Notes: generated by a model from the sequence alone, not told the origin. 56,282 nucleotides of DNA from Desulfonauticus sp. (GCA_030950395.1 JAUZRP010000041.1:1-56282); one strand, 5' to 3'; positions 1 through 56,282 are shown, counted from the stretch's first letter. Program-made: numbers and translations.

Positions 1-1
1 A

Positions 2-256
2 ATGGCAGAAATTGCAAAAAATGAAATAAAAATTTTTTTTGAACAAGAAAAAATTTCCAAACAAGAAAAAGAAAAATTCCTATTCGTAGCCAAAAAAATA
101 GTACAAGATGGTAAATTCGTTAATGGAGATTTTGAAGGATATTTAGATGTAGTTTCTAAATTCGCAGAAGTGGAAATCTTGTTTTTTGACCCCATAAAAA
201 ACATCACCACCGCCAATAGCAGGCTATACGTAAAAGCGTTTGAGAGGATTTTGTGA
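2..256 (+). CDS. Hypothetical protein, possibly truncated at the window edge
   Basis: An open frame of 84 codons begins with ATG at base 2 and ends in TGA. The product is Lys/Glu-rich at its N-terminus and has a more hydrophobic C-terminal half (a VEILFFDP stretch near residues 57-64). No family is recognised. Because the frame runs to the window edge, the ATG may be internal and the gene may begin upstream. Codon use is A-rich like its neighbours. It lies tail to tail with hldD across a 258-base gap. Confidence 0.4.
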   Translation: MAEIAKNEIKIFFEQEKISKQEKEKFLFVAKKIVQDGKFVNGDFEGYLDVVSKFAEVEILFFDPIKNITTANSRLYVKAFERIL

Positions 257-260
257 GTTG

Positions 261-290
261 TTATTAGTAATTGGTGATTGGGTGATGGGA
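261..290. repeat. Intergenic TTAGTAATTGGTGATT-type repeat, copy 1
   Basis: The stretch contains TTAGTAATTGGTGATTGGG. The same vocabulary (TAATTGG, GTGATT, AGTAATT) recurs in intergenic DNA near 12229-12262, 22328-22372, 25100-25137 and 42751-42780, in both orientations. It is low in complexity but clearly a family, and never lies deep inside a gene. Confidence 0.45.
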
Positions 291-301
291 GGTGGGAAAG
301 G

Positions 302-328
302 TTGTAGATGTTGTAGATGTTGTAGAGG
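302..328. repeat. Three tandem 9-mers
   Basis: TTGTAGATG is repeated twice and followed by TTGTAGAGG, three units in direct tandem. The rest of the 257-514 gap holds a small TGCCT-GTT-AGGCA hairpin near 415-427 and no gene that can be supported. Confidence 0.5.
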
Positions 329-514
329 TGCTAAAGCTTCCAAAGGTAGTTAATGTTGAAGAAGAATTCTGTGACCAATAAACGGAATGGTTGTAGGGAG
401 AGGCTCACGTGTCTGCCTGTTAGGCAATTGATGACCTGTTATTGATCGGCCAAGACTGATAAGTTAAAGGGACTAAAATTAGAAGGTCTAACTGCGCTTA
501 CAGATATTAAAAAA

Positions 515-1492
515 TCACCCATTTTCCAGATAAGCATTTTGTTGAGAAAGGTAATTTTGCACGTAATCTTTTACAGCCTCTTCCAAAGATAAAAATTTAT
601 GAGGATAACCTGCGTTAAACAGCTTTTGCATTTTGGCTTGAGTAAAGTATTGATATTTATTTTTAAGAGTTTCTGGCATTTCAATATATTCTATATTTAC
701 TGGCTTGCCCATGGCAGTAAACACTGCCCGGGCCAAATCATTCCAGGATCTGGCCTGACCCGTACCCACGTTAAAAATACCATTTACTTCCGGGTTCTCT
801 AAAAACCAGCTCATAACTTTAAGACAATCTTTGATATAAACAAAATCTCTTTTTTGTTCTCCGTGGGCATAATCTGGATGATAGGATTTGAATAGTTTTA
901 GTCTTCCAGTCTGTTTTATCTGGAAATAGGCTTTACACACTACACTTTTCATATCGTCCTTGTGATATTCGTTGGGCCCAAAAACATTAAAAAATTTTAA
1001 ACCAACCACTTGAGAAAGTTTGTTTTCTCTTTTTAACCAAAGGTCAAAAAGATGTTTAGAGTATCCATACATGTTCAAAGGACGAAGACGTTCTAACTCG
1101 TTTTCATTGTCATCAAAGCCAAGACTCCCATCGCCATAGGTAGCCGCACTGCTAGCATAGATAAAGCGGACATCATGATTTAGAGCATATTGAGCAAGCT
1201 TCTGGGAGTAATGAAAGTTGTTTTCCATCAAATAATCAGCATCTTGTTCTGTAGTGGAAGAACAAGCGCCCATATGAATAATCGCTTTTACCTTAGCCAA
1301 TTTATTTTTGGCAAGCAAAGCCAAAAAAACACTTTTATGGACATAATCTTTGTATTTTAAGGAGACGAGATTTTTCCACTTAGAACTCAGGCCAAGATTA
1401 TCTACAACAAGGATATCGTCTATACCCTGTTGATTTAAATGCCAGACAAAGGCACTACCTATAAAACCTGCACCACCTGTAACTATGTACAT
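515..1492 (-). CDS. hldD: ADP-L-glycero-D-manno-heptose 6-epimerase
   Basis: Epimerises ADP-D-glycero-D-manno-heptose to the L-glycero form, the last cytoplasmic step in making the heptose donor for LPS inner core. The 325-residue product is an extended SDR protein. Rossmann motif GGAGFIGSA lies at residues 6-14, and the Y142-x3-K146 catalytic pair lies in MYGYSK. The length matches the family. The frame is open further upstream, but ATG at 1492 is preceded by AAGGAG six bases away and the protein then begins MYIVTGGAGF as usual for the family. It lies 77 bases downstream of dsbD and is probably co-transcribed. The partner gene gmhA is in this window at 48.7 kb, so the heptose pathway is dispersed. 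Confidence 0.93.
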   Translation of the reverse strand: MYIVTGGAGFIGSAFVWHLNQQGIDDILVVDNLGLSSKWKNLVSLKYKDYVHKSVFLALLAKNKLAKVKAIIHMGACSSTTEQDADYLMENNFHYSQKLAQYALNHDVRFIYASSAATYGDGSLGFDDNENELERLRPLNMYGYSKHLFDLWLKRENKLSQVVGLKFFNVFGPNEYHKDDMKSVVCKAYFQIKQTGRLKLFKSYHPDYAHGEQKRDFVYIKDCLKVMSWFLENPEVNGIFNVGTGQARSWNDLARAVFTAMGKPVNIEYIEMPETLKNKYQYFTQAKMQKLFNAGYPHKFLSLEEAVKDYVQNYLSQQNAYLENG

Positions 1493-1569
1493 AAAAACTC
1501 CTTTTTTTTTAAATGCTTCCGTCTTCTGCAAACTAAAACTTGTTCTCCCAATACACAGAACTCTAGCCT

Positions 1570-3348
1570 TCAATCTAAGGCTTTACTCAAGGTCTCTTGA
1601 ATAAGTCTTTGCGTAAATAAATCCCTAAATATAATGGGTTTAAAGGGATTATTTTTGGGGAAAATAGCCAAAAGAGGAATACTATTGCTCTTTAGTTTGC
1701 GCAACAATTTTTTGCCTGCTATATTGTTGGTCGTTAAATCAACTTTTACAAAACTTAAATCATATTTTTTTTGCAATTTTGCCAAAAATTTATCTTCTAA
1801 AGTCAACTTTTCAAGCACCTTACAGGTAGGACACCAGCTAGCTGTAAAATCTATTAAAATATTTTTCTTACCCAGCATATTTATAAATTTATTTTGTTCG
1901 TATTTATGCCATTCTATTGTAGTTGTATCTATTTGAGTTATCCATTTGGTCGAAATTATAAGGCAAACAAAGACAATAACGATAAAAGTATACAAAGTTC
2001 TAGGATTAGACAAATTTAATTCTCTTTTTATCCACAACAAAAACGTCAATCCAAGCAAAACAATAAGAGTCTTCAAAATATACCTCTCTGGCAATATAGA
2101 CAATAAATATATACATGTTGCCAACAATAAAAAACCTACCAATTTTTCTAAAAACACATTCCACTTACCACTTTTAGGGATAAATGATACTAAATTTGGC
2201 CAAAATAATATTAAAATATAGGGTAAAGCAAGTCCAAACCCAACACTAATAAAAACTAAAAAAGTATAAAAAGATGAATTAAACAAAGTCCAGGCCAAAA
2301 TACCACCCAAAAGAGGCCCACTACAAGGAGTGGCTAATAAAGTTATAAAAAATCCAGACAAGAATGACTCCAATTTTTGTTGTTTTATGGGTTTTCCAAA
2401 GTTAAAAATGTGTATATTACATAATCCAAACATAGAAAAAGCCAAAAAGTAAATTAAAAACAGTATTCCCAGTACAAAATAAACGTTTTGAAAGATCTCT
2501 CCCCAAGAAACTTTAAACCAAGCAATTGTCCCTGCAAGAACAACAAAATAAAACAACATTCCTAGGACAAAAAGAAAATTCTGAAGCCTGAAATTTTTTA
2601 TGTCGTGGGCATTGCAACTTTGCAAAGAACGCAGTTTCAAACCTACTACTGGCAAGACGCAGGGCATAAGGTTTAAGATAAGACCTGCTAAAAATCCTAA
2701 AAACAAGGCCTTGCTTAGGCCTTGAACTTCCAATTCGGGCAAGGCAAACCTAATTTGAAATGCTGGCAGTTCCTGTTTTTCGTTAGTTTCCAGAGAATTT
2801 GAGCTTTCAGGCAATGGTTTAGATTTAAATAAGTAAGGTTTTGAGTTTTTAAAAATGGCTAACCAATTGAGCGGGATAGGTTTAGGATGGTGCAGTGTAA
2901 TTATTAATTTTTCTTTAAATGGAAAGCAGCGTTTTTCAGAGCAAAAAAGCCCTTTTAGACTCAACTCAAGTGTCTTCCCCAGAGCATCCTTGGGCAATTT
3001 TACAAAAAAGGGAGTCTTGTCTTTATATCCATAAATAAACTTTGCTTTGTCAAAAGGATTTTTCAGTTTCTGAACAGGAGGATAATAAACCCAAAGACTA
3101 TGTTTTTTGTACACTGCCCTAATAACAGTTGGTTGACCAAGGTCATCTGCTAACTCTGGCCCATAAAAATGCCATCCATGGTCGGGCACAATAAAAAGCA
3201 CAAAAAATAATTTGCCCTCTGAAGTAAAATAAAGTTGACTTTTTAGGGAATAGGGGCTGGCTGCCAAAGAAAAATGACAAAACCATAACAAATTAACGAC
3301 AATAAAAAAACAAAAAAATAAATTTTGAGTCTTGACTTTTTTTTGCAT
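1570..3348 (-). CDS. dsbD: Thiol:disulfide interchange protein DsbD
   Basis: Carries electrons from cytoplasmic thioredoxin across the inner membrane to periplasmic disulfide reductases. All three classical modules are visible in 592 residues. After a signal peptide (about 1-30) comes the periplasmic alpha domain with C136 and C141. Then comes the membrane domain (about 212-465, roughly eight segments) with C230 in NLMPCVLP and C342 in ATPCSGP. Last is a C-terminal thioredoxin domain with C506-x2-C509 in SWCPTCK. Every redox cysteine pair is present, so it should be functional. The start is supported by GAGG about 13 bases upstream. It is probably co-transcribed with hldD. Confidence 0.92.
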   Translation of the reverse strand: MQKKVKTQNLFFCFFIVVNLLWFCHFSLAASPYSLKSQLYFTSEGKLFFVLFIVPDHGWHFYGPELADDLGQPTVIRAVYKKHSLWVYYPPVQKLKNPFDKAKFIYGYKDKTPFFVKLPKDALGKTLELSLKGLFCSEKRCFPFKEKLIITLHHPKPIPLNWLAIFKNSKPYLFKSKPLPESSNSLETNEKQELPAFQIRFALPELEVQGLSKALFLGFLAGLILNLMPCVLPVVGLKLRSLQSCNAHDIKNFRLQNFLFVLGMLFYFVVLAGTIAWFKVSWGEIFQNVYFVLGILFLIYFLAFSMFGLCNIHIFNFGKPIKQQKLESFLSGFFITLLATPCSGPLLGGILAWTLFNSSFYTFLVFISVGFGLALPYILILFWPNLVSFIPKSGKWNVFLEKLVGFLLLATCIYLLSILPERYILKTLIVLLGLTFLLWIKRELNLSNPRTLYTFIVIVFVCLIISTKWITQIDTTTIEWHKYEQNKFINMLGKKNILIDFTASWCPTCKVLEKLTLEDKFLAKLQKKYDLSFVKVDLTTNNIAGKKLLRKLKSNSIPLLAIFPKNNPFKPIIFRDLFTQRLIQETLSKALD

Positions 3349-3360
3349 CCAAAATATTTT
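3332..3360 (+). promoter_or_regulatory. Putative sigma-70 promoter for tRNA-Lys
   Basis: TTGACT (3332-3337), a 17-base spacer and TATTTT (3355-3360) end 16 bases before the mature tRNA. The element overlaps the divergent start of dsbD. Confidence 0.45.
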
Positions 3361-3376
3361 CCTCTTTTCAGGGGTT

Positions 3377-3452
3377 GGGCTACTAGCTCAATTGGTAGAG
3401 CAGCGGACTCTTAATCCGTTGGTTCAAGGTTCGAGTCCTTGGTAGCCCACCA
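3377..3452 (+). tRNA. tRNA-Lys (CTT)
   Basis: A full cloverleaf can be drawn. Acceptor GGGCTAC (3377-3383) pairs with GTAGCCC (3442-3448). The D arm, an anticodon loop CTCTTAA giving anticodon CTT, and the TTCGAGT T-loop are all present. The CCA end is encoded (3450-3452). Confidence 0.95.
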
Positions 3453-3657
3453 ATTTCTAAACAAATCTCCTCAAAATTACGCTAGACCTGCCCATTGGTC
3501 AATAATTTTCCTTCCAAATCCATTACTAACCATTCTCAATTCCTATATATTTAGTTGTTGGGGTGAAACTCTGAACACAAATTCTGGACAAATGAGATAA
3601 AATTGATTAATTAATTTTATTTTCGCTTGGCTTTAAGTAAAAAAAGGAGGTGTACAC

Positions 3658-3783
3658 GTGGCCAGACATAAAAAAATAGAACGCCGCAAAGAACTAGATA
3701 GAAGAAGAAAAAGAAGGGAAAAAAGATTAAAACAAAGGATTAAGGAAGCTATTTTAGCTGCTAAAAAAAACAAAAAAAAGTAA
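3658..3783 (+). CDS. Small very basic protein (41 aa)
   Basis: GTG start, strong ribosome site AAGGAGG eight bases upstream, 41 codons, TAA stop. The peptide begins MARHKKIERRKELDRRRKR and continues as an Arg/Lys-rich helix ending in KKNKKK. More than half its residues are charged, and there is no cysteine or membrane segment. It looks like a nucleic-acid- or ribosome-associated peptide. It is not ribosomal protein S21, which has a different N-terminus and is longer. It sits between tRNA-Lys and an FmdB gene as an independent unit. I have an impression of similar small basic proteins in other Desulfovibrionales but cannot verify it; the function is unknown. Confidence 0.7.
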   Translation: MARHKKIERRKELDRRRKRREKRLKQRIKEAILAAKKNKKK

Positions 3784-3924
3784 TCTCTAGATAGTTCGCG
3801 ATAAAGAAAGCTAAAAATAATAGCTTCATTTATTGGACAATTTAACCTTCTTTGGATCAGGATCTTGACGAAAGCAAACGACTGTCTATTTTTGTTGCTG
3901 GAAATTATTTAAGGAGGTGGAGCC

Positions 3925-4203
3925 ATGCCAATTTATGAATATCAATGCGATGAATGTGGGCATGTGTTTGAAGAATGGCAAAAAAATTTTTCTGAACAAA
4001 AAGTAGTCTGTCCTGTGTGCAATGGAGAGACCCATAGGTTAATTTCCAGCACATCTTTTATCCTCAAAGGATCTGGTTGGTACGTAACAGACTACAGTAG
4101 AAAGTCCGCTAACAATGGGGCTGCTTCTGCCAAAAATTCTAGTGGTCAAACCGCGAACAGCTGCTCTACTTCTTCTGGGGGATGTAAAAAGAACAACAGT
4201 TGA
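3925..4203 (+). CDS. FmdB-family zinc-ribbon protein
   Basis: A 92-residue protein starting [13 protein letters not shown]. Two CxxC knuckles (CDEC at 8-11 and CPVC near 32-35) form the zinc ribbon typical of the FmdB/CxxC_CxxC_SSSS family. The tail is rich in Ser, Asn and Cys, as usual. The family was named after a regulator near formylmethanofuran dehydrogenase, but its biochemical role is not established. The start is fixed by AAGGAGGTGG just upstream. A perfect terminator follows at once. A second copy lies at 49317. Confidence 0.85.
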
Positions 4204-4213
4204 GTTTTATCTT

Positions 4214-4237
4214 AAGGCAGCAGGTGCTGCCTTTTTT
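4214..4237 (+). terminator. Rho-independent terminator
   Basis: An 8-bp perfect stem AAGGCAGC/GCTGCCTT with loop AGGT runs into a T tract, 11 bases after the FmdB stop codon. Confidence 0.9.
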
Positions 4238-4273
4238 ATTTTTTTCTTTATATTTTGGGAGGCTTAATTCAGG

Positions 4274-5578
4274 ATGATAGAGCGTTACACTCGCCCTGAA
4301 ATGGGAAGTATCTGGAGTTTGGAAAACAAATTTAAAACATGGTTAGAAGTGGAGTTGGCGATATGTGAAGCCTGGCATAAGCTGGGGATTATCCCCTTTG
4401 AAGATATGCAAGAAATTAGGAACCGGGCCAGTTTTGATCTCAATAGAATTTTAGAAATAGAAGAACGCACCAAACACGATGTTATAGCTTTTTTAACTGC
4501 TGTAGAAGAGAAAGTTGGGCCTGCGTCCAGATTTATTCATCTAGGTTGCACCTCTTCTGACATAGTGGATACGGCCAATGGCCTTTTGTTGTTTCGAGCA
4601 GGTCAGTTAATTACCCAGGCCCTAGATACTGTATTGACTATACTCAAAAAAATAGCTTTTAAACACAAAAATCTCTTGGTCATGGGCAGGACCCACGGAG
4701 TGCATGCTGAGCCCACCAGTTTTGGTCTAAAAATGGCTGGTTTTTACGCAGAATTCTTAAGACACAAAAAACGCTGGTTAGCTGCCCTGGAAAACATCAG
4801 AGTGGGCAAAATTTCTGGAGCAGTTGGGACTTATGCTCATCTCTCCCCAGAGGTAGAGAAAATAGCCTGTGAAATTTTAGGATTAAAGGTAGATCCTATT
4901 TCCACCCAGATTGTCCAGCGAGATAGATATGCCCATTATTTTACCACCTTAGCTTTAATTGCTGGCGGCATTGAACGTTTGTGTTTGGAGTTACGACATC
5001 TGCAAAGAACAGAGGTTCTGGAAGTGGAAGAAGGTTTTAGCAAAGGTCAAAAAGGCTCTTCGGCCATGCCTCACAAAAAAAATCCCATCTCTGCAGAAAA
5101 TCTTAGTGGTCTGGCCAGGTTAGTTCGCACCAACTCTCTGGCTTCTATGGAAAATATGGCTCTTTGGCACGAACGAGATATTAGTCACTCTTCTGTGGAA
5201 AGAGTTATTATGCCAGATTCTACCATCCTTATTCACTACATGCTTCATCGCCTAAGCTCTATTTTAGAAAATTTAAAACTCAATCAACACAACATGGCTA
5301 GAAATTTGTATTCTTCTTTTGGTTTATTTTATTCTCAAAGGGTCTTACTGGCCCTTATTGAAAAAGGTCTTACCAGACAAAAGGCTTACGAAATGGTCCA
5401 AAAAGAGGCCCTTGCTTGCTGGGAACAACAAATACAATTTGAGGACAGAATTAGAGCAAGTAAAGAAATTAGGAGCTACCTTTCTTCTGCTGAGCTAGAC
5501 AAAATCTTTGATCCTATGTATTATTTAAGGCATGTAGATTTGATTTATAAAAGAGTGTTTGAGGATACCTCGTGTTAG
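4274..5578 (+). CDS. purB: Adenylosuccinate lyase
   Basis: Cleaves SAICAR to AICAR and adenylosuccinate to AMP in purine synthesis. The 434-residue product has the fumarase/aspartase superfamily signature GSSAMPHKKNP at 261-271. The catalytic histidine is in GRTHGVHAEP near residue 141, and TSSD near 93-96 binds substrate. Length and architecture match short bacterial PurB. The last 7 bases overlap pyrE in another frame, so the two are translationally coupled. Confidence 0.95.
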   Translation: MIERYTRPEMGSIWSLENKFKTWLEVELAICEAWHKLGIIPFEDMQEIRNRASFDLNRILEIEERTKHDVIAFLTAVEEKVGPASRFIHLGCTSSDIVDTANGLLLFRAGQLITQALDTVLTILKKIAFKHKNLLVMGRTHGVHAEPTSFGLKMAGFYAEFLRHKKRWLAALENIRVGKISGAVGTYAHLSPEVEKIACEILGLKVDPISTQIVQRDRYAHYFTTLALIAGGIERLCLELRHLQRTEVLEVEEGFSKGQKGSSAMPHKKNPISAENLSGLARLVRTNSLASMENMALWHERDISHSSVERVIMPDSTILIHYMLHRLSSILENLKLNQHNMARNLYSSFGLFYSQRVLLALIEKGLTRQKAYEMVQKEALACWEQQIQFEDRIRASKEIRSYLSSAELDKIFDPMYYLRHVDLIYKRVFEDTSC

Positions 5579-6138
5579 AACTTAAAAAGAAATTAGCCCA
5601 ATTATTATACGACAAATCTTATAAAGAAGGTCAATTTACTTTAACATCAGGGAAAAAATCTGACTATTATTTCGATTGCAAACAAACAGCCCTGCATCCA
5701 GCAGGAAGTTATTTTTTAGGGAAAATTTTATTTTCCATGATCCAGAAACTACCCGAACCAGTCTCGGGAGTGGGGGGTATGACTTTGGGTGCAGATCCGC
5801 TAGTAAGTGCAGTGACCGTTATTTCCTATCTAGAAGGGAATCCGTTGCCAGGTTTTATCGTGCGTAAAAAGCCCAAAAAACACGGGACAGCCCAATTTTT
5901 AGAAGGATTGGCCAATTTCTCTCAGGGCAACAGAGTTTGTTTACTAGAAGACGTCATCACCACAGGCGGATCTGTTTTGACCGCAGCAACTCGAGTGCAA
6001 GAAGCAGGTCTGGAAGTAAAAGATATTATTTGTGTCCTGGATAGAGAAGAAGGTGGCAAACAAACTTTAGAGCAAAAAGGATATAGGTTCTATTCTATTT
6101 TTACGCGCCAAGAATTGCTCGATTTAGTGAAAAAATAA
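5572..6138 (+). CDS. pyrE: Orotate phosphoribosyltransferase
   Basis: Transfers ribose-5-phosphate from PRPP to orotate, giving OMP in pyrimidine synthesis. The 188-residue protein carries the PRPP-binding loop VCLLEDVITTGGS (122-134), the N-terminal TLTSGKKSDYYFD segment and VRKKPKKHG near 97-105. The start is GTG at 5572, overlapping the purB stop, with GAGG upstream inside purB. Pairing a purine and a pyrimidine gene in one transcript is unusual in textbook terms, but the overlap is explicit here. Confidence 0.93.
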   Translation: MLELKKKLAQLLYDKSYKEGQFTLTSGKKSDYYFDCKQTALHPAGSYFLGKILFSMIQKLPEPVSGVGGMTLGADPLVSAVTVISYLEGNPLPGFIVRKKPKKHGTAQFLEGLANFSQGNRVCLLEDVITTGGSVLTAATRVQEAGLEVKDIICVLDREEGGKQTLEQKGYRFYSIFTRQELLDLVKK

Positions 6139-6231
6139 CCAAGCCCCTGTTATCGAAAGCCGTATGAAGCGTGTAGTTCAAAAGTTTTATTTAAGTAGGC
6201 TTTTGCAGTTACATCATTTAAGGAATTTTGA

Positions 6232-6816
6232 ATGTTAAAAAGAAAATTTAGCTGGGTATATTGGGTTATTGGATGCATTGGTCTGATGGGTTGTTTTTCT
6301 AAACCCCTAGAGCAAACTCTATGGCCCCAATATTCTAATGCTTATTATAAGTTAACCCAAAAATGGCTTCGAGAAAAAAAACTTTATTTTGGTTTGGATG
6401 AAAGTGTTATTGTAGATTGTCTCTTTAAAAGTCAGGAATGGAGACAGGGTTTTATACAACAATGGGTCAAAACGTATGGATTAAGTTCGCAGGAAAAAAT
6501 TGAATTTGCCAGGCACATTATGGATGAGAGCAAAGGTTATGTAGAATTTTTTGTAGCTATTTCCTCTACCAGAGAGGAACTGACCAAATTAAAATTGCCT
6601 TATAGCCTTTGGGCCATATTTTTAGAGCAAAAGCAACAAAAAAAAATTTATCCTTTAGATATACGCGAGCTTGAATGGGCCTATCCCAAAGTGCACAAAT
6701 TTTTTCCTTTTGTACAGGAATGGCAAAAATTTTACCTTATACGCTTTCCTTATGTTTCAAACTTTAAAAATCTAGTCTTTACAGGTCCAGAGGGTAAAAT
6801 TGTCTTTAGTTGGTAG
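6232..6816 (+). CDS. Predicted lipoprotein, first gene of an envelope cluster
   Basis: 194 residues with a short charged N-terminus, a hydrophobic segment and lipobox LMGC (C near residue 21), so it is probably lipidated and membrane-anchored. The mature part is rich in aromatic residues and Lys and has no domain I recognise. It overlaps the next gene (YkuD-family) by 17 bases, which starts a chain of four overlapping genes. This suggests a role with the peptidoglycan peptidases encoded downstream. Confidence 0.75.
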   Translation: MLKRKFSWVYWVIGCIGLMGCFSKPLEQTLWPQYSNAYYKLTQKWLREKKLYFGLDESVIVDCLFKSQEWRQGFIQQWVKTYGLSSQEKIEFARHIMDESKGYVEFFVAISSTREELTKLKLPYSLWAIFLEQKQQKKIYPLDIRELEWAYPKVHKFFPFVQEWQKFYLIRFPYVSNFKNLVFTGPEGKIVFSW

Positions 6817-8065
6817 AATTTGCTCTATCTTCATCTTCTTACTTTTTATGTTAGCACCTGGCCTAAGTTATAGCAGCTGGGTCCCCTTTTTAGGGGACAA
6901 TTCCTTAGGACCAAAGTATTTTTTTGTAGTGAGTAAACAACGTCAAAAACTATATTTGTTTTCCAATCAAGGTCATTTAAAACCTGTCTTTGCTTTGCCT
7001 TGCAGTACTGGCAAAGCAAAGGGAGACAAAAAAAAACGTGGGGATCGAAAAACACCGGAAGGAGTGTATTTTTTTGAAAAAAAAATTTCTCATGGACTGG
7101 ACTTTGCCCTCTATGGAGGAATTGCTTTTACTCTAAATTATCCAAATCCTGTAGACAAATTATTTTCTAAAACAGGCCATGGCATCTGGCTTCACGGACG
7201 AGGGAATCCCATCAAACCTTTCAACACCAAAGGATGTGTAGCTGTAAACGTATCTTGTCTCCCCTTGATTCAAAAATACATAGTATTTCATCAAACTCCT
7301 ATTTTAATCACTCAAGATTTTAAAAAAATAAAAAATAAACAAGATAATTTTGGGCAAAAAATTATAAAAAACATAGTCCAATGGAAAAAAAACTGGCAAA
7401 ATAAAAAAGAAAAATTTTTTTCCTTTTACGACCACAAACTAGTAATAGGAAAAAGATATGGATATCACTCTTTTGTTCAAAACAAAAAGAGATTATTTCG
7501 CCTATACCAATGGATAGATATTTTTATTTCCAGACCTAAATTAGTAGCTGGCCCTGGTTATGTGGTCTCCTATTTTAAACAATTATTCCGTTCCCCTGGA
7601 CATACGTCTTTGGGGATTAAAAGATTGTATTGGCTAAAAAGAGACCAAACCTGGAAAATAGTAGGCGAAGAATGGTATGGATTAAAAGACGAACAATTCC
7701 AAAAACAATATCTGGAGAAAAGGACCAAACAAATAAAAGTCTGGTTAAAAAAGTGGAAACAAGCCTGGGAAAACACCGATCTAAACAGCTATGCCAATTT
7801 TTACTCTTCCAATTCCAGACAAGGTAAGATAAAAGGCTTAAAAAACATTTTGGCTTTTAAACAAAAATTGTGGAGCAAAATAAAACCAAAGTGCATTACT
7901 ATTCACGACATAAAAGTCTTTTTACATCCCAAAGGTTTTAAAGTATCCTTTATCCAACAATATGAAGACAACAGCGGGTATTCTGATTTAGGGCAAAAGA
8001 CTTTGTTAATAGAGCCTAACGGAGATGGGTTTAAAATTTTATCAGAGCAATGGATAGCGTTATGA
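6800..8065 (+). CDS. YkuD-fold L,D-peptidase with NTF2-like C-terminus (Csd6/Pgp2-like)
   Basis: 421 residues. The start is TTG inside the preceding gene, with GAGGG nearby; it gives a proper signal peptide (about 1-25), which the next ATG would remove. The YkuD catalytic domain spans about 38-170: HGRGNPIKP with H132, then the nucleophile C146 in TKGCVAVN. The C-terminal 110 residues look like an NTF2/SnoaL-type fold (WLKKWKQAWENTDLNSY onward). This pairing is the architecture of Helicobacter Csd6, an L,D-carboxypeptidase that trims peptidoglycan tetrapeptides. With an M99 peptidase two genes on, carboxypeptidase activity is more likely than classical 3-3 cross-linking, though the latter is not excluded. 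Confidence 0.82.
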   Translation: MSLVGRICSIFIFLLFMLAPGLSYSSWVPFLGDNSLGPKYFFVVSKQRQKLYLFSNQGHLKPVFALPCSTGKAKGDKKKRGDRKTPEGVYFFEKKISHGLDFALYGGIAFTLNYPNPVDKLFSKTGHGIWLHGRGNPIKPFNTKGCVAVNVSCLPLIQKYIVFHQTPILITQDFKKIKNKQDNFGQKIIKNIVQWKKNWQNKKEKFFSFYDHKLVIGKRYGYHSFVQNKKRLFRLYQWIDIFISRPKLVAGPGYVVSYFKQLFRSPGHTSLGIKRLYWLKRDQTWKIVGEEWYGLKDEQFQKQYLEKRTKQIKVWLKKWKQAWENTDLNSYANFYSSNSRQGKIKGLKNILAFKQKLWSKIKPKCITIHDIKVFLHPKGFKVSFIQQYEDNSGYSDLGQKTLLIEPNGDGFKILSEQWIAL

Positions 8066-8760
8066 AAAAAAATGACCTTTATTATAACATTATTATCCTA
8101 AAAGACGACAGTCCGGTTAAAACCTTTCGCTTAAAAGTTAAAATAATAAAATTTATTCCTATCTTGATAATCGCTTTATTTACTTATGCGGTATTGGGGA
8201 CTATTTATTTTTATAAATCAAGTCAAAAATATCACTCCTGTCTAAAATTATTAGCTCAAAAAGAAAAGGATTTAAACAAATTACGATTTGAATTGTCTCG
8301 GTTGAAGAATGTAAAAAAATTCCTAGATAAGTACGACGAAGATTACTTAAATAAGCTCATCGCAGGATCTGGACAAAATCTAAACCAGAACAAAATAGAT
8401 TTAAACCAAATTTTTGCCAAAAAAAACTTAAATTTTGTTAAGATAAACAACATACAATGGCTAAAGGACGACAATTTTTTTGTCTTGCGCTTTGAATTAA
8501 ATAATCTAGAACCAACCAAAGAAATAAAAGGTAAAGTAGAAATTTCCCTAATTACCAGAGATGGTAGTTGTTATCCTTTAAATATTCAAAATAAGAATTT
8601 AAAATTTTCTATAACCCGTTTTAAAGTAGTGCAAATTCGCTTTAAACTGCCAAGATATATTAAAGAAAAGGACGTATTTGGTATTAGATTAACCGTAAAA
8701 GACAAACAGGAGCAAGTTGTTTTTTGTGAAACCTATCCTTTGGTTAATATTTCTTTATAA
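8062..8760 (+). CDS. Membrane-anchored coiled-coil protein of the envelope cluster
   Basis: 232 residues from the ATG at 8062, which forms an ATGA overlap with the YkuD stop. Another ATG lies four codons upstream at 8050. A basic cytoplasmic end is followed by one membrane helix (roughly 27-47), then a Lys/Glu/Leu-rich probable coiled coil (about 55-95) and a beta-rich C-terminal domain (about 120-232). No family is recognised. Bitopic topology between two peptidoglycan hydrolases suggests a scaffold or localisation factor, comparable in position but not evidently in sequence to Helicobacter Csd5 or Csd7. The 3' end overlaps the M99 gene by up to 44 bases. Confidence 0.7.
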   Translation: MKKNDLYYNIIILKDDSPVKTFRLKVKIIKFIPILIIALFTYAVLGTIYFYKSSQKYHSCLKLLAQKEKDLNKLRFELSRLKNVKKFLDKYDEDYLNKLIAGSGQNLNQNKIDLNQIFAKKNLNFVKINNIQWLKDDNFFVLRFELNNLEPTKEIKGKVEISLITRDGSCYPLNIQNKNLKFSITRFKVVQIRFKLPRYIKEKDVFGIRLTVKDKQEQVVFCETYPLVNISL

Positions 8761-10366
8761 TTTCATCTTATTACCCACAGCATTTGCGTCTGTTGGAATT
8801 TTTTTTAAAAATACTTTTTTTCCCCTAAAAATTTATTACCTAAAAGGGGAAAACCCAGGCCCTACCCTAATGATTCAGGGAGGTATTCAAGGAGATGAAT
8901 TAAGCGGAATAATTTGTGCTCAACTTTTAACCAGAGCCAAAGTTAAAAAAGGGAATTTAATTATCGTCCCAAGAGCCAACTGGCCAGCATTGTTTTTATT
9001 TAAACGCCAATTAAACGTAGATCTAAACAGGCGTTTTGATAAACATTATGCAGCCTTTTACGAAGATACCCTGGCCAAGGCCATTTTTTACTTAGCTAGT
9101 TTAAGTCAAGGCCTAATTCACCTCCACGAAGGCAGTGGTTTTTACTCTGCTGTTTACATCAATCAACTCCGTAATCCAAAACGTTATGGCCAAGCAGTAA
9201 TTATTGACGATAAAAACTATAACAATATTAATTTAGCCAACCTGGCTAAAGATGTTTTAAAAGAAATAAATCCTATAGTTTTGCCACAAAAATATAAATT
9301 TTCTCTGTTTAACATGATGACTTTTTCCCCCAATACTCTTTATCCAGAACAAAAAAAATCTCTTACCTATAATGTATTAAAAAATTATTCCAAACCAGCC
9401 TTTGCCATAGAAGTCAGTAAACACATAAAGCAATTGGATTGGAAAGTAAAGTACATGCTTAAAACTGTGCAAAAATTTTGTCATAAATTAGGAGTGGATA
9501 TATTTATATGCTGGGATAAACAAACAGATTCCTTAGTAAAAAATTGGTTTAAACAAAAAATTAGTTTAAAGATAATTCCTAAAAATAAATATGTATATCA
9601 ATTGAAGATTGTTAAAGAGTCTGATCACAACAATATGTCCCAAGTTGGACTCCAGTTTGGAGATATAGATATAGACTTAAACAATAATGAGGTCATTTTT
9701 TTTCCCTGGGAGGATAAGTTTATAAAAATTATTATAGATGGAAAAGTTGTAAAAACATATAAACTAAAACGTAGCGTATTTAATATTCGCAAAAGTAAAT
9801 ATCCTATCCTGCTTTATAGCGTTGATGGGAAAATTCATTATGCATTTCCCCAAGAACACATACAATTATACAAAGGACAAACTTTGATAGTCTATGGTTT
9901 ATGGCCAAATACAGGTGAAGTCATTAATATCAAAGGATATGCTCCTATCAATGCCCTCTCAAACACGGGTCAGGATATAAACGAACCAATTTATCTGTTA
10001 AAAGCAGCTTTTTTGCCTAAGTATATAAAAAATTTAAAAAATAAAGCCTGGAGTTTTGAAATCGTCAGAGAAACAAAAAATCTTCCACCCTACAAATGGA
10101 TTGTAGAAGTAAAAGAACCTAAATTAAACACCATAATCTTTTCCAATAAAAATGATATCTTTTCCATAAATAACACAAAATTAAAATCTGGCCACTACCA
10201 AATAACTATCTATCCAGACAGTTTTTTTATTCTCCTGGATAAAAATCCCATTCCCTATTATAATCAAGACATCATCTACTTTTCTCCGGGAGCACATCAG
10301 ATCTCCGTTAGAAACAATAAAACATTTGATTTAATCAAAACTTACAACATTGCAGTTACTCCCTAA
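8717..10366 (+). CDS. M99-family zinc D,L-carboxypeptidase (Csd4/Pgp1-like)
   Basis: 549 residues with a signal peptide ending near TAFAS. The residue pattern is that of Csd4: a Q58-x2-E61 pair in GGIQGDE replaces the usual HxxE zinc motif, H137 lies in HLHEGSG, and E232 in FAIEVSKHI is the catalytic base. The spacing parallels Csd4 Q46, E49, H128 and E222 (from memory). The long C-terminal part looks beta-rich, as expected for the two Ig-like domains of the family. It should trim tripeptides to dipeptides in periplasmic peptidoglycan. Start uncertain: TTG 8717 (AGGAG 4 bases upstream) or GTG 8726. Both lie inside the previous gene, giving a 35-44 base overlap. Confidence 0.82.
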   Translation: MFFVKPILWLIFLYNFILLPTAFASVGIFFKNTFFPLKIYYLKGENPGPTLMIQGGIQGDELSGIICAQLLTRAKVKKGNLIIVPRANWPALFLFKRQLNVDLNRRFDKHYAAFYEDTLAKAIFYLASLSQGLIHLHEGSGFYSAVYINQLRNPKRYGQAVIIDDKNYNNINLANLAKDVLKEINPIVLPQKYKFSLFNMMTFSPNTLYPEQKKSLTYNVLKNYSKPAFAIEVSKHIKQLDWKVKYMLKTVQKFCHKLGVDIFICWDKQTDSLVKNWFKQKISLKIIPKNKYVYQLKIVKESDHNNMSQVGLQFGDIDIDLNNNEVIFFPWEDKFIKIIIDGKVVKTYKLKRSVFNIRKSKYPILLYSVDGKIHYAFPQEHIQLYKGQTLIVYGLWPNTGEVINIKGYAPINALSNTGQDINEPIYLLKAAFLPKYIKNLKNKAWSFEIVRETKNLPPYKWIVEVKEPKLNTIIFSNKNDIFSINNTKLKSGHYQITIYPDSFFILLDKNPIPYYNQDIIYFSPGAHQISVRNNKTFDLIKTYNIAVTP

Positions 10367-10453
10367 ATTATCTTAACTACCCACCCCAAAAAAGACGATA
10401 AAAAGCCGAAAACAGGAAATTTTTAGCTTCTTGAGAATGCAGCGTAAGTTACA

Positions 10454-10473
10454 GCCTGAACAATTTTTCAGGC
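10454..10473 (+). repeat. Hairpin in the M99-ilvD gap
   Basis: A perfect 7-bp inverted repeat GCCTGAA/TTCAGGC with a 6-base loop. No T tract follows, so it is not a clear terminator. It lies about 100 bases before ilvD and could be part of a leader. Confidence 0.4.
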
Positions 10474-10569
10474 AACCTTTATGGGATTGTCTTTACTTTC
10501 TATTGTAAAAGGCATACCATACGCACATTCACGAACAAAGCCCTTTTTTTTAATGGGAGGAGAAAAACT

Positions 10570-12234
10570 ATGAATAGCAAAAAGATCACTCAAGGTTTAG
10601 AAAAAGCTCCTCATAGAGCCTTGCTTCACGCTTTAGGTCTGACCAGAGAAGAATTAAACAGACCCCTTATTGGAGTAATTAATGCGGCCAATGAAGTAGT
10701 GCCTGGCCACATTCATTTAGATCAAATTGCTCAGGCCGTAAAAGCAGGTATTCGTTTGGCCGGAGGAGTACCTCTGGAATTTCCTGTGATTGGAGTGTGT
10801 GACGGTATTGCTATGAATCACGAAGGCATGCGTTTTAGCCTGCCCTCAAGAGAGCTTATCGCAGATTCTATAGAAATTATGGTCACAGCCCATGCCTTTG
10901 ACGGTCTGGTCTTTATTCCCAATTGCGATAAAATCGTACCGGGCATGCTTATGGCTATGTTGCGTTTAAACTTGCCCTCTTTACTCATTAGTGGTGGTCC
11001 TATGTTAGCAGGTAAATATAAATTACAGTCTGTAGATTTAATCACCGTATTTGAAGGAGTGGGTAAAGTTAGGGCAGGCGAAATGAGCGAACAGGAATTG
11101 GCACAGTTAGAGCAAAAGGCCTGTCCTGGTTGTGGATCATGTTCTGGTATGTTTACGGCCAACTCCATGAACTGTTTAGCCGAAGCCATAGGTCTTGCCC
11201 TTCCCGGCAATGGAACCATACCCGCCATTAGTAGCGAACGCATCCACCTAGCCAAAAAAGCAGGCCTAAGGGTAATGGACCTAGTTAGACAAAACATCCG
11301 TCCTCGGGATATTTTAAAAAGGGAAAATATTTTTAATGGCGTTAGTGTAGATATGGCCCTTGGTTGCTCTACCAATACTGTATTGCACTTGCCTGCCATT
11401 TTCAACGAAGCAGGTTTAGACTTGCCTTTACGCGTATTTGATGAACTCAGTCGCAAGACTCCTAATTTGTGCAAATTATCTCCTGCAGGTCACCATCATC
11501 TGGAAGATTTGCATTTAGCAGGAGGGATTTATGCGGTAATGAAAGAACTAAGCAAAAACAATTTATTGCATCTCGAGGCCCAGACAGTATCTGGCCAAAC
11601 AGTAGGAGAAATTCTAGAACAAGTAGAAGTATTGGATCATAATGTCATTCGCCCCATTGACAATCCCTATTCCAATGAAGGTGGCATTGCCATCTTGTAT
11701 GGCAATCTTGCTCCAGAAGGTGCAGTAGTAAAACAATCTGCAATTGATCCCAGTATGTTAAAAAGAACTGGAGTGGCCAAAGTATTTGACAGCGAGGAAG
11801 AGGCCACCAAATACCTGTTAGATGGTAAAGTAAAAAAAGGAGATATTGTAGTAATTCGTTACGAAGGACCTAAAGGCGGTCCTGGCATGAGAGAAATGCT
11901 TACCCCAACCGCCCTAATAACAGGTCTTGGGCTGGATAAAGACGTGGCTTTGCTTACAGACGGTAGATTTAGTGGGGGAACAAGAGGAGCAGCTATTGGG
12001 CACATATCTCCAGAGGCCTATGAAGGAGGACCCATAGGACTTGTTCAAGATGGCGATAAGATCCTCATAGATATCCCCAATAGAAAATTAGATATGTTAA
12101 TTAGCGAAGAAGAATTAAAAAAACGTCAAGCCCAATTTAAACCAGTGCAAAAAAACATAAGCTCTCCTTTTTTACGCAGATATCAAAAACAGGCCACATC
12201 TGCTAGCCAGGGAGCAAGGTTTGTTAGTAATTAA
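10570..12234 (+). CDS. ilvD: Dihydroxy-acid dehydratase
   Basis: Dehydrates 2,3-dihydroxy-3-methyl acids to 2-keto acids in valine, isoleucine and pantothenate synthesis, using an oxygen-sensitive Fe-S cluster. The 554-residue protein has cluster-region cysteines at C77 (GVCDG), C119 (NCDKIVPGM) and C185/C188/C191 (CPGCGSCSG). The C-terminal RFSGGTRG motif is present. Length is normal. The start ATG follows GGGAGGAGA. It stands alone, without ilvB, ilvC or leu genes nearby. The C-terminus runs into a TTAGTAATTAATGATT-type intergenic repeat, so the last residues (FVSN) may be repeat-derived. Confidence 0.95.
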
Positions 12235-12262
12235 TGATTAGTGGTTAGTGAATGGTGATTAC
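12229..12262. repeat. Intergenic TTAGTAATT/GTGATT repeat, copy 2
   Basis: GTTAGTAATTAATGATTAG and then TGAATGGTGATTACC cover the ilvD stop codon and the gap before the methyltransferase gene. It is the same family as the repeats at 261, 22328, 25100 and 42751. Confidence 0.45.
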
Positions 12263-12275
12263 CTGACAAGGAAAG

Positions 12276-13034
12276 ATGATGACCCCTGAATCTGATTATA
12301 CCTGGACCAAAGAGCAGGTTTTAAAATATGAGCAGTGGCTTTACTCAAAACAAGGGAGCTTTATTTTAAAGCAAGAACAAAAACTTTTGAGTCACTTACT
12401 TTCTCCCTGGCCCAGACGCAGACAATCTTTTGTTGATCTTGGTTGTGGTCCAGGGAGTTTTTTAAATTTTTTCTGGAAGTGTGGTTTTGAAGTACACGGA
12501 GTGGATAAAAATCCAGAAATGCTGAAAATTGCCAGAAAAGCAACTAAAGGGAAAATCCCCCTTACCCTAGGGGATCTAACCCACCTACCCTTTGACGACG
12601 ACGAATTTGATTTTGGATCTCTTATCCTGGTCCTGGAATTTACCAAAGCTCCTCAAAGGGTCCTAGAAGAAGCTAAAAGAATAGTCAAAAAAGGCCTGCT
12701 CGTAGGTTTTTTAAACAAATATTCTTTTTATTATCTAGAAAAAAAAGTCCTGTCCAAAGGAAATCCACTGGCCCAGGCCAGATGGTATAGCTGGTTGGAA
12801 ATGAAAAAACTGCTTACTGCAACTCTTGCTCCAGAATCTATCTATGCTCGCTCTGTATTGCCCGGTCCCACCTGTATCTGGCAGGACAAAAAAATCTATA
12901 ATTTTGCGCACAAATTTATTTATCCTGTGCTCTGTGGGAGTTTTATAGGAGTAAGATTGGATTTTTTAAAAACAGTTCCCCTTTGCACTCCCCTTTTAGT
13001 CCAGGAAGACACTTGTCAGCCCGTAGGCAACTAA
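12276..13034 (+). CDS. Class I SAM-dependent methyltransferase
   Basis: 252 residues with the nucleotide-binding glycine motif VDLGCGPGSF near 53-62, an acidic residue after strand 2 (GVDKNPEM) and LPFDDDEFDF as post-motif II, the Methyltransf_11 pattern. The substrate cannot be inferred: the C-terminal third is not recognised. Two ATG codons are adjacent at 12276 and 12279, after GGAAAG. The stop overlaps the convergent moeA stop by 4 bases, so the two genes face each other with no terminator between them. Confidence 0.82.
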   Translation: MMTPESDYTWTKEQVLKYEQWLYSKQGSFILKQEQKLLSHLLSPWPRRRQSFVDLGCGPGSFLNFFWKCGFEVHGVDKNPEMLKIARKATKGKIPLTLGDLTHLPFDDDEFDFGSLILVLEFTKAPQRVLEEAKRIVKKGLLVGFLNKYSFYYLEKKVLSKGNPLAQARWYSWLEMKKLLTATLAPESIYARSVLPGPTCIWQDKKIYNFAHKFIYPVLCGSFIGVRLDFLKTVPLCTPLLVQEDTCQPVGN

Positions 13035-14266
13035 AAAAGCCAAACATCCACCACTGTCCCCTGCTCAAGGCCTTCACAATTGTCAGGTATGGGTATTAAT
13101 CCATCTGCTTCTAACAACGTTTTGATTAAACCGGACTTGCCAAGAATGGGCTTGGCCAAAAATTTTGTACCTTGCTGGATTAACTTTACTCGTAAAAAGT
13201 CCTGTCTTCCGTAACGGGAAGCAATATTTCTGTTTAAAACCGCCTGTATTTTTTTGGGCCATAGGTTGTCTAATACTTGTGTTTCCCCATTCCAGATGCG
13301 TAAAAAAGGCAAAACAATGACCATCAAAACAATTTGGGCAGACGTTACTTGGCCTGGTAAACCAAAAATAAACTTGTCCTGCCATTGCACCAATAAAGTA
13401 GGCTTCCCTGGACTTATGGCCAGCCCGTGAAAGATTACCTTAGATCCCTCAAGCTGCTCCAAGACCTCTAAGGTAAGGTCTCGCGTGCCAATAGAGCTCC
13501 CACCAGAAAGTAAAAGCAAATCCTGTTCAGACAAAGCTTCCTCTACGGCCTGTTTAAACTCTATTTTATTATCTTTGACAAAAGGATACACCTTGGCCTT
13601 ATATCCATTTGCCTCCAGCAAACTATATAGAGTAAAGGAATTTACGTCTCGCACCTGACCTAAACGTGGTCTATCTTCTACGCGCACAAGCTCATCTCCT
13701 GTAGAGATAATGCCTATCTTAGGCTTTTTATAAACCTTTGGTCTGGCATAACCCAGGGTGGCCATGGCCCCTATTTCTTTAAAAGAAATTCTAGTACCTT
13801 TTGGGACCACCACCTGTCCTTTGGCAAAATCTTCTGCTTGCAAAATAATATTTTCCTGAGGGAATAAAGACTTTCTAACTTCTATTAAATCGTCCCCTGC
13901 TTGAGCAGTGTATTCTATCATCAAAACACTATCTGCCCCTTTTGGCAATAAGGCCCCAGTAACAATCGACATACATTGACCAGCACCTATTTCCTGTTGT
14001 GGCAAATCGTCTATCTTTTGCTCTCCTATTAAGGTTAAATAAGCAGGATTTTGTTCACTGGCTCCAAAGGTATCTTTGGCCCTAACTGCATAACCATCCA
14101 TTGTGGCCCTTGGCCAAAGAGGCCAATCTTCCCTAGCTACGATGTCTTCAGCCAATACGTAAAAAAGAGAGTCTTTTAAATCTATAGGCCTTATTGACCT
14201 ATTAAATTCCATACCTTGAAAGATATTATAGGCTTCGGAAATAGATAGCACCTTAAAAAAATCCAT
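13031..14266 (-). CDS. moeA: Molybdopterin molybdenumtransferase MoeA
   Basis: Inserts molybdate or tungstate into adenylylated molybdopterin. 411 residues from ATG 14266, chosen because GGGAGGT lies just upstream and the product then begins MDFFKVLSISEA. Family motifs seen are RATMDGYAV, TGALLPKGADSV, GIISTGDELV, the MoCF site LSGGSSIGTRDLT, and SPGKP. It is relevant to the aor-moaD-thiF cluster 5 kb away, since that enzyme is expected to use tungstopterin. It is followed on the same strand by the region of the aldolase-like and RsmB genes, all minus. Confidence 0.92.
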   Translation of the reverse strand: MDFFKVLSISEAYNIFQGMEFNRSIRPIDLKDSLFYVLAEDIVAREDWPLWPRATMDGYAVRAKDTFGASEQNPAYLTLIGEQKIDDLPQQEIGAGQCMSIVTGALLPKGADSVLMIEYTAQAGDDLIEVRKSLFPQENIILQAEDFAKGQVVVPKGTRISFKEIGAMATLGYARPKVYKKPKIGIISTGDELVRVEDRPRLGQVRDVNSFTLYSLLEANGYKAKVYPFVKDNKIEFKQAVEEALSEQDLLLLSGGSSIGTRDLTLEVLEQLEGSKVIFHGLAISPGKPTLLVQWQDKFIFGLPGQVTSAQIVLMVIVLPFLRIWNGETQVLDNLWPKKIQAVLNRNIASRYGRQDFLRVKLIQQGTKFLAKPILGKSGLIKTLLEADGLIPIPDNCEGLEQGTVVDVWLF

Positions 14267-14330
14267 AATTTTACCTCCCAAATAAAGGATTCCTCTTTTA
14301 TGCAATTATTCTTAAACAATCTCCAGCGAT

Positions 14331-15089
14331 TTAATTATCATGAACTAATTTGAGAATACTTTCTAAGGATTTTAAGGGATTGGTTTGTTTAAAAAGGTAT
14401 TGGCCAATTTTTAATCCTACAAGGCCATTGGCTAAAGATTGCTTAAGCATTGCCAGAAAGTCAGAAAAATTTGTCTTATTCGCTCCTTTATCAAAAAGTA
14501 CGGGCACAGGACAGGATTGCACGGCGTTTGTACAAACACTTTCTCGCCCAGGAAAAGGCACGGCAATTAAGTCTGCTCCTATCTCAGCTCCCAGGCCTAT
14601 ACAATGAGCCACTAAGGAAGGATCCAATTCATTTACGATCTGCCCACCTCTGGCATAAATTGTGGCCAAAACAGGCAATCCTAGTTGATGGGCCTCATCT
14701 ACCACCAAACCAAAATCTTGAAGCATTTTGTCTTCTAAATCATTTCCTATGTTCAGGTGAATGGCTACAGCATCCGCTCCAAGCCGAAGAGCTTCTGCTG
14801 CAGAGCAAACTATGGTTTTGTTGTAATAAGGCAACCCATGTTTGGTACTGGCAGAAAGATTAATAATTATTTTAAAATCCAGGGGGACAAAATGCACCCA
14901 TTCTTTGGCTAACCCTTTTGGCAAAATAAGTCCGTTTAACCTGGTTCTGGCCAAAAGGCCAAACAATTCTTTTACGTCATTTAAATTGTTAAACATGCCA
15001 TCATTAAAGCCATAATCCAAACTCAAAAAAACGGTTTTTTGACTTTTAGGATTAAAAAGTTGTTTTCTTTTGCGAAAAATACCTAACAT
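14331..15089 (-). CDS. DhnA-type class I aldolase-like protein lacking the Schiff-base lysine
   Basis: 252 residues from ATG 15089, which GGGAG precedes by six bases. The sequence aligns by eye with archaeal ADTH synthase/DhnA aldolases (MJ0400 type): KSQKTVFLSLDYG, GADAVAIHLNIG, ATIYARGG, NELDPSLVAH and CPVPVLFDKG. The expected lysine in GADIVKTS is replaced: the segment reads GADLIAVPFPG, with A176 at the lysine position. Y145, which matches the catalytic tyrosine, is kept. It may therefore bind a sugar phosphate without normal aldolase chemistry, or use another lysine. It lies between moeA and an rRNA methyltransferase, with small gaps. Confidence 0.7.
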   Translation of the reverse strand: MLGIFRKRKQLFNPKSQKTVFLSLDYGFNDGMFNNLNDVKELFGLLARTRLNGLILPKGLAKEWVHFVPLDFKIIINLSASTKHGLPYYNKTIVCSAAEALRLGADAVAIHLNIGNDLEDKMLQDFGLVVDEAHQLGLPVLATIYARGGQIVNELDPSLVAHCIGLGAEIGADLIAVPFPGRESVCTNAVQSCPVPVLFDKGANKTNFSDFLAMLKQSLANGLVGLKIGQYLFKQTNPLKSLESILKLVHDN

Positions 15090-15112
15090 AAGCACTCCCA
15101 ACTATTTTTTAT

Positions 15113-16366
15113 TCATTTCCAGAGTAATCGATTTTGTTTAATTTTGACCCAGCCCAGAGGAAGATTTTTGTAGTAAAGGAGGCTGGTCTGGTGAGTTTGC
15201 CCATTGGCCACTGCAACTATTTCTCCCTGAATCATTTTTTTTAATTGATTTAGGTCAGTAAGACAAATTTTTTGCTTGCCCTGGAGTTCTGGTTCTTTTA
15301 GATATGACTTAAATTTTATTGTCTTACCCGTTTTTACACCAATCTCTGTGCCTCGAAAGTTTAAATCAGGCCAATAGGAAAGGGCACGCTTTGGCACAAA
15401 AAATATCTTTTGTCCAAATAAAAACGTACTTCCAGGACAACAAAAGTTAATAGAGGTTGGATATGGTTGCAGATGGCGTTTTTTCTGTTTCTTTAACCCA
15501 GTGGATAATTCTGAGCTCAAAAAACTTTCTTTTATTTCAGGTTTTAAAATAGTAATAAAAAAACCCTGACTTTCTCCTTTTACAAAGGGCACTCGATAGG
15601 TATTGGGCCTTAATCCTGTTTCCCAAAAAACTTCCTTTATGTGTCCCCCAAAAGGCACTGGTTTTAAATCTAAATTGTCTATGGCCCACTCTATTTGTTC
15701 TTCGTTTTCTTGAACATTGGTAGTACAGGTAGAATACACAATGTATCCACCTGGTTTTAGTAAGTGTTTGGCCCTTGAAAGTAATTTTTGTTGAATGTTA
15801 ATCAACCTTTTAAGACTATTTTTAGAGCAAAAAACTTTACTCCTACTTTCTCCCGTTCCCCAGCCACTACAAGGAACGTCTAACAAAATATAAGGAAATT
15901 TAAAGTCAGGGAATAATTCTCCTCTATATTGCGTGGTAATTACATTAAAATGATTACAACGAGCCAGATTGTGACTCAAAGTCTGCGCTCGTTTGGAATT
16001 AGGCTCATTGGCTATGACCAGACCGCTTTGCCCCACCAGGGTGGCCAAAAGCCCTGTCTTGCTGCCAGGACTTGCACACATGTCCAGCACCACCGATCCT
16101 TTAGAAGGATTCAAAAACAAAGGGGGCAGAAAAGAGGATTTATCTTGAATATAAATCAGGCCAAAACAATTGGCCAGAGAACTACCAAGCAGCATATGCT
16201 CTTCTTTTACTTTAAAAATAAAAGGCCAAAAACTCTCTTCAGGCTCAAAACCTTCTTCTCTGAGCAGTTCGATTATCTCTCTGGTATAACGGGGCCTAGT
16301 GATTCTAAAATAACGCATCTGTTTAAAAAATTTGCTTCTATTTATGTGTCCGCCAAGGGTTTGCAA
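15113..16366 (-). CDS. RsmB/RsmF-type rRNA (cytosine-C5) methyltransferase
   Basis: Methylates a cytosine in rRNA using SAM. Motifs visible: SAM site DMCASPGSKTG, motif IV LLDVPCSGWGTG (a conserved cysteine), and motif VI YSTCTTNVQENEEQ with the nucleophilic cysteine. The C-terminal 130 residues resemble the PUA-like extension of RsmF. Length is 417 residues from a TTG at 16366; an ATG at 16318 (residue 17) is the alternative, but neither has a convincing ribosome site. It lies 24 bases upstream of the aldolase-like gene on the same strand. Confidence 0.85.
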   Translation of the reverse strand: MQTLGGHINRSKFFKQMRYFRITRPRYTREIIELLREEGFEPEESFWPFIFKVKEEHMLLGSSLANCFGLIYIQDKSSFLPPLFLNPSKGSVVLDMCASPGSKTGLLATLVGQSGLVIANEPNSKRAQTLSHNLARCNHFNVITTQYRGELFPDFKFPYILLDVPCSGWGTGESRSKVFCSKNSLKRLINIQQKLLSRAKHLLKPGGYIVYSTCTTNVQENEEQIEWAIDNLDLKPVPFGGHIKEVFWETGLRPNTYRVPFVKGESQGFFITILKPEIKESFLSSELSTGLKKQKKRHLQPYPTSINFCCPGSTFLFGQKIFFVPKRALSYWPDLNFRGTEIGVKTGKTIKFKSYLKEPELQGKQKICLTDLNQLKKMIQGEIVAVANGQTHQTSLLYYKNLPLGWVKIKQNRLLWK

Positions 16367-16581
16367 GGTTTATTGCCTAAAAAATTAACTTCCACAGACC
16401 AAGTGCTCAAAGGGACAATTTTTACGCCCAAAAATCTAATGCCTGCCTCAATTTTTTGGTGTATTCGACGGATAACTATCAATAAAAATGTTTACATATG
16501 GGTCTAAACCTTTTATGTCAAAAAGAAGTTTTGAACTCTTTGAGATAAGAGATATTAAGAGACAAAAGGAGATTGAGTGAG

Positions 16582-18186
16582 ATGTTATCTTGTTTAAAGA
16601 AATTAATTATACTTTTAGGCGCATACTTATTGATTTTAAACCTGGCTTATGCCCAAGGACCAGTTAAAACCTTTAGTGTACTACCTTTTAAAATCAATGC
16701 CCCTTCTGAATACGAATATCTTTCTACAGCCGCCCAAACTATGCTAGCGACTAGGCTAACCTGGTCCAACCACTTCGAACCTGTCAACACAGACATCCAT
16801 TCCGTGCCTCAAAACCTTGCTCAAGCTAAAAGTCTTATTCAAAAAGTCAACACAGATTATCTTATCTATGGTACCCTTACCATTATCGGAAATAAATGCA
16901 ATCTCAGTGTTCATGCCTTAAGTAAGACGGGACAAGACATGCCTATTAATTTGGAAACAAATCTAGACGGGTTAATTGCTGGCTTAGAGACTGTAGCCAA
17001 AACAATTAACCAAAAGATATTTTTTAAACCAGAGGTCAAAAAAAACAAACCCAAACAAACAGTAGTCCTTAACTCAGAATTCGTTTACAACGAAACAGGA
17101 CAACCAGGTTCTTTTTACCTAAACCCAGAATTTAGTTTTGCTGGTAACATGCACAATCCCAACAAATGGCGCAGTCAAACGCTACCTTTTGCTGCTGTAG
17201 GAATGGTGGCTGGAGATGCAGATAAAGACGGCCAGGTTGAAATTTTTATTTTAGAAAAAAATAAAGTGCACGCTTATAGAAGGGTCAAGGGACTTTTAAA
17301 ACCCCTAGCTACCTACGAAACACCCTTTACCTACCAATGTCTCAACATCAATCTTCTCGACCTCAACAAAGACGGCTATCCAGAAATAATAGTCTCTGCC
17401 AGACAAGATCTCTCCATTCATTCTTTTATGTTAAACTTTAAAAATAACCACTTTAAAGTCGTACAAGATAATATTCCTTATTTTCTAAACGTGATAAAAA
17501 CTCCCCCCTATTTTTTACCTACTCTTATTGGACAAAAATTTGGTTTACATCGTCTCTTTGATCCTGATAGCGTTTACGAATTAGTAAAAATGCATGGCTC
17601 CTACCAACCTGCAAGACACCTATCTTTACCACCTCATGCCAACGTGTTTAATTTTACTTATCTACCCCAGGGGAAAGACTATAAAATCATCGTCAATCAC
17701 AACGATCATCTCTACGTCTATACTTCCACTAAAGGCCTTTTGGCCAAAACAGAAGAAATGTACGCTGCCACCAATATAGGATTTTCTTATTACGAAACTA
17801 CTCCAGGGCTTGGGGTAAGCAAGACTATGGAGCCCTACATGTATTATATTTCTGCAAGGTTGATCCCTATAAACTTGACAAAAGAAGAAAATTTTCAACT
17901 GCTAGTAAGCAGACCCATTTCCATATCTTCCCAATTCTTTGCCAGGTATAGAAATTTTCCTCAAGGAGAAATGCACTGCCTATTCTGGGATGGAGTAGGA
18001 CTTAATTTACTCTGGAAAACCAGGAGAATAAAAGGATCTATTATGGACTATGGGCTGTACGATTTAAATGGAGATGGAAAAAAAGAACTGGTAGTTTGTA
18101 TTAATACCTATCCAGGAGCTACAGGTCTGTCCCATAAACGAACAATCATCATTAGCTACACCTTGCACCAAAAAACAGTCCAATAA
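16582..18186 (+). CDS. Secreted FG-GAP/VCBS-repeat protein
   Basis: 534 residues from ATG 16582, with AGGAG ten bases upstream (the earlier in-frame TTG sits too close to it). An N-terminal signal peptide ends near LAYA. Residues about 25-150 resemble a periplasmic alpha/beta domain (VLPFKINAPSEYEYLS). Three calcium-loop-like repeats follow: DADKDGQVEIFIL, DLNKDGYPEIIV and DLNGDGKKELVV, as in FG-GAP beta-propellers. It is probably periplasmic or outer-membrane associated; the ligand is unknown. It is a single-gene unit ended by a strong terminator. Confidence 0.75.
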   Translation: MLSCLKKLIILLGAYLLILNLAYAQGPVKTFSVLPFKINAPSEYEYLSTAAQTMLATRLTWSNHFEPVNTDIHSVPQNLAQAKSLIQKVNTDYLIYGTLTIIGNKCNLSVHALSKTGQDMPINLETNLDGLIAGLETVAKTINQKIFFKPEVKKNKPKQTVVLNSEFVYNETGQPGSFYLNPEFSFAGNMHNPNKWRSQTLPFAAVGMVAGDADKDGQVEIFILEKNKVHAYRRVKGLLKPLATYETPFTYQCLNINLLDLNKDGYPEIIVSARQDLSIHSFMLNFKNNHFKVVQDNIPYFLNVIKTPPYFLPTLIGQKFGLHRLFDPDSVYELVKMHGSYQPARHLSLPPHANVFNFTYLPQGKDYKIIVNHNDHLYVYTSTKGLLAKTEEMYAATNIGFSYYETTPGLGVSKTMEPYMYYISARLIPINLTKEENFQLLVSRPISISSQFFARYRNFPQGEMHCLFWDGVGLNLLWKTRRIKGSIMDYGLYDLNGDGKKELVVCINTYPGATGLSHKRTIIISYTLHQKTVQ

Positions 18187-18210
18187 GTGAACTATTTTCT
18201 AAACCTTGTT

Positions 18211-18258
18211 AAGCCTAGTGAGGAGATTTAGAATCCACAGCTCACTAGGCTTTTTTTT
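18211..18258 (+). terminator. Rho-independent terminator
   Basis: A 12-bp perfect stem AAGCCTAGTGAG/CTCACTAGGCTT with an 18-base loop is followed by eight T residues, 24 bases after the FG-GAP gene. Confidence 0.88.
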
Positions 18259-18293
18259 GGAAAGGATCAGGCCAAAAAGGAAGCCGTCTCTTT

Positions 18294-19175
18294 ATGCCTT
18301 ATTTTTCGGTTCAACACATAAAAGTTGATGCTAGTTATAATCAGCAAAAACTTATCTCCTTTCTAAAACAAAAAACTCAAGGAACTATACCCTACTCTGG
18401 CCTGATGAAGTGGATAAGGACAGGTCAAGTGCGGGTAAACAAGTCAAGGACGTCTCCATTTTATCGCCTTCAGGAAGGAGACGTGATAAGAATTCCCCCC
18501 TATTCAGCAGAAAAAACTTACCTCCAACCCCAAGTAGAAAAAACTTACAAACTAAACATTGTTTATGAAGATAGAAATTTGTTAATAATAGATAAACCGT
18601 GTGGTTTGCCGGTACACAAGGGTAGTAAAAATCTCTTTTCTCTTATGGACATAATAGCTAGTAATTATGGTAAACAAGGTTTTTTGCCTACCCCTGTACA
18701 CAGGCTGGATAAAGACACCTCTGGTCTGTTAATTTTGGCCAAAAGTTTCAAGACACTGAGAGAGCTACAAGCTCATTGGTCTTGCGTGCACAAATATTAT
18801 CTAACAAAAGTATGGGGAAAGTGGCCTTATCCAAAGCCAAAAGAATTTACCCACTACTTATACAAAACTAAAGGTAAAATCGTTATAGACAAACTCCAAG
18901 GAAAAAAATGCTCCTGTTACATTCACTTGTTAGCTCAAACTAAAAATTGTTCTATTTTAAAAATCAAACTCCTTACAGGAAGAACCAGACAACTACGAGC
19001 CCAACTCCACTTTCTAGGCCACCCCATCGTGGGCGATAAAAAATTTAACCCTACCTGCTCCTCTTCTACATTTTACCTACACGCTTATTGTCTTAAACTA
19101 CAAGACAAAACAATTATATCTCTGCCTAATTGGAAAAACATAGACTTTAATAGCCACACAAAGGACTTAAGTTGA
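18294..19175 (+). CDS. RluA-family 23S rRNA pseudouridine synthase (RluC/RluD-like)
   Basis: Isomerises uridine in rRNA. 293 residues: an N-terminal S4 RNA-binding domain (about 15-75; GQVRVNKSR), then the catalytic domain with VHRLDKDTSGLL, in which D139 is the nucleophile. The LLTGRTRQLRAQL motif lies near 225-237. It does not reveal which position is modified. It starts 35 bases after a terminator and stands alone. The next 265 bases (19176-19440) hold no gene; TTGACC/TTGACT hexamers near 19350 may belong to the aor promoter. Confidence 0.87.
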   Translation: MPYFSVQHIKVDASYNQQKLISFLKQKTQGTIPYSGLMKWIRTGQVRVNKSRTSPFYRLQEGDVIRIPPYSAEKTYLQPQVEKTYKLNIVYEDRNLLIIDKPCGLPVHKGSKNLFSLMDIIASNYGKQGFLPTPVHRLDKDTSGLLILAKSFKTLRELQAHWSCVHKYYLTKVWGKWPYPKPKEFTHYLYKTKGKIVIDKLQGKKCSCYIHLLAQTKNCSILKIKLLTGRTRQLRAQLHFLGHPIVGDKKFNPTCSSSTFYLHAYCLKLQDKTIISLPNWKNIDFNSHTKDLS

Positions 19176-19440
19176 CTATAAAAATAGCTATCCAACCCAC
19201 ATTTCTCTAGAACAACAAAAACTAATTTTCCCAACGAGTTATCCAAATTTTACCTACTAGACTTCAATAAAAAAATTTTCCCTACGGTCTTAATCAATGT
19301 AATCAAAATACAACATCCTAATCTTTGCAATCGCGTTAAAGCTTATATCTTTTTTGACCTAATTGACTTAAAAAATATTTAGACGTATCGTTCAGTTAAA
19401 TGTGATTTGGGACTTTAGCAACTTAAACAGGAGGTTTTTT

Positions 19441-21174
19441 ATGGATAAATTAATTAGGATCAATACCAAGACAAACGAGGTGGTGGTTGAGGATTTAAGT
19501 GAAGAGATGAGTTTACTTGGCGGAAGGGCTCTAACTTCTAAAATTATTCGTCAGGAAGTGCCGGGCAATTGCCATCCTTTAGGAGCAAGCAACAAATTAG
19601 TAATAGCTACAGGTATGCTTAGCGGCACTCCTTTGGCTAATTCTGGACGTATTTCTGTAGGAGCCAAATCCCCTCTTACCGGCGGAATTAAAGAAGCTAA
19701 TTCTGGTGGAGTATTTTCTCAAAAAATGGCCAAATTGGGTTTGCGAGGCCTTGTTTTGGAAGATAAACCTGAGGAAAAAACTACAAAGGTAATCTATATC
19801 AACAAAGATGGCGTGCAAATAGAAAACATGCCAGAACTGGCTAATTTAGGCACTTATGAAACCAGCAATAAGCTGTTTGAAAAATATGGTTCTAAGGTGG
19901 GTATCCTGGTCATAGGTCCTGCAGGGGAAAATTTGCGCCTTGCGGCCTCTATACAATTTACAGATCCAAAAGGTCGTCCTGCCAGGGCTGCTGGACGTGG
20001 TGGCCTTGGAGCTGTAATGGGATCAAAAGGCATTAAAGCTATCGTCATTGACGACAAGGATGCCCCAAGAGTCAAAATAGCCGATACTGAAGCCTTTAAG
20101 GCTGCGGCTAAAAGATGGGCAGAAATTTTACAAAAACATGCAGTAACAGGACAAGGCCTGCCTTCTTTTGGCACTGCTATCTTGATAAACATTATAAATG
20201 AAGCTGGCGCCTTGCCGACCAAAAATTTCCGTTTTGGTAGGTTTGAGAAAGCTGCAGACGTGAGTGGAGAAAAAATGGCTGAGCTCATTCAAAAACGCGG
20301 TGGGGTAGTCGCTGAAGGTTGTCATCCTGGCTGTATTATCAGATGCTCTCAAGCCTATGTAGATGAAAATGGAGAGTACATTACTTCTGGATTTGAATAC
20401 GAAACCATTTGGGCCTTAGGACCAAACACCTTAATAGACAATTTGGACGAACTAGCCCAACTGGATCGTTTATGTGATGATTTGGGCCTAGATACCATTG
20501 AAACCGGAAACACCATAGCTGTAGCTATGGAAGCTGGAGTTCTTTCCTGGGGTGATGGTCAAGCTGCTATAGAGTTATTAAAAAGGATTTACGATCCCAA
20601 TGATTATTTAGGGCGAATCATTGCCAATGGCTCTGCCTTTACCGGAGAAGCTTTTGGCATAGACCGGGTTCCTGTAGTCAAAAGACAGGCTCTACCAGCT
20701 TATGACCCCAGATCTGTTAAAGGAGTTGGCGTTACTTATGCCACCAGTCCCATGGGCGCTGATCACACTGCAGGGTATGCCGTGTGTCAAAACATTTTAA
20801 AAGTAGGAGGAGACATCAATCCTCTGAAAAAAGAAGGCAATATTGAAGTGTCCAAAAATCTGCAAATCGCTACAGCTGCTATTGATGCCACTGGTTTTTG
20901 TTTATTTGTAGCTTTTGCTGTGTTAGACACAGAAGACGCAATGGACACGATCGCCAAACTGCTTAGCGCCCGTTTTGGCAAGACTTTCACTGTGGATGAC
21001 ATCGTAAATCTAGGAATAAACACCTTAAAAGACGAGCTTGCTTTTAATAAAGACGCTGGTTTTACCAAGGCCCAAGATCAATTACCTGAGTTCTTTAGCA
21101 AAGAACCACTTCCTCCTCATAACACTGTCTGGGATTTTTCCATTGACGAACTACAAGCTGCAAAGGTAAACTAA
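19441..21174 (+). CDS. aor: Tungsten-type aldehyde:ferredoxin oxidoreductase
   Basis: Oxidises aldehydes to acids with ferredoxin, or the reverse, using a bis-tungstopterin cofactor and a 4Fe-4S cluster. 577 residues from ATG 19441, fixed by AGGAGG. The N-terminal AOR domain shows GGRALTSKI, SGRISVGAKSPLTG and GLGAVMGSKGIKA. Cysteines C294, C298 and C302 (CHPGCIIRC) plus a late cysteine in DATGFC give four cluster ligands. The two genes after it encode a MoaD-like sulfur carrier and a ThiF/MoeB-like enzyme, so cofactor supply is clustered with the enzyme. Confidence 0.93.
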   Translation: MDKLIRINTKTNEVVVEDLSEEMSLLGGRALTSKIIRQEVPGNCHPLGASNKLVIATGMLSGTPLANSGRISVGAKSPLTGGIKEANSGGVFSQKMAKLGLRGLVLEDKPEEKTTKVIYINKDGVQIENMPELANLGTYETSNKLFEKYGSKVGILVIGPAGENLRLAASIQFTDPKGRPARAAGRGGLGAVMGSKGIKAIVIDDKDAPRVKIADTEAFKAAAKRWAEILQKHAVTGQGLPSFGTAILINIINEAGALPTKNFRFGRFEKAADVSGEKMAELIQKRGGVVAEGCHPGCIIRCSQAYVDENGEYITSGFEYETIWALGPNTLIDNLDELAQLDRLCDDLGLDTIETGNTIAVAMEAGVLSWGDGQAAIELLKRIYDPNDYLGRIIANGSAFTGEAFGIDRVPVVKRQALPAYDPRSVKGVGVTYATSPMGADHTAGYAVCQNILKVGGDINPLKKEGNIEVSKNLQIATAAIDATGFCLFVAFAVLDTEDAMDTIAKLLSARFGKTFTVDDIVNLGINTLKDELAFNKDAGFTKAQDQLPEFFSKEPLPPHNTVWDFSIDELQAAKVN

Positions 21175-21201
21175 AATTTTACAAAAGATAAAGGATTATA
21201 G

Positions 21202-21254
21202 GGGTAAGTGTTAAGTGTTAAAAATTAGATTTAGGTAGTGCTTAACGCTTACCC
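21202..21254. repeat. Large hairpin between aor and the moaD-like gene
   Basis: GGGTAAGTGTTAAG (21202-21215) pairs with CTTAACGCTTACCC (21241-21254) over 14 positions with one G-T pair, enclosing 25 bases. No T tract follows. It could stabilise the 3' end of aor mRNA or be a mobile intergenic palindrome. Confidence 0.55.
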
Positions 21255-21281
21255 TAAATACTATTGTAAGGTAAGTTTTAT

Positions 21282-21503
21282 ATGTTAGAAGTAAAATGTT
21301 TTGCCACCTTACAGGACCATACGCCCGAGGGGGGTAAAATAGATTATCGTCCAGGCCTAACAGTTCGCGACGTGTTAAAAATGCTTGACATCCCAGAAGA
21401 AGAAGTAAAAGTGGTCTTTGTAAATGGAGAGTATAAGGATCTGGACACGTCTCTTCAAGATGGAGATCGCCTAGGCCTATTCCCTGCAGTAGGTGGAGGT
21501 TAA
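21282..21503 (+). CDS. MoaD/ThiS-like ubiquitin-fold sulfur carrier
   Basis: 73 residues with the small beta-grasp fold pattern (LTVRDVLKML, DRLGLFPAVGGG). It ends in GGG, so the terminal Gly-Gly needed for adenylation and thiocarboxylation is present. It probably donates sulfur to molybdopterin/tungstopterin for the adjacent aor. The stop overlaps the start of the thiF-like gene by 11 bases, so the carrier and its activating enzyme are translationally coupled. Confidence 0.85.
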   Translation: MLEVKCFATLQDHTPEGGKIDYRPGLTVRDVLKMLDIPEEEVKVVFVNGEYKDLDTSLQDGDRLGLFPAVGGG

Positions 21504-22245
21504 GTCTATTCTTCCTAACAAAAGTGTAAGACAAAAAATCTTAAAAGAGTTAAAAAGTCAGCACCTGCCTAACTTGTGGATAAAAAACTCTCAGGCTATT
21601 TCTCCTAAAGAACAAGCCTGTTTGTTTTCCAGCAAAGTATTGGTGGTAGGTTGTGGGGGGCTAGGCGGCTTTGTCTTAGAAATGTTGGCCAGAATTGGCG
21701 TGGGGACCCTTATTTTTGCAGATGGCGATCGTTTTGAAGAAAGTAATCTAAATAGACAACTCTATGCTTCTACTTCTAATCTGGGGCAAAACAAGGCCAA
21801 AGTAGCTCAAGCAAGACTTAAGCAAATCGCTCCTTTGTGTAGAGGGATTGCCATTCCTAGATATCTGAGCCTGCAAAACGTGGTTCGTATTTTACCAAAA
21901 TGTGATTTGGTCTTAGATTGCGTAGGTGGAATAGAATTTAAAGCAGAGCTCATTCATGTCTGCCAAAAACATCAACAAACACTCATTACAGGGGCAGTTG
22001 CTGGGTGGGAAGGATTTGTTAGCAGCATTACTGCAACATCAAAATCACCTCTAAGTTTTTTCTCTGGTGTTTCAACCAAAAGTGCTGAAAATACTCTGGG
22101 CACTCCTGTTACCTCTGTAAATCTTATAGCCACCCTTCAAGTGCAAGAGGCTATTTTATGGCTCACCCAAAAAAAACTATTGTGCCTAGATAAAGTCCTC
22201 TATGTTTCTTTAGATAGATTTGACTTTATGTGGCTAAAACTCTAA
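21493..22245 (+). CDS. ThiF/MoeB/HesA-family adenylyltransferase
   Basis: 250 residues from a GTG at 21493 inside the moaD-like gene. The ATP site VGCGGLGGFV (near 52-61), DGDRFEESNLNRQ and DLVLDCVGG are those of E1-like enzymes that adenylate the C-terminal glycine of MoaD or ThiS. The two CxxC zinc pairs of canonical MoeB are not evident, which places it with shorter HesA-like members. It is expected to activate the 73-residue protein encoded just upstream. Confidence 0.82.
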   Translation: MEVKSILPNKSVRQKILKELKSQHLPNLWIKNSQAISPKEQACLFSSKVLVVGCGGLGGFVLEMLARIGVGTLIFADGDRFEESNLNRQLYASTSNLGQNKAKVAQARLKQIAPLCRGIAIPRYLSLQNVVRILPKCDLVLDCVGGIEFKAELIHVCQKHQQTLITGAVAGWEGFVSSITATSKSPLSFFSGVSTKSAENTLGTPVTSVNLIATLQVQEAILWLTQKKLLCLDKVLYVSLDRFDFMWLKL

Positions 22246-22327
22246 CCGCCCGTAAACACACTCCCAAGTTCCCACCTACAACTTGTTTTTCCATAGTTAT
22301 CCCAAATAACTGAACATAATTACAAAT

Positions 22328-22372
22328 AACCCACCAATCACTAATCACCAATTACCAATTACAAATTACAAA
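22328..22372. repeat. Intergenic ATTACCAATTAC/AATCACTAATCACC repeat, copy 3
   Basis: CCACCAATCACTAATCACC is followed by AATTACCAATTACAAATTAC. It is the reverse-complement orientation of the repeat at 261. It lies in the 196-base gap before the LOG gene, which otherwise shows nothing. Confidence 0.5.
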
Positions 22373-22441
22373 AACTAAAAAACTTGCGTTAAGCTCAAGA
22401 AGTGGCTACAAGTGGGTAAAAGCGAAAAATGAGGTAAAAGT

Positions 22442-23095
22442 ATGAGCTCCAAACAATATGTAATTGACGACTTATCCAACAAAGAGGCCTGGCGATTGTT
22501 TAGAATTATGGCCGAATTTGTAGACGGCTTTGAAAGTCTAAACGAACTTGGTCCTGCTATTTCAATTTTTGGTTCAGCCAGAGTTTCCCCTGAGGACAAA
22601 AGCTATAAGCAGGCTTATGAAATAGCCCACAAACTAGCCAAAAGTGGTTATGCAGTTATCACCGGCGGCGGTCCTGGCATCATGGAAGCAGGAAATAAAG
22701 GAGCTCATGATGCTGGAGGAGTAGCCGTAGGTCTAAACATTCAACTCCCCTTTGAACAAAAGCCCAATGACTATGCTACTATCAGCTGTGAATTTAAGTA
22801 CTTTTTTGTGCGCAAAGTTATGTTTATTAAATATTCCATGGGCTACATAGTGATGCCAGGAGGATTTGGCACTCTAGACGAATTAAGCGAAGCTCTGGTG
22901 CTTACTCAAACCAAACGCATTAAACCTTTTCCCATTATTTTATTTGACAAAGAATTTTGGAACCCCTTGGTAGATTGGTTTAAAAATACCCTATTACAAA
23001 AAAAATGTATTTCCCCAAAAGACCTCGAACTATTCTGGGTAGTAGACGACGTGGACGAAGCAGTGTCCATTATTAAAAAATTCGTAATAATTTAA
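22442..23095 (+). CDS. LOG-family protein (putative nucleoside-5'-monophosphate phosphoribohydrolase)
   Basis: 217 residues with the Rossmann-fold LOG signatures: SIFGSARVSPED, GGGPGIMEAGNKGA (about 79-92) and PGGFGTLDELSE (about 139-150). Members were long called lysine decarboxylase-like; characterised ones hydrolyse cytokinin ribotides or other nucleotides to base plus ribose-5-phosphate. The physiological substrate in this bacterium is unknown. It is a single gene; the following 200 bases to 23295 hold no gene. Confidence 0.85.
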   Translation: MSSKQYVIDDLSNKEAWRLFRIMAEFVDGFESLNELGPAISIFGSARVSPEDKSYKQAYEIAHKLAKSGYAVITGGGPGIMEAGNKGAHDAGGVAVGLNIQLPFEQKPNDYATISCEFKYFFVRKVMFIKYSMGYIVMPGGFGTLDELSEALVLTQTKRIKPFPIILFDKEFWNPLVDWFKNTLLQKKCISPKDLELFWVVDDVDEAVSIIKKFVII

Positions 23096-23295
23096 ACCGT
23101 TATCCATCTCTAGAATTTGTTTTCTTGAAACAAAAGGATATAAAAAATGGGGAGGTAAAATAGACAAAATAGCTCTAAGCTAAAAGCAAGACAATGGGCG
23201 CATATAAACTAGACGGAACATTTTTCTGGTGAGAAAATAAATATTTCTTAATAATCTATATCCAACAAATAGAGACAAAAAAACAAAAACGTAGT

Positions 23296-23952
23296 ATGGA
23301 CAATCCTTTTAAAAAATTACCTAAAAATAAATTTCCAGAAAAAAGGGCTACGTTCTCAAAAGGTGGCCCAAAAATTGATCGAGATAAAGATGTTGAACTA
23401 TTTTTGCAAGCAGTGTCTGACGTAAAGCCTCTATCTAAAAAAGGACCTGAGGTAGTAGTCAAAAAATCTCCTCCCAGAGCCAAAAATAAGGACAGTGCCT
23501 TGGAAAAATTTTTACAGGGGGACTTTGAATTTTCGGTTGAATATACAGGGGAATATGTGCAAGGCTCTGTAAAGGGGGTAAATTTAAAAATTTTAAATAA
23601 GCTCAAAAGAGGAGAATTTAGCGTTCAAGCCCACCTGGATTTGCATGGTTTCACTCTAGACGATGCCAATTTTGCCCTTTTGGATTTTGTTCGAAACAAT
23701 TACTTTCAAAATAAACGTTGTCTTCTGATAGTAACAGGAAGAGGATTAAACTCGCCTGGGGGCATAAGTTTGCTCAAACGAGAAGTCCAATTCTGGCTCA
23801 CCCGCGATCCTTTAAAACGCATAGTGCTTGCTTTTTGTTCTGCTCTACCCAAACACGGAGGAAGTGGAGCCATATACGTACTTTTGCGAAAATATAAAAA
23901 AACTAGGGGTAAAATCCTTTGGGATAGATGGTTATATCCTGAGGAAGGATAG
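23296..23952 (+). CDS. Smr-domain protein
   Basis: 218 residues. A Lys/Pro-rich, low-complexity N-terminus (about 1-85) precedes a C-terminal Smr (MutS2-related) nuclease domain. The domain shows LDLHGFTLDDA, LIVTGRGLNSPGG and HGGSGAIYVLL. Smr domains nick or bind branched nucleic acids or act on RNA; stand-alone Smr proteins are poorly defined. It lies 3 bases before the RNA methyltransferase gene, so the two are co-transcribed. Confidence 0.85.
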   Translation: MDNPFKKLPKNKFPEKRATFSKGGPKIDRDKDVELFLQAVSDVKPLSKKGPEVVVKKSPPRAKNKDSALEKFLQGDFEFSVEYTGEYVQGSVKGVNLKILNKLKRGEFSVQAHLDLHGFTLDDANFALLDFVRNNYFQNKRCLLIVTGRGLNSPGGISLLKREVQFWLTRDPLKRIVLAFCSALPKHGGSGAIYVLLRKYKKTRGKILWDRWLYPEEG

Positions 23953-23955
23953 AGC

Positions 23956-25101
23956 TTGGAACTCTACATAGAAAAACTTATCTGGAGAGGACGAGGACTG
24001 GCCAAAAGCAAAGATGGGCAGATAATCCTAGTAGATCCACCGGTATTTCCAAAAGAACGGGTACAGGTAAATCTACATACCGTAAAAAAAGATTATGCTC
24101 AGGCCAAAGTAATTTCTATCTTAACCTCTCATCCTGACAGAAGAAAACACCCCTGTCCGTATGCTGGGACATGTGGAGGATGCTCTTTTGGACATATTAA
24201 AGCCAAACAAGCTCTAAAACTAAAATACTCCATTTTACAAGACGCTTTATCTCGCTCTAAATTAAGATCAATTTGTCAACACGTGCCCGTGCAGGTGATC
24301 AATGCTGCCAAAAGCTGGAGATACCGTTATAGAGGACAAATTTTTATTCAAAACGGCCTTCCCTGTTTAAAAAAAATGTCTTCTAGACAAAACATACCTA
24401 TTTCAGATTGTCTTTTATTTATAAAACAATTGGGAACTAACTTAAAAACTTTGGCCTCCTCTAAAAAAAATGGCAAATACACTGTAATCTCCAATGGAAA
24501 TCAAGTCGCTATTGCTGGAGACAACAAAATTTTGGATTTTAAACTCACTGCTTTTCCTTTGACTTTTTTCTTTTCTGCAGACCATTTTTTTCAAGCCAAT
24601 TGGCATCTCAATCAAAAACTAATTGAAATCGTTTGCAATAACTTAAAGCACGAGGAAAAAATTATAGACTTATACGCAGGAGCAGGTAACTTTGCCCTCC
24701 CCCTGGCCTGGCTAAAGAAAAAAGTCTTGGCTCTAGAGCAAAACAAAGCTAGCATTACACTTGGTCAACAAACAGCTGCCCTCCACGGCCTAAAAGTGCA
24801 GTTTCACCAGGCCAATCTAAACCAAAATTGTGATCTAATTCACCAGTTCCAACCCGAAGCAGTAGTGATAGACCCACCAAGATCCGGAGCCCCTTTTCTA
24901 AAACACATCCTAAAACAGACTCACTTAAAAAAAATCATCTGGGTCTCTTGTGATATTGTAAATAGTTTAAGAGACATCACCCCTTTTGTGCTGGATCACG
25001 GATACCAAGTTGAAAAGCTCTTCTTATTAGACATGTTCCCCCAAACCTGGCACTTTGAGGTGGTGTTTGTGCTCAAGGCCAAAAAACAACTTTCTCCATA
25101 A
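23956..25101 (+). CDS. RlmD/RumA-type RNA (uracil-C5) methyltransferase
   Basis: 381 residues starting with TTG at 23956, three bases after the Smr gene. A TRAM-like N-terminal domain is followed by Fe-S cysteines C67, C73 and C76 (CPYAGTCGGC) and a later cysteine in SDC. The SAM site is IIDLYAGAGNFALPL. DPPRSGA and the nucleophile in WVSCD complete the TrmA/RumA family pattern. It makes 5-methyluridine in 23S rRNA or tRNA; the exact target cannot be assigned. An AATCACTAATTTC-type repeat follows. Confidence 0.85.
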   Translation: MELYIEKLIWRGRGLAKSKDGQIILVDPPVFPKERVQVNLHTVKKDYAQAKVISILTSHPDRRKHPCPYAGTCGGCSFGHIKAKQALKLKYSILQDALSRSKLRSICQHVPVQVINAAKSWRYRYRGQIFIQNGLPCLKKMSSRQNIPISDCLLFIKQLGTNLKTLASSKKNGKYTVISNGNQVAIAGDNKILDFKLTAFPLTFFFSADHFFQANWHLNQKLIEIVCNNLKHEEKIIDLYAGAGNFALPLAWLKKKVLALEQNKASITLGQQTAALHGLKVQFHQANLNQNCDLIHQFQPEAVVIDPPRSGAPFLKHILKQTHLKKIIWVSCDIVNSLRDITPFVLDHGYQVEKLFLLDMFPQTWHFEVVFVLKAKKQLSP

Positions 25102-25137
25102 CCAATCACTAATTTCTAAGCATTGATTACTAATTTC
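25100..25137. repeat. Intergenic AATCACTAATT/GATTACTAATT repeat, copy 4
   Basis: ACCAATCACTAATTTC followed by GATTACTAATTTC lies between the RNA methyltransferase stop and the tRNA-Val promoter. It belongs to the same family as the repeats at 261 and 22328. Confidence 0.4.
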
Positions 25138-25166
25138 TTGACAGACTTCAAGATGTTTTGTTAGAT
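25138..25166 (+). promoter_or_regulatory. Putative sigma-70 promoter for tRNA-Val
   Basis: A perfect -35 TTGACA (25138-25143), a 17-base spacer and TTAGAT (25161-25166) end 15 bases before the mature tRNA. Confidence 0.5.
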
Positions 25167-25181
25167 ATTTTTTTTATTTTT

Positions 25182-25256
25182 AGGCGCGTAGCTCAGGGGG
25201 AGAGCACTTGCTTGACGCGCAAGGGGTCAGGAGTTCAAATCTCCTCGCGCCTACCA
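25182..25256 (+). tRNA. tRNA-Val (GAC)
   Basis: Acceptor AGGCGCG (25182-25188) pairs with CGCGCCT (25246-25252). D stem GCTC/GAGC, anticodon stem CTTGC/GCAAG with loop TTGACGC (anticodon GAC), and T stem AGGAG/CTCCT with TTCAAAT loop are all present. CCA is encoded. Confidence 0.95.
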
Positions 25257-25268
25257 TAAAGCTGATAA

Positions 25269-25289
25269 AGGGAGGCTTTTGGCCTCCCT
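25269..25289 (+). terminator. GC-rich hairpin after tRNA-Val
   Basis: A perfect 8-bp stem AGGGAGGC/GCCTCCCT with loop TTTTG lies 12 bases after the tRNA. It lacks a T run (AAAATG follows), so it may act as a processing barrier or weak terminator. Confidence 0.55.
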
Positions 25290-25443
25290 AAAATGTTTAA
25301 ACTCAAAATACTTTGGGGCAGTTATTAAAAAATTCTAGCTAGATTTTCGCTAACTGAAAAAATATTTTTATTCAGCTCTAAAGAATTTTTGTTCTTTCTG
25401 GCTGGAGGGTATCCTACTTGAGTAAAAATTATGCAAAGCCGCA

Positions 25444-25484
25444 TCTGGATTTGCCCGAACAGGGTCGACATAGGGATGTCCAGA
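25444..25484 (+). promoter_or_regulatory. Possible structured leader of the thrS operon
   Basis: TCTG (25444-25447) can pair with CAGA (25481-25484), enclosing two small hairpins: CCC/GGG (25454-25464) and GACAT-AGGG-ATGTC (25467-25480). The arrangement is a three-way junction 35 bases before the thrS start. It may be a regulatory leader; stems are short and the call is tentative. Confidence 0.3.
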
Positions 25485-25519
25485 GATTTTAATTAACTAC
25501 ATTATTTTTTTGGGAAATT

Positions 25520-27463
25520 ATGAGCACGATTACCATAAAAGATTTAGAAAAGAGTGTGGAGTTTGGTCCCAAGGACACTTTTCAAAAGTTGTTAGATCTA
25601 TTTTCTGGTAAAAAGGCCAAAAAAATTATTGCCTTTAAAACAGGCACTGCAGTGTTTGATTTACAAAGAGTTATTCCGCCAGATTGTCAAACAGTAGAGG
25701 CAGTGTTTATAGATAGTCCTTTGGGTTTAGAGATTTTGCGGCACAGTGCTGCCCACGTAATGGCTGATGCGGTAAAAAAACTTTTTCCTTCAGCCAAAGT
25801 TACTATTGGTCCTGCAATTGAAAATGGTTTTTATTATGATTTTGATTACGAGCGTGCTTTTACTCCTGAGGACTTAGAAAAAATAGAGCAGGAAATGGCC
25901 AAAACCATTAGTGCAGATCTACCTTTTGTGCGCGAGGAAGTATCTGCAGAAGAAGCCAAAAAACTGTTCTTAAAATTAAACGAAACTTACAAATTGGAAC
26001 TTATAGATGATATAGGAGAGCCTGTTGTTTCTTTGTACAGGCATGGCGAATTCGTAGATCTATGTAGAGGTCCACATCTACCTAGTACGGGCTACATCAA
26101 GGCCTTTAAGTTGACTTCTGTGGCCGGTGCTTACTGGCGAGGAGATGAAACCAAGCCCATGTTGCAACGCATTTACGGCACGGCCTTTGCTTCGCCAAAA
26201 GATTTAAAAAAGTATCTCTTTCAACTAGAAGAAGCCAAAAAACGGGACCATCGCAAATTAGGAGTGCAGCTGGATTTATTCAGTTTTTCTGATGAAGCAG
26301 GACCTGGCATGCCCATTTTTCATCCTAAAGGGGCTTTGATTAGAGCTATTCTAGAAGATTTTGAGATCAAAGAACATTTAAGGCGAGGCTACGAAATAGT
26401 AAGAGGTCCCAGGTTGCTCAGGCAAGAATTATGGAAAAGATCTGGACATTACGATAACTATAGAGAAAACATGTATTTTACTGAAATAGACGGTCAGGTA
26501 TATGGTCTAAAACCTATGAACTGTCTATCTCACATGCTCATTTACAAGTCCAAATTGCGTAGTTATAGGGATTTGCCCATTCGTTATTTTGAATTAGGCA
26601 CGGTCAATAGGCACGAAAAGTCTGGAGTGCTCCACGGATTACTGCGGGTAAGGCAATTTACTCAGGATGATGCTCATATTTTGTGCCGTCCAGATCAATT
26701 GCAAGAGGAAATTATAGGTGTCTTGAAATTTGTTCAAGATGTAATGGGGATTTTTGGCTTTGAGTACGAATTGGAGATTAGCACCAGACCAGAAAAGTCC
26801 ATTGGTTCTGATGAAGATTGGGAAAGGGCAACTTTAGCTCTTACCAATGCTCTGGAAAGTTTAAACCTCAATTATGACATTTGCCCGGGGGAAGGTGCTT
26901 TTTACGGCCCTAAGATTGACATCAAGCTAAAAGATGCTTTAGGTAGGAAATGGCAGTGCTCTACTATTCAATGTGATTTTACCTTGCCAGAGCGTTTTGA
27001 CCTGTTTTACATTGGTGAAGACGGCGAAAAACATAGACCTGTCATGTTACACAGGGTTATTTTGGGGGCCATAGAGCGCTTTATGGGAGTTTTAATAGAG
27101 CATTATGCGGGTGCGTTTCCGGTATGGCTTGCTCCTGTACAGGCAAAAATTTTGGCCATTACTGACGATCAGGCAGAATATGCCAGCAAAGTATATAACC
27201 ATCTGAGACAGGCAGGTCTTAGGGTGGAAGTAGATTTGAGAAGAGAAAAATTAGGTTACAAAGTAAGAGAAGCCCAGCTAGAAAAAATACCTTACATTTT
27301 GGTGGTAGGAGAAAAAGAAGTTCAGGATCAGGGTGTAAACGTTCGCCTACGCGGCGGTAAAAATATAGGTTTTAAAACTTTAAAGGAAGTTGTAGATTTA
27401 ATCTACAACGACATGGACGAACCATTTAAACAGGGAGGAATTAGCTATAGGTACCTCTACTAG
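25520..27463 (+). CDS. thrS: Threonine--tRNA ligase
   Basis: Class II synthetase that charges tRNA-Thr. 647 residues: TGS-like N-terminal domain (about 1-70), editing domain with [10 protein letters not shown] and an SxxLxxxxC-like DLCRGPH region, catalytic core with MNCLSHM and motif 2 around [13 protein letters not shown] and [12 protein letters not shown], motif 3 [12 protein letters not shown], and a C-terminal anticodon-binding domain. Length is normal. The 3' end contains the ribosome site and start of infC, so the two are tightly linked, in the order thrS-infC-rpmI-rplT-pheS-pheT known from many bacteria. Confidence 0.96.
27433..27449 (+). promoter_or_regulatory. infC ribosome site and AUA start inside thrS
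   Basis: GGGAGGA (27433-27439) is a near-perfect Shine-Dalgarno, seven bases before ATA at 27447. This ATA is the only plausible start in the infC frame upstream of the conserved IF3 N-terminal region; no ATG, GTG or TTG occurs there. Confidence 0.65.
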
Positions 27464-27971
27464 TGCCCGAAAAAACTCCCAAATTCGGGCGAAAGAAGTC
27501 AGATTAATTAAAGAGGATGGGAGTCAAGCAGGGATTGTTTCTTTGCAGGATGCTTTAAATTATGCCAAAGAGGTGGGGCTGGATCTGGTAGAAGTTGCGC
27601 CCAATGCCAATCCACCAGTATGTAAGGTGATGGACTATGGTAAATATCTGTATGAACAACAAAAAAAGCAGCAAGAAGCAAAGAAGAAACAGGTAAAGAT
27701 TCAAGTCAAAGAAATTAAAGTCCGTCCCAAGACAGATGAAAATGACTTACAGACCAAGATAAGACACATTAAACGTTTTTTAGCCAATGGCGATCGTTGT
27801 AAAGTTACTGTATTTTTTCGCGGCAGAGAATTGGCTTATAAAGAAAAAGGTCTGGAGGTCTTAAACAGGATCATTCAAGAATTAGGAGAAGCAAAGGTAG
27901 AGCAAGAACCAAAATTCGAAGGTAGAGCCATGTCTATGTTGCTCTCACCTTTATCCAGCAAAAAGAAATAA
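27447..27971 (+). CDS. infC: Translation initiation factor IF-3 with a rare AUA start
   Basis: IF3 binds the 30S subunit, keeps subunits apart and proofreads start codons. The conserved N-domain [11 protein letters not shown] is encoded upstream of the first conventional start (TTG 27543), so an ATG/GTG/TTG-only reading truncates the gene. Reading back to ATA 27447 gives 174 residues, the usual length, with a strong ribosome site. The start region overlaps thrS by 17 bases. Other landmarks are [20 protein letters not shown] (N-domain to linker), a Lys/Gln-rich linker helix, and a C-domain with [14 protein letters not shown] and VTVFFRGRE. The rare start implies autogenous control, because IF3 discriminates against non-canonical starts, as with AUU in E. 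coli. Confidence 0.85.
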
Positions 27972-28120
27972 AAAATTTCTCTTACGTAGGGATAAATAAG
28001 GCCATGTGTCTGTGTGAAAAAGTGGTTAAAAAAAATTAAGAGAGTAAAATTCAATCCTCTTAGAGGAGAAGAAAAATTTAGAAATAAGGGTGTGGCAGAT
28101 ACACAAAAGGAGGAAACATT

Positions 28121-28318
28121 ATGCCTAAGATGAAAACCAACAGAGCAGCGGCCAAGCGTTTTTCTAAAACGGGATCTGGCAAGTTCAAAAGAAGAAGGCA
28201 AAATTTACGCCATATTTTGACCAAAAAAAATGCCAAAAGAAAAAGAAGACTGGGTCAAAGTGCTTTAGTGGATGCTGCTAATGTAAAGCAAGTTAAAAAA
28301 TTATTGCCTTATGCCTAA
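28121..28318 (+). CDS. rpmI: 50S ribosomal protein L35
   Basis: 65 residues, highly basic, [18 protein letters not shown] start and LPYA end, as in bacterial L35. The start follows AAAGGAGG. The 149-base gap after infC contains CCTC-TTA-GAGG and may be part of an L20-type leader control region, though no specific structure can be fixed by eye. Confidence 0.95.
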
Positions 28319-28412
28319 TTCTTAGGGGCGCTTTACAGGTAATAATTTTAGGTTTGAAAACAAAAATATAACTTTTTATTTTTGCAGTCATAACGTAAGG
28401 AGGATAAATAGT

Positions 28413-28763
28413 ATGCGTGTTAAATCTGGAAAAACTCGTCATAAAAGACATAAAAAAATATTAAAAATGGCCAAAGGTTATACGGGGTCTAGAGGTAAAC
28501 TCTATCGTATAGCCAAAGAACAGGTGGAAAGGTCTCTTTGTTATGCTTATAGAGACAGGAAACAAAGAAAAAGAGAGTTTCGCAAACTTTGGATTATGCG
28601 AATTAATGCAGCAGCCAGAGAATATGGTTTATCTTATAGCAAGTTTATTTCTGGTCTCAATAAAGCAGGCGTTGCCATAAATCGCAAATGTCTGGCAGAC
28701 ATGGCTGTAAGGGAAAAGGCAGCTTTTGCCCGCCTGATAGAACTAGCTAAAAGCACCAATTAA
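28413..28763 (+). CDS. rplT: 50S ribosomal protein L20
   Basis: 116 residues with the standard N-terminal basic arm ([18 protein letters not shown]) and the globular end with LIELAKSTN. Essential early assembly protein of the 50S subunit and, in many bacteria, autoregulator of this operon. AAGGAGG precedes the start. pheS begins 4 bases after the stop. Confidence 0.96.
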
Positions 28764-28767
28764 AGCT

Positions 28768-29817
28768 ATGAGTCTGGACAATTTTTTAAATAAATTATCT
28801 GGCCTTGTTCAGGAGTTGGAAAAAGACCTGAATGAGGCCAAATCAATTTCTGGTCTAGAAGAGGTTAGGGTAAAATTTTTGAGCCGTAAGGGGCGTCTGG
28901 CAGAAGTCATGAAAGGCTTAAAAAGCCTTTCTGAGCAGGACAAACCTGTGGCCGGTAAAAAGGCCAATGAGATCAAAGACAAATTACTTCGCCTCTGGCA
29001 GGAGAAAAAAGCTTACTTTGAAACCAAACAAAAAGAAGAGCAATTAAAAACTTTTGACCCCACAGTTCCCGGAAGGATCCCTGACTTTGGGACTCTTCAT
29101 CCCATCACTCTGGTCATAGAAGAAATTTCAGACATTTTTACTTCTTTGGGCTTTGATGTAGTGCAGGGACCTGAGGTAGAAACTGACTTCTATAATTTTG
29201 AGGCCTTAAACATACCACCAGAACATCCAGCCAGAGACATGCAAGATACCCTCTATATTACAGAAAATATTTTGCTGCGCACCCATACTTCTCCCCTGCA
29301 GATAAGAACCATGCTCTCTCGCAAGCCGCCTGTAGCTGCTATTGCTCCCGGCAAGGTTTATCGCCGTGATTCTGATCTGACTCACAGTCCCATGTTTCAC
29401 CAGATAGAAGGATTTCTGGTGGACAAAAACGTAACCATGGCCGAGTTACGCGGCACTTTAACCTTATTTTTACACCAAGTATTTGGAAAAGAGACCAAAG
29501 TAAGATTTAGACCGAGTTTTTTCCCTTTTACTGAACCCAGTGCAGAAGTGGATATAAGTTGCGTGTTGTGTAAAGGTAAGGGACAGATAAATGGCGTGCC
29601 TTGTAGAGTGTGTAAAGAAACTGGCTGGGTAGAAATTTTAGGCTGTGGGATGATAGACCCTGCTGTGTTTCACATGGTGGGTTATGATCCTGAAGAATTT
29701 TCTGGCTTTGCTTTTGGACTTGGAGTAGAAAGGGTGGCTATGTTAAAGTATGGCATTGGTGACTTACGGATCTTTTTTGATAATGACTTGCGTTTTTTAG
29801 AGCAATTTAAGGGTTAG
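28768..29817 (+). CDS. pheS: Phenylalanine--tRNA ligase alpha subunit
   Basis: 349 residues: N-terminal coiled coil (about 1-90) that contacts tRNA, then the class II catalytic core with [20 protein letters not shown] and [15 protein letters not shown] small cysteine-rich insert ([10 protein letters not shown]...CRVCKETGW near 250-275) looks like a zinc knuckle, a feature of many non-enterobacterial PheS. It acts as an alpha2-beta2 tetramer with PheT, encoded 5 bases downstream. Confidence 0.96.
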
Positions 29818-29822
29818 GGATT

Positions 29823-32210
29823 ATGTTGCTTAGTCTGAATTGGTTAAAAGATTTTGTTCCTTTTGAAGGAGATATTGAAGAGCTTGCCCATCGCCTCACC
29901 ATGGTGGGGCTGGAAGTAGAAGAAATAGTAGAGCCTTTTTCTTATCTCAAGACCGTTGTAGTTGGAAAAGTAGTGGAGTGCCAACCTCATCCAAATAGCG
30001 ATCATCTTTCTGTGTGTAGAGTAGATGTAGGTAAAGAGATCTTACCTATAGTGTGTGGTGCTCCTAACGTGTCCCAAGGGCAATTTGTCCCAGTAGCCTT
30101 GATCGGCACCTGTATGCCTTCTGGTTTCACCATAAAAAAAGCCAAACTCCGCGGTGAAGTATCGTGTGGGATGATTTGCTCTCAAAAAGAGCTAGAGCTG
30201 GGAGACGATCAGTCAGGTATCTGGGTGTTAGATCAAGAATTCTCCTCTTTAACCCCAGGACAAGATCTTATTTCTGCCCTTGGACTGGATAGGTATGTTT
30301 TAGACATAGGCATTACCCCTAACAGGGCAGATTGTTTAAGTGTACTTGGTCTGGCAAGAGAAATAGCTACTCTATTTTCTTTACCCCTGTCCATGCCCAA
30401 GGTAGAGATAACAGAAGACGACCAATCTCTGGACTACGAAATAGACATCCCAGCCAAAGAGCATTGTTATTTGTACCAGGCCCGCTTAATTGAAGATTGT
30501 CAAATAAAAGTCAGTCCTTCCTGGATGCGTTTTCGCCTGCTAGCTTCCGGGATTAAGCCCATTAACAATGTAGTAGATGTAACCAACTACGTTCTCCTAG
30601 AATTAGGACAGCCCCTACATGCGTTTGACCGTGATTTTTTAGAAGGCAACAAAATACGGGTAGCTCTGGCTGGCCAAAAACAGAGTTTCACTACTTTAGA
30701 CGGCAATAACCGGAAATTATTAGCAACAGACCTGCTTATTTGGGATGCTAAGAAACCGGTCGCTCTGGCTGGCATTATGGGTGGAGCAAATTCAGAAATT
30801 AGAGAAAACAGTTCCAGGGTTCTTTTGGAATGTGCAGTTTTCAATCCCATAACCATTCGAAAAACTGCCAGAAGATTAGGAATAAGCAGTGAAGCCTCTT
30901 ATAGATTTGAACGTGGGATTGATCAATTATTATCTCCTTTTGCCTTGCAAAGAGCCACAGCGTTGATCCAAACCCTGGCTAAGGGCAAAGTATTAAAAGG
31001 CCTAGCTGCTTGCGAACCAAAACCTTATGCCCCAAGATACGTTAGCTTCCGTGCCCCAAAAGTCAGTCAGTTATTGGGAGTCTCTATCTCAGAAAAATTT
31101 TGTCACGAGGCCCTAACCAAACTGGGCTGCAAGATTGAGTCCAAAGCAACTGGTTGGGAAGTCCTGGTTCCTTCTTTTCGGCACGATCTAGAAAGAGAAA
31201 TAGACTTGGTGGAAGAAGTGGGCAGAATCTATGGTCTGGATAAAATTGAGGCCAAACTGCCCAAAATTTCTAAGACCTTGGACCAAACGGGAGATCCCAA
31301 AGTAGCCTTTTTGCGTAAGGTAAAACACTGGAGTAAATCTGTCGGTTTGAAAGAAGCTATAAATTACAGCTTTGTAGGAAGTAAAGTCTTAAATTTGCTG
31401 GGCTTACCTGAAGACAATAGGGTATACGTTTTAAATCCTTTAAGCGAAGAACAAAACGTATTAAGAACAGATTTATTAGCTGGCTTGCTCCACTCTGTCC
31501 AAGTCAATGCCAATAAAGAACGCTTCAAACTCTTTGAAATCGCCAAGACTTTTTTTAAAGACCAAAACTCTGAGACCCTGTGCAGAGAAAATAATCGACT
31601 GGGCATTGTATTGGCAGGAAAACGATATCCCTCAAAATGGCCTTTTGAAGAAACAGAAATGGATTATACGGATTTAAAAGGAATCCTGGACCATTTTCTC
31701 ACTATCTTTGTGGGTAAAGAAGTAGAATTTGTCAAAAAACAAGAGCATCCCTTTCTAAAACCTGCAGTAGAGATCGTATCTCAAAAGGAAAATTATGGTT
31801 TTCTCGGCCTGGTCAAAGACGAAATTGCGTTGCAATACGACGTAAAAAATATGGACTTATGGTATGCAAGTGTAGATCTGGACAAGGTGTTTGAAACCTT
31901 TCAACAGTACACTCTAAAATTCCAAGAGTTGCCCAAGTTCCCTGCCACCAAAAGGGACATTACTTTGGTCTGCCCCTTACACCTTTGTGTAGGAGATGTG
32001 TTTAAAGTTATAAAAAAGGTCAAGTGTAAAATTTTAGAAGACACCTGTCTAACCGACATTTATTTTCCCAAAGACAAAAAAGTAAAGCACGTGACCTTGC
32101 GACTAACATATAGAGCCAAAGACAAAACATTAAAAGATAAAGAAGTAGATAAGATGCATAAACAAATTGCTGACATTTTAGTTAAAGAGCTAAAGGTGAC
32201 TTTTCCCTAA
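29823..32210 (+). CDS. pheT: Phenylalanine--tRNA ligase beta subunit
   Basis: 795 residues with the full domain set: B1/EMAP-like tRNA-binding domain (VVGKVVECQPHPNSDHLSVC), B3/B4 editing domain (ISSEASYRFERGID), B5, the degenerate catalytic-like core and a C-terminal ferredoxin-fold anticodon-binding domain (PKFPATKRDITLV). Length is normal. It is the last gene before a strong terminator, closing the thrS operon. Confidence 0.96.
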   Translation: MLLSLNWLKDFVPFEGDIEELAHRLTMVGLEVEEIVEPFSYLKTVVVGKVVECQPHPNSDHLSVCRVDVGKEILPIVCGAPNVSQGQFVPVALIGTCMPSGFTIKKAKLRGEVSCGMICSQKELELGDDQSGIWVLDQEFSSLTPGQDLISALGLDRYVLDIGITPNRADCLSVLGLAREIATLFSLPLSMPKVEITEDDQSLDYEIDIPAKEHCYLYQARLIEDCQIKVSPSWMRFRLLASGIKPINNVVDVTNYVLLELGQPLHAFDRDFLEGNKIRVALAGQKQSFTTLDGNNRKLLATDLLIWDAKKPVALAGIMGGANSEIRENSSRVLLECAVFNPITIRKTARRLGISSEASYRFERGIDQLLSPFALQRATALIQTLAKGKVLKGLAACEPKPYAPRYVSFRAPKVSQLLGVSISEKFCHEALTKLGCKIESKATGWEVLVPSFRHDLEREIDLVEEVGRIYGLDKIEAKLPKISKTLDQTGDPKVAFLRKVKHWSKSVGLKEAINYSFVGSKVLNLLGLPEDNRVYVLNPLSEEQNVLRTDLLAGLLHSVQVNANKERFKLFEIAKTFFKDQNSETLCRENNRLGIVLAGKRYPSKWPFEETEMDYTDLKGILDHFLTIFVGKEVEFVKKQEHPFLKPAVEIVSQKENYGFLGLVKDEIALQYDVKNMDLWYASVDLDKVFETFQQYTLKFQELPKFPATKRDITLVCPLHLCVGDVFKVIKKVKCKILEDTCLTDIYFPKDKKVKHVTLRLTYRAKDKTLKDKEVDKMHKQIADILVKELKVTFP

Positions 32211-32247
32211 AAACCATGGCTAGTAGTGCATCCAAAAATCAACTCCC

Positions 32248-32289
32248 AAAAGCGAACTTTTAAAGCCTAAAAGTTCGCTTTTTTTTTTT
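32248..32289 (+). terminator. Rho-independent terminator of the thrS-pheT operon
   Basis: A 15-bp stem AAAAGCGAACTTTTA/TAAAAGTTCGCTTTT with loop AAGCC runs into an uninterrupted T tract. Confidence 0.92.
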
Positions 32290-32332
32290 ACATCATTTTT
32301 AGTTACTCACGTTTAGATATTGCATATTATCC

Positions 32333-32641
32333 ATGATCAAGGAAAAAAAACGTTATTACAAAATAGGCGAAGCAGCCAAAATAGTAGGAGTAGAGCCCTA
32401 TGTGCTTCGGTTCTGGGAAAAGGAATTTAAAGAATTTAAGCCTGTGCGCAGTAGTACAGGACAAAGGCTTTATACAGAAGAACACTTGGATCTGGTACGA
32501 AAAATAAAAAGATTACTCTATGAAGAAAAACTGACTTTAGAAGGAGCAAAAAAAAGACTGCAGGCCGAGGGCAAATGGCTGGACGTGTTTTTAGAGATTC
32601 GAACAGAATTAAAAGAAATACTGGCTATCTTATCTAACTAG
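32333..32641 (+). CDS. MerR-like helix-turn-helix protein
   Basis: 102 residues with a winged-helix MerR DNA-binding domain: YYKIGEAAKIVGVEPYVLRFWEKEF, then a wing with QRLYTEEHLDLV. A short helix follows and no ligand domain. It is probably a DNA-binding regulator that follows pheT, a position held by MerR- or IHF-type genes in relatives. A terminator separates it from pheT. Its targets are unknown. Confidence 0.82.
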   Translation: MIKEKKRYYKIGEAAKIVGVEPYVLRFWEKEFKEFKPVRSSTGQRLYTEEHLDLVRKIKRLLYEEKLTLEGAKKRLQAEGKWLDVFLEIRTELKEILAILSN

Positions 32642-32791
32642 CTAAATAGACTTAGCTCATCACTCCACCTATTGCTATTTCGCTGCTGCTTTCATAAATA
32701 TAAGTTTACCCAACACCCAAACAATGGCTTGTATTCTCTCTGTTTTTTTTGTAGGCTTAAAGTTAATTTAAACTAGAGCATCAGATTTTAG

Positions 32792-34441
32792 ATGAGCACA
32801 GCACTAAAACTTATTCCTTTAGGTGGATTCGGCGAGATTGGCTTAAACTGTTTACTTCTGGAGACAAAAAATTCCCTCCTCATGATAGATTGCGGGTTAA
32901 TGTTTCCAGATGATTACTTATTTGGGATTGACGTGGTTATCCCCTCTTTCAACTATGTGTTAGACAAAAAAGATAAATTGCAAGCTATCGTCATAACTCA
33001 TGGCCACGAAGATCATCTAGGAGCCTTGCCCTGGTTGTTGCCTTATGTAGATGTCCCAATTTACAGCTCTGCTTTTAGTTTAAAAATTTTAGAGAATAAA
33101 CTCTCAGAATTTAATCTTCTGGACAAAGCCTATTTGCGACCTGTAAAAAAATATGACTGCCTTAAATTAAAAGACTTTTCTGTTACTTTTTTTCCTGTAT
33201 GTCATTCTATTATAGAAGGTTTCGCCTTAGGTATAGAAACTCCTATTGGCAAAATAGTACATACCGGAGATTTTAAAATAGATTTAAATCCCATCAACAA
33301 CCAATTTACAGATTTGGAGGCCATAAAGCACTTTAGTTCTTCTGGAGTAAAATTGCTCTTGTCTGACTCTACCAATGTAGAAAGAGAAGGACGTGCCCTT
33401 AGTGAAAAAGAAATTTTAGAAAACCTACAAGACATTTTCTCTCAAGCCAAAGGCCGCATCCTGGTGACTTTATTTTCCAGCCACATCCAAAGAATCCAAG
33501 AAATTTTTGATCTGGCAGAGCAATTTGGCCGCAAAGTGGTGGTCAGTGGCAAAAGCTTGTTCGTCAACATAGAACTAGCCAAAGAATTAGGTTTTTTAAA
33601 ATTTAAGCCAGACACTTATCTCTCCATTGAAGAGGCAGAGGGTTTATCTAACAAAGAAATGGTCTTGTTATTAACTGGCTCCCAAGGAGAGCCCTTATCT
33701 GCTCTGGCCAGGTTGGCCAGACAAGAACACAGACAGCTTAGTATCGTGCCAGGGGATTTGGTAATTATGTCCTCACGTTTTATCCCCGGCAATACCAAAG
33801 CTATCACCCGAGTAATAAACGATCTCTACAAATTAGGCGCAGAAGTGATCTACGAAAAAGTAGGGGCTATTCATGCTTCAGGCCATGCCCACAAAAAAGA
33901 ATTGGAAGAAATGATTAATGCTGTCAGACCAGAATATTTTATCCCTATTCACGGAGAATATAGGCATCTGGTCAAGCATGCCCAATTAGCCATAAAATGC
34001 GGTCTGCCAGAAGATAATGTTTTAATTGTAGAAGATGGACAGTGTGTGGTATTAAGCGAAACAGGATTGAAAAAAGCAGAAAATTTAAACCTGGAGCGAG
34101 TTTACGTAGATGGTAAAGGTGTTGGAGACGTAGGCAATAGTATTTTAAAAGAACGACAGATTCTTGCCGGCGAAGGCCTGGTTATTTGCGTTTTGGTAGT
34201 GGAGCGAGCATCAGGCAAGTTGCTTTACGGACCAGAAATTATTTCCAAAGGCTTTGTCTTTGAACAACATTTTAATCACATTTTAGAAGATGCCAAAGAC
34301 ATTGTCCTGGATATCTACGAAAATAACGCCCACCCAGTACCTCAAAAATTAGAAGACAAAATTCGCTCTCGGCTGAAAAGATTTTTTCGCAAAATCTTGG
34401 ATAGAGATCCTGTTACCTTCCCTATTGTGCTCTATCTCTAA
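32792..34441 (+). CDS. rnj: Ribonuclease J
   Basis: 549-residue metallo-beta-lactamase/beta-CASP RNase with 5'-exo and endonuclease activity. The zinc motif THGHEDHLG is near residues 70-78, and further metal ligands lie in HTGDFKID and HASGHAHKKE. LLTGSQGEPLSALARLA and IPIHGEYRHL are family hallmarks. The C-terminal domain is short. The stop overlaps the convergent ssb stop by 4 bases. Confidence 0.93.
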   Translation: MSTALKLIPLGGFGEIGLNCLLLETKNSLLMIDCGLMFPDDYLFGIDVVIPSFNYVLDKKDKLQAIVITHGHEDHLGALPWLLPYVDVPIYSSAFSLKILENKLSEFNLLDKAYLRPVKKYDCLKLKDFSVTFFPVCHSIIEGFALGIETPIGKIVHTGDFKIDLNPINNQFTDLEAIKHFSSSGVKLLLSDSTNVEREGRALSEKEILENLQDIFSQAKGRILVTLFSSHIQRIQEIFDLAEQFGRKVVVSGKSLFVNIELAKELGFLKFKPDTYLSIEEAEGLSNKEMVLLLTGSQGEPLSALARLARQEHRQLSIVPGDLVIMSSRFIPGNTKAITRVINDLYKLGAEVIYEKVGAIHASGHAHKKELEEMINAVRPEYFIPIHGEYRHLVKHAQLAIKCGLPEDNVLIVEDGQCVVLSETGLKKAENLNLERVYVDGKGVGDVGNSILKERQILAGEGLVICVLVVERASGKLLYGPEIISKGFVFEQHFNHILEDAKDIVLDIYENNAHPVPQKLEDKIRSRLKRFFRKILDRDPVTFPIVLYL

Positions 34442-34893
34442 AAAGGAGTTTCATCCATACCTGCTACTTCGGAAGGAAAAGTAGGCCCTAAATCCTCTTG
34501 ATTTTCTGAACCCGGTTCATCAACAGATGTTGTTCTTTGGGATTGGAAATCAGAAGGAGTATTTTTAGGATCCAGGGCCTGAACTCTAGAAGCAATTATT
34601 TCTGTAGTATATCTAGTTTGCCCCTGTTGATCCTGCCACTGTCTGGTCTGCAACCTACCTTCTACAAAAACTAAACGCCCCTTGGAAAGATAATTGGAGC
34701 AAAATTCAGCCTGCTTATTAAATACTACTACCCTATGCCACTCAGTTTTTTCCACTCTATTGCCATCTTTAGTGTATCCTTCATCCGTGGCCACAGACAA
34801 ATTAACCACAGGCATACCAGAAGTAGTATAAGCCAACTTGGGGTCCTGACCTAATCTGCCAATCAAAAACACCTTATTTAAACTTGCTGCCAT
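34438..34893 (-). CDS. ssb: Single-stranded DNA-binding protein
   Basis: 151 residues: OB fold (MAASLNKVFLIGRLGQDP; WHRVVVFNKQAE; GRLVFVEGRLQTRQWQD) then a disordered Ser/Thr/Glu tail ending MDETPF. That acidic tip recruits replication and repair partners. GGGAG lies upstream of the ATG. It is the last gene of a minus-strand run that begins with motA. Confidence 0.95.
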   Translation of the reverse strand: MAASLNKVFLIGRLGQDPKLAYTTSGMPVVNLSVATDEGYTKDGNRVEKTEWHRVVVFNKQAEFCSNYLSKGRLVFVEGRLQTRQWQDQQGQTRYTTEIIASRVQALDPKNTPSDFQSQRTTSVDEPGSENQEDLGPTFPSEVAGMDETPF

Positions 34894-34945
34894 ATGTTTT
34901 GCTCCCTTTTAAGTTTAGAAGATTTACATCAACAAACTCTCTCAA

Positions 34946-35296
34946 TTATAACCTATCGCCTATTGACTGCTCTGCTTCATCCAAAGCATCTTCTAGCTCA
35001 TAAGCTATTTTATCTGCCAATTTTGCTTCCCAATTGGATAAAGCAGCATCCAACTGCTTTTTTAGGGCAAAAGCTTTTTGCACAGGTTCTCGTAAAAAAT
35101 CTTTTATGTCCTTTGATATGGTATCTGAAAACTGAATTTTATCGTTCAAAGTGATTACTAGCTCTAGCACCCCCAGTGGTTTCTTTTGAAAATAATTTTC
35201 TCCACTAGCTATCCTGTACAGAGATGGCCACCTTTGCTCCACTTCCAGAGGATTAAAAGTATAAGCACTTACTCTAATCTGAAGTATTTCAGCCAA
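34946..35296 (-). CDS. Uncharacterised 116-residue protein between ssb and the biotinyl protein
   Basis: TTG start at 35296 overlapping the preceding gene by 8 bases, with GAGG upstream. Helix-rich, acidic-amphipathic C-terminal half (ALKKQLDAALSNWEAKLAD) and a beta-like N-terminal half with RVSAYTFNP. No domain recognised and no cysteine pair or membrane segment. Tight coupling to the acetyl-CoA carboxylase genes suggests an accessory role, but there is no direct evidence. Confidence 0.65.
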   Translation of the reverse strand: MAEILQIRVSAYTFNPLEVEQRWPSLYRIASGENYFQKKPLGVLELVITLNDKIQFSDTISKDIKDFLREPVQKAFALKKQLDAALSNWEAKLADKIAYELEDALDEAEQSIGDRL

Positions 35297-35951
35297 TCCT
35301 TACTTCCTCCCATTCGCTTTGCACTTTAACTATGACTTCTTTTATGCTTTCCAGATCCTCCTGAGGACAAACTCCAAACAAAATATCTCCACAGTCTAGG
35401 GTTTGGCCTTGTTTAAAGTAAATGGCATAAATCAAACCCTTTGGCCCCTCATAACTGATATACTTCTCTCTTTTCATGACATTTAAAATCAAAATTTCTT
35501 CTCCTGGCCTAAGAAGCACACTTTGACACCCTTTTGTGCCTATTTTTTTATCTATTTCTGGCACAAAATAATATTTACCTTTCTCCTGAGCCTTCACCAA
35601 GTATAAGGTCTTTTGCAAAATAAGGTCAATAACTTCTTGTTTGGTTAAATAATGTCTTATTTTCAGTAAAGGGGTACCTGCCTGCACAAACTCTTTATTT
35701 TTTAAGGGGAAGATTTCGCTTATTGCTCCATTTTCTAGAGCAAAAATAGGTTTTTTGTTGTTTTCTCTGACAATATACGCCAATAACGTGCCTGGTTTTT
35801 CTTTGTACTTACCCTCAGGTCCAGAAACAGGAACGCCTTTCTGGGTAACAACGAATTCCACATAACCACAATGAGGCGCCTTGACCACGATTTCTTTATA
35901 AGGATTTTCTTTTATTTTATCTAAAAATTCAGATATATTTCGCTGTTTCAA
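35289..35951 (-). CDS. Biotinyl/lipoyl-domain protein of the acetyl-CoA carboxylase cluster
   Basis: 220 residues starting with TTG 35951, six bases after AAGGAG. Two barrel-sandwich-like modules are visible. The first (about 20-98; VKAPHCGYVEF ... FVQAGTPLLKI) lacks a biotinylation motif. The second (about 115-205) has VLLRPGEEILILNVMKREKY, with K160 in VMKR where a carrier protein has AMKM, and GLIYAIYFKQGQTLDCGDIL as the second half. It probably serves as the biotin carrier for AccC and the AccA/AccD fusion either side, but the motif is degenerate. Confidence 0.68.
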   Translation of the reverse strand: MKQRNISEFLDKIKENPYKEIVVKAPHCGYVEFVVTQKGVPVSGPEGKYKEKPGTLLAYIVRENNKKPIFALENGAISEIFPLKNKEFVQAGTPLLKIRHYLTKQEVIDLILQKTLYLVKAQEKGKYYFVPEIDKKIGTKGCQSVLLRPGEEILILNVMKREKYISYEGPKGLIYAIYFKQGQTLDCGDILFGVCPQEDLESIKEVIVKVQSEWEEVRIG

Positions 35952-35972
35952 GTTCGACTCCTTAAATAAGGT

Positions 35973-38210
35973 TTAATAAGAATACAATTTTCTTTCTCCC
36001 ATGGTCAATAAGGCCTGGTACAAATTATCTCTCATAAATCGTCTATCCCAGACCCCCTGAATATGACCCCGACTAAGGGCATTGTAGGCTTTGTGATAAT
36101 TTGGGGGTATCTCAATTCCCGTAGTTTCTCTAATTACGCCAGGACCTGCAAATCCCAGATTTGAGGAGCGAATAGCAAACTGATAAGGAGAACAACCCAA
36201 AAAACTCGCCACAGGGCCTGCATAAGAATTGGTATCGTAAACTACAATATACAAACCACCTTTTTCCAGATAATTACGAATTGTCATGGTGCATCTTGGC
36301 ATTTGAATAACACCGTTAGTGCCTTCTTGAATCCTGATACCTGCCGTACCGTGGACATAAGCTATAAAAGGACGATGTTTTAAGTTAGCTTTTTCCACAG
36401 CCCGAATAAATTTTTCTCCTTCTGCTGCTCCCACTGTGCCTCCTCTAAACTTGGCCATAAGCACTGCCACTACTACTTCTATACCTTTAACCGAAGCCTC
36501 AAAAGTAAGACAAGCACTTTTATGCCCGGAGAGTTGTTTGGCCTTTTCTAATTTATGAGAGAAGCCTTCAAAATCTAAGGGATTTCCAGCTTCTATGTGC
36601 GCGTTAAACTCCTTGATAGAACCAGGATCAAAAACGTGGTGCAAGTACCATTCATGCTCCATAGGGAAATGATGCCCACAATAGGCACATACCCCGGCCA
36701 TATCTCCAAACAAATCAGGCGCCCATTGGTCCAGGCAACCTTCTTTTTCTGCATTAGGACAACTAACGGCTCTATCAACTCTCGCCTGAGGACTAATATA
36801 CCTGTTTTTGGGTTCTTTTTCCTGCCACTTGGACAAACTGACTAATTCACAAGTCTTTTGATTATATTTTTTGCACAATGGAATCTTACAAACCCAAAAA
36901 CTTACTTTTCTCTGTAACCTATCAATAACAGCTAAACTTTCTCCTTTAAGATCTTCCCACAAGTGCACTATTTTTTGTTTATTTCTTTTAAAAAAATCAT
37001 ACCGTAACAGACTGTAAATCCCCCACAAGGCTTCTTCGCTCTTCTCTTTTAGGCGATCTATCCAGGAACTATTGTCAATATAGGCATGTTTACTCATTTG
37101 CCTAAACTTGGCATAACGTTCTTCCACAAGTCTGGCCTTGGCTTTGGCAGTTAGACTCCAGCGCACATAAATATTGGGGCTATTTAGCTTTCTCAAGGCA
37201 AGAGAGCGAAACAAATTAATCCCTCGAACTCTTAAAACCACTTCATCGGTAGCTCTGATAACTTCATTTCTAAGCACCTTAAAAAAATCATAATGCTCGG
37301 GTCTGGCTCCCAAAGGGGGTTCTTTGATGATCTTATCAATATAGCCCATAATTAAATTATCATCTGCTGTAATTTTTAATTGAGCTGCACATTTTTCAAC
37401 CAACTCAGGTGTAATCTTGCCTTTAGCCTTGATCTTGCCCTCAATAGCAGCAGCTCCCTCTGGAGAGATAACAGAATAATATCCATGCGAGAGCATAAGT
37501 CTGGTATCTGCCAGGGCTATGGCTTCTGCGCCGCCAGAGCCACCTTCTGAAAATACGGCTATAATAGGAACTTTTAGACCCGCCATCTCGTAAAGATTTC
37601 TGGCAATTTGTTGAGCTGCGCCAGGATAATCTTCTATAGGATAAGCTCCTGGGGTAAACACATAGGTGTGAATGGGAATATTTTCTCGCTCGGCCACTTT
37701 CATATATTGAAGGGCCTTAGCATTACCCCAGGGTTTTACTGAACCACCATTTCTAAATTCTTCTCCATGTCCCTTTTCCTGACCTATAACCATTACCGGT
37801 TGATGATATATTTTGTTGCCCACTTTTCTGGTAATGTAAGCTCTGGCAATAAGCATAGCCGGATCTATACTATATTCATCCTGACCACCTATTTCTGTAT
37901 AATTATCATACACGTTTTCCAAAATATCTTTAAGACAGATGCGCTGAGGATGTCTGACTATACGCACCTTGTCCATTGGGGTAAGCCTTCTATCCAACTT
38001 ATTTTCCAAAAAAGTAAATAGCTCTTTCAAAGACTTTAATTTTTGTTTACTTTCACTCAAACTCAATTGTTTGTAAGAATTAACAAAATCATTTAGTTTT
38101 GTCTGCAGCAAAACAATATTTTCGTTTTCTTTATGGGCAAAAATATCCTTTATGTAATCCAACCTTTCTTGCAAAATTTGAACTTCCTTTTCTACATCTA
38201 ATAAAATCAT
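35973..38210 (-). CDS. Fused acetyl-CoA carboxylase carboxyltransferase (alpha then beta)
   Basis: Transfers carboxyl from carboxybiotin to acetyl-CoA to give malonyl-CoA. 745 residues in one chain. The N-terminal AccA-like half (about 95-350) has SEGGSGGAEAIALAD and SVISPEGAAAIEG. A linker of about 120 residues follows. The C-terminal AccD-like half (about 475-740) has a zinc finger (SCPNAEKEGC ... CAYCGHHFP) and GGTVGAAEGEKF, GTAGIRIQEG. The order alpha-beta is the reverse of the beta-alpha order of plant or actinobacterial fusions. AGAGGGTG precedes the ATG. The biotinyl protein follows 21 bases on. Confidence 0.88.
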   Translation of the reverse strand: MILLDVEKEVQILQERLDYIKDIFAHKENENIVLLQTKLNDFVNSYKQLSLSESKQKLKSLKELFTFLENKLDRRLTPMDKVRIVRHPQRICLKDILENVYDNYTEIGGQDEYSIDPAMLIARAYITRKVGNKIYHQPVMVIGQEKGHGEEFRNGGSVKPWGNAKALQYMKVAERENIPIHTYVFTPGAYPIEDYPGAAQQIARNLYEMAGLKVPIIAVFSEGGSGGAEAIALADTRLMLSHGYYSVISPEGAAAIEGKIKAKGKITPELVEKCAAQLKITADDNLIMGYIDKIIKEPPLGARPEHYDFFKVLRNEVIRATDEVVLRVRGINLFRSLALRKLNSPNIYVRWSLTAKAKARLVEERYAKFRQMSKHAYIDNSSWIDRLKEKSEEALWGIYSLLRYDFFKRNKQKIVHLWEDLKGESLAVIDRLQRKVSFWVCKIPLCKKYNQKTCELVSLSKWQEKEPKNRYISPQARVDRAVSCPNAEKEGCLDQWAPDLFGDMAGVCAYCGHHFPMEHEWYLHHVFDPGSIKEFNAHIEAGNPLDFEGFSHKLEKAKQLSGHKSACLTFEASVKGIEVVVAVLMAKFRGGTVGAAEGEKFIRAVEKANLKHRPFIAYVHGTAGIRIQEGTNGVIQMPRCTMTIRNYLEKGGLYIVVYDTNSYAGPVASFLGCSPYQFAIRSSNLGFAGPGVIRETTGIEIPPNYHKAYNALSRGHIQGVWDRRFMRDNLYQALLTMGERKLYSY

Positions 38211-38554
38211 ACACCCTCTCCTTTTAACCCCATTCCCAAAAACTATCTCACCACTTATACAGGCTATGGATTATCTCGTAAGAACGACAAATATCTGACC
38301 AATTTCCTCTTATTCCTTCCAATGCTATTGGCAGCTTTTCTTCTAGCATCTATTTTTTACCCCACCTATTGGACACCCATAACCCATTTTTCCTTCTTAA
38401 CGTTTAATATTTAAAGCTAATCTCCACTCTTAATCACATCCCGTACTCAAATAAGCAGTGTCACGCAACGGCAAAATCACAAACCAATACAATCCCTTAC
38501 TGTTGTCATTAGTGCTATTAGAGTAAATTAAGTGCTAATTTCATAGACTTTAAT
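38211..38554. other. 344-base gap between accC and the carboxyltransferase gene
   Basis: No gene is visible. The pyrimidine-rich plus strand has no strong hairpin. AGTGCTATTA (38511) and AGTGCTAATT (38531) are direct repeats exactly 20 bases apart. They could be paired operator half-sites, close to the end of accC and about 300 bases upstream of the carboxyltransferase start. Confidence 0.4.
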
Positions 38555-39961
38555 TTAAAATTTTAAAATACTTTCTGTTTTTTGTTTTAGAAATTTAAGG
38601 TTAGATTTAAGAGGTTCTCCCCGTTTGTTTTTACCTTCCAACACTACTTCATTCAAAAACTTCAGACCATTTCGTTTGGCTTCTTCCAGATTCTTGCCCC
38701 AGACAATGGCCATAGCCAAATTAGGATCAAACTCTGTAGGTATTTCGTAAGGTCTATCCTGAGGCACATGAGTAAATACTTTGGCCCATTCATATTTAGG
38801 CCAGGAAAACCTCTCAATAGTACCCACCCAGGGTTGAAAATCTTCTTCTGGGGATTCTGCAATGATACGATACTCTATGCCCACTCCAGTAAAAGTAATG
38901 TCTCTTTGAGTATAGGTTAATTTTTCTCCCAATCCCAGGCGGATCTGCTCTTCTATTATGTCCACATCTTTTCCTTTCACTCTAGAAATAATTGCAGAGA
39001 CCCCATTTTCTACCTGAATCCTAGTATTAACCTCCATAAGAAAAGGCTGCCCTGTAGGACTAACAATCCACTCCCAGGTCCCTACATTGTCATAGCCCAC
39101 ATATTTGGCCATGCGAATAGAATACTTCACGATATCATTCAATACCTTGTTGGCATCAAAAGCATAAGATATGGTTTTAGGATAAAAACCTGGAGCCACT
39201 TCTATTCTTTTTTGCCTTCCTGTAGATTGAATAGTGCAATTCCTGGTGCCAAAATGCACCACATTGCCATACTTATCCGCTACGATTTGCACTTCAAGAT
39301 GATTAAAGTCAAAGATACGCTGCTCAATAAGCACGCCGTCATTGCCAAATTGGCGCTGGGCATAGTTACGTAATCTTCTCAACACGGTTTTAAACCTATC
39401 CAGATCCCCCACCTCTTCTATGCCCATACCTCCTCCACCAGCAGAGGCTTTTACCAAAATTACAGGATATTCAATGCCTTGCTCCTTTTGGAAATTAAAC
39501 AAATTCCTGGCCAATTCTTCAGCCTCCAGATCGTCATAAATAGGTCTATCAGACCCAGGAACTGTAGGCACGTTTAGCATTCGGGCCAGTCTTTTGGTAT
39601 TTATCTTGTCCCCTAAATCTTTTACAATCTTCCAGTTCGGACCTATAAAAATTAGAGGACGGGTCCTTTGCGTAGCCCGCCTGGCAAAGCGATAGTTTTC
39701 TGCAAAAAAACCATATCCTGGATGAATTGCTGTGGCCTGACTGTGATCTGCCACGGCAAAAATCTCATTGGCATCCAGGTATGAGCTTATCCTGTACAAA
39801 CTCTTTTCCCCTCCATACTTTAAAGCCAATTCACAATGCATGGAGGCTCTATCTTCCTTGGTATAAACACACACAAAATCCAGACCCAAACGCCTACAGG
39901 CCTCTAAAATACGAATAGCTATTTCACCACGATTGGCTATTAGTACTTTATGTTTCTTCAT
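38555..39961 (-). CDS. accC: Biotin carboxylase (acetyl-CoA carboxylase subunit)
   Basis: 468-residue ATP-grasp enzyme that carboxylates biotin with bicarbonate and ATP. Motifs: HKVLIANRGEIAIRI at the N-terminus, HPGYGFFAEN, the glycine loop KASAGGGGMGIEE, and EVNTRIQVENGVS, where the widely conserved histidine after QVE is asparagine. The start overlaps pilZ by 14 bases. No Shine-Dalgarno is obvious, so translation probably depends on coupling to pilZ. The carboxyltransferase gene is 344 bases downstream. Confidence 0.9.
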   Translation of the reverse strand: MKKHKVLIANRGEIAIRILEACRRLGLDFVCVYTKEDRASMHCELALKYGGEKSLYRISSYLDANEIFAVADHSQATAIHPGYGFFAENYRFARRATQRTRPLIFIGPNWKIVKDLGDKINTKRLARMLNVPTVPGSDRPIYDDLEAEELARNLFNFQKEQGIEYPVILVKASAGGGGMGIEEVGDLDRFKTVLRRLRNYAQRQFGNDGVLIEQRIFDFNHLEVQIVADKYGNVVHFGTRNCTIQSTGRQKRIEVAPGFYPKTISYAFDANKVLNDIVKYSIRMAKYVGYDNVGTWEWIVSPTGQPFLMEVNTRIQVENGVSAIISRVKGKDVDIIEEQIRLGLGEKLTYTQRDITFTGVGIEYRIIAESPEEDFQPWVGTIERFSWPKYEWAKVFTHVPQDRPYEIPTEFDPNLAMAIVWGKNLEEAKRNGLKFLNEVVLEGKNKRGEPLKSNLKFLKQKTESILKF

Positions 39962-40358
39962 CTTCTTGTTTTAACTCCTTAAATCTTTTCATCTTCAATT
40001 TAGCTAAATATCTCTTTTGAACTTCTAATACAATTTTATCCAACTTCAACACGTCCCTTCGAGTTAAGCCTTCAAACTCACAGGCAATAAAATCCTTATC
40101 TTCACGCACCACTCTGAGCTTTGCTTTTAAAAGAGGTTTGTCCTTGATTAACAACATACCTTCCAGGCTAGCTCCTTTCTGAAAAGAAGGAAAACCATTT
40201 TTCCAAAAAGAAACCCCTGTACTGCTCAGGTCCCTAACCTGATAAGTATGATTATCTATAACGATTTTAAATTTGTTGGCCCTTATTCTAAAACACCTGC
40301 GTTTAGATTGGTGCTTTGGATTATATTTTATCGTAAAATTATCTAAAAACACGTCCAT
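39948..40358 (-). CDS. PilZ-domain c-di-GMP receptor
   Basis: 136 residues with the PilZ signatures KRRCFRIR (RxxxR-type switch) near 19-26 and DLSSTGVSF (D/NxSxxG) near 43-51. It should bind cyclic di-GMP. It follows motB by 18 bases and overlaps accC, so stator output and possibly fatty-acid synthesis are transcribed with a second-messenger sensor. AAGGAATTTAAT precedes the ATG. It resembles the small PilZ proteins that brake flagellar motors, but its target is not shown. Confidence 0.85.
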   Translation of the reverse strand: MDVFLDNFTIKYNPKHQSKRRCFRIRANKFKIVIDNHTYQVRDLSSTGVSFWKNGFPSFQKGASLEGMLLIKDKPLLKAKLRVVREDKDFIACEFEGLTRRDVLKLDKIVLEVQKRYLAKLKMKRFKELKQEDEET

Positions 40359-40376
40359 ATTAAATTCCTTTTATAG

Positions 40377-41108
40377 TTAGGGAGCTATCATCTTTTCCAG
40401 GACAAATTCCACGCGCCTATTTTTGGCTCTATTTTGGGGAGAATTATTGGGATATAGAGGATTTAAGTCTGCCAGACCAGTTGCCATAAGCCTTTGAGGC
40501 TCAATGCCAAGTTGTAATAAGTAACGAAGTACATTTACAGCTCGCAAAGCTGAAATCTCCCAATTATCTTTAAACCTGCTGCCCGCTCTAGGAGGGACGT
40601 TATCTGTATAACCAATAATATTTATCTTTTGATCTGGATGGGTAATAAAAAAATCTTTTAATTCTCGAATAATCTTCTTCCCCTCAGGAGTTAAAGTAAC
40701 CTGTCCTGAAGGAAATAATACGTCTGCAGGAAGTCTTAAAATAATCTTGCCAGACTCCAGATAGGCTCCAACAATACCTTCCAACCCCTTTTGAGTATAA
40801 AAATATTGTAAATCAGCAAAGACTTTTTTTTGTCCCTCTAAAATTTCCCGATACTGCCGAATTTCATCTACAGATACTCCTTCTAAATCCTCCCCTATGG
40901 GGGTTTGAATAGTTCCTTTTTGCCCCCGCCCAAGAGCCTGTCTTACAGATAAAATAGCCTGCTCAAAGTTTTTTTTGTTGAGACTAGACATAGAATAAAG
41001 CAAAATAAAAAAAACCAACAAAAGCATGGACAGATCAGCAAAAGTGGTCAGCCAAGGAGCATCATTGTCGTCATCATCCAAGATATTATCTTTCTTATCT
41101 TCGATCAT
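40377..41108 (-). CDS. motB: Flagellar motor stator protein MotB
   Basis: 243 residues: a single membrane helix with the proton/sodium-binding aspartate D25 in TTFADLSMLLLVFF, a plug/linker, then an OmpA-like peptidoglycan-binding domain (INIIGYTDNVPP ... NRRVEFVLEKM). Overlaps motA by 14 bases and is coupled to it. It anchors the stator to the cell wall. Confidence 0.95.
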   Translation of the reverse strand: MIEDKKDNILDDDDNDAPWLTTFADLSMLLLVFFILLYSMSSLNKKNFEQAILSVRQALGRGQKGTIQTPIGEDLEGVSVDEIRQYREILEGQKKVFADLQYFYTQKGLEGIVGAYLESGKIILRLPADVLFPSGQVTLTPEGKKIIRELKDFFITHPDQKINIIGYTDNVPPRAGSRFKDNWEISALRAVNVLRYLLQLGIEPQRLMATGLADLNPLYPNNSPQNRAKNRRVEFVLEKMIAP

Positions 41109-41853
41109 ATTTTCTTTCTCCAGGAGCTACAAAAGAAGACAATTTCTCATAAACAAACGTGGGGTTGTTGTTTTCCAAAATACTTTTGGCTCCTTCAAAA
41201 ATAATTTCTAAATGCAAAATTTCTTCCATGGTTCTACTTTTCAACTTACCTGCAATGGGAAGAAATAATAAATTTGCCAATAATGCTCCGTAAAACGTAG
41301 TCAATATGGCCACGGCCATAGCAGGACCAATGGCCTTTGGATCGTGTAACTGTGTTAGCATTTGGACAAGTCCAATTAAGGTCCCAATCATTCCAAAGGC
41401 AGGGGCATAATTGCCCATTTTTTTAAAGACGTCTTGGATAATAGCATGTCTATTTCGAAGAGAAGTTATTTCTATCTGTAGGGTCTCTGTGATCAGATTG
41501 GCATCAGCATTGTCCGCTATGAGCTGACAAGCCTTTTTAAGAACCTTGTTGTCTGTTTCTATGTTTTCTAAGGCTAAAAGCCCATCTCTTCTGCTTATCT
41601 CTGCAATTTTAACTATAGAATTTACCACCTGATTTGGAGTCACTTTTTTTTTGGTAAAGATGTAAAATCCGGCCTTAAAGGCTTTCAAAATATCAGAAAG
41701 GGGAAAATTCACACAAGTAGAAGCAATAGTTCCACCTAACACAATCATCATACCCGGTATATTAATAAATACGTCAGTAGCTCCTCCCAAAAAAATAGCG
41801 CCTATAATCAAGGCAAATCCGGCAAATATACCAAAAAAAGTTGCAATGTCCAT
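41095..41853 (-). CDS. motA: Flagellar motor stator protein MotA
   Basis: 252 residues with four membrane segments and a large cytoplasmic loop (about 65-145). PAFGMIGTLIGLVQML carries the conserved proline of the torque-generating interface. AAAGGT precedes the ATG. It is the first gene of the minus-strand motAB-pilZ-accC series and divergent from pnp. Confidence 0.95.
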   Translation of the reverse strand: MDIATFFGIFAGFALIIGAIFLGGATDVFINIPGMMIVLGGTIASTCVNFPLSDILKAFKAGFYIFTKKKVTPNQVVNSIVKIAEISRRDGLLALENIETDNKVLKKACQLIADNADANLITETLQIEITSLRNRHAIIQDVFKKMGNYAPAFGMIGTLIGLVQMLTQLHDPKAIGPAMAVAILTTFYGALLANLLFLPIAGKLKSRTMEEILHLEIIFEGAKSILENNNPTFVYEKLSSFVAPGERKYDRR

Positions 41854-41936
41854 AATTTACCTTTACAATTTAGTTAATGTTTTGGGGTATGATAAAAAAA
41901 TATAGTTCCAAAAACTCCCTTAAACACGAGACCGTT

Positions 41937-42755
41937 ATGATGCAAAAACAAAAAATATGCAAGTCTTATGAGTGGTTACTAAAAAATATCTCTCCTACAC
42001 CAAGCATTGCTCTCATCTTGGGGAGTGGATTAGGTGATTTTATTGATCCAACAAACGTAAAGCAAGTCTTTAACTATCAAGATATCCCAGAATTTCCTGT
42101 ATCCACTGCTCCAGGGCATGCGGGCAAATTATTTCATATCAATCTACACGGCAAAAACATTCTGGTCTTCTCAGGAAGATTCCATTTATATGAAGGCTAC
42201 TCTCCTTTTGAAGTGGTCTATGGGGTTCGAGTTGCAGGCCTAATGGGGGTAAAGACTCTTATCCTTACCAATGCAGCAGGAGCTCTAAACCCTCTGTTTA
42301 AGGCAGGAGAACTAATGCTGATTACAGATCACATAAACTTTAGTGGAGAAAACCCTCTGATAGGAGAAAATTGGGATGATTTTGGACCACGTTTCCCTGA
42401 TATGAGCCAAGTCTATTCCCAAACACTGCAAGAACTGGCAGAAAAAGTAGCTCTAGACATAAGCTTGCCTCTATATAAAGGAATATATATTCAAATCAAA
42501 GGTCCTAGCTTGGAAACTCCAGCAGAAACAAGGGTCTTTAGGCTTTTAGGAGCGGATGCTATAGGCATGTCCACAGTTTTAGAAGCCATAGCAGCCAAAC
42601 ACATGGGGATGAATATTGTGGGCATTTCCTGTTTAACCAATAAAAATTTACCTGACTGCATGTCGCCTACTTCTGAAGAAGAAATTCTAAATATGGCCAG
42701 AAAAACAAATAAAAAATTAAAACTGTTTTTAGATAATTTTATTCAAAATTTGTAA
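41937..42755 (+). CDS. Purine nucleoside phosphorylase
   Basis: Phosphorolysis of purine nucleosides to base and ribose-1-phosphate. 272 residues from ATG 41937, which matches family length; the frame extends 20 codons further to ATG 41877, with another ATG at 41889. Motifs: LILGSGLGDF, SGRFHLYEGY, TNAAGALNP and GPSLETPAETRV with GADAIGMSTV, all typical of the trimeric PNP/MTAP group. Specificity (guanosine or methylthioadenosine) cannot be settled by eye. Confidence 0.9.
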   Translation: MMQKQKICKSYEWLLKNISPTPSIALILGSGLGDFIDPTNVKQVFNYQDIPEFPVSTAPGHAGKLFHINLHGKNILVFSGRFHLYEGYSPFEVVYGVRVAGLMGVKTLILTNAAGALNPLFKAGELMLITDHINFSGENPLIGENWDDFGPRFPDMSQVYSQTLQELAEKVALDISLPLYKGIYIQIKGPSLETPAETRVFRLLGADAIGMSTVLEAIAAKHMGMNIVGISCLTNKNLPDCMSPTSEEEILNMARKTNKKLKLFLDNFIQNL

Positions 42756-42780
42756 TTCGTAATGTAATTAGTAATTGGGG
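42751..42780. repeat. Intergenic TAATTAGTAATTGG repeat, copy 5
   Basis: TTGTAATTCGTAATGTAATT followed by AGTAATTGGGGTT, immediately over the pnp stop. Same family as the repeats at 261, 12229, 22328 and 25100. Confidence 0.45.
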
Positions 42781-42854
42781 TTGGGTAAGAACGATTTGTT
42801 TATCATTTTAGTTTGAGATGTAAAAAATTAGTTCATGGCTCATACTATAAGCCC

Positions 42855-42882
42855 TTGTCAAATTAATTTAAATAGTTAATAT
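42855..42882 (+). promoter_or_regulatory. Putative promoter of the HEAT-receiver gene
   Basis: TTGTCA (42855-42860), a 16-base AT-rich spacer and TAATAT (42877-42882), 41 bases before the start codon. Confidence 0.4.
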
Positions 42883-42923
42883 TAAATTTTTCTACAATAA
42901 AAACAAGAGGGAGGATTAGACCA

Positions 42924-44537
42924 ATGGATTTTGATCCCAAGGATCTCATAAAAGAGATAGAGTTTAACGTCCGCCAGAGGGACAAAATAAAAGCCGGGGT
43001 TGTTTTGTCCTATCTTTCGAAGTTAGACAAAGAACATAGAACGCAGGTGTATAGAATTTTGGCCTCAGGCAATCCTGAATTTAGTCTACCATTTTTTATA
43101 GAGTTTTTACAAAAAGATCCATCTCTTATCAACGACTCAGACTTTAAAACAGCTTTTTTAGAACTTGTGTTTGCAGATCCTCACTTATTTGGCGAGATGC
43201 TGGTAAATGGAGTTGAACCCAGAACTGTTTTAATCAAATTTGCAGGAGAAACAAGGCTACCAGAATTTGTGGATTATCTGATAGAAATTTTAACCTCTTC
43301 TCAGGACGAAGAAGTTCTGGAAAGTGCTATCCTGGCACTGGGCCAAATTGGAGATCCAGAGGCCACCACTCCGGTAAGCGAATTTCTCTATTCCAACAAC
43401 AGGAGACTAATGCTGGCAGCTGTAAAAGCCCTGGGCCAAATTGGCTCGCCCACAGCTATAAAAAGGTTATCCGAAAAAATGGGACAGGACCCCAATCTGG
43501 ACATCTTAATTTTGGATATATTTGCCAATATCCAGGATAGTCTTAGTTTAAGCAAATTAAACGAAGCCTTGAGTTCTCATTATGCTCACTTAAGAAATTA
43601 TGCCAAAAACAAACTAGTCAAAATAGGCAGCAAAGCAGTTCCTTTTCTCATAGAAAATTTAACTTATGACGACCCTGATTTGTTGATCCACACCTTAAAC
43701 GTACTGGGAGAAATTGGAGATCCTGCTGCCGTAACACCCATTCGCAAGCTCCTAAATTCGCACCCTCTTAACGCCAATGTAAGGTTTGCAGCCTATGAAG
43801 CTCTCGGCATGTTACCTGTGGAAAAAGGAGCCTACACTTTGGCTGCAGGTCTAACAGATCACGACGAGCACGTGAGGGTAGCTGCGGTATCTGCTGTAGA
43901 GCACAATATCAACCCTATCCTTGTGGCTGGCATTAGAAATATGGTCAAAGAAGAAAATGAAGAAACTAAAAAGATCGTGGAAGCCGTTCTAACAGCTCAG
44001 GCCAAAGATCTATTTTTGAACCTGTTAGAAGAAGAAAGTTTTCAAAAAATTGCCATAGATTTTCTAAAAAATAAAGCTCCTAGCGACGTGCGCGATTTCT
44101 ATTGTGATTTGCTGCGCAAATATGGCTATGCAGATTTAGTAGATAAGATCAAATCTAAAGAAAAAGACAAACCAAGACCTATTGCCCTAGCTGTTGACGA
44201 TTCTAAAATGATCCTCTCTCTTTATAAGTCCAAGTTATTTGAACTTGGATTTGAACCAGTTTTATTTCCCAATCCTAAAAAAGCAGTGGAATGGTTAAAG
44301 AAAAATAAACCTAACATTATGTTTACGGATCTAAACATGCCCGAAATGACAGGGATAGAATTAACAGCTGAAACTAGAAAAATCTACTCTAAAAATGAAC
44401 TGCCTATAATCATGGTAACTACCCAAAACGAAGCTACAGACAATGAAGCAGCTCTAAAAGCTGGCGTAAGTGATATCTTGTACAAACCTTTTACAACAGA
44501 AGATCTGGAGAAAAAAATTAAGGAATTCTTAAGTTGA
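42924..44537 (+). CDS. HEAT-repeat protein with C-terminal response-regulator receiver domain
   Basis: 537 residues. Residues about 20-400 are alpha-helical HEAT/PBS-type repeats (ESAILALGQIGDPEATTPV, ALGQIGSPTAIKRL, VLGEIGDPAAVTPI). Residues about 417-537 form a CheY-like receiver with VDDSKMI, phospho-acceptor aspartate in IMFTDLNMPEM and KPFTTED. No output domain follows, so the HEAT scaffold is the likely effector surface. No kinase gene is next to it. It overlaps nadE by 4 bases (TTGA), so translation is coupled. Confidence 0.85.
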   Translation: MDFDPKDLIKEIEFNVRQRDKIKAGVVLSYLSKLDKEHRTQVYRILASGNPEFSLPFFIEFLQKDPSLINDSDFKTAFLELVFADPHLFGEMLVNGVEPRTVLIKFAGETRLPEFVDYLIEILTSSQDEEVLESAILALGQIGDPEATTPVSEFLYSNNRRLMLAAVKALGQIGSPTAIKRLSEKMGQDPNLDILILDIFANIQDSLSLSKLNEALSSHYAHLRNYAKNKLVKIGSKAVPFLIENLTYDDPDLLIHTLNVLGEIGDPAAVTPIRKLLNSHPLNANVRFAAYEALGMLPVEKGAYTLAAGLTDHDEHVRVAAVSAVEHNINPILVAGIRNMVKEENEETKKIVEAVLTAQAKDLFLNLLEEESFQKIAIDFLKNKAPSDVRDFYCDLLRKYGYADLVDKIKSKEKDKPRPIALAVDDSKMILSLYKSKLFELGFEPVLFPNPKKAVEWLKKNKPNIMFTDLNMPEMTGIELTAETRKIYSKNELPIIMVTTQNEATDNEAALKAGVSDILYKPFTTEDLEKKIKEFLS

Positions 44538-46147
44538 AAATAGGAGTATTACAGCTTAATTTCTGGATAAACGATATAGAAGGCAACGCTGCCAAGATTC
44601 TAAGCGCTGCCCAAAAAACTTTTAATCAGGGGGCAGATCTTGCCCTAACTTCTGAACTGGCATTATTGGGTTATCCGCCCCGAGACTTATTGTTCAGAAA
44701 ACAAATTATCCAACGTTGTAGGGAAAAACTGAAGGAGCTGGCCAGGCTTTTAAAGGGCTACCCACCTTTAGTAGTGGGCAGCCCCTGGGAAAATAATAAT
44801 AGACTTTTTAATGCAGCAGTAATTCTCTATGAAGGCAAAATTTTTAAATGGATAGGCAAAACTCTACTTCCCAACTACGATGTTTTTGACGAACAACGCT
44901 ACTTTATTTCCTATTTAGAAGACAAATTTATTCAAATCAACAACCAAAAAATAGGTATCACCATTTGTGAAGACATCTGGAAAGAATTTAAGACCAATCC
45001 CCAATATACCCATAATCCCCTTCAAGATCTGTCAGCAGCAAATGTGGACATAGTCTTAAACCTGTCTGCCTCTCCTTTTTCTATAGGTAAACAAAAAATC
45101 CGAGAAAAAAGGCTTTGTTTTTTGGCCCAAAAGTATCAACTGCCAATAGTTTACGTAAATCAAGTGGGCGGTTATGACGATTTATTATTTGATGGCAGAA
45201 GCATAGTTTGCAATGCAAAAGGAACTCTCGTTTTTAGAGCCAAAGAATTTGCTGAAGATATAAGGCTGGTAAAAATACCTAATACAAAAAAAATCTCTTT
45301 TTGTAACACCAACACAGAACAGGAGATTTTTGATGCCTTAGTTATGGGGCTTAGGGATTACGTGCATAAATGTGGTTTTAAAAAAGTGGTTTTAGGGTTG
45401 TCTGGAGGCATTGACTCTTCCCTCACTGCTGTTATCGCCGCAACTGCTTTGGGGGCCAAAAACGTCCTGGGGGTGCTTATGCCTTCTTGTTTCACTAGTT
45501 CAGAAAGTAATGAAGACGCTCTTGCCCTGGCCCACAATCTAGGTATCCAGACCTATATCCTGCCCATTGAAGATCTGCGCCATACGTTTTCAAAAACGCT
45601 TCAGCCCATTTTTAAAAACCTACCACCTGACGTTACAGAAGAAAATATTCAGGCCAGAATTAGAGGCAATCTGCTCATGGCCATAAGCAATAAATTTCAG
45701 GCCCTGCTTTTAAGCACAGGCAATAAATCTGAACTGGCTGTAGGATATTGCACTATTTATGGAGACATGGCCGGGGCCCTAGCTGTAATCTCCGACATAC
45801 CCAAGACTATGGTTTACAAAATATGTAAGTGGATAAACGCCAAGCAGGATCTTATCCCCCAACGAGTACTCCAAAAACCCCCTTCAGCAGAACTACGTCC
45901 CAATCAAAAAGATCAAGACAGTTTGCCACCTTATGATCTGTTAGACGAAATTCTAGCCTTTATTATAGAAAAAAACTTTGAGCCAGAAGAAATAATAAAC
46001 CTCGGATACAATCCCGAAGTGGTCCAAAAAGTCTATAAAATGGTTCGAATTGCAGAATTCAAAAGAAAACAAGCACCAGTGGGTCTAAAAGTAAGTAAAA
46101 GAGCCTTTGGCACAGGCTGGAGAATGCCAATAGCTGCAAAAATTTAA
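44534..46147 (+). CDS. nadE: Glutamine-dependent NAD+ synthetase
   Basis: Amidates deamido-NAD+ using ammonia from glutamine. 537 residues from TTG 44534, overlapping the preceding stop. The N-terminal nitrilase domain carries the E41/K109/C145 triad (SELALLGYPP, GKTLLPNYDVFDE, GITICEDIW). The C-terminal synthetase has the P-loop LGLSGGIDSSLTA and STGNKSELAVGY. Length is typical for the two-domain bacterial form. AAGGA lies about 10 bases upstream of the TTG. Confidence 0.93.
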   Translation: MKIGVLQLNFWINDIEGNAAKILSAAQKTFNQGADLALTSELALLGYPPRDLLFRKQIIQRCREKLKELARLLKGYPPLVVGSPWENNNRLFNAAVILYEGKIFKWIGKTLLPNYDVFDEQRYFISYLEDKFIQINNQKIGITICEDIWKEFKTNPQYTHNPLQDLSAANVDIVLNLSASPFSIGKQKIREKRLCFLAQKYQLPIVYVNQVGGYDDLLFDGRSIVCNAKGTLVFRAKEFAEDIRLVKIPNTKKISFCNTNTEQEIFDALVMGLRDYVHKCGFKKVVLGLSGGIDSSLTAVIAATALGAKNVLGVLMPSCFTSSESNEDALALAHNLGIQTYILPIEDLRHTFSKTLQPIFKNLPPDVTEENIQARIRGNLLMAISNKFQALLLSTGNKSELAVGYCTIYGDMAGALAVISDIPKTMVYKICKWINAKQDLIPQRVLQKPPSAELRPNQKDQDSLPPYDLLDEILAFIIEKNFEPEEIINLGYNPEVVQKVYKMVRIAEFKRKQAPVGLKVSKRAFGTGWRMPIAAKI

Positions 46148-46156
46148 AAAAAATAC

Positions 46157-46185
46157 TTGACTATCTCAATAAAATTACTTAAAAG
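46157..46185 (+). promoter_or_regulatory. Putative sigma-70 promoter for tRNA-Asn
   Basis: TTGACT (46157-46162), 17-base spacer, TAAAAG (46180-46185), 17 bases before the tRNA. Confidence 0.45.
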
Positions 46186-46202
46186 CTCTTTTTACCTATT
46201 GC

Positions 46203-46278
46203 TCCCCGGTAGCTCAATCGGCAGAGCGGGTGGCTGTTAACCACTAGGTTGGCGGTTCGAGTCCGTCCCGGGGAGCCA
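46203..46278 (+). tRNA. tRNA-Asn (GTT)
   Basis: Acceptor TCCCCGG (46203-46209) pairs with CCGGGGA (46268-46274). Anticodon loop CTGTTAA gives GTT. D and T arms are standard, discriminator G, CCA encoded. Confidence 0.95.
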
Positions 46279-46446
46279 GACAAAAAACTGCAGCCTTACT
46301 TAAAATCAACTAAACCAATTTCCCTGTAATAATAATGCAAAATGTAAAAGCACGGAGTGTGCTTCAAGAGCTTAAATAACATCTTCTCTCACCACAGATC
46401 TTCCCTCCCCACATCAACCACAATAAAATTTAGGGTTAATTTAGAC

Positions 46447-46494
46447 AAAAAAATTGCCCAAACGTGTCTTTCCCAAAAAAGCACATTTGGGCAA
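46447..46494 (-). terminator. Rho-independent terminator of the DUF505-like gene
   Basis: Read on the minus strand, a 13-bp stem TTGCCCAAATGTG / CACGTTTGGGCAA (one G-T pair) is followed by seven T residues, 32 bases after the stop codon. Confidence 0.88.
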
Positions 46495-46525
46495 ATCAAA
46501 GTCTTAAAAAGGACTAACTACTAAA

Positions 46526-48382
46526 TTATTGATTCAATACTTCCACAGCCTTTAGCATTAACAACCCTGCTCTAGTCACACTATTACGTCCTAAATACCT
46601 GGCCTTTCTTGCGCTCGCGTAATAAGCATCAAAGACTTCTTTGGTCAAACCTGATCTTTTCAAAGCCAACTTCATATTTTTGGGCAAAATCCTGACCTTT
46701 TCCTCTTTTACATACATGCTCCCAGTTTCTGCAATGGCCTTTACCACTCTATAGATAGTTGGATTAATAGGAATTCCAAAGCCTTCTGGCACTCCAGACA
46801 TGGCTTCGTCCATCATCTGACCGTACTCTGTCTCCACAATAAATCCGTCAGGCAAAATTTCAATAAATCCTTTTGCCTCCAGTTTATCGAGAGCATCTTC
46901 CATTTTTTTCTTCGTTAGCTCGTCCTTATCTTTTAACAAATCCTGATATAGCAGTCCCTCTGCAGGTATGCTCTTAAAGACCTGCATTTCATATTTGGAC
47001 ATAAAAGGAAGTTTGGGTTGCAAGGCTATTTCTTCATAAAGCAGTCCAGATTTGGTGGGCTCATAATTACCAAGAACTCTTTCTTTTCGAGCTTCTTCTA
47101 TCCACTCTTTGTTGGGAGCAGAAAACACTTTATTGGAAAGAGTAAGAGTTTTTATGGCCCAACTATGAATAGCCCTTTCATCTTGATTCTGATCAGACAA
47201 AACTTTTTCTCCCCTTTCTGTAATAAAATACACGTCGTTGCCTGCTTCATCTATACCTTCTGAGATAAGTCCAAAACTTTCCAAACCATAAAGATAAACC
47301 CTTAAATCAAAATTTTCTTCAAACCATTGCTTCTTGTCCTCTAATTCCATAAATCGCTTAGCAATCTCCTGTTTTTTCTTAGGCATGCTATCTAATTTTT
47401 TGCCATATCTTTCTACTAATTTTTTATACTCAGCTACTTGTCTATCCAAAAGCTCTTTTTTTATTTCCTCAAAAGACGCAACCCTGTCCGTATGCTGGGA
47501 CAATTGCTCATCCCAAATCCTTTTGATTACTTTTAAGGTCACCACTTCTTCTAAAGACAGGGCAAAACTCTTTAATAACACTTCCTTTTCATCATTATAC
47601 AACCTATAAACCTCAAGGGCGTTTTCTCCTGCTTTGGTTAATGTATCTACATTCACTACATATCCCAAACTTTCTAACTGCTCCAGGGCTTCCATGCTAA
47701 CTTCTTCTCCATCTGCAACCAAAGCAATATTTTTTAATATGGACAAATCAAGCACACTTCCTTCCTCTGCCCAACCGCCACAGTCCAAAGTACGCTTCAC
47801 GGCCTGACCCAAGCCTGTAAAAGCAAAAAAATTACCTTCTGGCACAGAGTAGGCAATGAGCCTCATCGCTTCAAGACAATCTCTAGCATTGCCCTCTAAA
47901 GGAAGATAATGTGCATCTGTTGGGCCCATAGGAGATTTGCGAATGTATTCTGCAAGCTTTGCATCAATAACCAACTCTGGTTTGGCTATTTTAAAGGCAT
48001 CATACACTTCTATAGCCTCTTTAGTTAACTCTCCATTAAAGGCAAATCCTCTTTTTTCCAACTCTGTATTAGAGATAGGAGTTGTTTTGTTTTTATTTTT
48101 TATTGCACAATCTATCATTGCTATTATTTCACTACCTATCCACCTAAAATTATCTTTCCATAAATCAATAGCTTCTATCTTATCCTTTATGGTATTTAAT
48201 ACTTTTGAAATAATACTCCCAGCATAAGTCAACTCTGCTACAGTAGGAGATGGAAACCTCACTAGAGAAGACAAGGATAGTTCCTCCAGTTGCTTTCGAT
48301 TTTCAGTATTAACAACTATAGTTTTGTCTTCTGAGTGTAATAGTTCAAGCATTAAATTAGCTGCCTTTTTTTTAATTAACAT
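46526..48382 (-). CDS. DUF505-like multi-winged-helix protein
   Basis: 618 residues, soluble and helix-rich, with several repeating winged-helix-like blocks in the pattern LEKRGFAF...[18 protein letters not shown]...[21 protein letters not shown] and [16 protein letters not shown] recognise it, with moderate certainty, as DUF505, mainly known from hyperthermophilic archaea and some anaerobic bacteria. Function unknown; serial wHTH units suggest nucleic-acid binding or protein scaffolding. AGGAGG precedes the ATG. It is monocistronic, with its own terminator and a palindrome in the promoter region. Confidence 0.6.
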
Positions 48383-48695
48383 TTAATTTTTCCTCCTAAA
48401 ATTATTGTTGTCGGATCTTGCATTGACTTATTAAAATAAGTCCATACTTTCATCTGTCAAGACATAGTCACTAAATATTGACATCTGTTTTTTATGCCTT
48501 TTTGAACCTTTAACACCTTATTTTTAGCACTTATCCAGACTATCTTAATCGACCACAGGATCTCAATAAAAACTTGCCAAAAACATAAAAAATATTAAGT
48601 TGGCCTTAATCCAATTTGAACCAAAAATGCAATTTTTCCAACGCTGGGCCTGCAAAAATTCTTGTTTTCAGGCAGTTAGCAAACTGGAGAGAAAA
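48383..48695. other. 313-base divergent intergenic region
   Basis: No gene. Contains the leader and promoter of the DUF505-like gene and, on the other strand, whatever drives gmhA. The gmhA frame is open through 48600-48695, but the real start is 48696. An 18-bp palindrome is annotated separately. Confidence 0.5.
48425..48442. promoter_or_regulatory. Palindromic operator candidate upstream of the DUF505-like gene
   Basis: GACTTAT-TAAA-ATAAGTC is a perfect 7+7 inverted repeat. On the minus strand a TTGACA (48455-48460) lies upstream, so the palindrome sits at the expected -10 region, a typical repressor position. Confidence 0.5.
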
Positions 48696-49316
48696 ATGGC
48701 AGATAAAGCATATCAAAAAATAGAGATGCATTTTTTAGATGGTGTTCGTTTAAGAAAAGATTTTTTTGCAAAATACAAAGAAATGCTTCTCAAGGTCGCA
48801 AAGGTGATTGCCGCTAGTTTAACTCAAGGTGGGAAAGTGCTTTTGTGTGGCAACGGTGGGAGTGCTGCAGATTCCCAACACATTGCAGCGGAATTCGTCA
48901 ATAGATACAAAATGGAGCGTCCTCCTCTGCCAGCCATAGCCCTCACCACAGACACTTCTATTTTAACTGCTGTGGGCAATGACTATTCTTTTAATGATAT
49001 TTTTGTTAAACAAATAAAGGCGTTAGGACTGGCAGGAGATGTTTTAATAGCCATTTCTACTTCTGGGAAAAGTCCCAATATTGTGGCTGCCCTTGCAACT
49101 GCCAAAGAAAAATCTCTGGTAACAATTGGCCTTACCGGAGCCAATCCCAATCTAATGCAAGACTTTTGTGATTATCTATTTTTAGTAAATTCCCAAAACA
49201 CACCTTTAATTCAGGAAATTCATATCACTATTGGACATGTGCTCTGTGATTTAATAGATTATTTTTTGTTTGAAGACATTGATGCTTTAGAAAAATACAT
49301 GCAGGAGGTTTGTTAA
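48696..49316 (+). CDS. gmhA: Phosphoheptose isomerase
   Basis: Converts sedoheptulose-7-phosphate to D-glycero-D-manno-heptose-7-phosphate, first step of LPS heptose synthesis. 206 residues from ATG 48696 (GGAGAG upstream; the frame extends further but without support). SIS-domain motifs: LLCGNGGSAADSQHIAAEF, ISTSGKSPN and a C-terminal IQEIHITIGHVLCD, with zinc-site residues. Stop is adjacent to the second FmdB start. The pathway partner hldD is 47 kb away. Confidence 0.93.
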   Translation: MADKAYQKIEMHFLDGVRLRKDFFAKYKEMLLKVAKVIAASLTQGGKVLLCGNGGSAADSQHIAAEFVNRYKMERPPLPAIALTTDTSILTAVGNDYSFNDIFVKQIKALGLAGDVLIAISTSGKSPNIVAALATAKEKSLVTIGLTGANPNLMQDFCDYLFLVNSQNTPLIQEIHITIGHVLCDLIDYFLFEDIDALEKYMQEVC

Positions 49317-49565
49317 ATGCCTATTTATGAATTTTGTTGCAAAAAATGTGGAGAAGAATTTGAAGAACTTGTCCTAAAGGACGATACTTCTATTGTTTGC
49401 CCTCATTGTCATTCTAAAGAGGTAGAAAAATTAATGTCTGTCTGCAAATTTAGAACAGGCGGACCCATTGTGTTAGGCTCCAGCTCTACTAACTCCAGTT
49501 CCAAATCTAGCAGCTCTAGTTGTGCAGGCTGTAGTGGTGGCAACTGTTCGTCTTGTGGATTATAA
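49317..49565 (+). CDS. FmdB-family zinc-ribbon protein, second copy
   Basis: 82 residues, MPIYEFCCKKCGEEF, CxxC at about 8-11 and 29-32 (CPHC). Long Ser-rich tail then CAGCSGGNCSSCG, the CxxC_CxxC_SSSS pattern. Starts immediately after gmhA (no gap) and runs into hemC, so the three are one operon. Function unknown; it differs from the first copy (3925) mainly in its tail. Confidence 0.85.
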   Translation: MPIYEFCCKKCGEEFEELVLKDDTSIVCPHCHSKEVEKLMSVCKFRTGGPIVLGSSSTNSSSKSSSSSCAGCSGGNCSSCGL

Positions 49566-49575
49566 GGATGGGAGA

Positions 49576-50505
49576 ATGAAAAACACAATCAGAATAGCTA
49601 CTAGAAAAAGCAAGCTGGCCCTATGGCAGGCAGAATTTATTGCCTCTTGTATTCAAAAAAAATATCCTCATATAAAAGTCGAATTCGTGAAGATCACAAC
49701 TACAGGGGATAAAATTTTAGATGTTCCTTTAGCCAAAGTGGGGGGCAAAGGGCTTTTTGTAAAAGAAATAGAGGAGGCTTTGTTAACAGATCAGGCAGAT
49801 ATAGCCGTACACTCAATGAAAGACGTGCCTACTTATTTGCCAGAAGGCCTAAAAATAGGCATCATTCCCAAAAGAGAAAAAAATACGGATCTTTTTCTTT
49901 CTCAAAATTTTAAAGATCTAGCTTCCTTACCTAGAGGAGCACGAGTAGGGACTTCTAGTTTGCGCCGTCAGGCCCAGTTGTTGCGCTTATATCCTCATCT
50001 AGAGATTATTTCTTTACGGGGGAATTTGGACACCAGGATAAAAAAACTTTGTCAGGGAGATTTCCAGGCTATTGTGGTGGCCACAGCAGGGGTAAAGCGT
50101 CTTGGCCTAAAAACAAAATACATGCAGGAACTTGGCCCCCCCCAATTTTTCCCTGCAGTAGCTCAAGGTGCCCTAGGTTTAGAATATTTAAAAACCCGCT
50201 CTGATCTCGATCAACTGCTAACTTTCCTGGATGACTGTCAAACCCGATACGAGGTTTTAGCAGAACGGGCCTTTTTAACTCGTCTAGAGGGAGGATGTCA
50301 GGTACCTATTGGGGCTTATGCGACATTTAAGGAAAAGGAAATCTTACTCCATGGGATGGTGGCTGATCTTTCTGGCAAGATTATGTTAAAAGATAAACTA
50401 CAAGGTCCTTATCAAGAAGCAGAAAAATTGGGAGTACAGCTTGCAGAAAAAATTCTAGATCAGGGAGCCCGAGAAATTTTACAAGAAGTTTATGCTCAAA
50501 ACTAG
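49576..50505 (+). CDS. hemC: Porphobilinogen deaminase (hydroxymethylbilane synthase)
   Basis: Condenses four porphobilinogens to hydroxymethylbilane for haem, sirohaem and cobamide. 309 residues from ATG 49576, preceded by AAGGA; an open frame further upstream overlaps fmdB and is not used. Motifs: TRKSKLALWQ, HSMKDVPT, GTSSLRRQAQ, SLRGNLDTR, and C241 in LEGGCQVPIGAYA, which holds the dipyrromethane cofactor. Confidence 0.95.
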   Translation: MKNTIRIATRKSKLALWQAEFIASCIQKKYPHIKVEFVKITTTGDKILDVPLAKVGGKGLFVKEIEEALLTDQADIAVHSMKDVPTYLPEGLKIGIIPKREKNTDLFLSQNFKDLASLPRGARVGTSSLRRQAQLLRLYPHLEIISLRGNLDTRIKKLCQGDFQAIVVATAGVKRLGLKTKYMQELGPPQFFPAVAQGALGLEYLKTRSDLDQLLTFLDDCQTRYEVLAERAFLTRLEGGCQVPIGAYATFKEKEILLHGMVADLSGKIMLKDKLQGPYQEAEKLGVQLAEKILDQGAREILQEVYAQN

Positions 50506-50660
50506 CCCAAAATAAAAATAGGGCATAGTGAAATTTCCCCTTTTGCCAATTTTATAACCCAAAACATCTCTTTTATGTTCTTTTCGCTCTTTGGTATAAG
50601 GTTGCTATGCCCTCAATTTGGACCTTGTCCTGGTCTGAAATTATATTTTGGGGCGTGGTC

Positions 50661-51101
50661 TTATTTTTTTCTATCAGTAAAGGGTTGAACCTCGTATTGA
50701 ATCTTGTCTTTAAAGTGGCGTTTTATGACTCTTGCCTGGCATCTGGTACACAAAAAAGAGACCAAGCCTCCAAGGTTTGCTGCTTTTAAGATAAATTTCC
50801 TTGGAGAATCAAGGGTCCAGTCTTCTGTAGAAAGTCCACAGTTTTTGCAAATAACTTTTTTTTCTACAGGATAGCGAAAATCCCAAAATTTTAAAAAATT
50901 TTCCCAATCTTCTATGGGCTCTACTGGTGGCTGAGAAAAATTTTGGCCCGGACAAACATCTGGTGTTTTTAGCTGAGACAAAGCCTTTTCTAGAATTGGA
51001 TCAATTTCCTCGGCCACTTTTTCCCATAATTTTGCAGAAATAAATACCCCTATTAAATTTCCTGTTTGGTCGTAAAAACCTTGAATATCTTTTTTAATCA
51101 T
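50661..51101 (-). CDS. Uncharacterised zinc-ribbon protein
   Basis: 146 residues from ATG 51101, chosen because AAGGAGTG lies 5-6 bases upstream; the longer frame has no support. N-terminal part MIKKDIQGFYDQTGNLIGVFI resembles a small beta domain with following helix. The C-terminal part has two pairs, CKNC (near 97) and CTRC (near 127), probably one zinc ribbon. Function unknown. Divergent from parB. Confidence 0.7.
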   Translation of the reverse strand: MIKKDIQGFYDQTGNLIGVFISAKLWEKVAEEIDPILEKALSQLKTPDVCPGQNFSQPPVEPIEDWENFLKFWDFRYPVEKKVICKNCGLSTEDWTLDSPRKFILKAANLGGLVSFLCTRCQARVIKRHFKDKIQYEVQPFTDRKK

Positions 51102-51214
51102 ATTACACTCCTTTTCGTGGTGTGTTCTACAACATAATGGAACAAAAAAGCACTGATTAGGATAACTAATTTTATTCAAACTGTAAATTTTAAATTGTAT
51201 AAATAGGGGAATAA

Positions 51215-52054
51215 ATGAACAAAAAAAAGGGTCTTGGTAAAGGTATAGGCGCTCTTTTAGGAGACTGGCAGGAGTCCTCAAAAGACATGGAAGTGACTTT
51301 TTTAGATCTTGCCTTAATTAGTCCAAATCCGCACCAACCAAGGCAGGTCTTTGATTCCGAAGCACTCAAAACACTTGCAGACTCTATTCAAAGCAAAGGA
51401 GTGCTCCAACCTATCCTGGTCAGACCCAAAGGAGAAAAATACGAAATAATAGCAGGAGAAAGGCGATTTAGAGCTGCTCAGATCGCTGGTTTGGAAAAAA
51501 TCCCAGCCATTATAAAAAATTTGAGCGATCGAGAGGCTCTCCTTCTGGCCTTAGTGGAAAATATCCATAGAGAAGATTTAAATCCTATAGATCAGGCCAA
51601 GGCCTTACTCAAATTAAAAAAAGAATTTGACCTCTCTCAAGAAGAGCTGGCCCAAAAAGTAAACTTGAGCAGAAGTCAGGTGGCCAATCTCATCCGATTG
51701 CTTTCTTTGCCAGAAAAAATCCAAAATTTGCTCCTGGAAGGCAAACTCAGCACAGGTCAGGCCAGGGCTTTAATAGGCATAGACGATCCTAACGTATTAG
51801 AAAATCTAGTGCAGGAAATACTAGAAAAAAATTTAACTGTTCGAGACGTAGAGAAAAAAGTTCGCCAATGCAAACAAAATAAAAAAGTTGACGAGCTGCT
51901 CAGCAATTTAGAAAAACAATTGCAAAAATCATTACCTATAAAGGCAAAATGCCGGGGCACTAAAGATAAAGGAAAAATTATTTTAGAATACGCAAACCCA
52001 GAAGAACTAAAAAAAATACTGGTGCTTTTGCAAGTGGAACAAGCAAATAGCTAG
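51215..52054 (+). CDS. parB: Chromosome-partitioning protein ParB
   Basis: 279 residues: N-terminal KGLGKGIGALL, CTPase/ParB domain with the arginine-rich GERRFRAAQIAG, NIHREDLNPIDQA, then the HTH (LSQEELAQKVNLSRSQVANLIRL-type) that binds parS, and a C-terminal dimer helix. GGGGAA precedes the ATG. No parA and no parS-like palindrome are next to it, so it is an orphan in this window. It marks the end of ordinary chromosome before the cassette array. Confidence 0.93.
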   Translation: MNKKKGLGKGIGALLGDWQESSKDMEVTFLDLALISPNPHQPRQVFDSEALKTLADSIQSKGVLQPILVRPKGEKYEIIAGERRFRAAQIAGLEKIPAIIKNLSDREALLLALVENIHREDLNPIDQAKALLKLKKEFDLSQEELAQKVNLSRSQVANLIRLLSLPEKIQNLLLEGKLSTGQARALIGIDDPNVLENLVQEILEKNLTVRDVEKKVRQCKQNKKVDELLSNLEKQLQKSLPIKAKCRGTKDKGKIILEYANPEELKKILVLLQVEQANS

Positions 52055-52081
52055 CCCTCCCACCCAAATCAGGGGAGAGGG
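52055..52081 (+). repeat. GC-rich hairpin after parB
   Basis: CCCTCCC pairs imperfectly with GGGGAGAGGG over a loop of about 10 bases, directly after parB. No T run. May be a terminator-like barrier; the strong purine/pyrimidine bias is unlike the rest of the window. Confidence 0.35.
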
Positions 52082-52117
52082 ATCATCTCCTTCCTCCTCC
52101 CCCAAGGGCTGCGTAAA

Positions 52118-52142
52118 GTCTAACCTCGTTGGCTAGTTGGGC
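52118..52142 (-). other. Possible attC remnant after the nuclease pseudogene
   Basis: On the minus strand GCCCAAC (52142-52136) follows the nuclease stop by 5 bases and GTTAGAC (52124-52118) follows after 11 bases. They match RYYYAAC and GTTRRRY core rules, but the interior stem is missing, so this may be an internally deleted attC or chance. Confidence 0.3.
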
Positions 52143-52147
52143 AAGAT

Positions 52148-53241
52148 TTATTCAAAATTTACTTTGATTACTTTCCTCAAGCGTGAATCTGCAACTTCAA
52201 GCGCAAGATCAATAATATCTTTTATGTTTTTCCTGCTATAATTTGTCCCAAGCCACCAACCAGTAGCTATTTCAATTGAATGCTGTTCTGCCAAATCAGG
52301 ACGACCAGGATACAGTTCATATTTATCTTGTGACAAATATCTCCTTTTCCTACCATGTTTTCTGGAAGCAAATCGTTCAAAAAATCTACTATATTCTTTA
52401 TGCAATAATTCAAAAATTTTTGTCATTAAATCACGTGCTGATTGAGCAGTGATTTCCTTTCCATTGTAGGTGAAAGAAAACCTATTCAAATGAGAGGCTA
52501 CATGAGCATTTTTTTGTGACTCAAGCTGTGAAGATGGAAGAGGTTTTTCTTTTATAGTCGGTTGCATGATATTACTACTTATCACCTGTTTTTTTAGAAA
52601 ATTGCTACATGTATCTAAATCTGGTTTATACCCACATATGTCTTCTACTTTTTCTGATAGGAGTTCCAGAAGCAGTGAATCTTGTTCTTTTAGCAACGCT
52701 TCCCATGCTTTTGGAAGATTCACATTTATAATTCTTTTCCTTGCGACATTTTTATAATCTGCACGGGCCGATTCCAAGGCTTTGCCGGAGCATATATTTT
52801 CATAAGATAAATATTCTTTTAATTTTTGTTCAGCCTCAGAAATATCTCGTTCTAAAATATCAAGTTTATAAACTCGACGTTCGTCATAACGCCCTTGTTC
52901 TCCTGGAAGATAAAAGCTCCATTCCTGACCGTCAGTAAGAATAGCAATTGGAACTCCTAGATGAAAAGCATATTCAAATAATTGCCTATCTGCACCATCA
53001 TATAGACCAATCTTTTTTACTTCAATAAAGACATAAGGTTTGTTAGGGGGATTGCAAAGGGCATAATCAACCCTTCGACCTTCAACTGTATATTCTGGTA
53101 TTATATCGAAGTGTCAAATACGGGCCATCCAAGTACATGCAAAGTAGGTAATAAAATACCTTGGGAAACAGCAGCCTCTGAAGTAAATTTTCCTTCTTTT
53201 AAATCGTTCCGCAACTTTTGTATATGCTCTGCTAATTTCAC
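52148..53241 (-). pseudogene. Frameshifted PD-(D/E)XK nuclease (HsdR N-terminal-like)
   Basis: Two frames read together give one protein of about 365 residues. Frame one starts with GTG 53241 (AAGGAA seven bases upstream): VKLAEHIQKLRNDLKEGKF ... LGWPVFDTS, then stops at 53101-53103. Frame two resumes IIPEYTVEGRRVDYAL, with VFIEVKKIG as the ExK part of a PD-(D/E)XK site. It continues as a coiled region and a C-terminal part to 52148 (NVARKRIIN, YNGKEITAQ, ...VIKVNFE). A one-base deletion near 53107-53110 would restore the frame. The true start codon may also have been lost: conserved-looking KIKEIA precedes the GTG but no ATG is there, because the attC edge lies just upstream. It may be a decayed defence cassette, or a sequencing error. 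Confidence 0.72.
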
Positions 53242-53264
53242 AGCGATTTCCTTAATTTTAGTAT

Positions 53265-53347
53265 GCCAAGGTAGAGCTCACCTGCCGACAAAACGCAAGC
53301 CCGAAGTCCGCAACGGCTTGTCGATCAGCTTAAGCGACTTGTTCGGC
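53265..53347 (-). other. attC-like recombination site A
   Basis: 83 bases. On the minus strand it opens with GCCGAAC (53347-53341) and ends at a degenerate CCTTGGC (53271-53265). The interior is an imperfect inverted repeat (CGACAAGCC ... TTTTGTCGGC). The 3' half GTCGGCAGGTGA is shared with sites B and C. The outer pairing is poor, so this site may be worn. Its first 18 bases also encode the last five residues and stop of the DUF2283-like gene. Confidence 0.6.
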
Positions 53348-53557
53348 CTTTTCTTCTAAAGGAGGAACCATTTCTTGATATGAAAATTCACGCAATCCTG
53401 CTTTAGCTTTTGCATGTTCAATAGTCATATTTACGAGATTGCCGTGTTGATCCAAATCAATGTAAATGTCCTCACCGATCTCTTTTGTTTCATAGACTTC
53501 TTTATCAGTAAATTCTATTAAAGCCGTATCAGTATCTGGGAAATATTTAACTTTCAT
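53330..53557 (-). CDS. DUF2283-family small protein (candidate antitoxin)
   Basis: 75 residues, MKVKYFPDTDTALIEFTDKEV, then GEDIYIDLDQHGN and ITIEHA, the DUF2283 pattern: a small beta domain often paired with DUF4258-like proteins. It starts 3 bases after its upstream partner. Its last five codons and TAA lie inside attC site A, so the recombination site completes the gene. Function is not proven; pairing and size suggest antitoxin or partner of a toxin. Confidence 0.75.
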   Translation of the reverse strand: MKVKYFPDTDTALIEFTDKEVYETKEIGEDIYIDLDQHGNLVNMTIEHAKAKAGLREFSYQEMVPPLEEKAEQVA

Positions 53558-53560
53558 CTT

Positions 53561-53815
53561 TCAATCCTCCTTAAAAGACCTATCAAAAAAAGCATTATGT
53601 ACCGTCTTGCCATCTGCCAATAAAATTACTCTAAGATATCTATCCACTTCTGAAATCTTTGCCCATTTTCTAATCCTTCCGTCAGACTGAATAACTACCT
53701 TTTGTGGATTTTCTATTACATACTTTATCCATTCTTCTTTGATCTGTGCTCGATCAGGTCTTTTCTTAGTGTATTTAAAGTATATTGAGTTGTTTTCATT
53801 ACAATAATTTTTCAT
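53561..53815 (-). CDS. DUF4258-like small protein (candidate toxin)
   Basis: 84 residues. KKRPDRAQIKEEWIKYVI, then SDGRIRKWAKISEVD and YLRVILLADGKTVHNAFFD, the pattern of DUF4258-type proteins that sit beside DUF2283 genes. I recall the pair being common in bacteria and predicted as a toxin-antitoxin-like module; activity is unknown. Three-base gap to its partner and a 48-base leader from the attC B core site mark it as the first gene of its cassette. Confidence 0.65.
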   Translation of the reverse strand: MKNYCNENNSIYFKYTKKRPDRAQIKEEWIKYVIENPQKVVIQSDGRIRKWAKISEVDRYLRVILLADGKTVHNAFFDRSFKED

Positions 53816-53862
53816 AAAATCTTTTTGTTGTATTTTTTGAAATGAATTCTTTTATCTTTTAG

Positions 53863-53947
53863 GCCGAACGTTGGGCGTCACCTGCCGACATGGAGCAAGG
53901 CCGAAGGCCGCAGCGGAATGGCGGTCGGGTGCACGCACTTGTTGGGC
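53863..53947 (-). other. attC recombination site B
   Basis: 85 bases, strongly GC-rich against an AT-rich background. On the minus strand: R'' GCCCAAC (53947-53941), L'' GCGTGCACC, central imperfect stem with GGCC-TTCG-GGCC, L' GGTGACGC, R' GTTCGGC (53869-53863). L'' and L' pair perfectly except for one unpaired base in L'', the extrahelical base that defines attC strand choice. Confidence 0.78.
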
Positions 53948-53960
53948 TTATATTTTTTAA

Positions 53961-54284
53961 TTATACCGACACTACCTCTTGTTTCAAACTTATTGGCTTA
54001 ATAGACTGCAATATCTTATTTTCTTTTTGTCTTGCTCGGTAAAGATCCCACCTAAGTTGAAGATTAAGCCAAAAATCTTCAGACATTCCAAAAAATTTCG
54101 CCAGTCTTAAGGCAGTACTTGGGGTTATCCCCCTTTTACCATTTATTATCTCATTGATCCTTTGGTAGGGAACGCGTATTGCTTTAGATAGCTCTTTTTG
54201 AGTTATTCCCATCGGCTTTAAAAATTCTTCCAATAACATCTCACCTGGATGTGTCGGCTCTCTATGAGTTGGTATTCTAATCAT
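53961..54284 (-). CDS. higA: HigA-family antitoxin (XRE helix-turn-helix)
   Basis: 107 residues from ATG 54284, seven bases after AGAGGTG; a GTG three codons upstream is part of that ribosome site. Begins RIPTHREPTHPGEMLLEEFL, then HTH GITQKELSKAIRVPYQRINEI and STALRLAKFFGMSEDFWLNL, the HigA signature. Neutralises the toxin encoded just upstream and represses the operon. Ends 13 bases before attC B. Confidence 0.9.
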   Translation of the reverse strand: MIRIPTHREPTHPGEMLLEEFLKPMGITQKELSKAIRVPYQRINEIINGKRGITPSTALRLAKFFGMSEDFWLNLQLRWDLYRARQKENKILQSIKPISLKQEVVSV

Positions 54285-54295
54285 TTTATTCACCT

Positions 54296-54589
54296 CTAAT
54301 GATAATCAACAATTTCTACTTCTGATGGTCCATTTTTACACCATATAAAACAAATTCGATATTTATCGTTTATTCTTATACTGTATTGCCCTTTTCGATC
54401 TCCTGATAGAGCCTCAAGTCTGTTGCCAGGAGGAATCTTCAATTCGTTTAATTCTATTACTGAATCTAATTGATCTAATTTCCTTCTTACTATTTTCCAC
54501 AAATTTTCCGGGCATATCCTTCTGGCATTTTTAGTATTTTTTCCGTTGAAGATATCTTCAGTACCAACATTTTTAAACGATAATATCAT
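54296..54589 (-). CDS. higB: HigB-family toxin (RelE/ParE superfamily)
   Basis: 97 residues. FKNVGTEDIFNG, ARRICPENLWKIVRRKL, LDSVIELNELKIPPGNRLEAL and YSIRINDKYRICFIW form the HigB pattern: a ribosome-dependent mRNA interferase. Toxin precedes antitoxin, the diagnostic higBA order. It starts about 47 bases from the attC C core, i.e. at the cassette's 5' edge; an inverted repeat lies between them. Confidence 0.9.
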   Translation of the reverse strand: MILSFKNVGTEDIFNGKNTKNARRICPENLWKIVRRKLDQLDSVIELNELKIPPGNRLEALSGDRKGQYSIRINDKYRICFIWCKNGPSEVEIVDYH

Positions 54590-54598
54590 ACTGTAATG

Positions 54599-54619
54599 AT
54601 AGCACGGTTTTCATGCTAT
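54599..54619. promoter_or_regulatory. Inverted repeat upstream of higB, likely HigA operator
   Basis: ATAGCA (54599-54604) and TGCTAT (54614-54619), a perfect 6+6 inverted repeat with nine spacer bases, 10 bases ahead of higB. Confidence 0.5.
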
Positions 54620-54635
54620 GACAATCCATTTCTTA

Positions 54636-54720
54636 GCCCAACATCGAGGGTCACCTGCCGACATGGAACAAGGCCGAAGGGCGCAGCGGAATGGCGGTCT
54701 GGTGCACCCATTTGTTATGT
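54636..54720 (-). other. attC recombination site C
   Basis: 85 bases, sister of site B. On the minus strand R'' ACATAAC (54720-54714), L'' GGGTGCACC, central stem, L' GGTGACCC, R' GTTGGGC (54642-54636), an exact GTTRRRY. Again L'' carries one base more than L'. The stop codon TAA of hicA is inside R''. Confidence 0.78.
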
Positions 54721-54897
54721 CGGGTTTTTCAGCATTTTTATAATATGTTTGGCTAAATACTCATTGATTTCTTTGTGTCTCGGAACAGGCTGTGACATCT
54801 TTGTTGTAGGATTATGATACCAATCATGTTTGCCACCGTGTCGGATTAAAATACATCCCATATCTTCCAACTTTCTGATCAGGTCTTTTCTTTTCAT
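54715..54897 (-). CDS. hicA: HicA toxin
   Basis: 60 residues, dsRBD-like mRNA interferase: MKRKDLIRKLEDMGC, catalytic histidine in RHGGKHDWYHNP, VPRHKEINEYLAKHI. The stop TAA comes from the attC C core, so the end of the gene is defined by the recombination site. Four-base ATGA overlap with hicB upstream. The order hicB-hicA is less common than hicAB. Confidence 0.92.
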   Translation of the reverse strand: MKRKDLIRKLEDMGCILIRHGGKHDWYHNPTTKMSQPVPRHKEINEYLAKHIIKMLKNPT

Positions 54898-55085
54898 GCC
54901 ACTTCCAATTCATCAACGCGTCGAACACAGGGAATGTCTCCACTGGAAAGTTCATGATAAATATCCTTGAGATTCTCTTTCAGTTCTTCTAATGTTGCAC
55001 CTTGAGTGAGATAATCCGGATACTCTTCCAGGTATCCCAACCACATTTCACCATCTTTCCAATAAACATATTTTTTTCTTTCCAT
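54894..55085 (-). CDS. hicB: HicB antitoxin
   Basis: 63 residues from ATG 55085 (GGAGA eight bases upstream; TTG before it is not needed). VYWKDGEMWLGYLEEYPDY, TQGATLEELKENLKDIYHEL is the HicB partial RNase-H-like fold that blocks HicA; it lacks an obvious C-terminal DNA-binding domain. Only 17 bases from the attI-like core site. Confidence 0.9.
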   Translation of the reverse strand: MERKKYVYWKDGEMWLGYLEEYPDYLTQGATLEELKENLKDIYHELSSGDIPCVRRVDELEVA

Positions 55086-55102
55086 CAATCTTCTCCTATC
55101 TG

Positions 55103-55109
55103 GCCTAAC
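55103..55109 (-). other. attI-like core site at the outer edge of the array
   Basis: Minus strand reads AAAATAAAGTTAGGCC. The last seven bases of the core (GTTAGGC) fit GTTRRRY, and the flank resembles the AAAACAAAGTTAGGC end of class 1 attI1 (recalled, not searched). It is placed where an attI site should be: just before the first cassette. Confidence 0.45.
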
Positions 55110-55500
55110 TTTATTTTATTCCCCTGCCCATTTACTCCTTAATTTTGTTCGTTACCATATCTTTCCTTTAATGTCAATTATTACTCCATAATTTACATTT
55201 AGTCTTTTTATTTTTTTTGCTATAATCACTTATAAGTCTTTAAGCTTAACCTATTACACTCTCAATATCTTTAAATTTTTCTTTATTTTTTACAACATTC
55301 TCATGAAAATTTGATTGATGCCAACGCATATTTGTATTTATAATTAAATAATTTTCCATAAATAAATGCAATTAAATAATTTTTAATAAAAATATTCATT
55401 TTTATGTTCGATAGATTCTATAAATACCTCAAAAATACAAAACAGGTTAAAGAGAAGAGTATTCCATAGTATATCAAATAGATAAAGTAGTGTTAGTTTT

Positions 55501-55698
55501 TTGAATAAAGATATTAATAAAAGAATTAGCAATAAAGATAAAGACAGTTTTTTGCAAAATTTGTCAAAAGATCATGAGACATGGCAAGTAAAGCAGGCTG
55601 ATTTTGCCATAAAGCTTTACAACTTTTTTCTTTTAAAAATAGAAGAAAATGACCATCAAAATACTTCAAAACAAGATCCAACTGCAAAAATTAGTTAG
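55501..55698 (+). pseudogene. Possible N-terminal stump of a tyrosine recombinase (IntI-like)
   Basis: 65 codons from TTG. FLQNLSKDHETWQVKQADF followed by AIKLYNFFL resembles the N-terminal core-binding segment of tyrosine recombinases with a WQVxQAxxAIxLYxxFL pattern. It then ends in TAG. Orientation is opposite to the cassettes, as intI would be, and it lies 390 bases from the attI-like site. No catalytic domain follows in any frame, and no ribosome site is visible. It could simply be a chance ORF. Confidence 0.35.
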
Positions 55699-56128
55699 AT
55701 ATACGTTTGACAAGAAAATTATTTTAATAATTTAAACTAGTTGCAATTTAATAATTTAATCAAAAACGTCAATTTTGTCTTTTATAGCCACATCTTGAGA
55801 AGTTTAGTTAAAATATCCATAAAATTTTGGTGTCATTGTCATACCTATCCATAAATATTTCCTGCATAAATTCAGAAGCCTTTGGCGTTTTGCTTAGAAA
55901 AAGTGTTAGGACATGTGCACAACGTTATACTAAAGGATTTTACAAAATCGCTAATTTAGGATATTCTTCGCGCCGCTTTCGACATTGTTCAATATCGTTG
56001 AACTATTTTGACCTAATTTGAGCGATTTTGATATAAAAAAGCTCTTCACCTATGGGTAACGTTTTGATATAACTAACAAAAGTCTTGAAAAGACAAAAAA
56101 CACTGAGGCAGGTGGAAGATTTAAAAAG

Positions 56129-56191
56129 ATGTATAACAAAGATTATAGAAAAAAGAAACTGAAAATTTCCGGAGTAGAAAAAACTGATTAA
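56129..56191 (+). CDS. Tiny 20-residue ORF
   Basis: ATG, 20 codons (MYNKDYRKKKLKISGVEKT...), TAA, with AGGTGGAAG 11-20 bases upstream and a hairpin/T-tract right after. Very basic. It may be a small peptide or the 3' part of a small RNA; no homologue recognised. Confidence 0.25.
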   Translation: MYNKDYRKKKLKISGVEKTD

Positions 56192-56224
56192 GCTCTTACT
56201 GGAAGAGCATAAGTAGCTTTTTTT
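56190..56224 (+). terminator. Likely Rho-independent terminator
   Basis: AAGCTCTTA (56190-56198) pairs with TAAG-T-AGCTT (56210-56219) with one bulged T; loop of 11 bases, then a T tract to 56224. It suggests a transcript, possibly a small RNA, ending here from the left. Confidence 0.6.
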
Positions 56225-56282
56225 GTGACATATCTGTATAACATAAATATTTTTCCTATACTTGAGAGGTTCTTTGGTACAA

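Follow-up and report, generated by a model that had tools for sequence, protein, structure and literature searches.

Do four overlapping genes in a Desulfonauticus sp. genome encode a machinery for cell curvature, and how are their products related to the cell shape enzymes of Helicobacter, Campylobacter, and Bdellovibrio? An initial annotation had read the locus as a Helicobacter-like cell shape module, in which a Csd6/Pgp2-like YkuD-NTF2 protein and a Csd4/Pgp1-like M99 protein are encoded together with a lipoprotein and a membrane coiled-coil protein. In Campylobacterota, the two enzyme genes are encoded apart. The window analyzed here (the whole stretch of DNA, 56,282 nt) is one contig of a 2.2-Mb genome, and, of the named records, Desulfonauticus sp. 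38_4375 comes closest by the M99 gene (best segment, 69%), placing the genome in or near Desulfonauticus.

All four open reading frames were found at positions 6232 to 10366, in the place and on the plus strand assigned to them beforehand, and run head to tail, each overlapping the next. The first gene (6232..6816) encodes a small lipoprotein of 194 amino acids (P1); the second (6800..8065) encodes a secreted YkuD L,D-carboxypeptidase-type enzyme of 421 amino acids with two C-terminal NTF2 (Cds6_C) domains (P2); the third (8062..8760) encodes a membrane coiled-coil/Ig-like protein of 232 to 236 amino acids (P3); and the fourth (8717..10366) encodes a secreted M99 zinc D,L-carboxypeptidase-type enzyme of approximately 549 amino acids (P4). 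P1 and P2 overlap by 17 bp (TTG start of P2 at 6800 and stop of P1 at 6816), P2 and P3 share an ATGA start/stop (start of P3 at 8062 and stop of P2 at 8065), and P3 and P4 overlap by 35 to 44 bp (stop of P3 at 8760 and start of P4 at 8717 with TTG or at 8726 with GTG). Because of these overlaps, we regard the four genes as one operon, which bears out the proposal that the lipoprotein and the membrane protein are encoded in the same unit as the two enzymes. The ATG at 8062 is the likely start of P3, being backed by orthologues, in a reading frame that is open from 8050; for P4, alignment with orthologue starts makes the GTG at 8726 more likely than the TTG. Promoter and terminator scans of the locus stayed near shuffle level and yielded nothing usable. 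Upstream on the same strand, we read from the protein sequences an FmdB-like gene (3925-4203), purB (4274-5578), and pyrE (5572-6138), the last of which directly precedes P1; these neighbors are a synteny anchor outside the trimming mechanism discussed below.

P2 matched YkuD (5e-14, residues 40 to 150) and, in two stretches, Cds6_C (7.8e-29) in Pfam, and the NTF2 domains are encoded at 7361-7672 and 7736-8050. The YkuD domain precedes the NTF2 domains, the catalytic His and Cys are present, and the transpeptidase Arg is missing, as in the Csd6/Pgp2/Bd1075 family of L,D-carboxypeptidases. In the motif GC(V/I)A, Ala stands in place of the Arg in the GC..R motif of L,D-transpeptidases, and this Arg is absent from both L,D-carboxypeptidases and DpaA (PMC8263019). 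The missing Arg, together with the match to L,D-carboxypeptidases, ruled out a plain L,D-transpeptidase. Among 19 P2 orthologues, residues H132, C146, A148, W195, W199, W319, W323, and W418 were invariant. In a PDB sequence search, the best match was Bd1075 (7o21; 2e-48, 168.6 bits), followed by Csd6 of H. pylori (4xzz; 2.7e-27, 98.9 bits) and Pgp2 of Campylobacter jejuni (6xj6; 4.3e-23, 85.0 bits). The presumed kinship with Csd6/Pgp2 thus held for the superfamily and the intact catalytic residues, whereas P2 is closer to Bd1075 and carries two NTF2 domains rather than one; two Cds6_C matches per P2 are the rule in most genomes of the order.

Both NTF2 copies of P2 retain the Trp pair of Csd6, W223 and W227, which lines the NTF2 pocket in that enzyme (PMC4599014), as W195/W199 and W319/W323. 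Bd1075, the closest solved relative, shares the periplasmic location and the catalytic motif with P2; it is an L,D-carboxypeptidase that gives Bdellovibrio its vibrioid shape, and its NTF2 domain is required for placement on the convex face (PMC8938487). In the alignment, W292 of P2 is the counterpart of the Bd1075 pocket Trp, and W418 takes the equivalent position in the second NTF2 domain. Position 292 varies among orthologues (W/Y/I), whereas W418 does not. From the alignment of the two repeats, we infer that W418, invariant in the second copy, may correspond to the targeting Trp of Bd1075. Unlike P2, which has two NTF2 domains and is encoded in an operon with an M99 protein, Bd1075 has a single NTF2 domain and is monocistronic (PMC8938487).

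P4 is a member of Peptidase_M99 (PF17033; 7.2e-28, 98.2 bits against a cutoff of 27), and it matched Csd4 (4q6m, 1.2e-21) in the PDB sequence search. With the AlphaFold model of P4 (pLDDT 84.2, pTM 0.85), Csd4 was the best structural match, with 9e-21 in Foldseek against 1e-8 for the next family, and with a VIA-align Z score of 30.0 to 4wcl (361 residues, 22% identity) against 22.0 for the next-best family, AstE/AspA. Residues 36 to 466 of the model cover all of Csd4 (chain 19-438), indicating a whole-length Csd4 fold, and an extra C-terminal beta domain of about 80 residues (approximately 466 to 549) extends beyond this match. The superposition of P4 and Csd4 had an rmsd of 14.9, and therefore the domain orientations differ. 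The Foldseek matches of P4 also included 4wcm, the Gln46His variant of Csd4. Residues Q58, E61, H137, E232, R97, N104, and R105 of P4 correspond to Q46, E49, H128, E222, R86, N93, and R94 of Csd4, respectively, and the Q58-x2-E61, H137, and E232 pattern had been read correctly from the sequence beforehand. P4 hence possesses the QxxE...H zinc ligands, the catalytic Glu, and the substrate R/N/R of M99 proteins, the roles of the individual residues being those assigned in the Csd4 literature. Apart from a single exception at the Gln, these residues are kept in 67 operon-type sequences of the order.

M99 proteins were found in 90 of the 150 genomes sampled in the order and fall into two kinds by Pfam score (43 at approximately 1e-75 to 1e-89 and 47 at approximately 1e-20 to 1e-38); none of the 150 genomes has both. 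In a quick tree of 79 catalytic domains, with SH-aLRT support only and a single Campylobacterota sequence, Csd4 of H. pylori and 23 solo M99 sequences formed one group (support, 99), inside which the place of the long Csd4 branch is not firm. The operon M99 proteins of the order, including that of the window, formed a separate group (support, 100) that lies close to the operon-type M99 proteins of other families. Since Csd4 groups with the solo M99 proteins and the window M99 falls elsewhere, P4 is not a Csd4 orthologue. Judged from these sequences, the M99 of the operon represents a deep lineage of its own, although it has kept the Csd4 machinery. P4 thus has in common with Csd4/Pgp1 the family, the fold over the whole of Csd4, the Gln zinc ligand, and all checked substrate and catalytic residues, but it differs in its lineage, its extra C-terminal beta domain, its altered domain orientation, and its place beside YkuD and P3. 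In the initial annotation, P4 had been taken for the counterpart of Csd4/Pgp1; this holds for family, residues, and fold and fails for orthology, as it is among the solo M99 proteins of other Desulfovibrionales that Csd4 falls.

P3 had no match above the cutoff in Pfam, and no Pfam model describes it. It is predicted to have a short cytoplasmic N terminus, a transmembrane segment, a helix of approximately 65 residues, and a periplasmic Ig-like beta-sandwich. In the AlphaFold model (pLDDT 88.7), two short strands are accompanied by a helix at residues 30 to 94, holding the transmembrane segment and the coiled coil, and by the Ig-like beta-sandwich from about residue 125. Fold searches returned generic Ig-like beta-sandwich matches only, and hence no function was read from them. 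P3 is present in 105 of the 150 genomes of the order. We also compared it with the Csd1/CcmA system, which consists of an M23 peptidase and a bactofilin; the genome of the window has a single bactofilin gene and five genes for M23 peptidases. The N terminus of one M23 peptidase is weakly like that of P3, but P3 carries an Ig-like domain and no M23 domain, and the bactofilin gene of this genome ends an mreB-mreC-PBP2-rodA cluster with no adjoining M23 gene. Homology of P3 to this M23 N terminus was rejected as too weak (about 15 bits in a set of five sequences). Our guess is that P3 might be a scaffold, considering its constant position, its architecture, and its retention alongside the NTF2 portion of P2 in a genome (G102) that has lost the YkuD domain.

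P1, in turn, has a lipobox (LMGC, residues 18 to 21) and no family match in Pfam or NCBIfam. Homologues between pyrE and the YkuD gene occur in the family of the window, in the genomes G006, G048, and G073, and in a few others; they are missing from most Desulfovibrionaceae loci, and most loci bearing P2 lack P1, which is thus a lineage-restricted partner.

Counted from the coordinates of profile matches, the YkuD gene adjoins the M99 gene in 45 of the 47 genomes of the order with an operon-type M99, in the same gene order and with overlaps. In the two exceptions, the locus was cut by a contig end or the YkuD gene lay on another contig. No YkuD gene was adjacent in any of the 20 fetched loci of the high-scoring solo kind. 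Where M99 is solo or missing, the YkuD-P3 pair stays behind purB-pyrE in most loci examined; several genera, exemplified by six genomes, keep P2 and P3 and have no M99, and in G102 P3 and the NTF2 part of P2 remain, with both the YkuD domain and M99 gone. Of 48 named loci retrieved from a public collection of genomes, nearly all had the YkuD-P3-M99 arrangement, P3 being absent in three Desulfohalobiaceae metagenome-assembled genome (MAG) loci and in one record labeled Desulfobacterales. Across the phylum, M99 was found in 51 of 247 genomes. YkuD was adjacent in 23 of the 30 M99 loci fetched outside the order, several of which also lie beside purB or pyrE, so the module is not the trait of curved Desulfovibrionales that it had been supposed to be. 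P3 occupied its slot at 12 of these 23 loci with the first-pass profile and at 17 after iteration, where the extra matches should be taken with caution, as the iterated profile also caught two P2 proteins. The FmdB-like gene, purB, and pyrE lie upstream not only within the order but also in several distantly related families of the phylum. A Cloacimonadota MAG contig, possibly misbinned, also carries the YkuD-M99 pair. A chance arrangement of the block was ruled out by its recurrence.

Csd4/Pgp1, Csd6/Pgp2, and Bd1075 determine cell shape (PMC3310789, PMC4599014, and PMC8938487), and it was already stated in 2012 that the epsilon- and deltaproteobacteria in which Pgp1 is kept are for the most part helical or vibrioid (PMC3310789); the association of M99 with curvature in deltaproteobacteria is therefore not new. 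Desulfonauticus submarinus forms curved rods and Desulfonauticus autotrophicus straight to curved ones (PMC8860800, Table 1). M99 varies among the genera that keep the YkuD-P3 half, and the phylum otherwise spans many families carrying the module, presumably with varied shapes. One genus of 16 genomes was identified as Desulfomicrobium from DsrA, whose best match was 2xsj (939 bits versus about 776 for the next chains), a structure from Desulfomicrobium norvegicum. The rods of Desulfomicrobium are described as straight or ellipsoidal and as lacking the curvature of Desulfovibrio (PMC8069399). M99, P3, and bactofilin were found in none of the 16 Desulfomicrobium genomes. A YkuD homologue is kept in 14 of these 16 straight-rod genomes, and therefore P2 alone does not track shape. 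A role of M99 and P3 in shape would be in line with this pattern, which, however, comes from one lineage and so from one or few losses.

In this one rod genus, M99 and P3, but not the YkuD homologue, agree with the suggestion that the cluster tracks vibrioid shape. As for the suggestion that it is the curvature machinery, the curved genus of the window and the missing block in Desulfomicrobium speak for it, whereas the phylum-wide spread and the patchiness of M99 among YkuD-P3 genera speak against it. From the characterized relatives and the Desulfomicrobium contrast, a contribution of the operon to curvature is plausible, at about even odds.

Taken as a whole, the operon is, with a probability of roughly 0.6, a unit for trimming peptidoglycan stem peptides in which P3 positions P2 and P4 and which helps the cell to curve. 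By analogy with the characterized relatives, P2 and P4 would be exported to the periplasm, where P2 would take the terminal D-Ala off tetrapeptides to leave tripeptides, and its tandem NTF2 domains might bind peptidoglycan or direct the enzyme to a part of the wall. P4 would then cut the tripeptides to dipeptides, as Pgp1 does (PMC10151779). L,D cutting followed by D,L cutting is the known order in Campylobacter, according to the title of the Pgp2 paper. These two activities are likely, given close families with intact active sites. The enzymes, most likely P2 first of all, could be held or positioned by the coiled coil and the Ig-like domain of P3, which would itself be anchored in the inner membrane. 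Through local trimming, one side of the cell might be left with less cross-linkable peptide, which could help the cell to curve. Still more tentative, and less likely than not, is the idea that P3 organizes the tandem-NTF2 L,D-carboxypeptidase and the non-Csd4 M99 as a Desulfobacterota-wide curvature complex and that a solo Csd4-type M99, independently acquired, replaced the operon copy in some genera.

The strongest rival, which we consider unlikely yet deserving of attention, is that stem peptide trimming by the operon regulates cross-linking, stress resistance, or fragment release in the general maturation or recycling of peptidoglycan, with curvature at most a side effect. The spread of the module over many families of the phylum, the YkuD homologue of straight-rod Desulfomicrobium, the patchy M99, and the long linkage to housekeeping purB-pyrE would all fit with it, but the characterized relatives of both enzymes set cell shape (PMC3310789, PMC4599014, and PMC8938487), and it is the straight-rod genus that lacks M99 and P3. 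Less probable is that the genes share transcription only, P2 and P3 being one functional unit and M99 an optional passenger that acts alone. P2 and P3 do occur together where M99 is solo or missing, and G102 retains P3 and the NTF2 part of P2 with neither the YkuD domain nor M99; however, the two predicted cuts follow the order that the title of the Pgp2 paper gives for Campylobacter. Besides, M99 is the neighbor of P2 in 45 of the 47 genomes within the order and at 23 of the 30 loci from elsewhere. It is very improbable that P2, instead of being an L,D-carboxypeptidase, is a DpaA-like hydrolase freeing peptidoglycan-bound proteins such as lipoprotein P1: the transpeptidase Arg is missing in both classes, a lipoprotein gene adjoins, and P2 weakly matched the DpaA equivalog of NCBIfam (NF040599, 2.6e-4), but this match reached 20.2 bits against a cutoff of 365, those to Bd1075, Csd6, and Pgp2 are much stronger, most P2 loci are without P1, and P2 has Csd6-type NTF2 domains, which to our knowledge are not known in DpaA.

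In the literature searched, with most subscription journals outside its scope, we found no description of the operon, of P3, or of the tandem-NTF2 design, and no explanation of the origin of the Desulfovibrio-type vibrio shape. What appears to be new is that two known kinds of shape enzyme are combined with an undescribed membrane protein in a single, deeply conserved operon, whose M99 stands apart from the Csd4 lineage. The operon offers a short, ordered gene list, one entry being a membrane protein without a described family, and the group includes genetically tractable strains. Within the order, one M99 lineage appears to have replaced the other, which is a natural experiment on the role of each enzyme. 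Furthermore, the shape enzymes of Helicobacter, Campylobacter, and Bdellovibrio are tied to an ancient linked pair, and the gene block is a testable candidate for the curved shape of members of the Desulfobacterota.

We found the operon-type M99 metallopeptidase as a solo copy at two loci away from the genes for the YkuD protein and P3, the membrane coiled-coil protein with an Ig-like domain (L038:6110-8260 and L051:4982-6829); the solo form is a second copy in genome G053 and the sole copy in genome G123. Short M99-like proteins from other families of the phylum (loci L173, L179, L180, L182, and L199) formed separate groups in the tree of M99 catalytic domains, and the first zinc ligand was His, not Gln, in five M99 rows outside the order, which were counted as a set. 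Besides, M99 was broken across several reading frames in the records of Desulfothermus okinawensis (L116:6731-9363), where YkuD was likewise broken, and Desulfonauticus sp. 38_4375 (L114:8001-9108), reflecting either draft sequencing errors or decay.

In G102, a small genome in four contigs, both NTF2 domains of P2 (the YkuD protein) and the P3 gene are retained downstream of purB-pyrE (L164:5603-7440); the YkuD catalytic domain is gone from this P2 counterpart, and M99 is absent from the genome. In family f4 (L161:5396-8425 and L162:4625-7357), a YkuD protein with a single NTF2 domain adjoins a second protein that likewise ends in a Cds6_C NTF2 domain and, in the L161 version, carries TPR repeats. 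This pair is sited apart from purB-pyrE, and P3 lies at a different genomic place from it. The P2 frame of genus g12 (e.g., G112:C1:3363309-3365318) spans approximately 750 to 900 aa, with a long insert between the two NTF2 domains. Furthermore, on a Cloacimonadota MAG contig, the gene for an NTF2-YkuD-NTF2 protein adjoins an M99 gene (L119:1041-4350).

The sole bactofilin of the window's genome is the last gene of the MreB-MreC-PBP2-RodA cluster (L169:7563-13419), with no M23 peptidase beside it. An M23 peptidase of 300 aa with a transmembrane segment and a coiled coil is encoded at L211:904-1806, and its N terminus is weakly similar to that of P3. P3 may be a protein of this M23 peptidase kind in which an Ig-like domain replaces M23.
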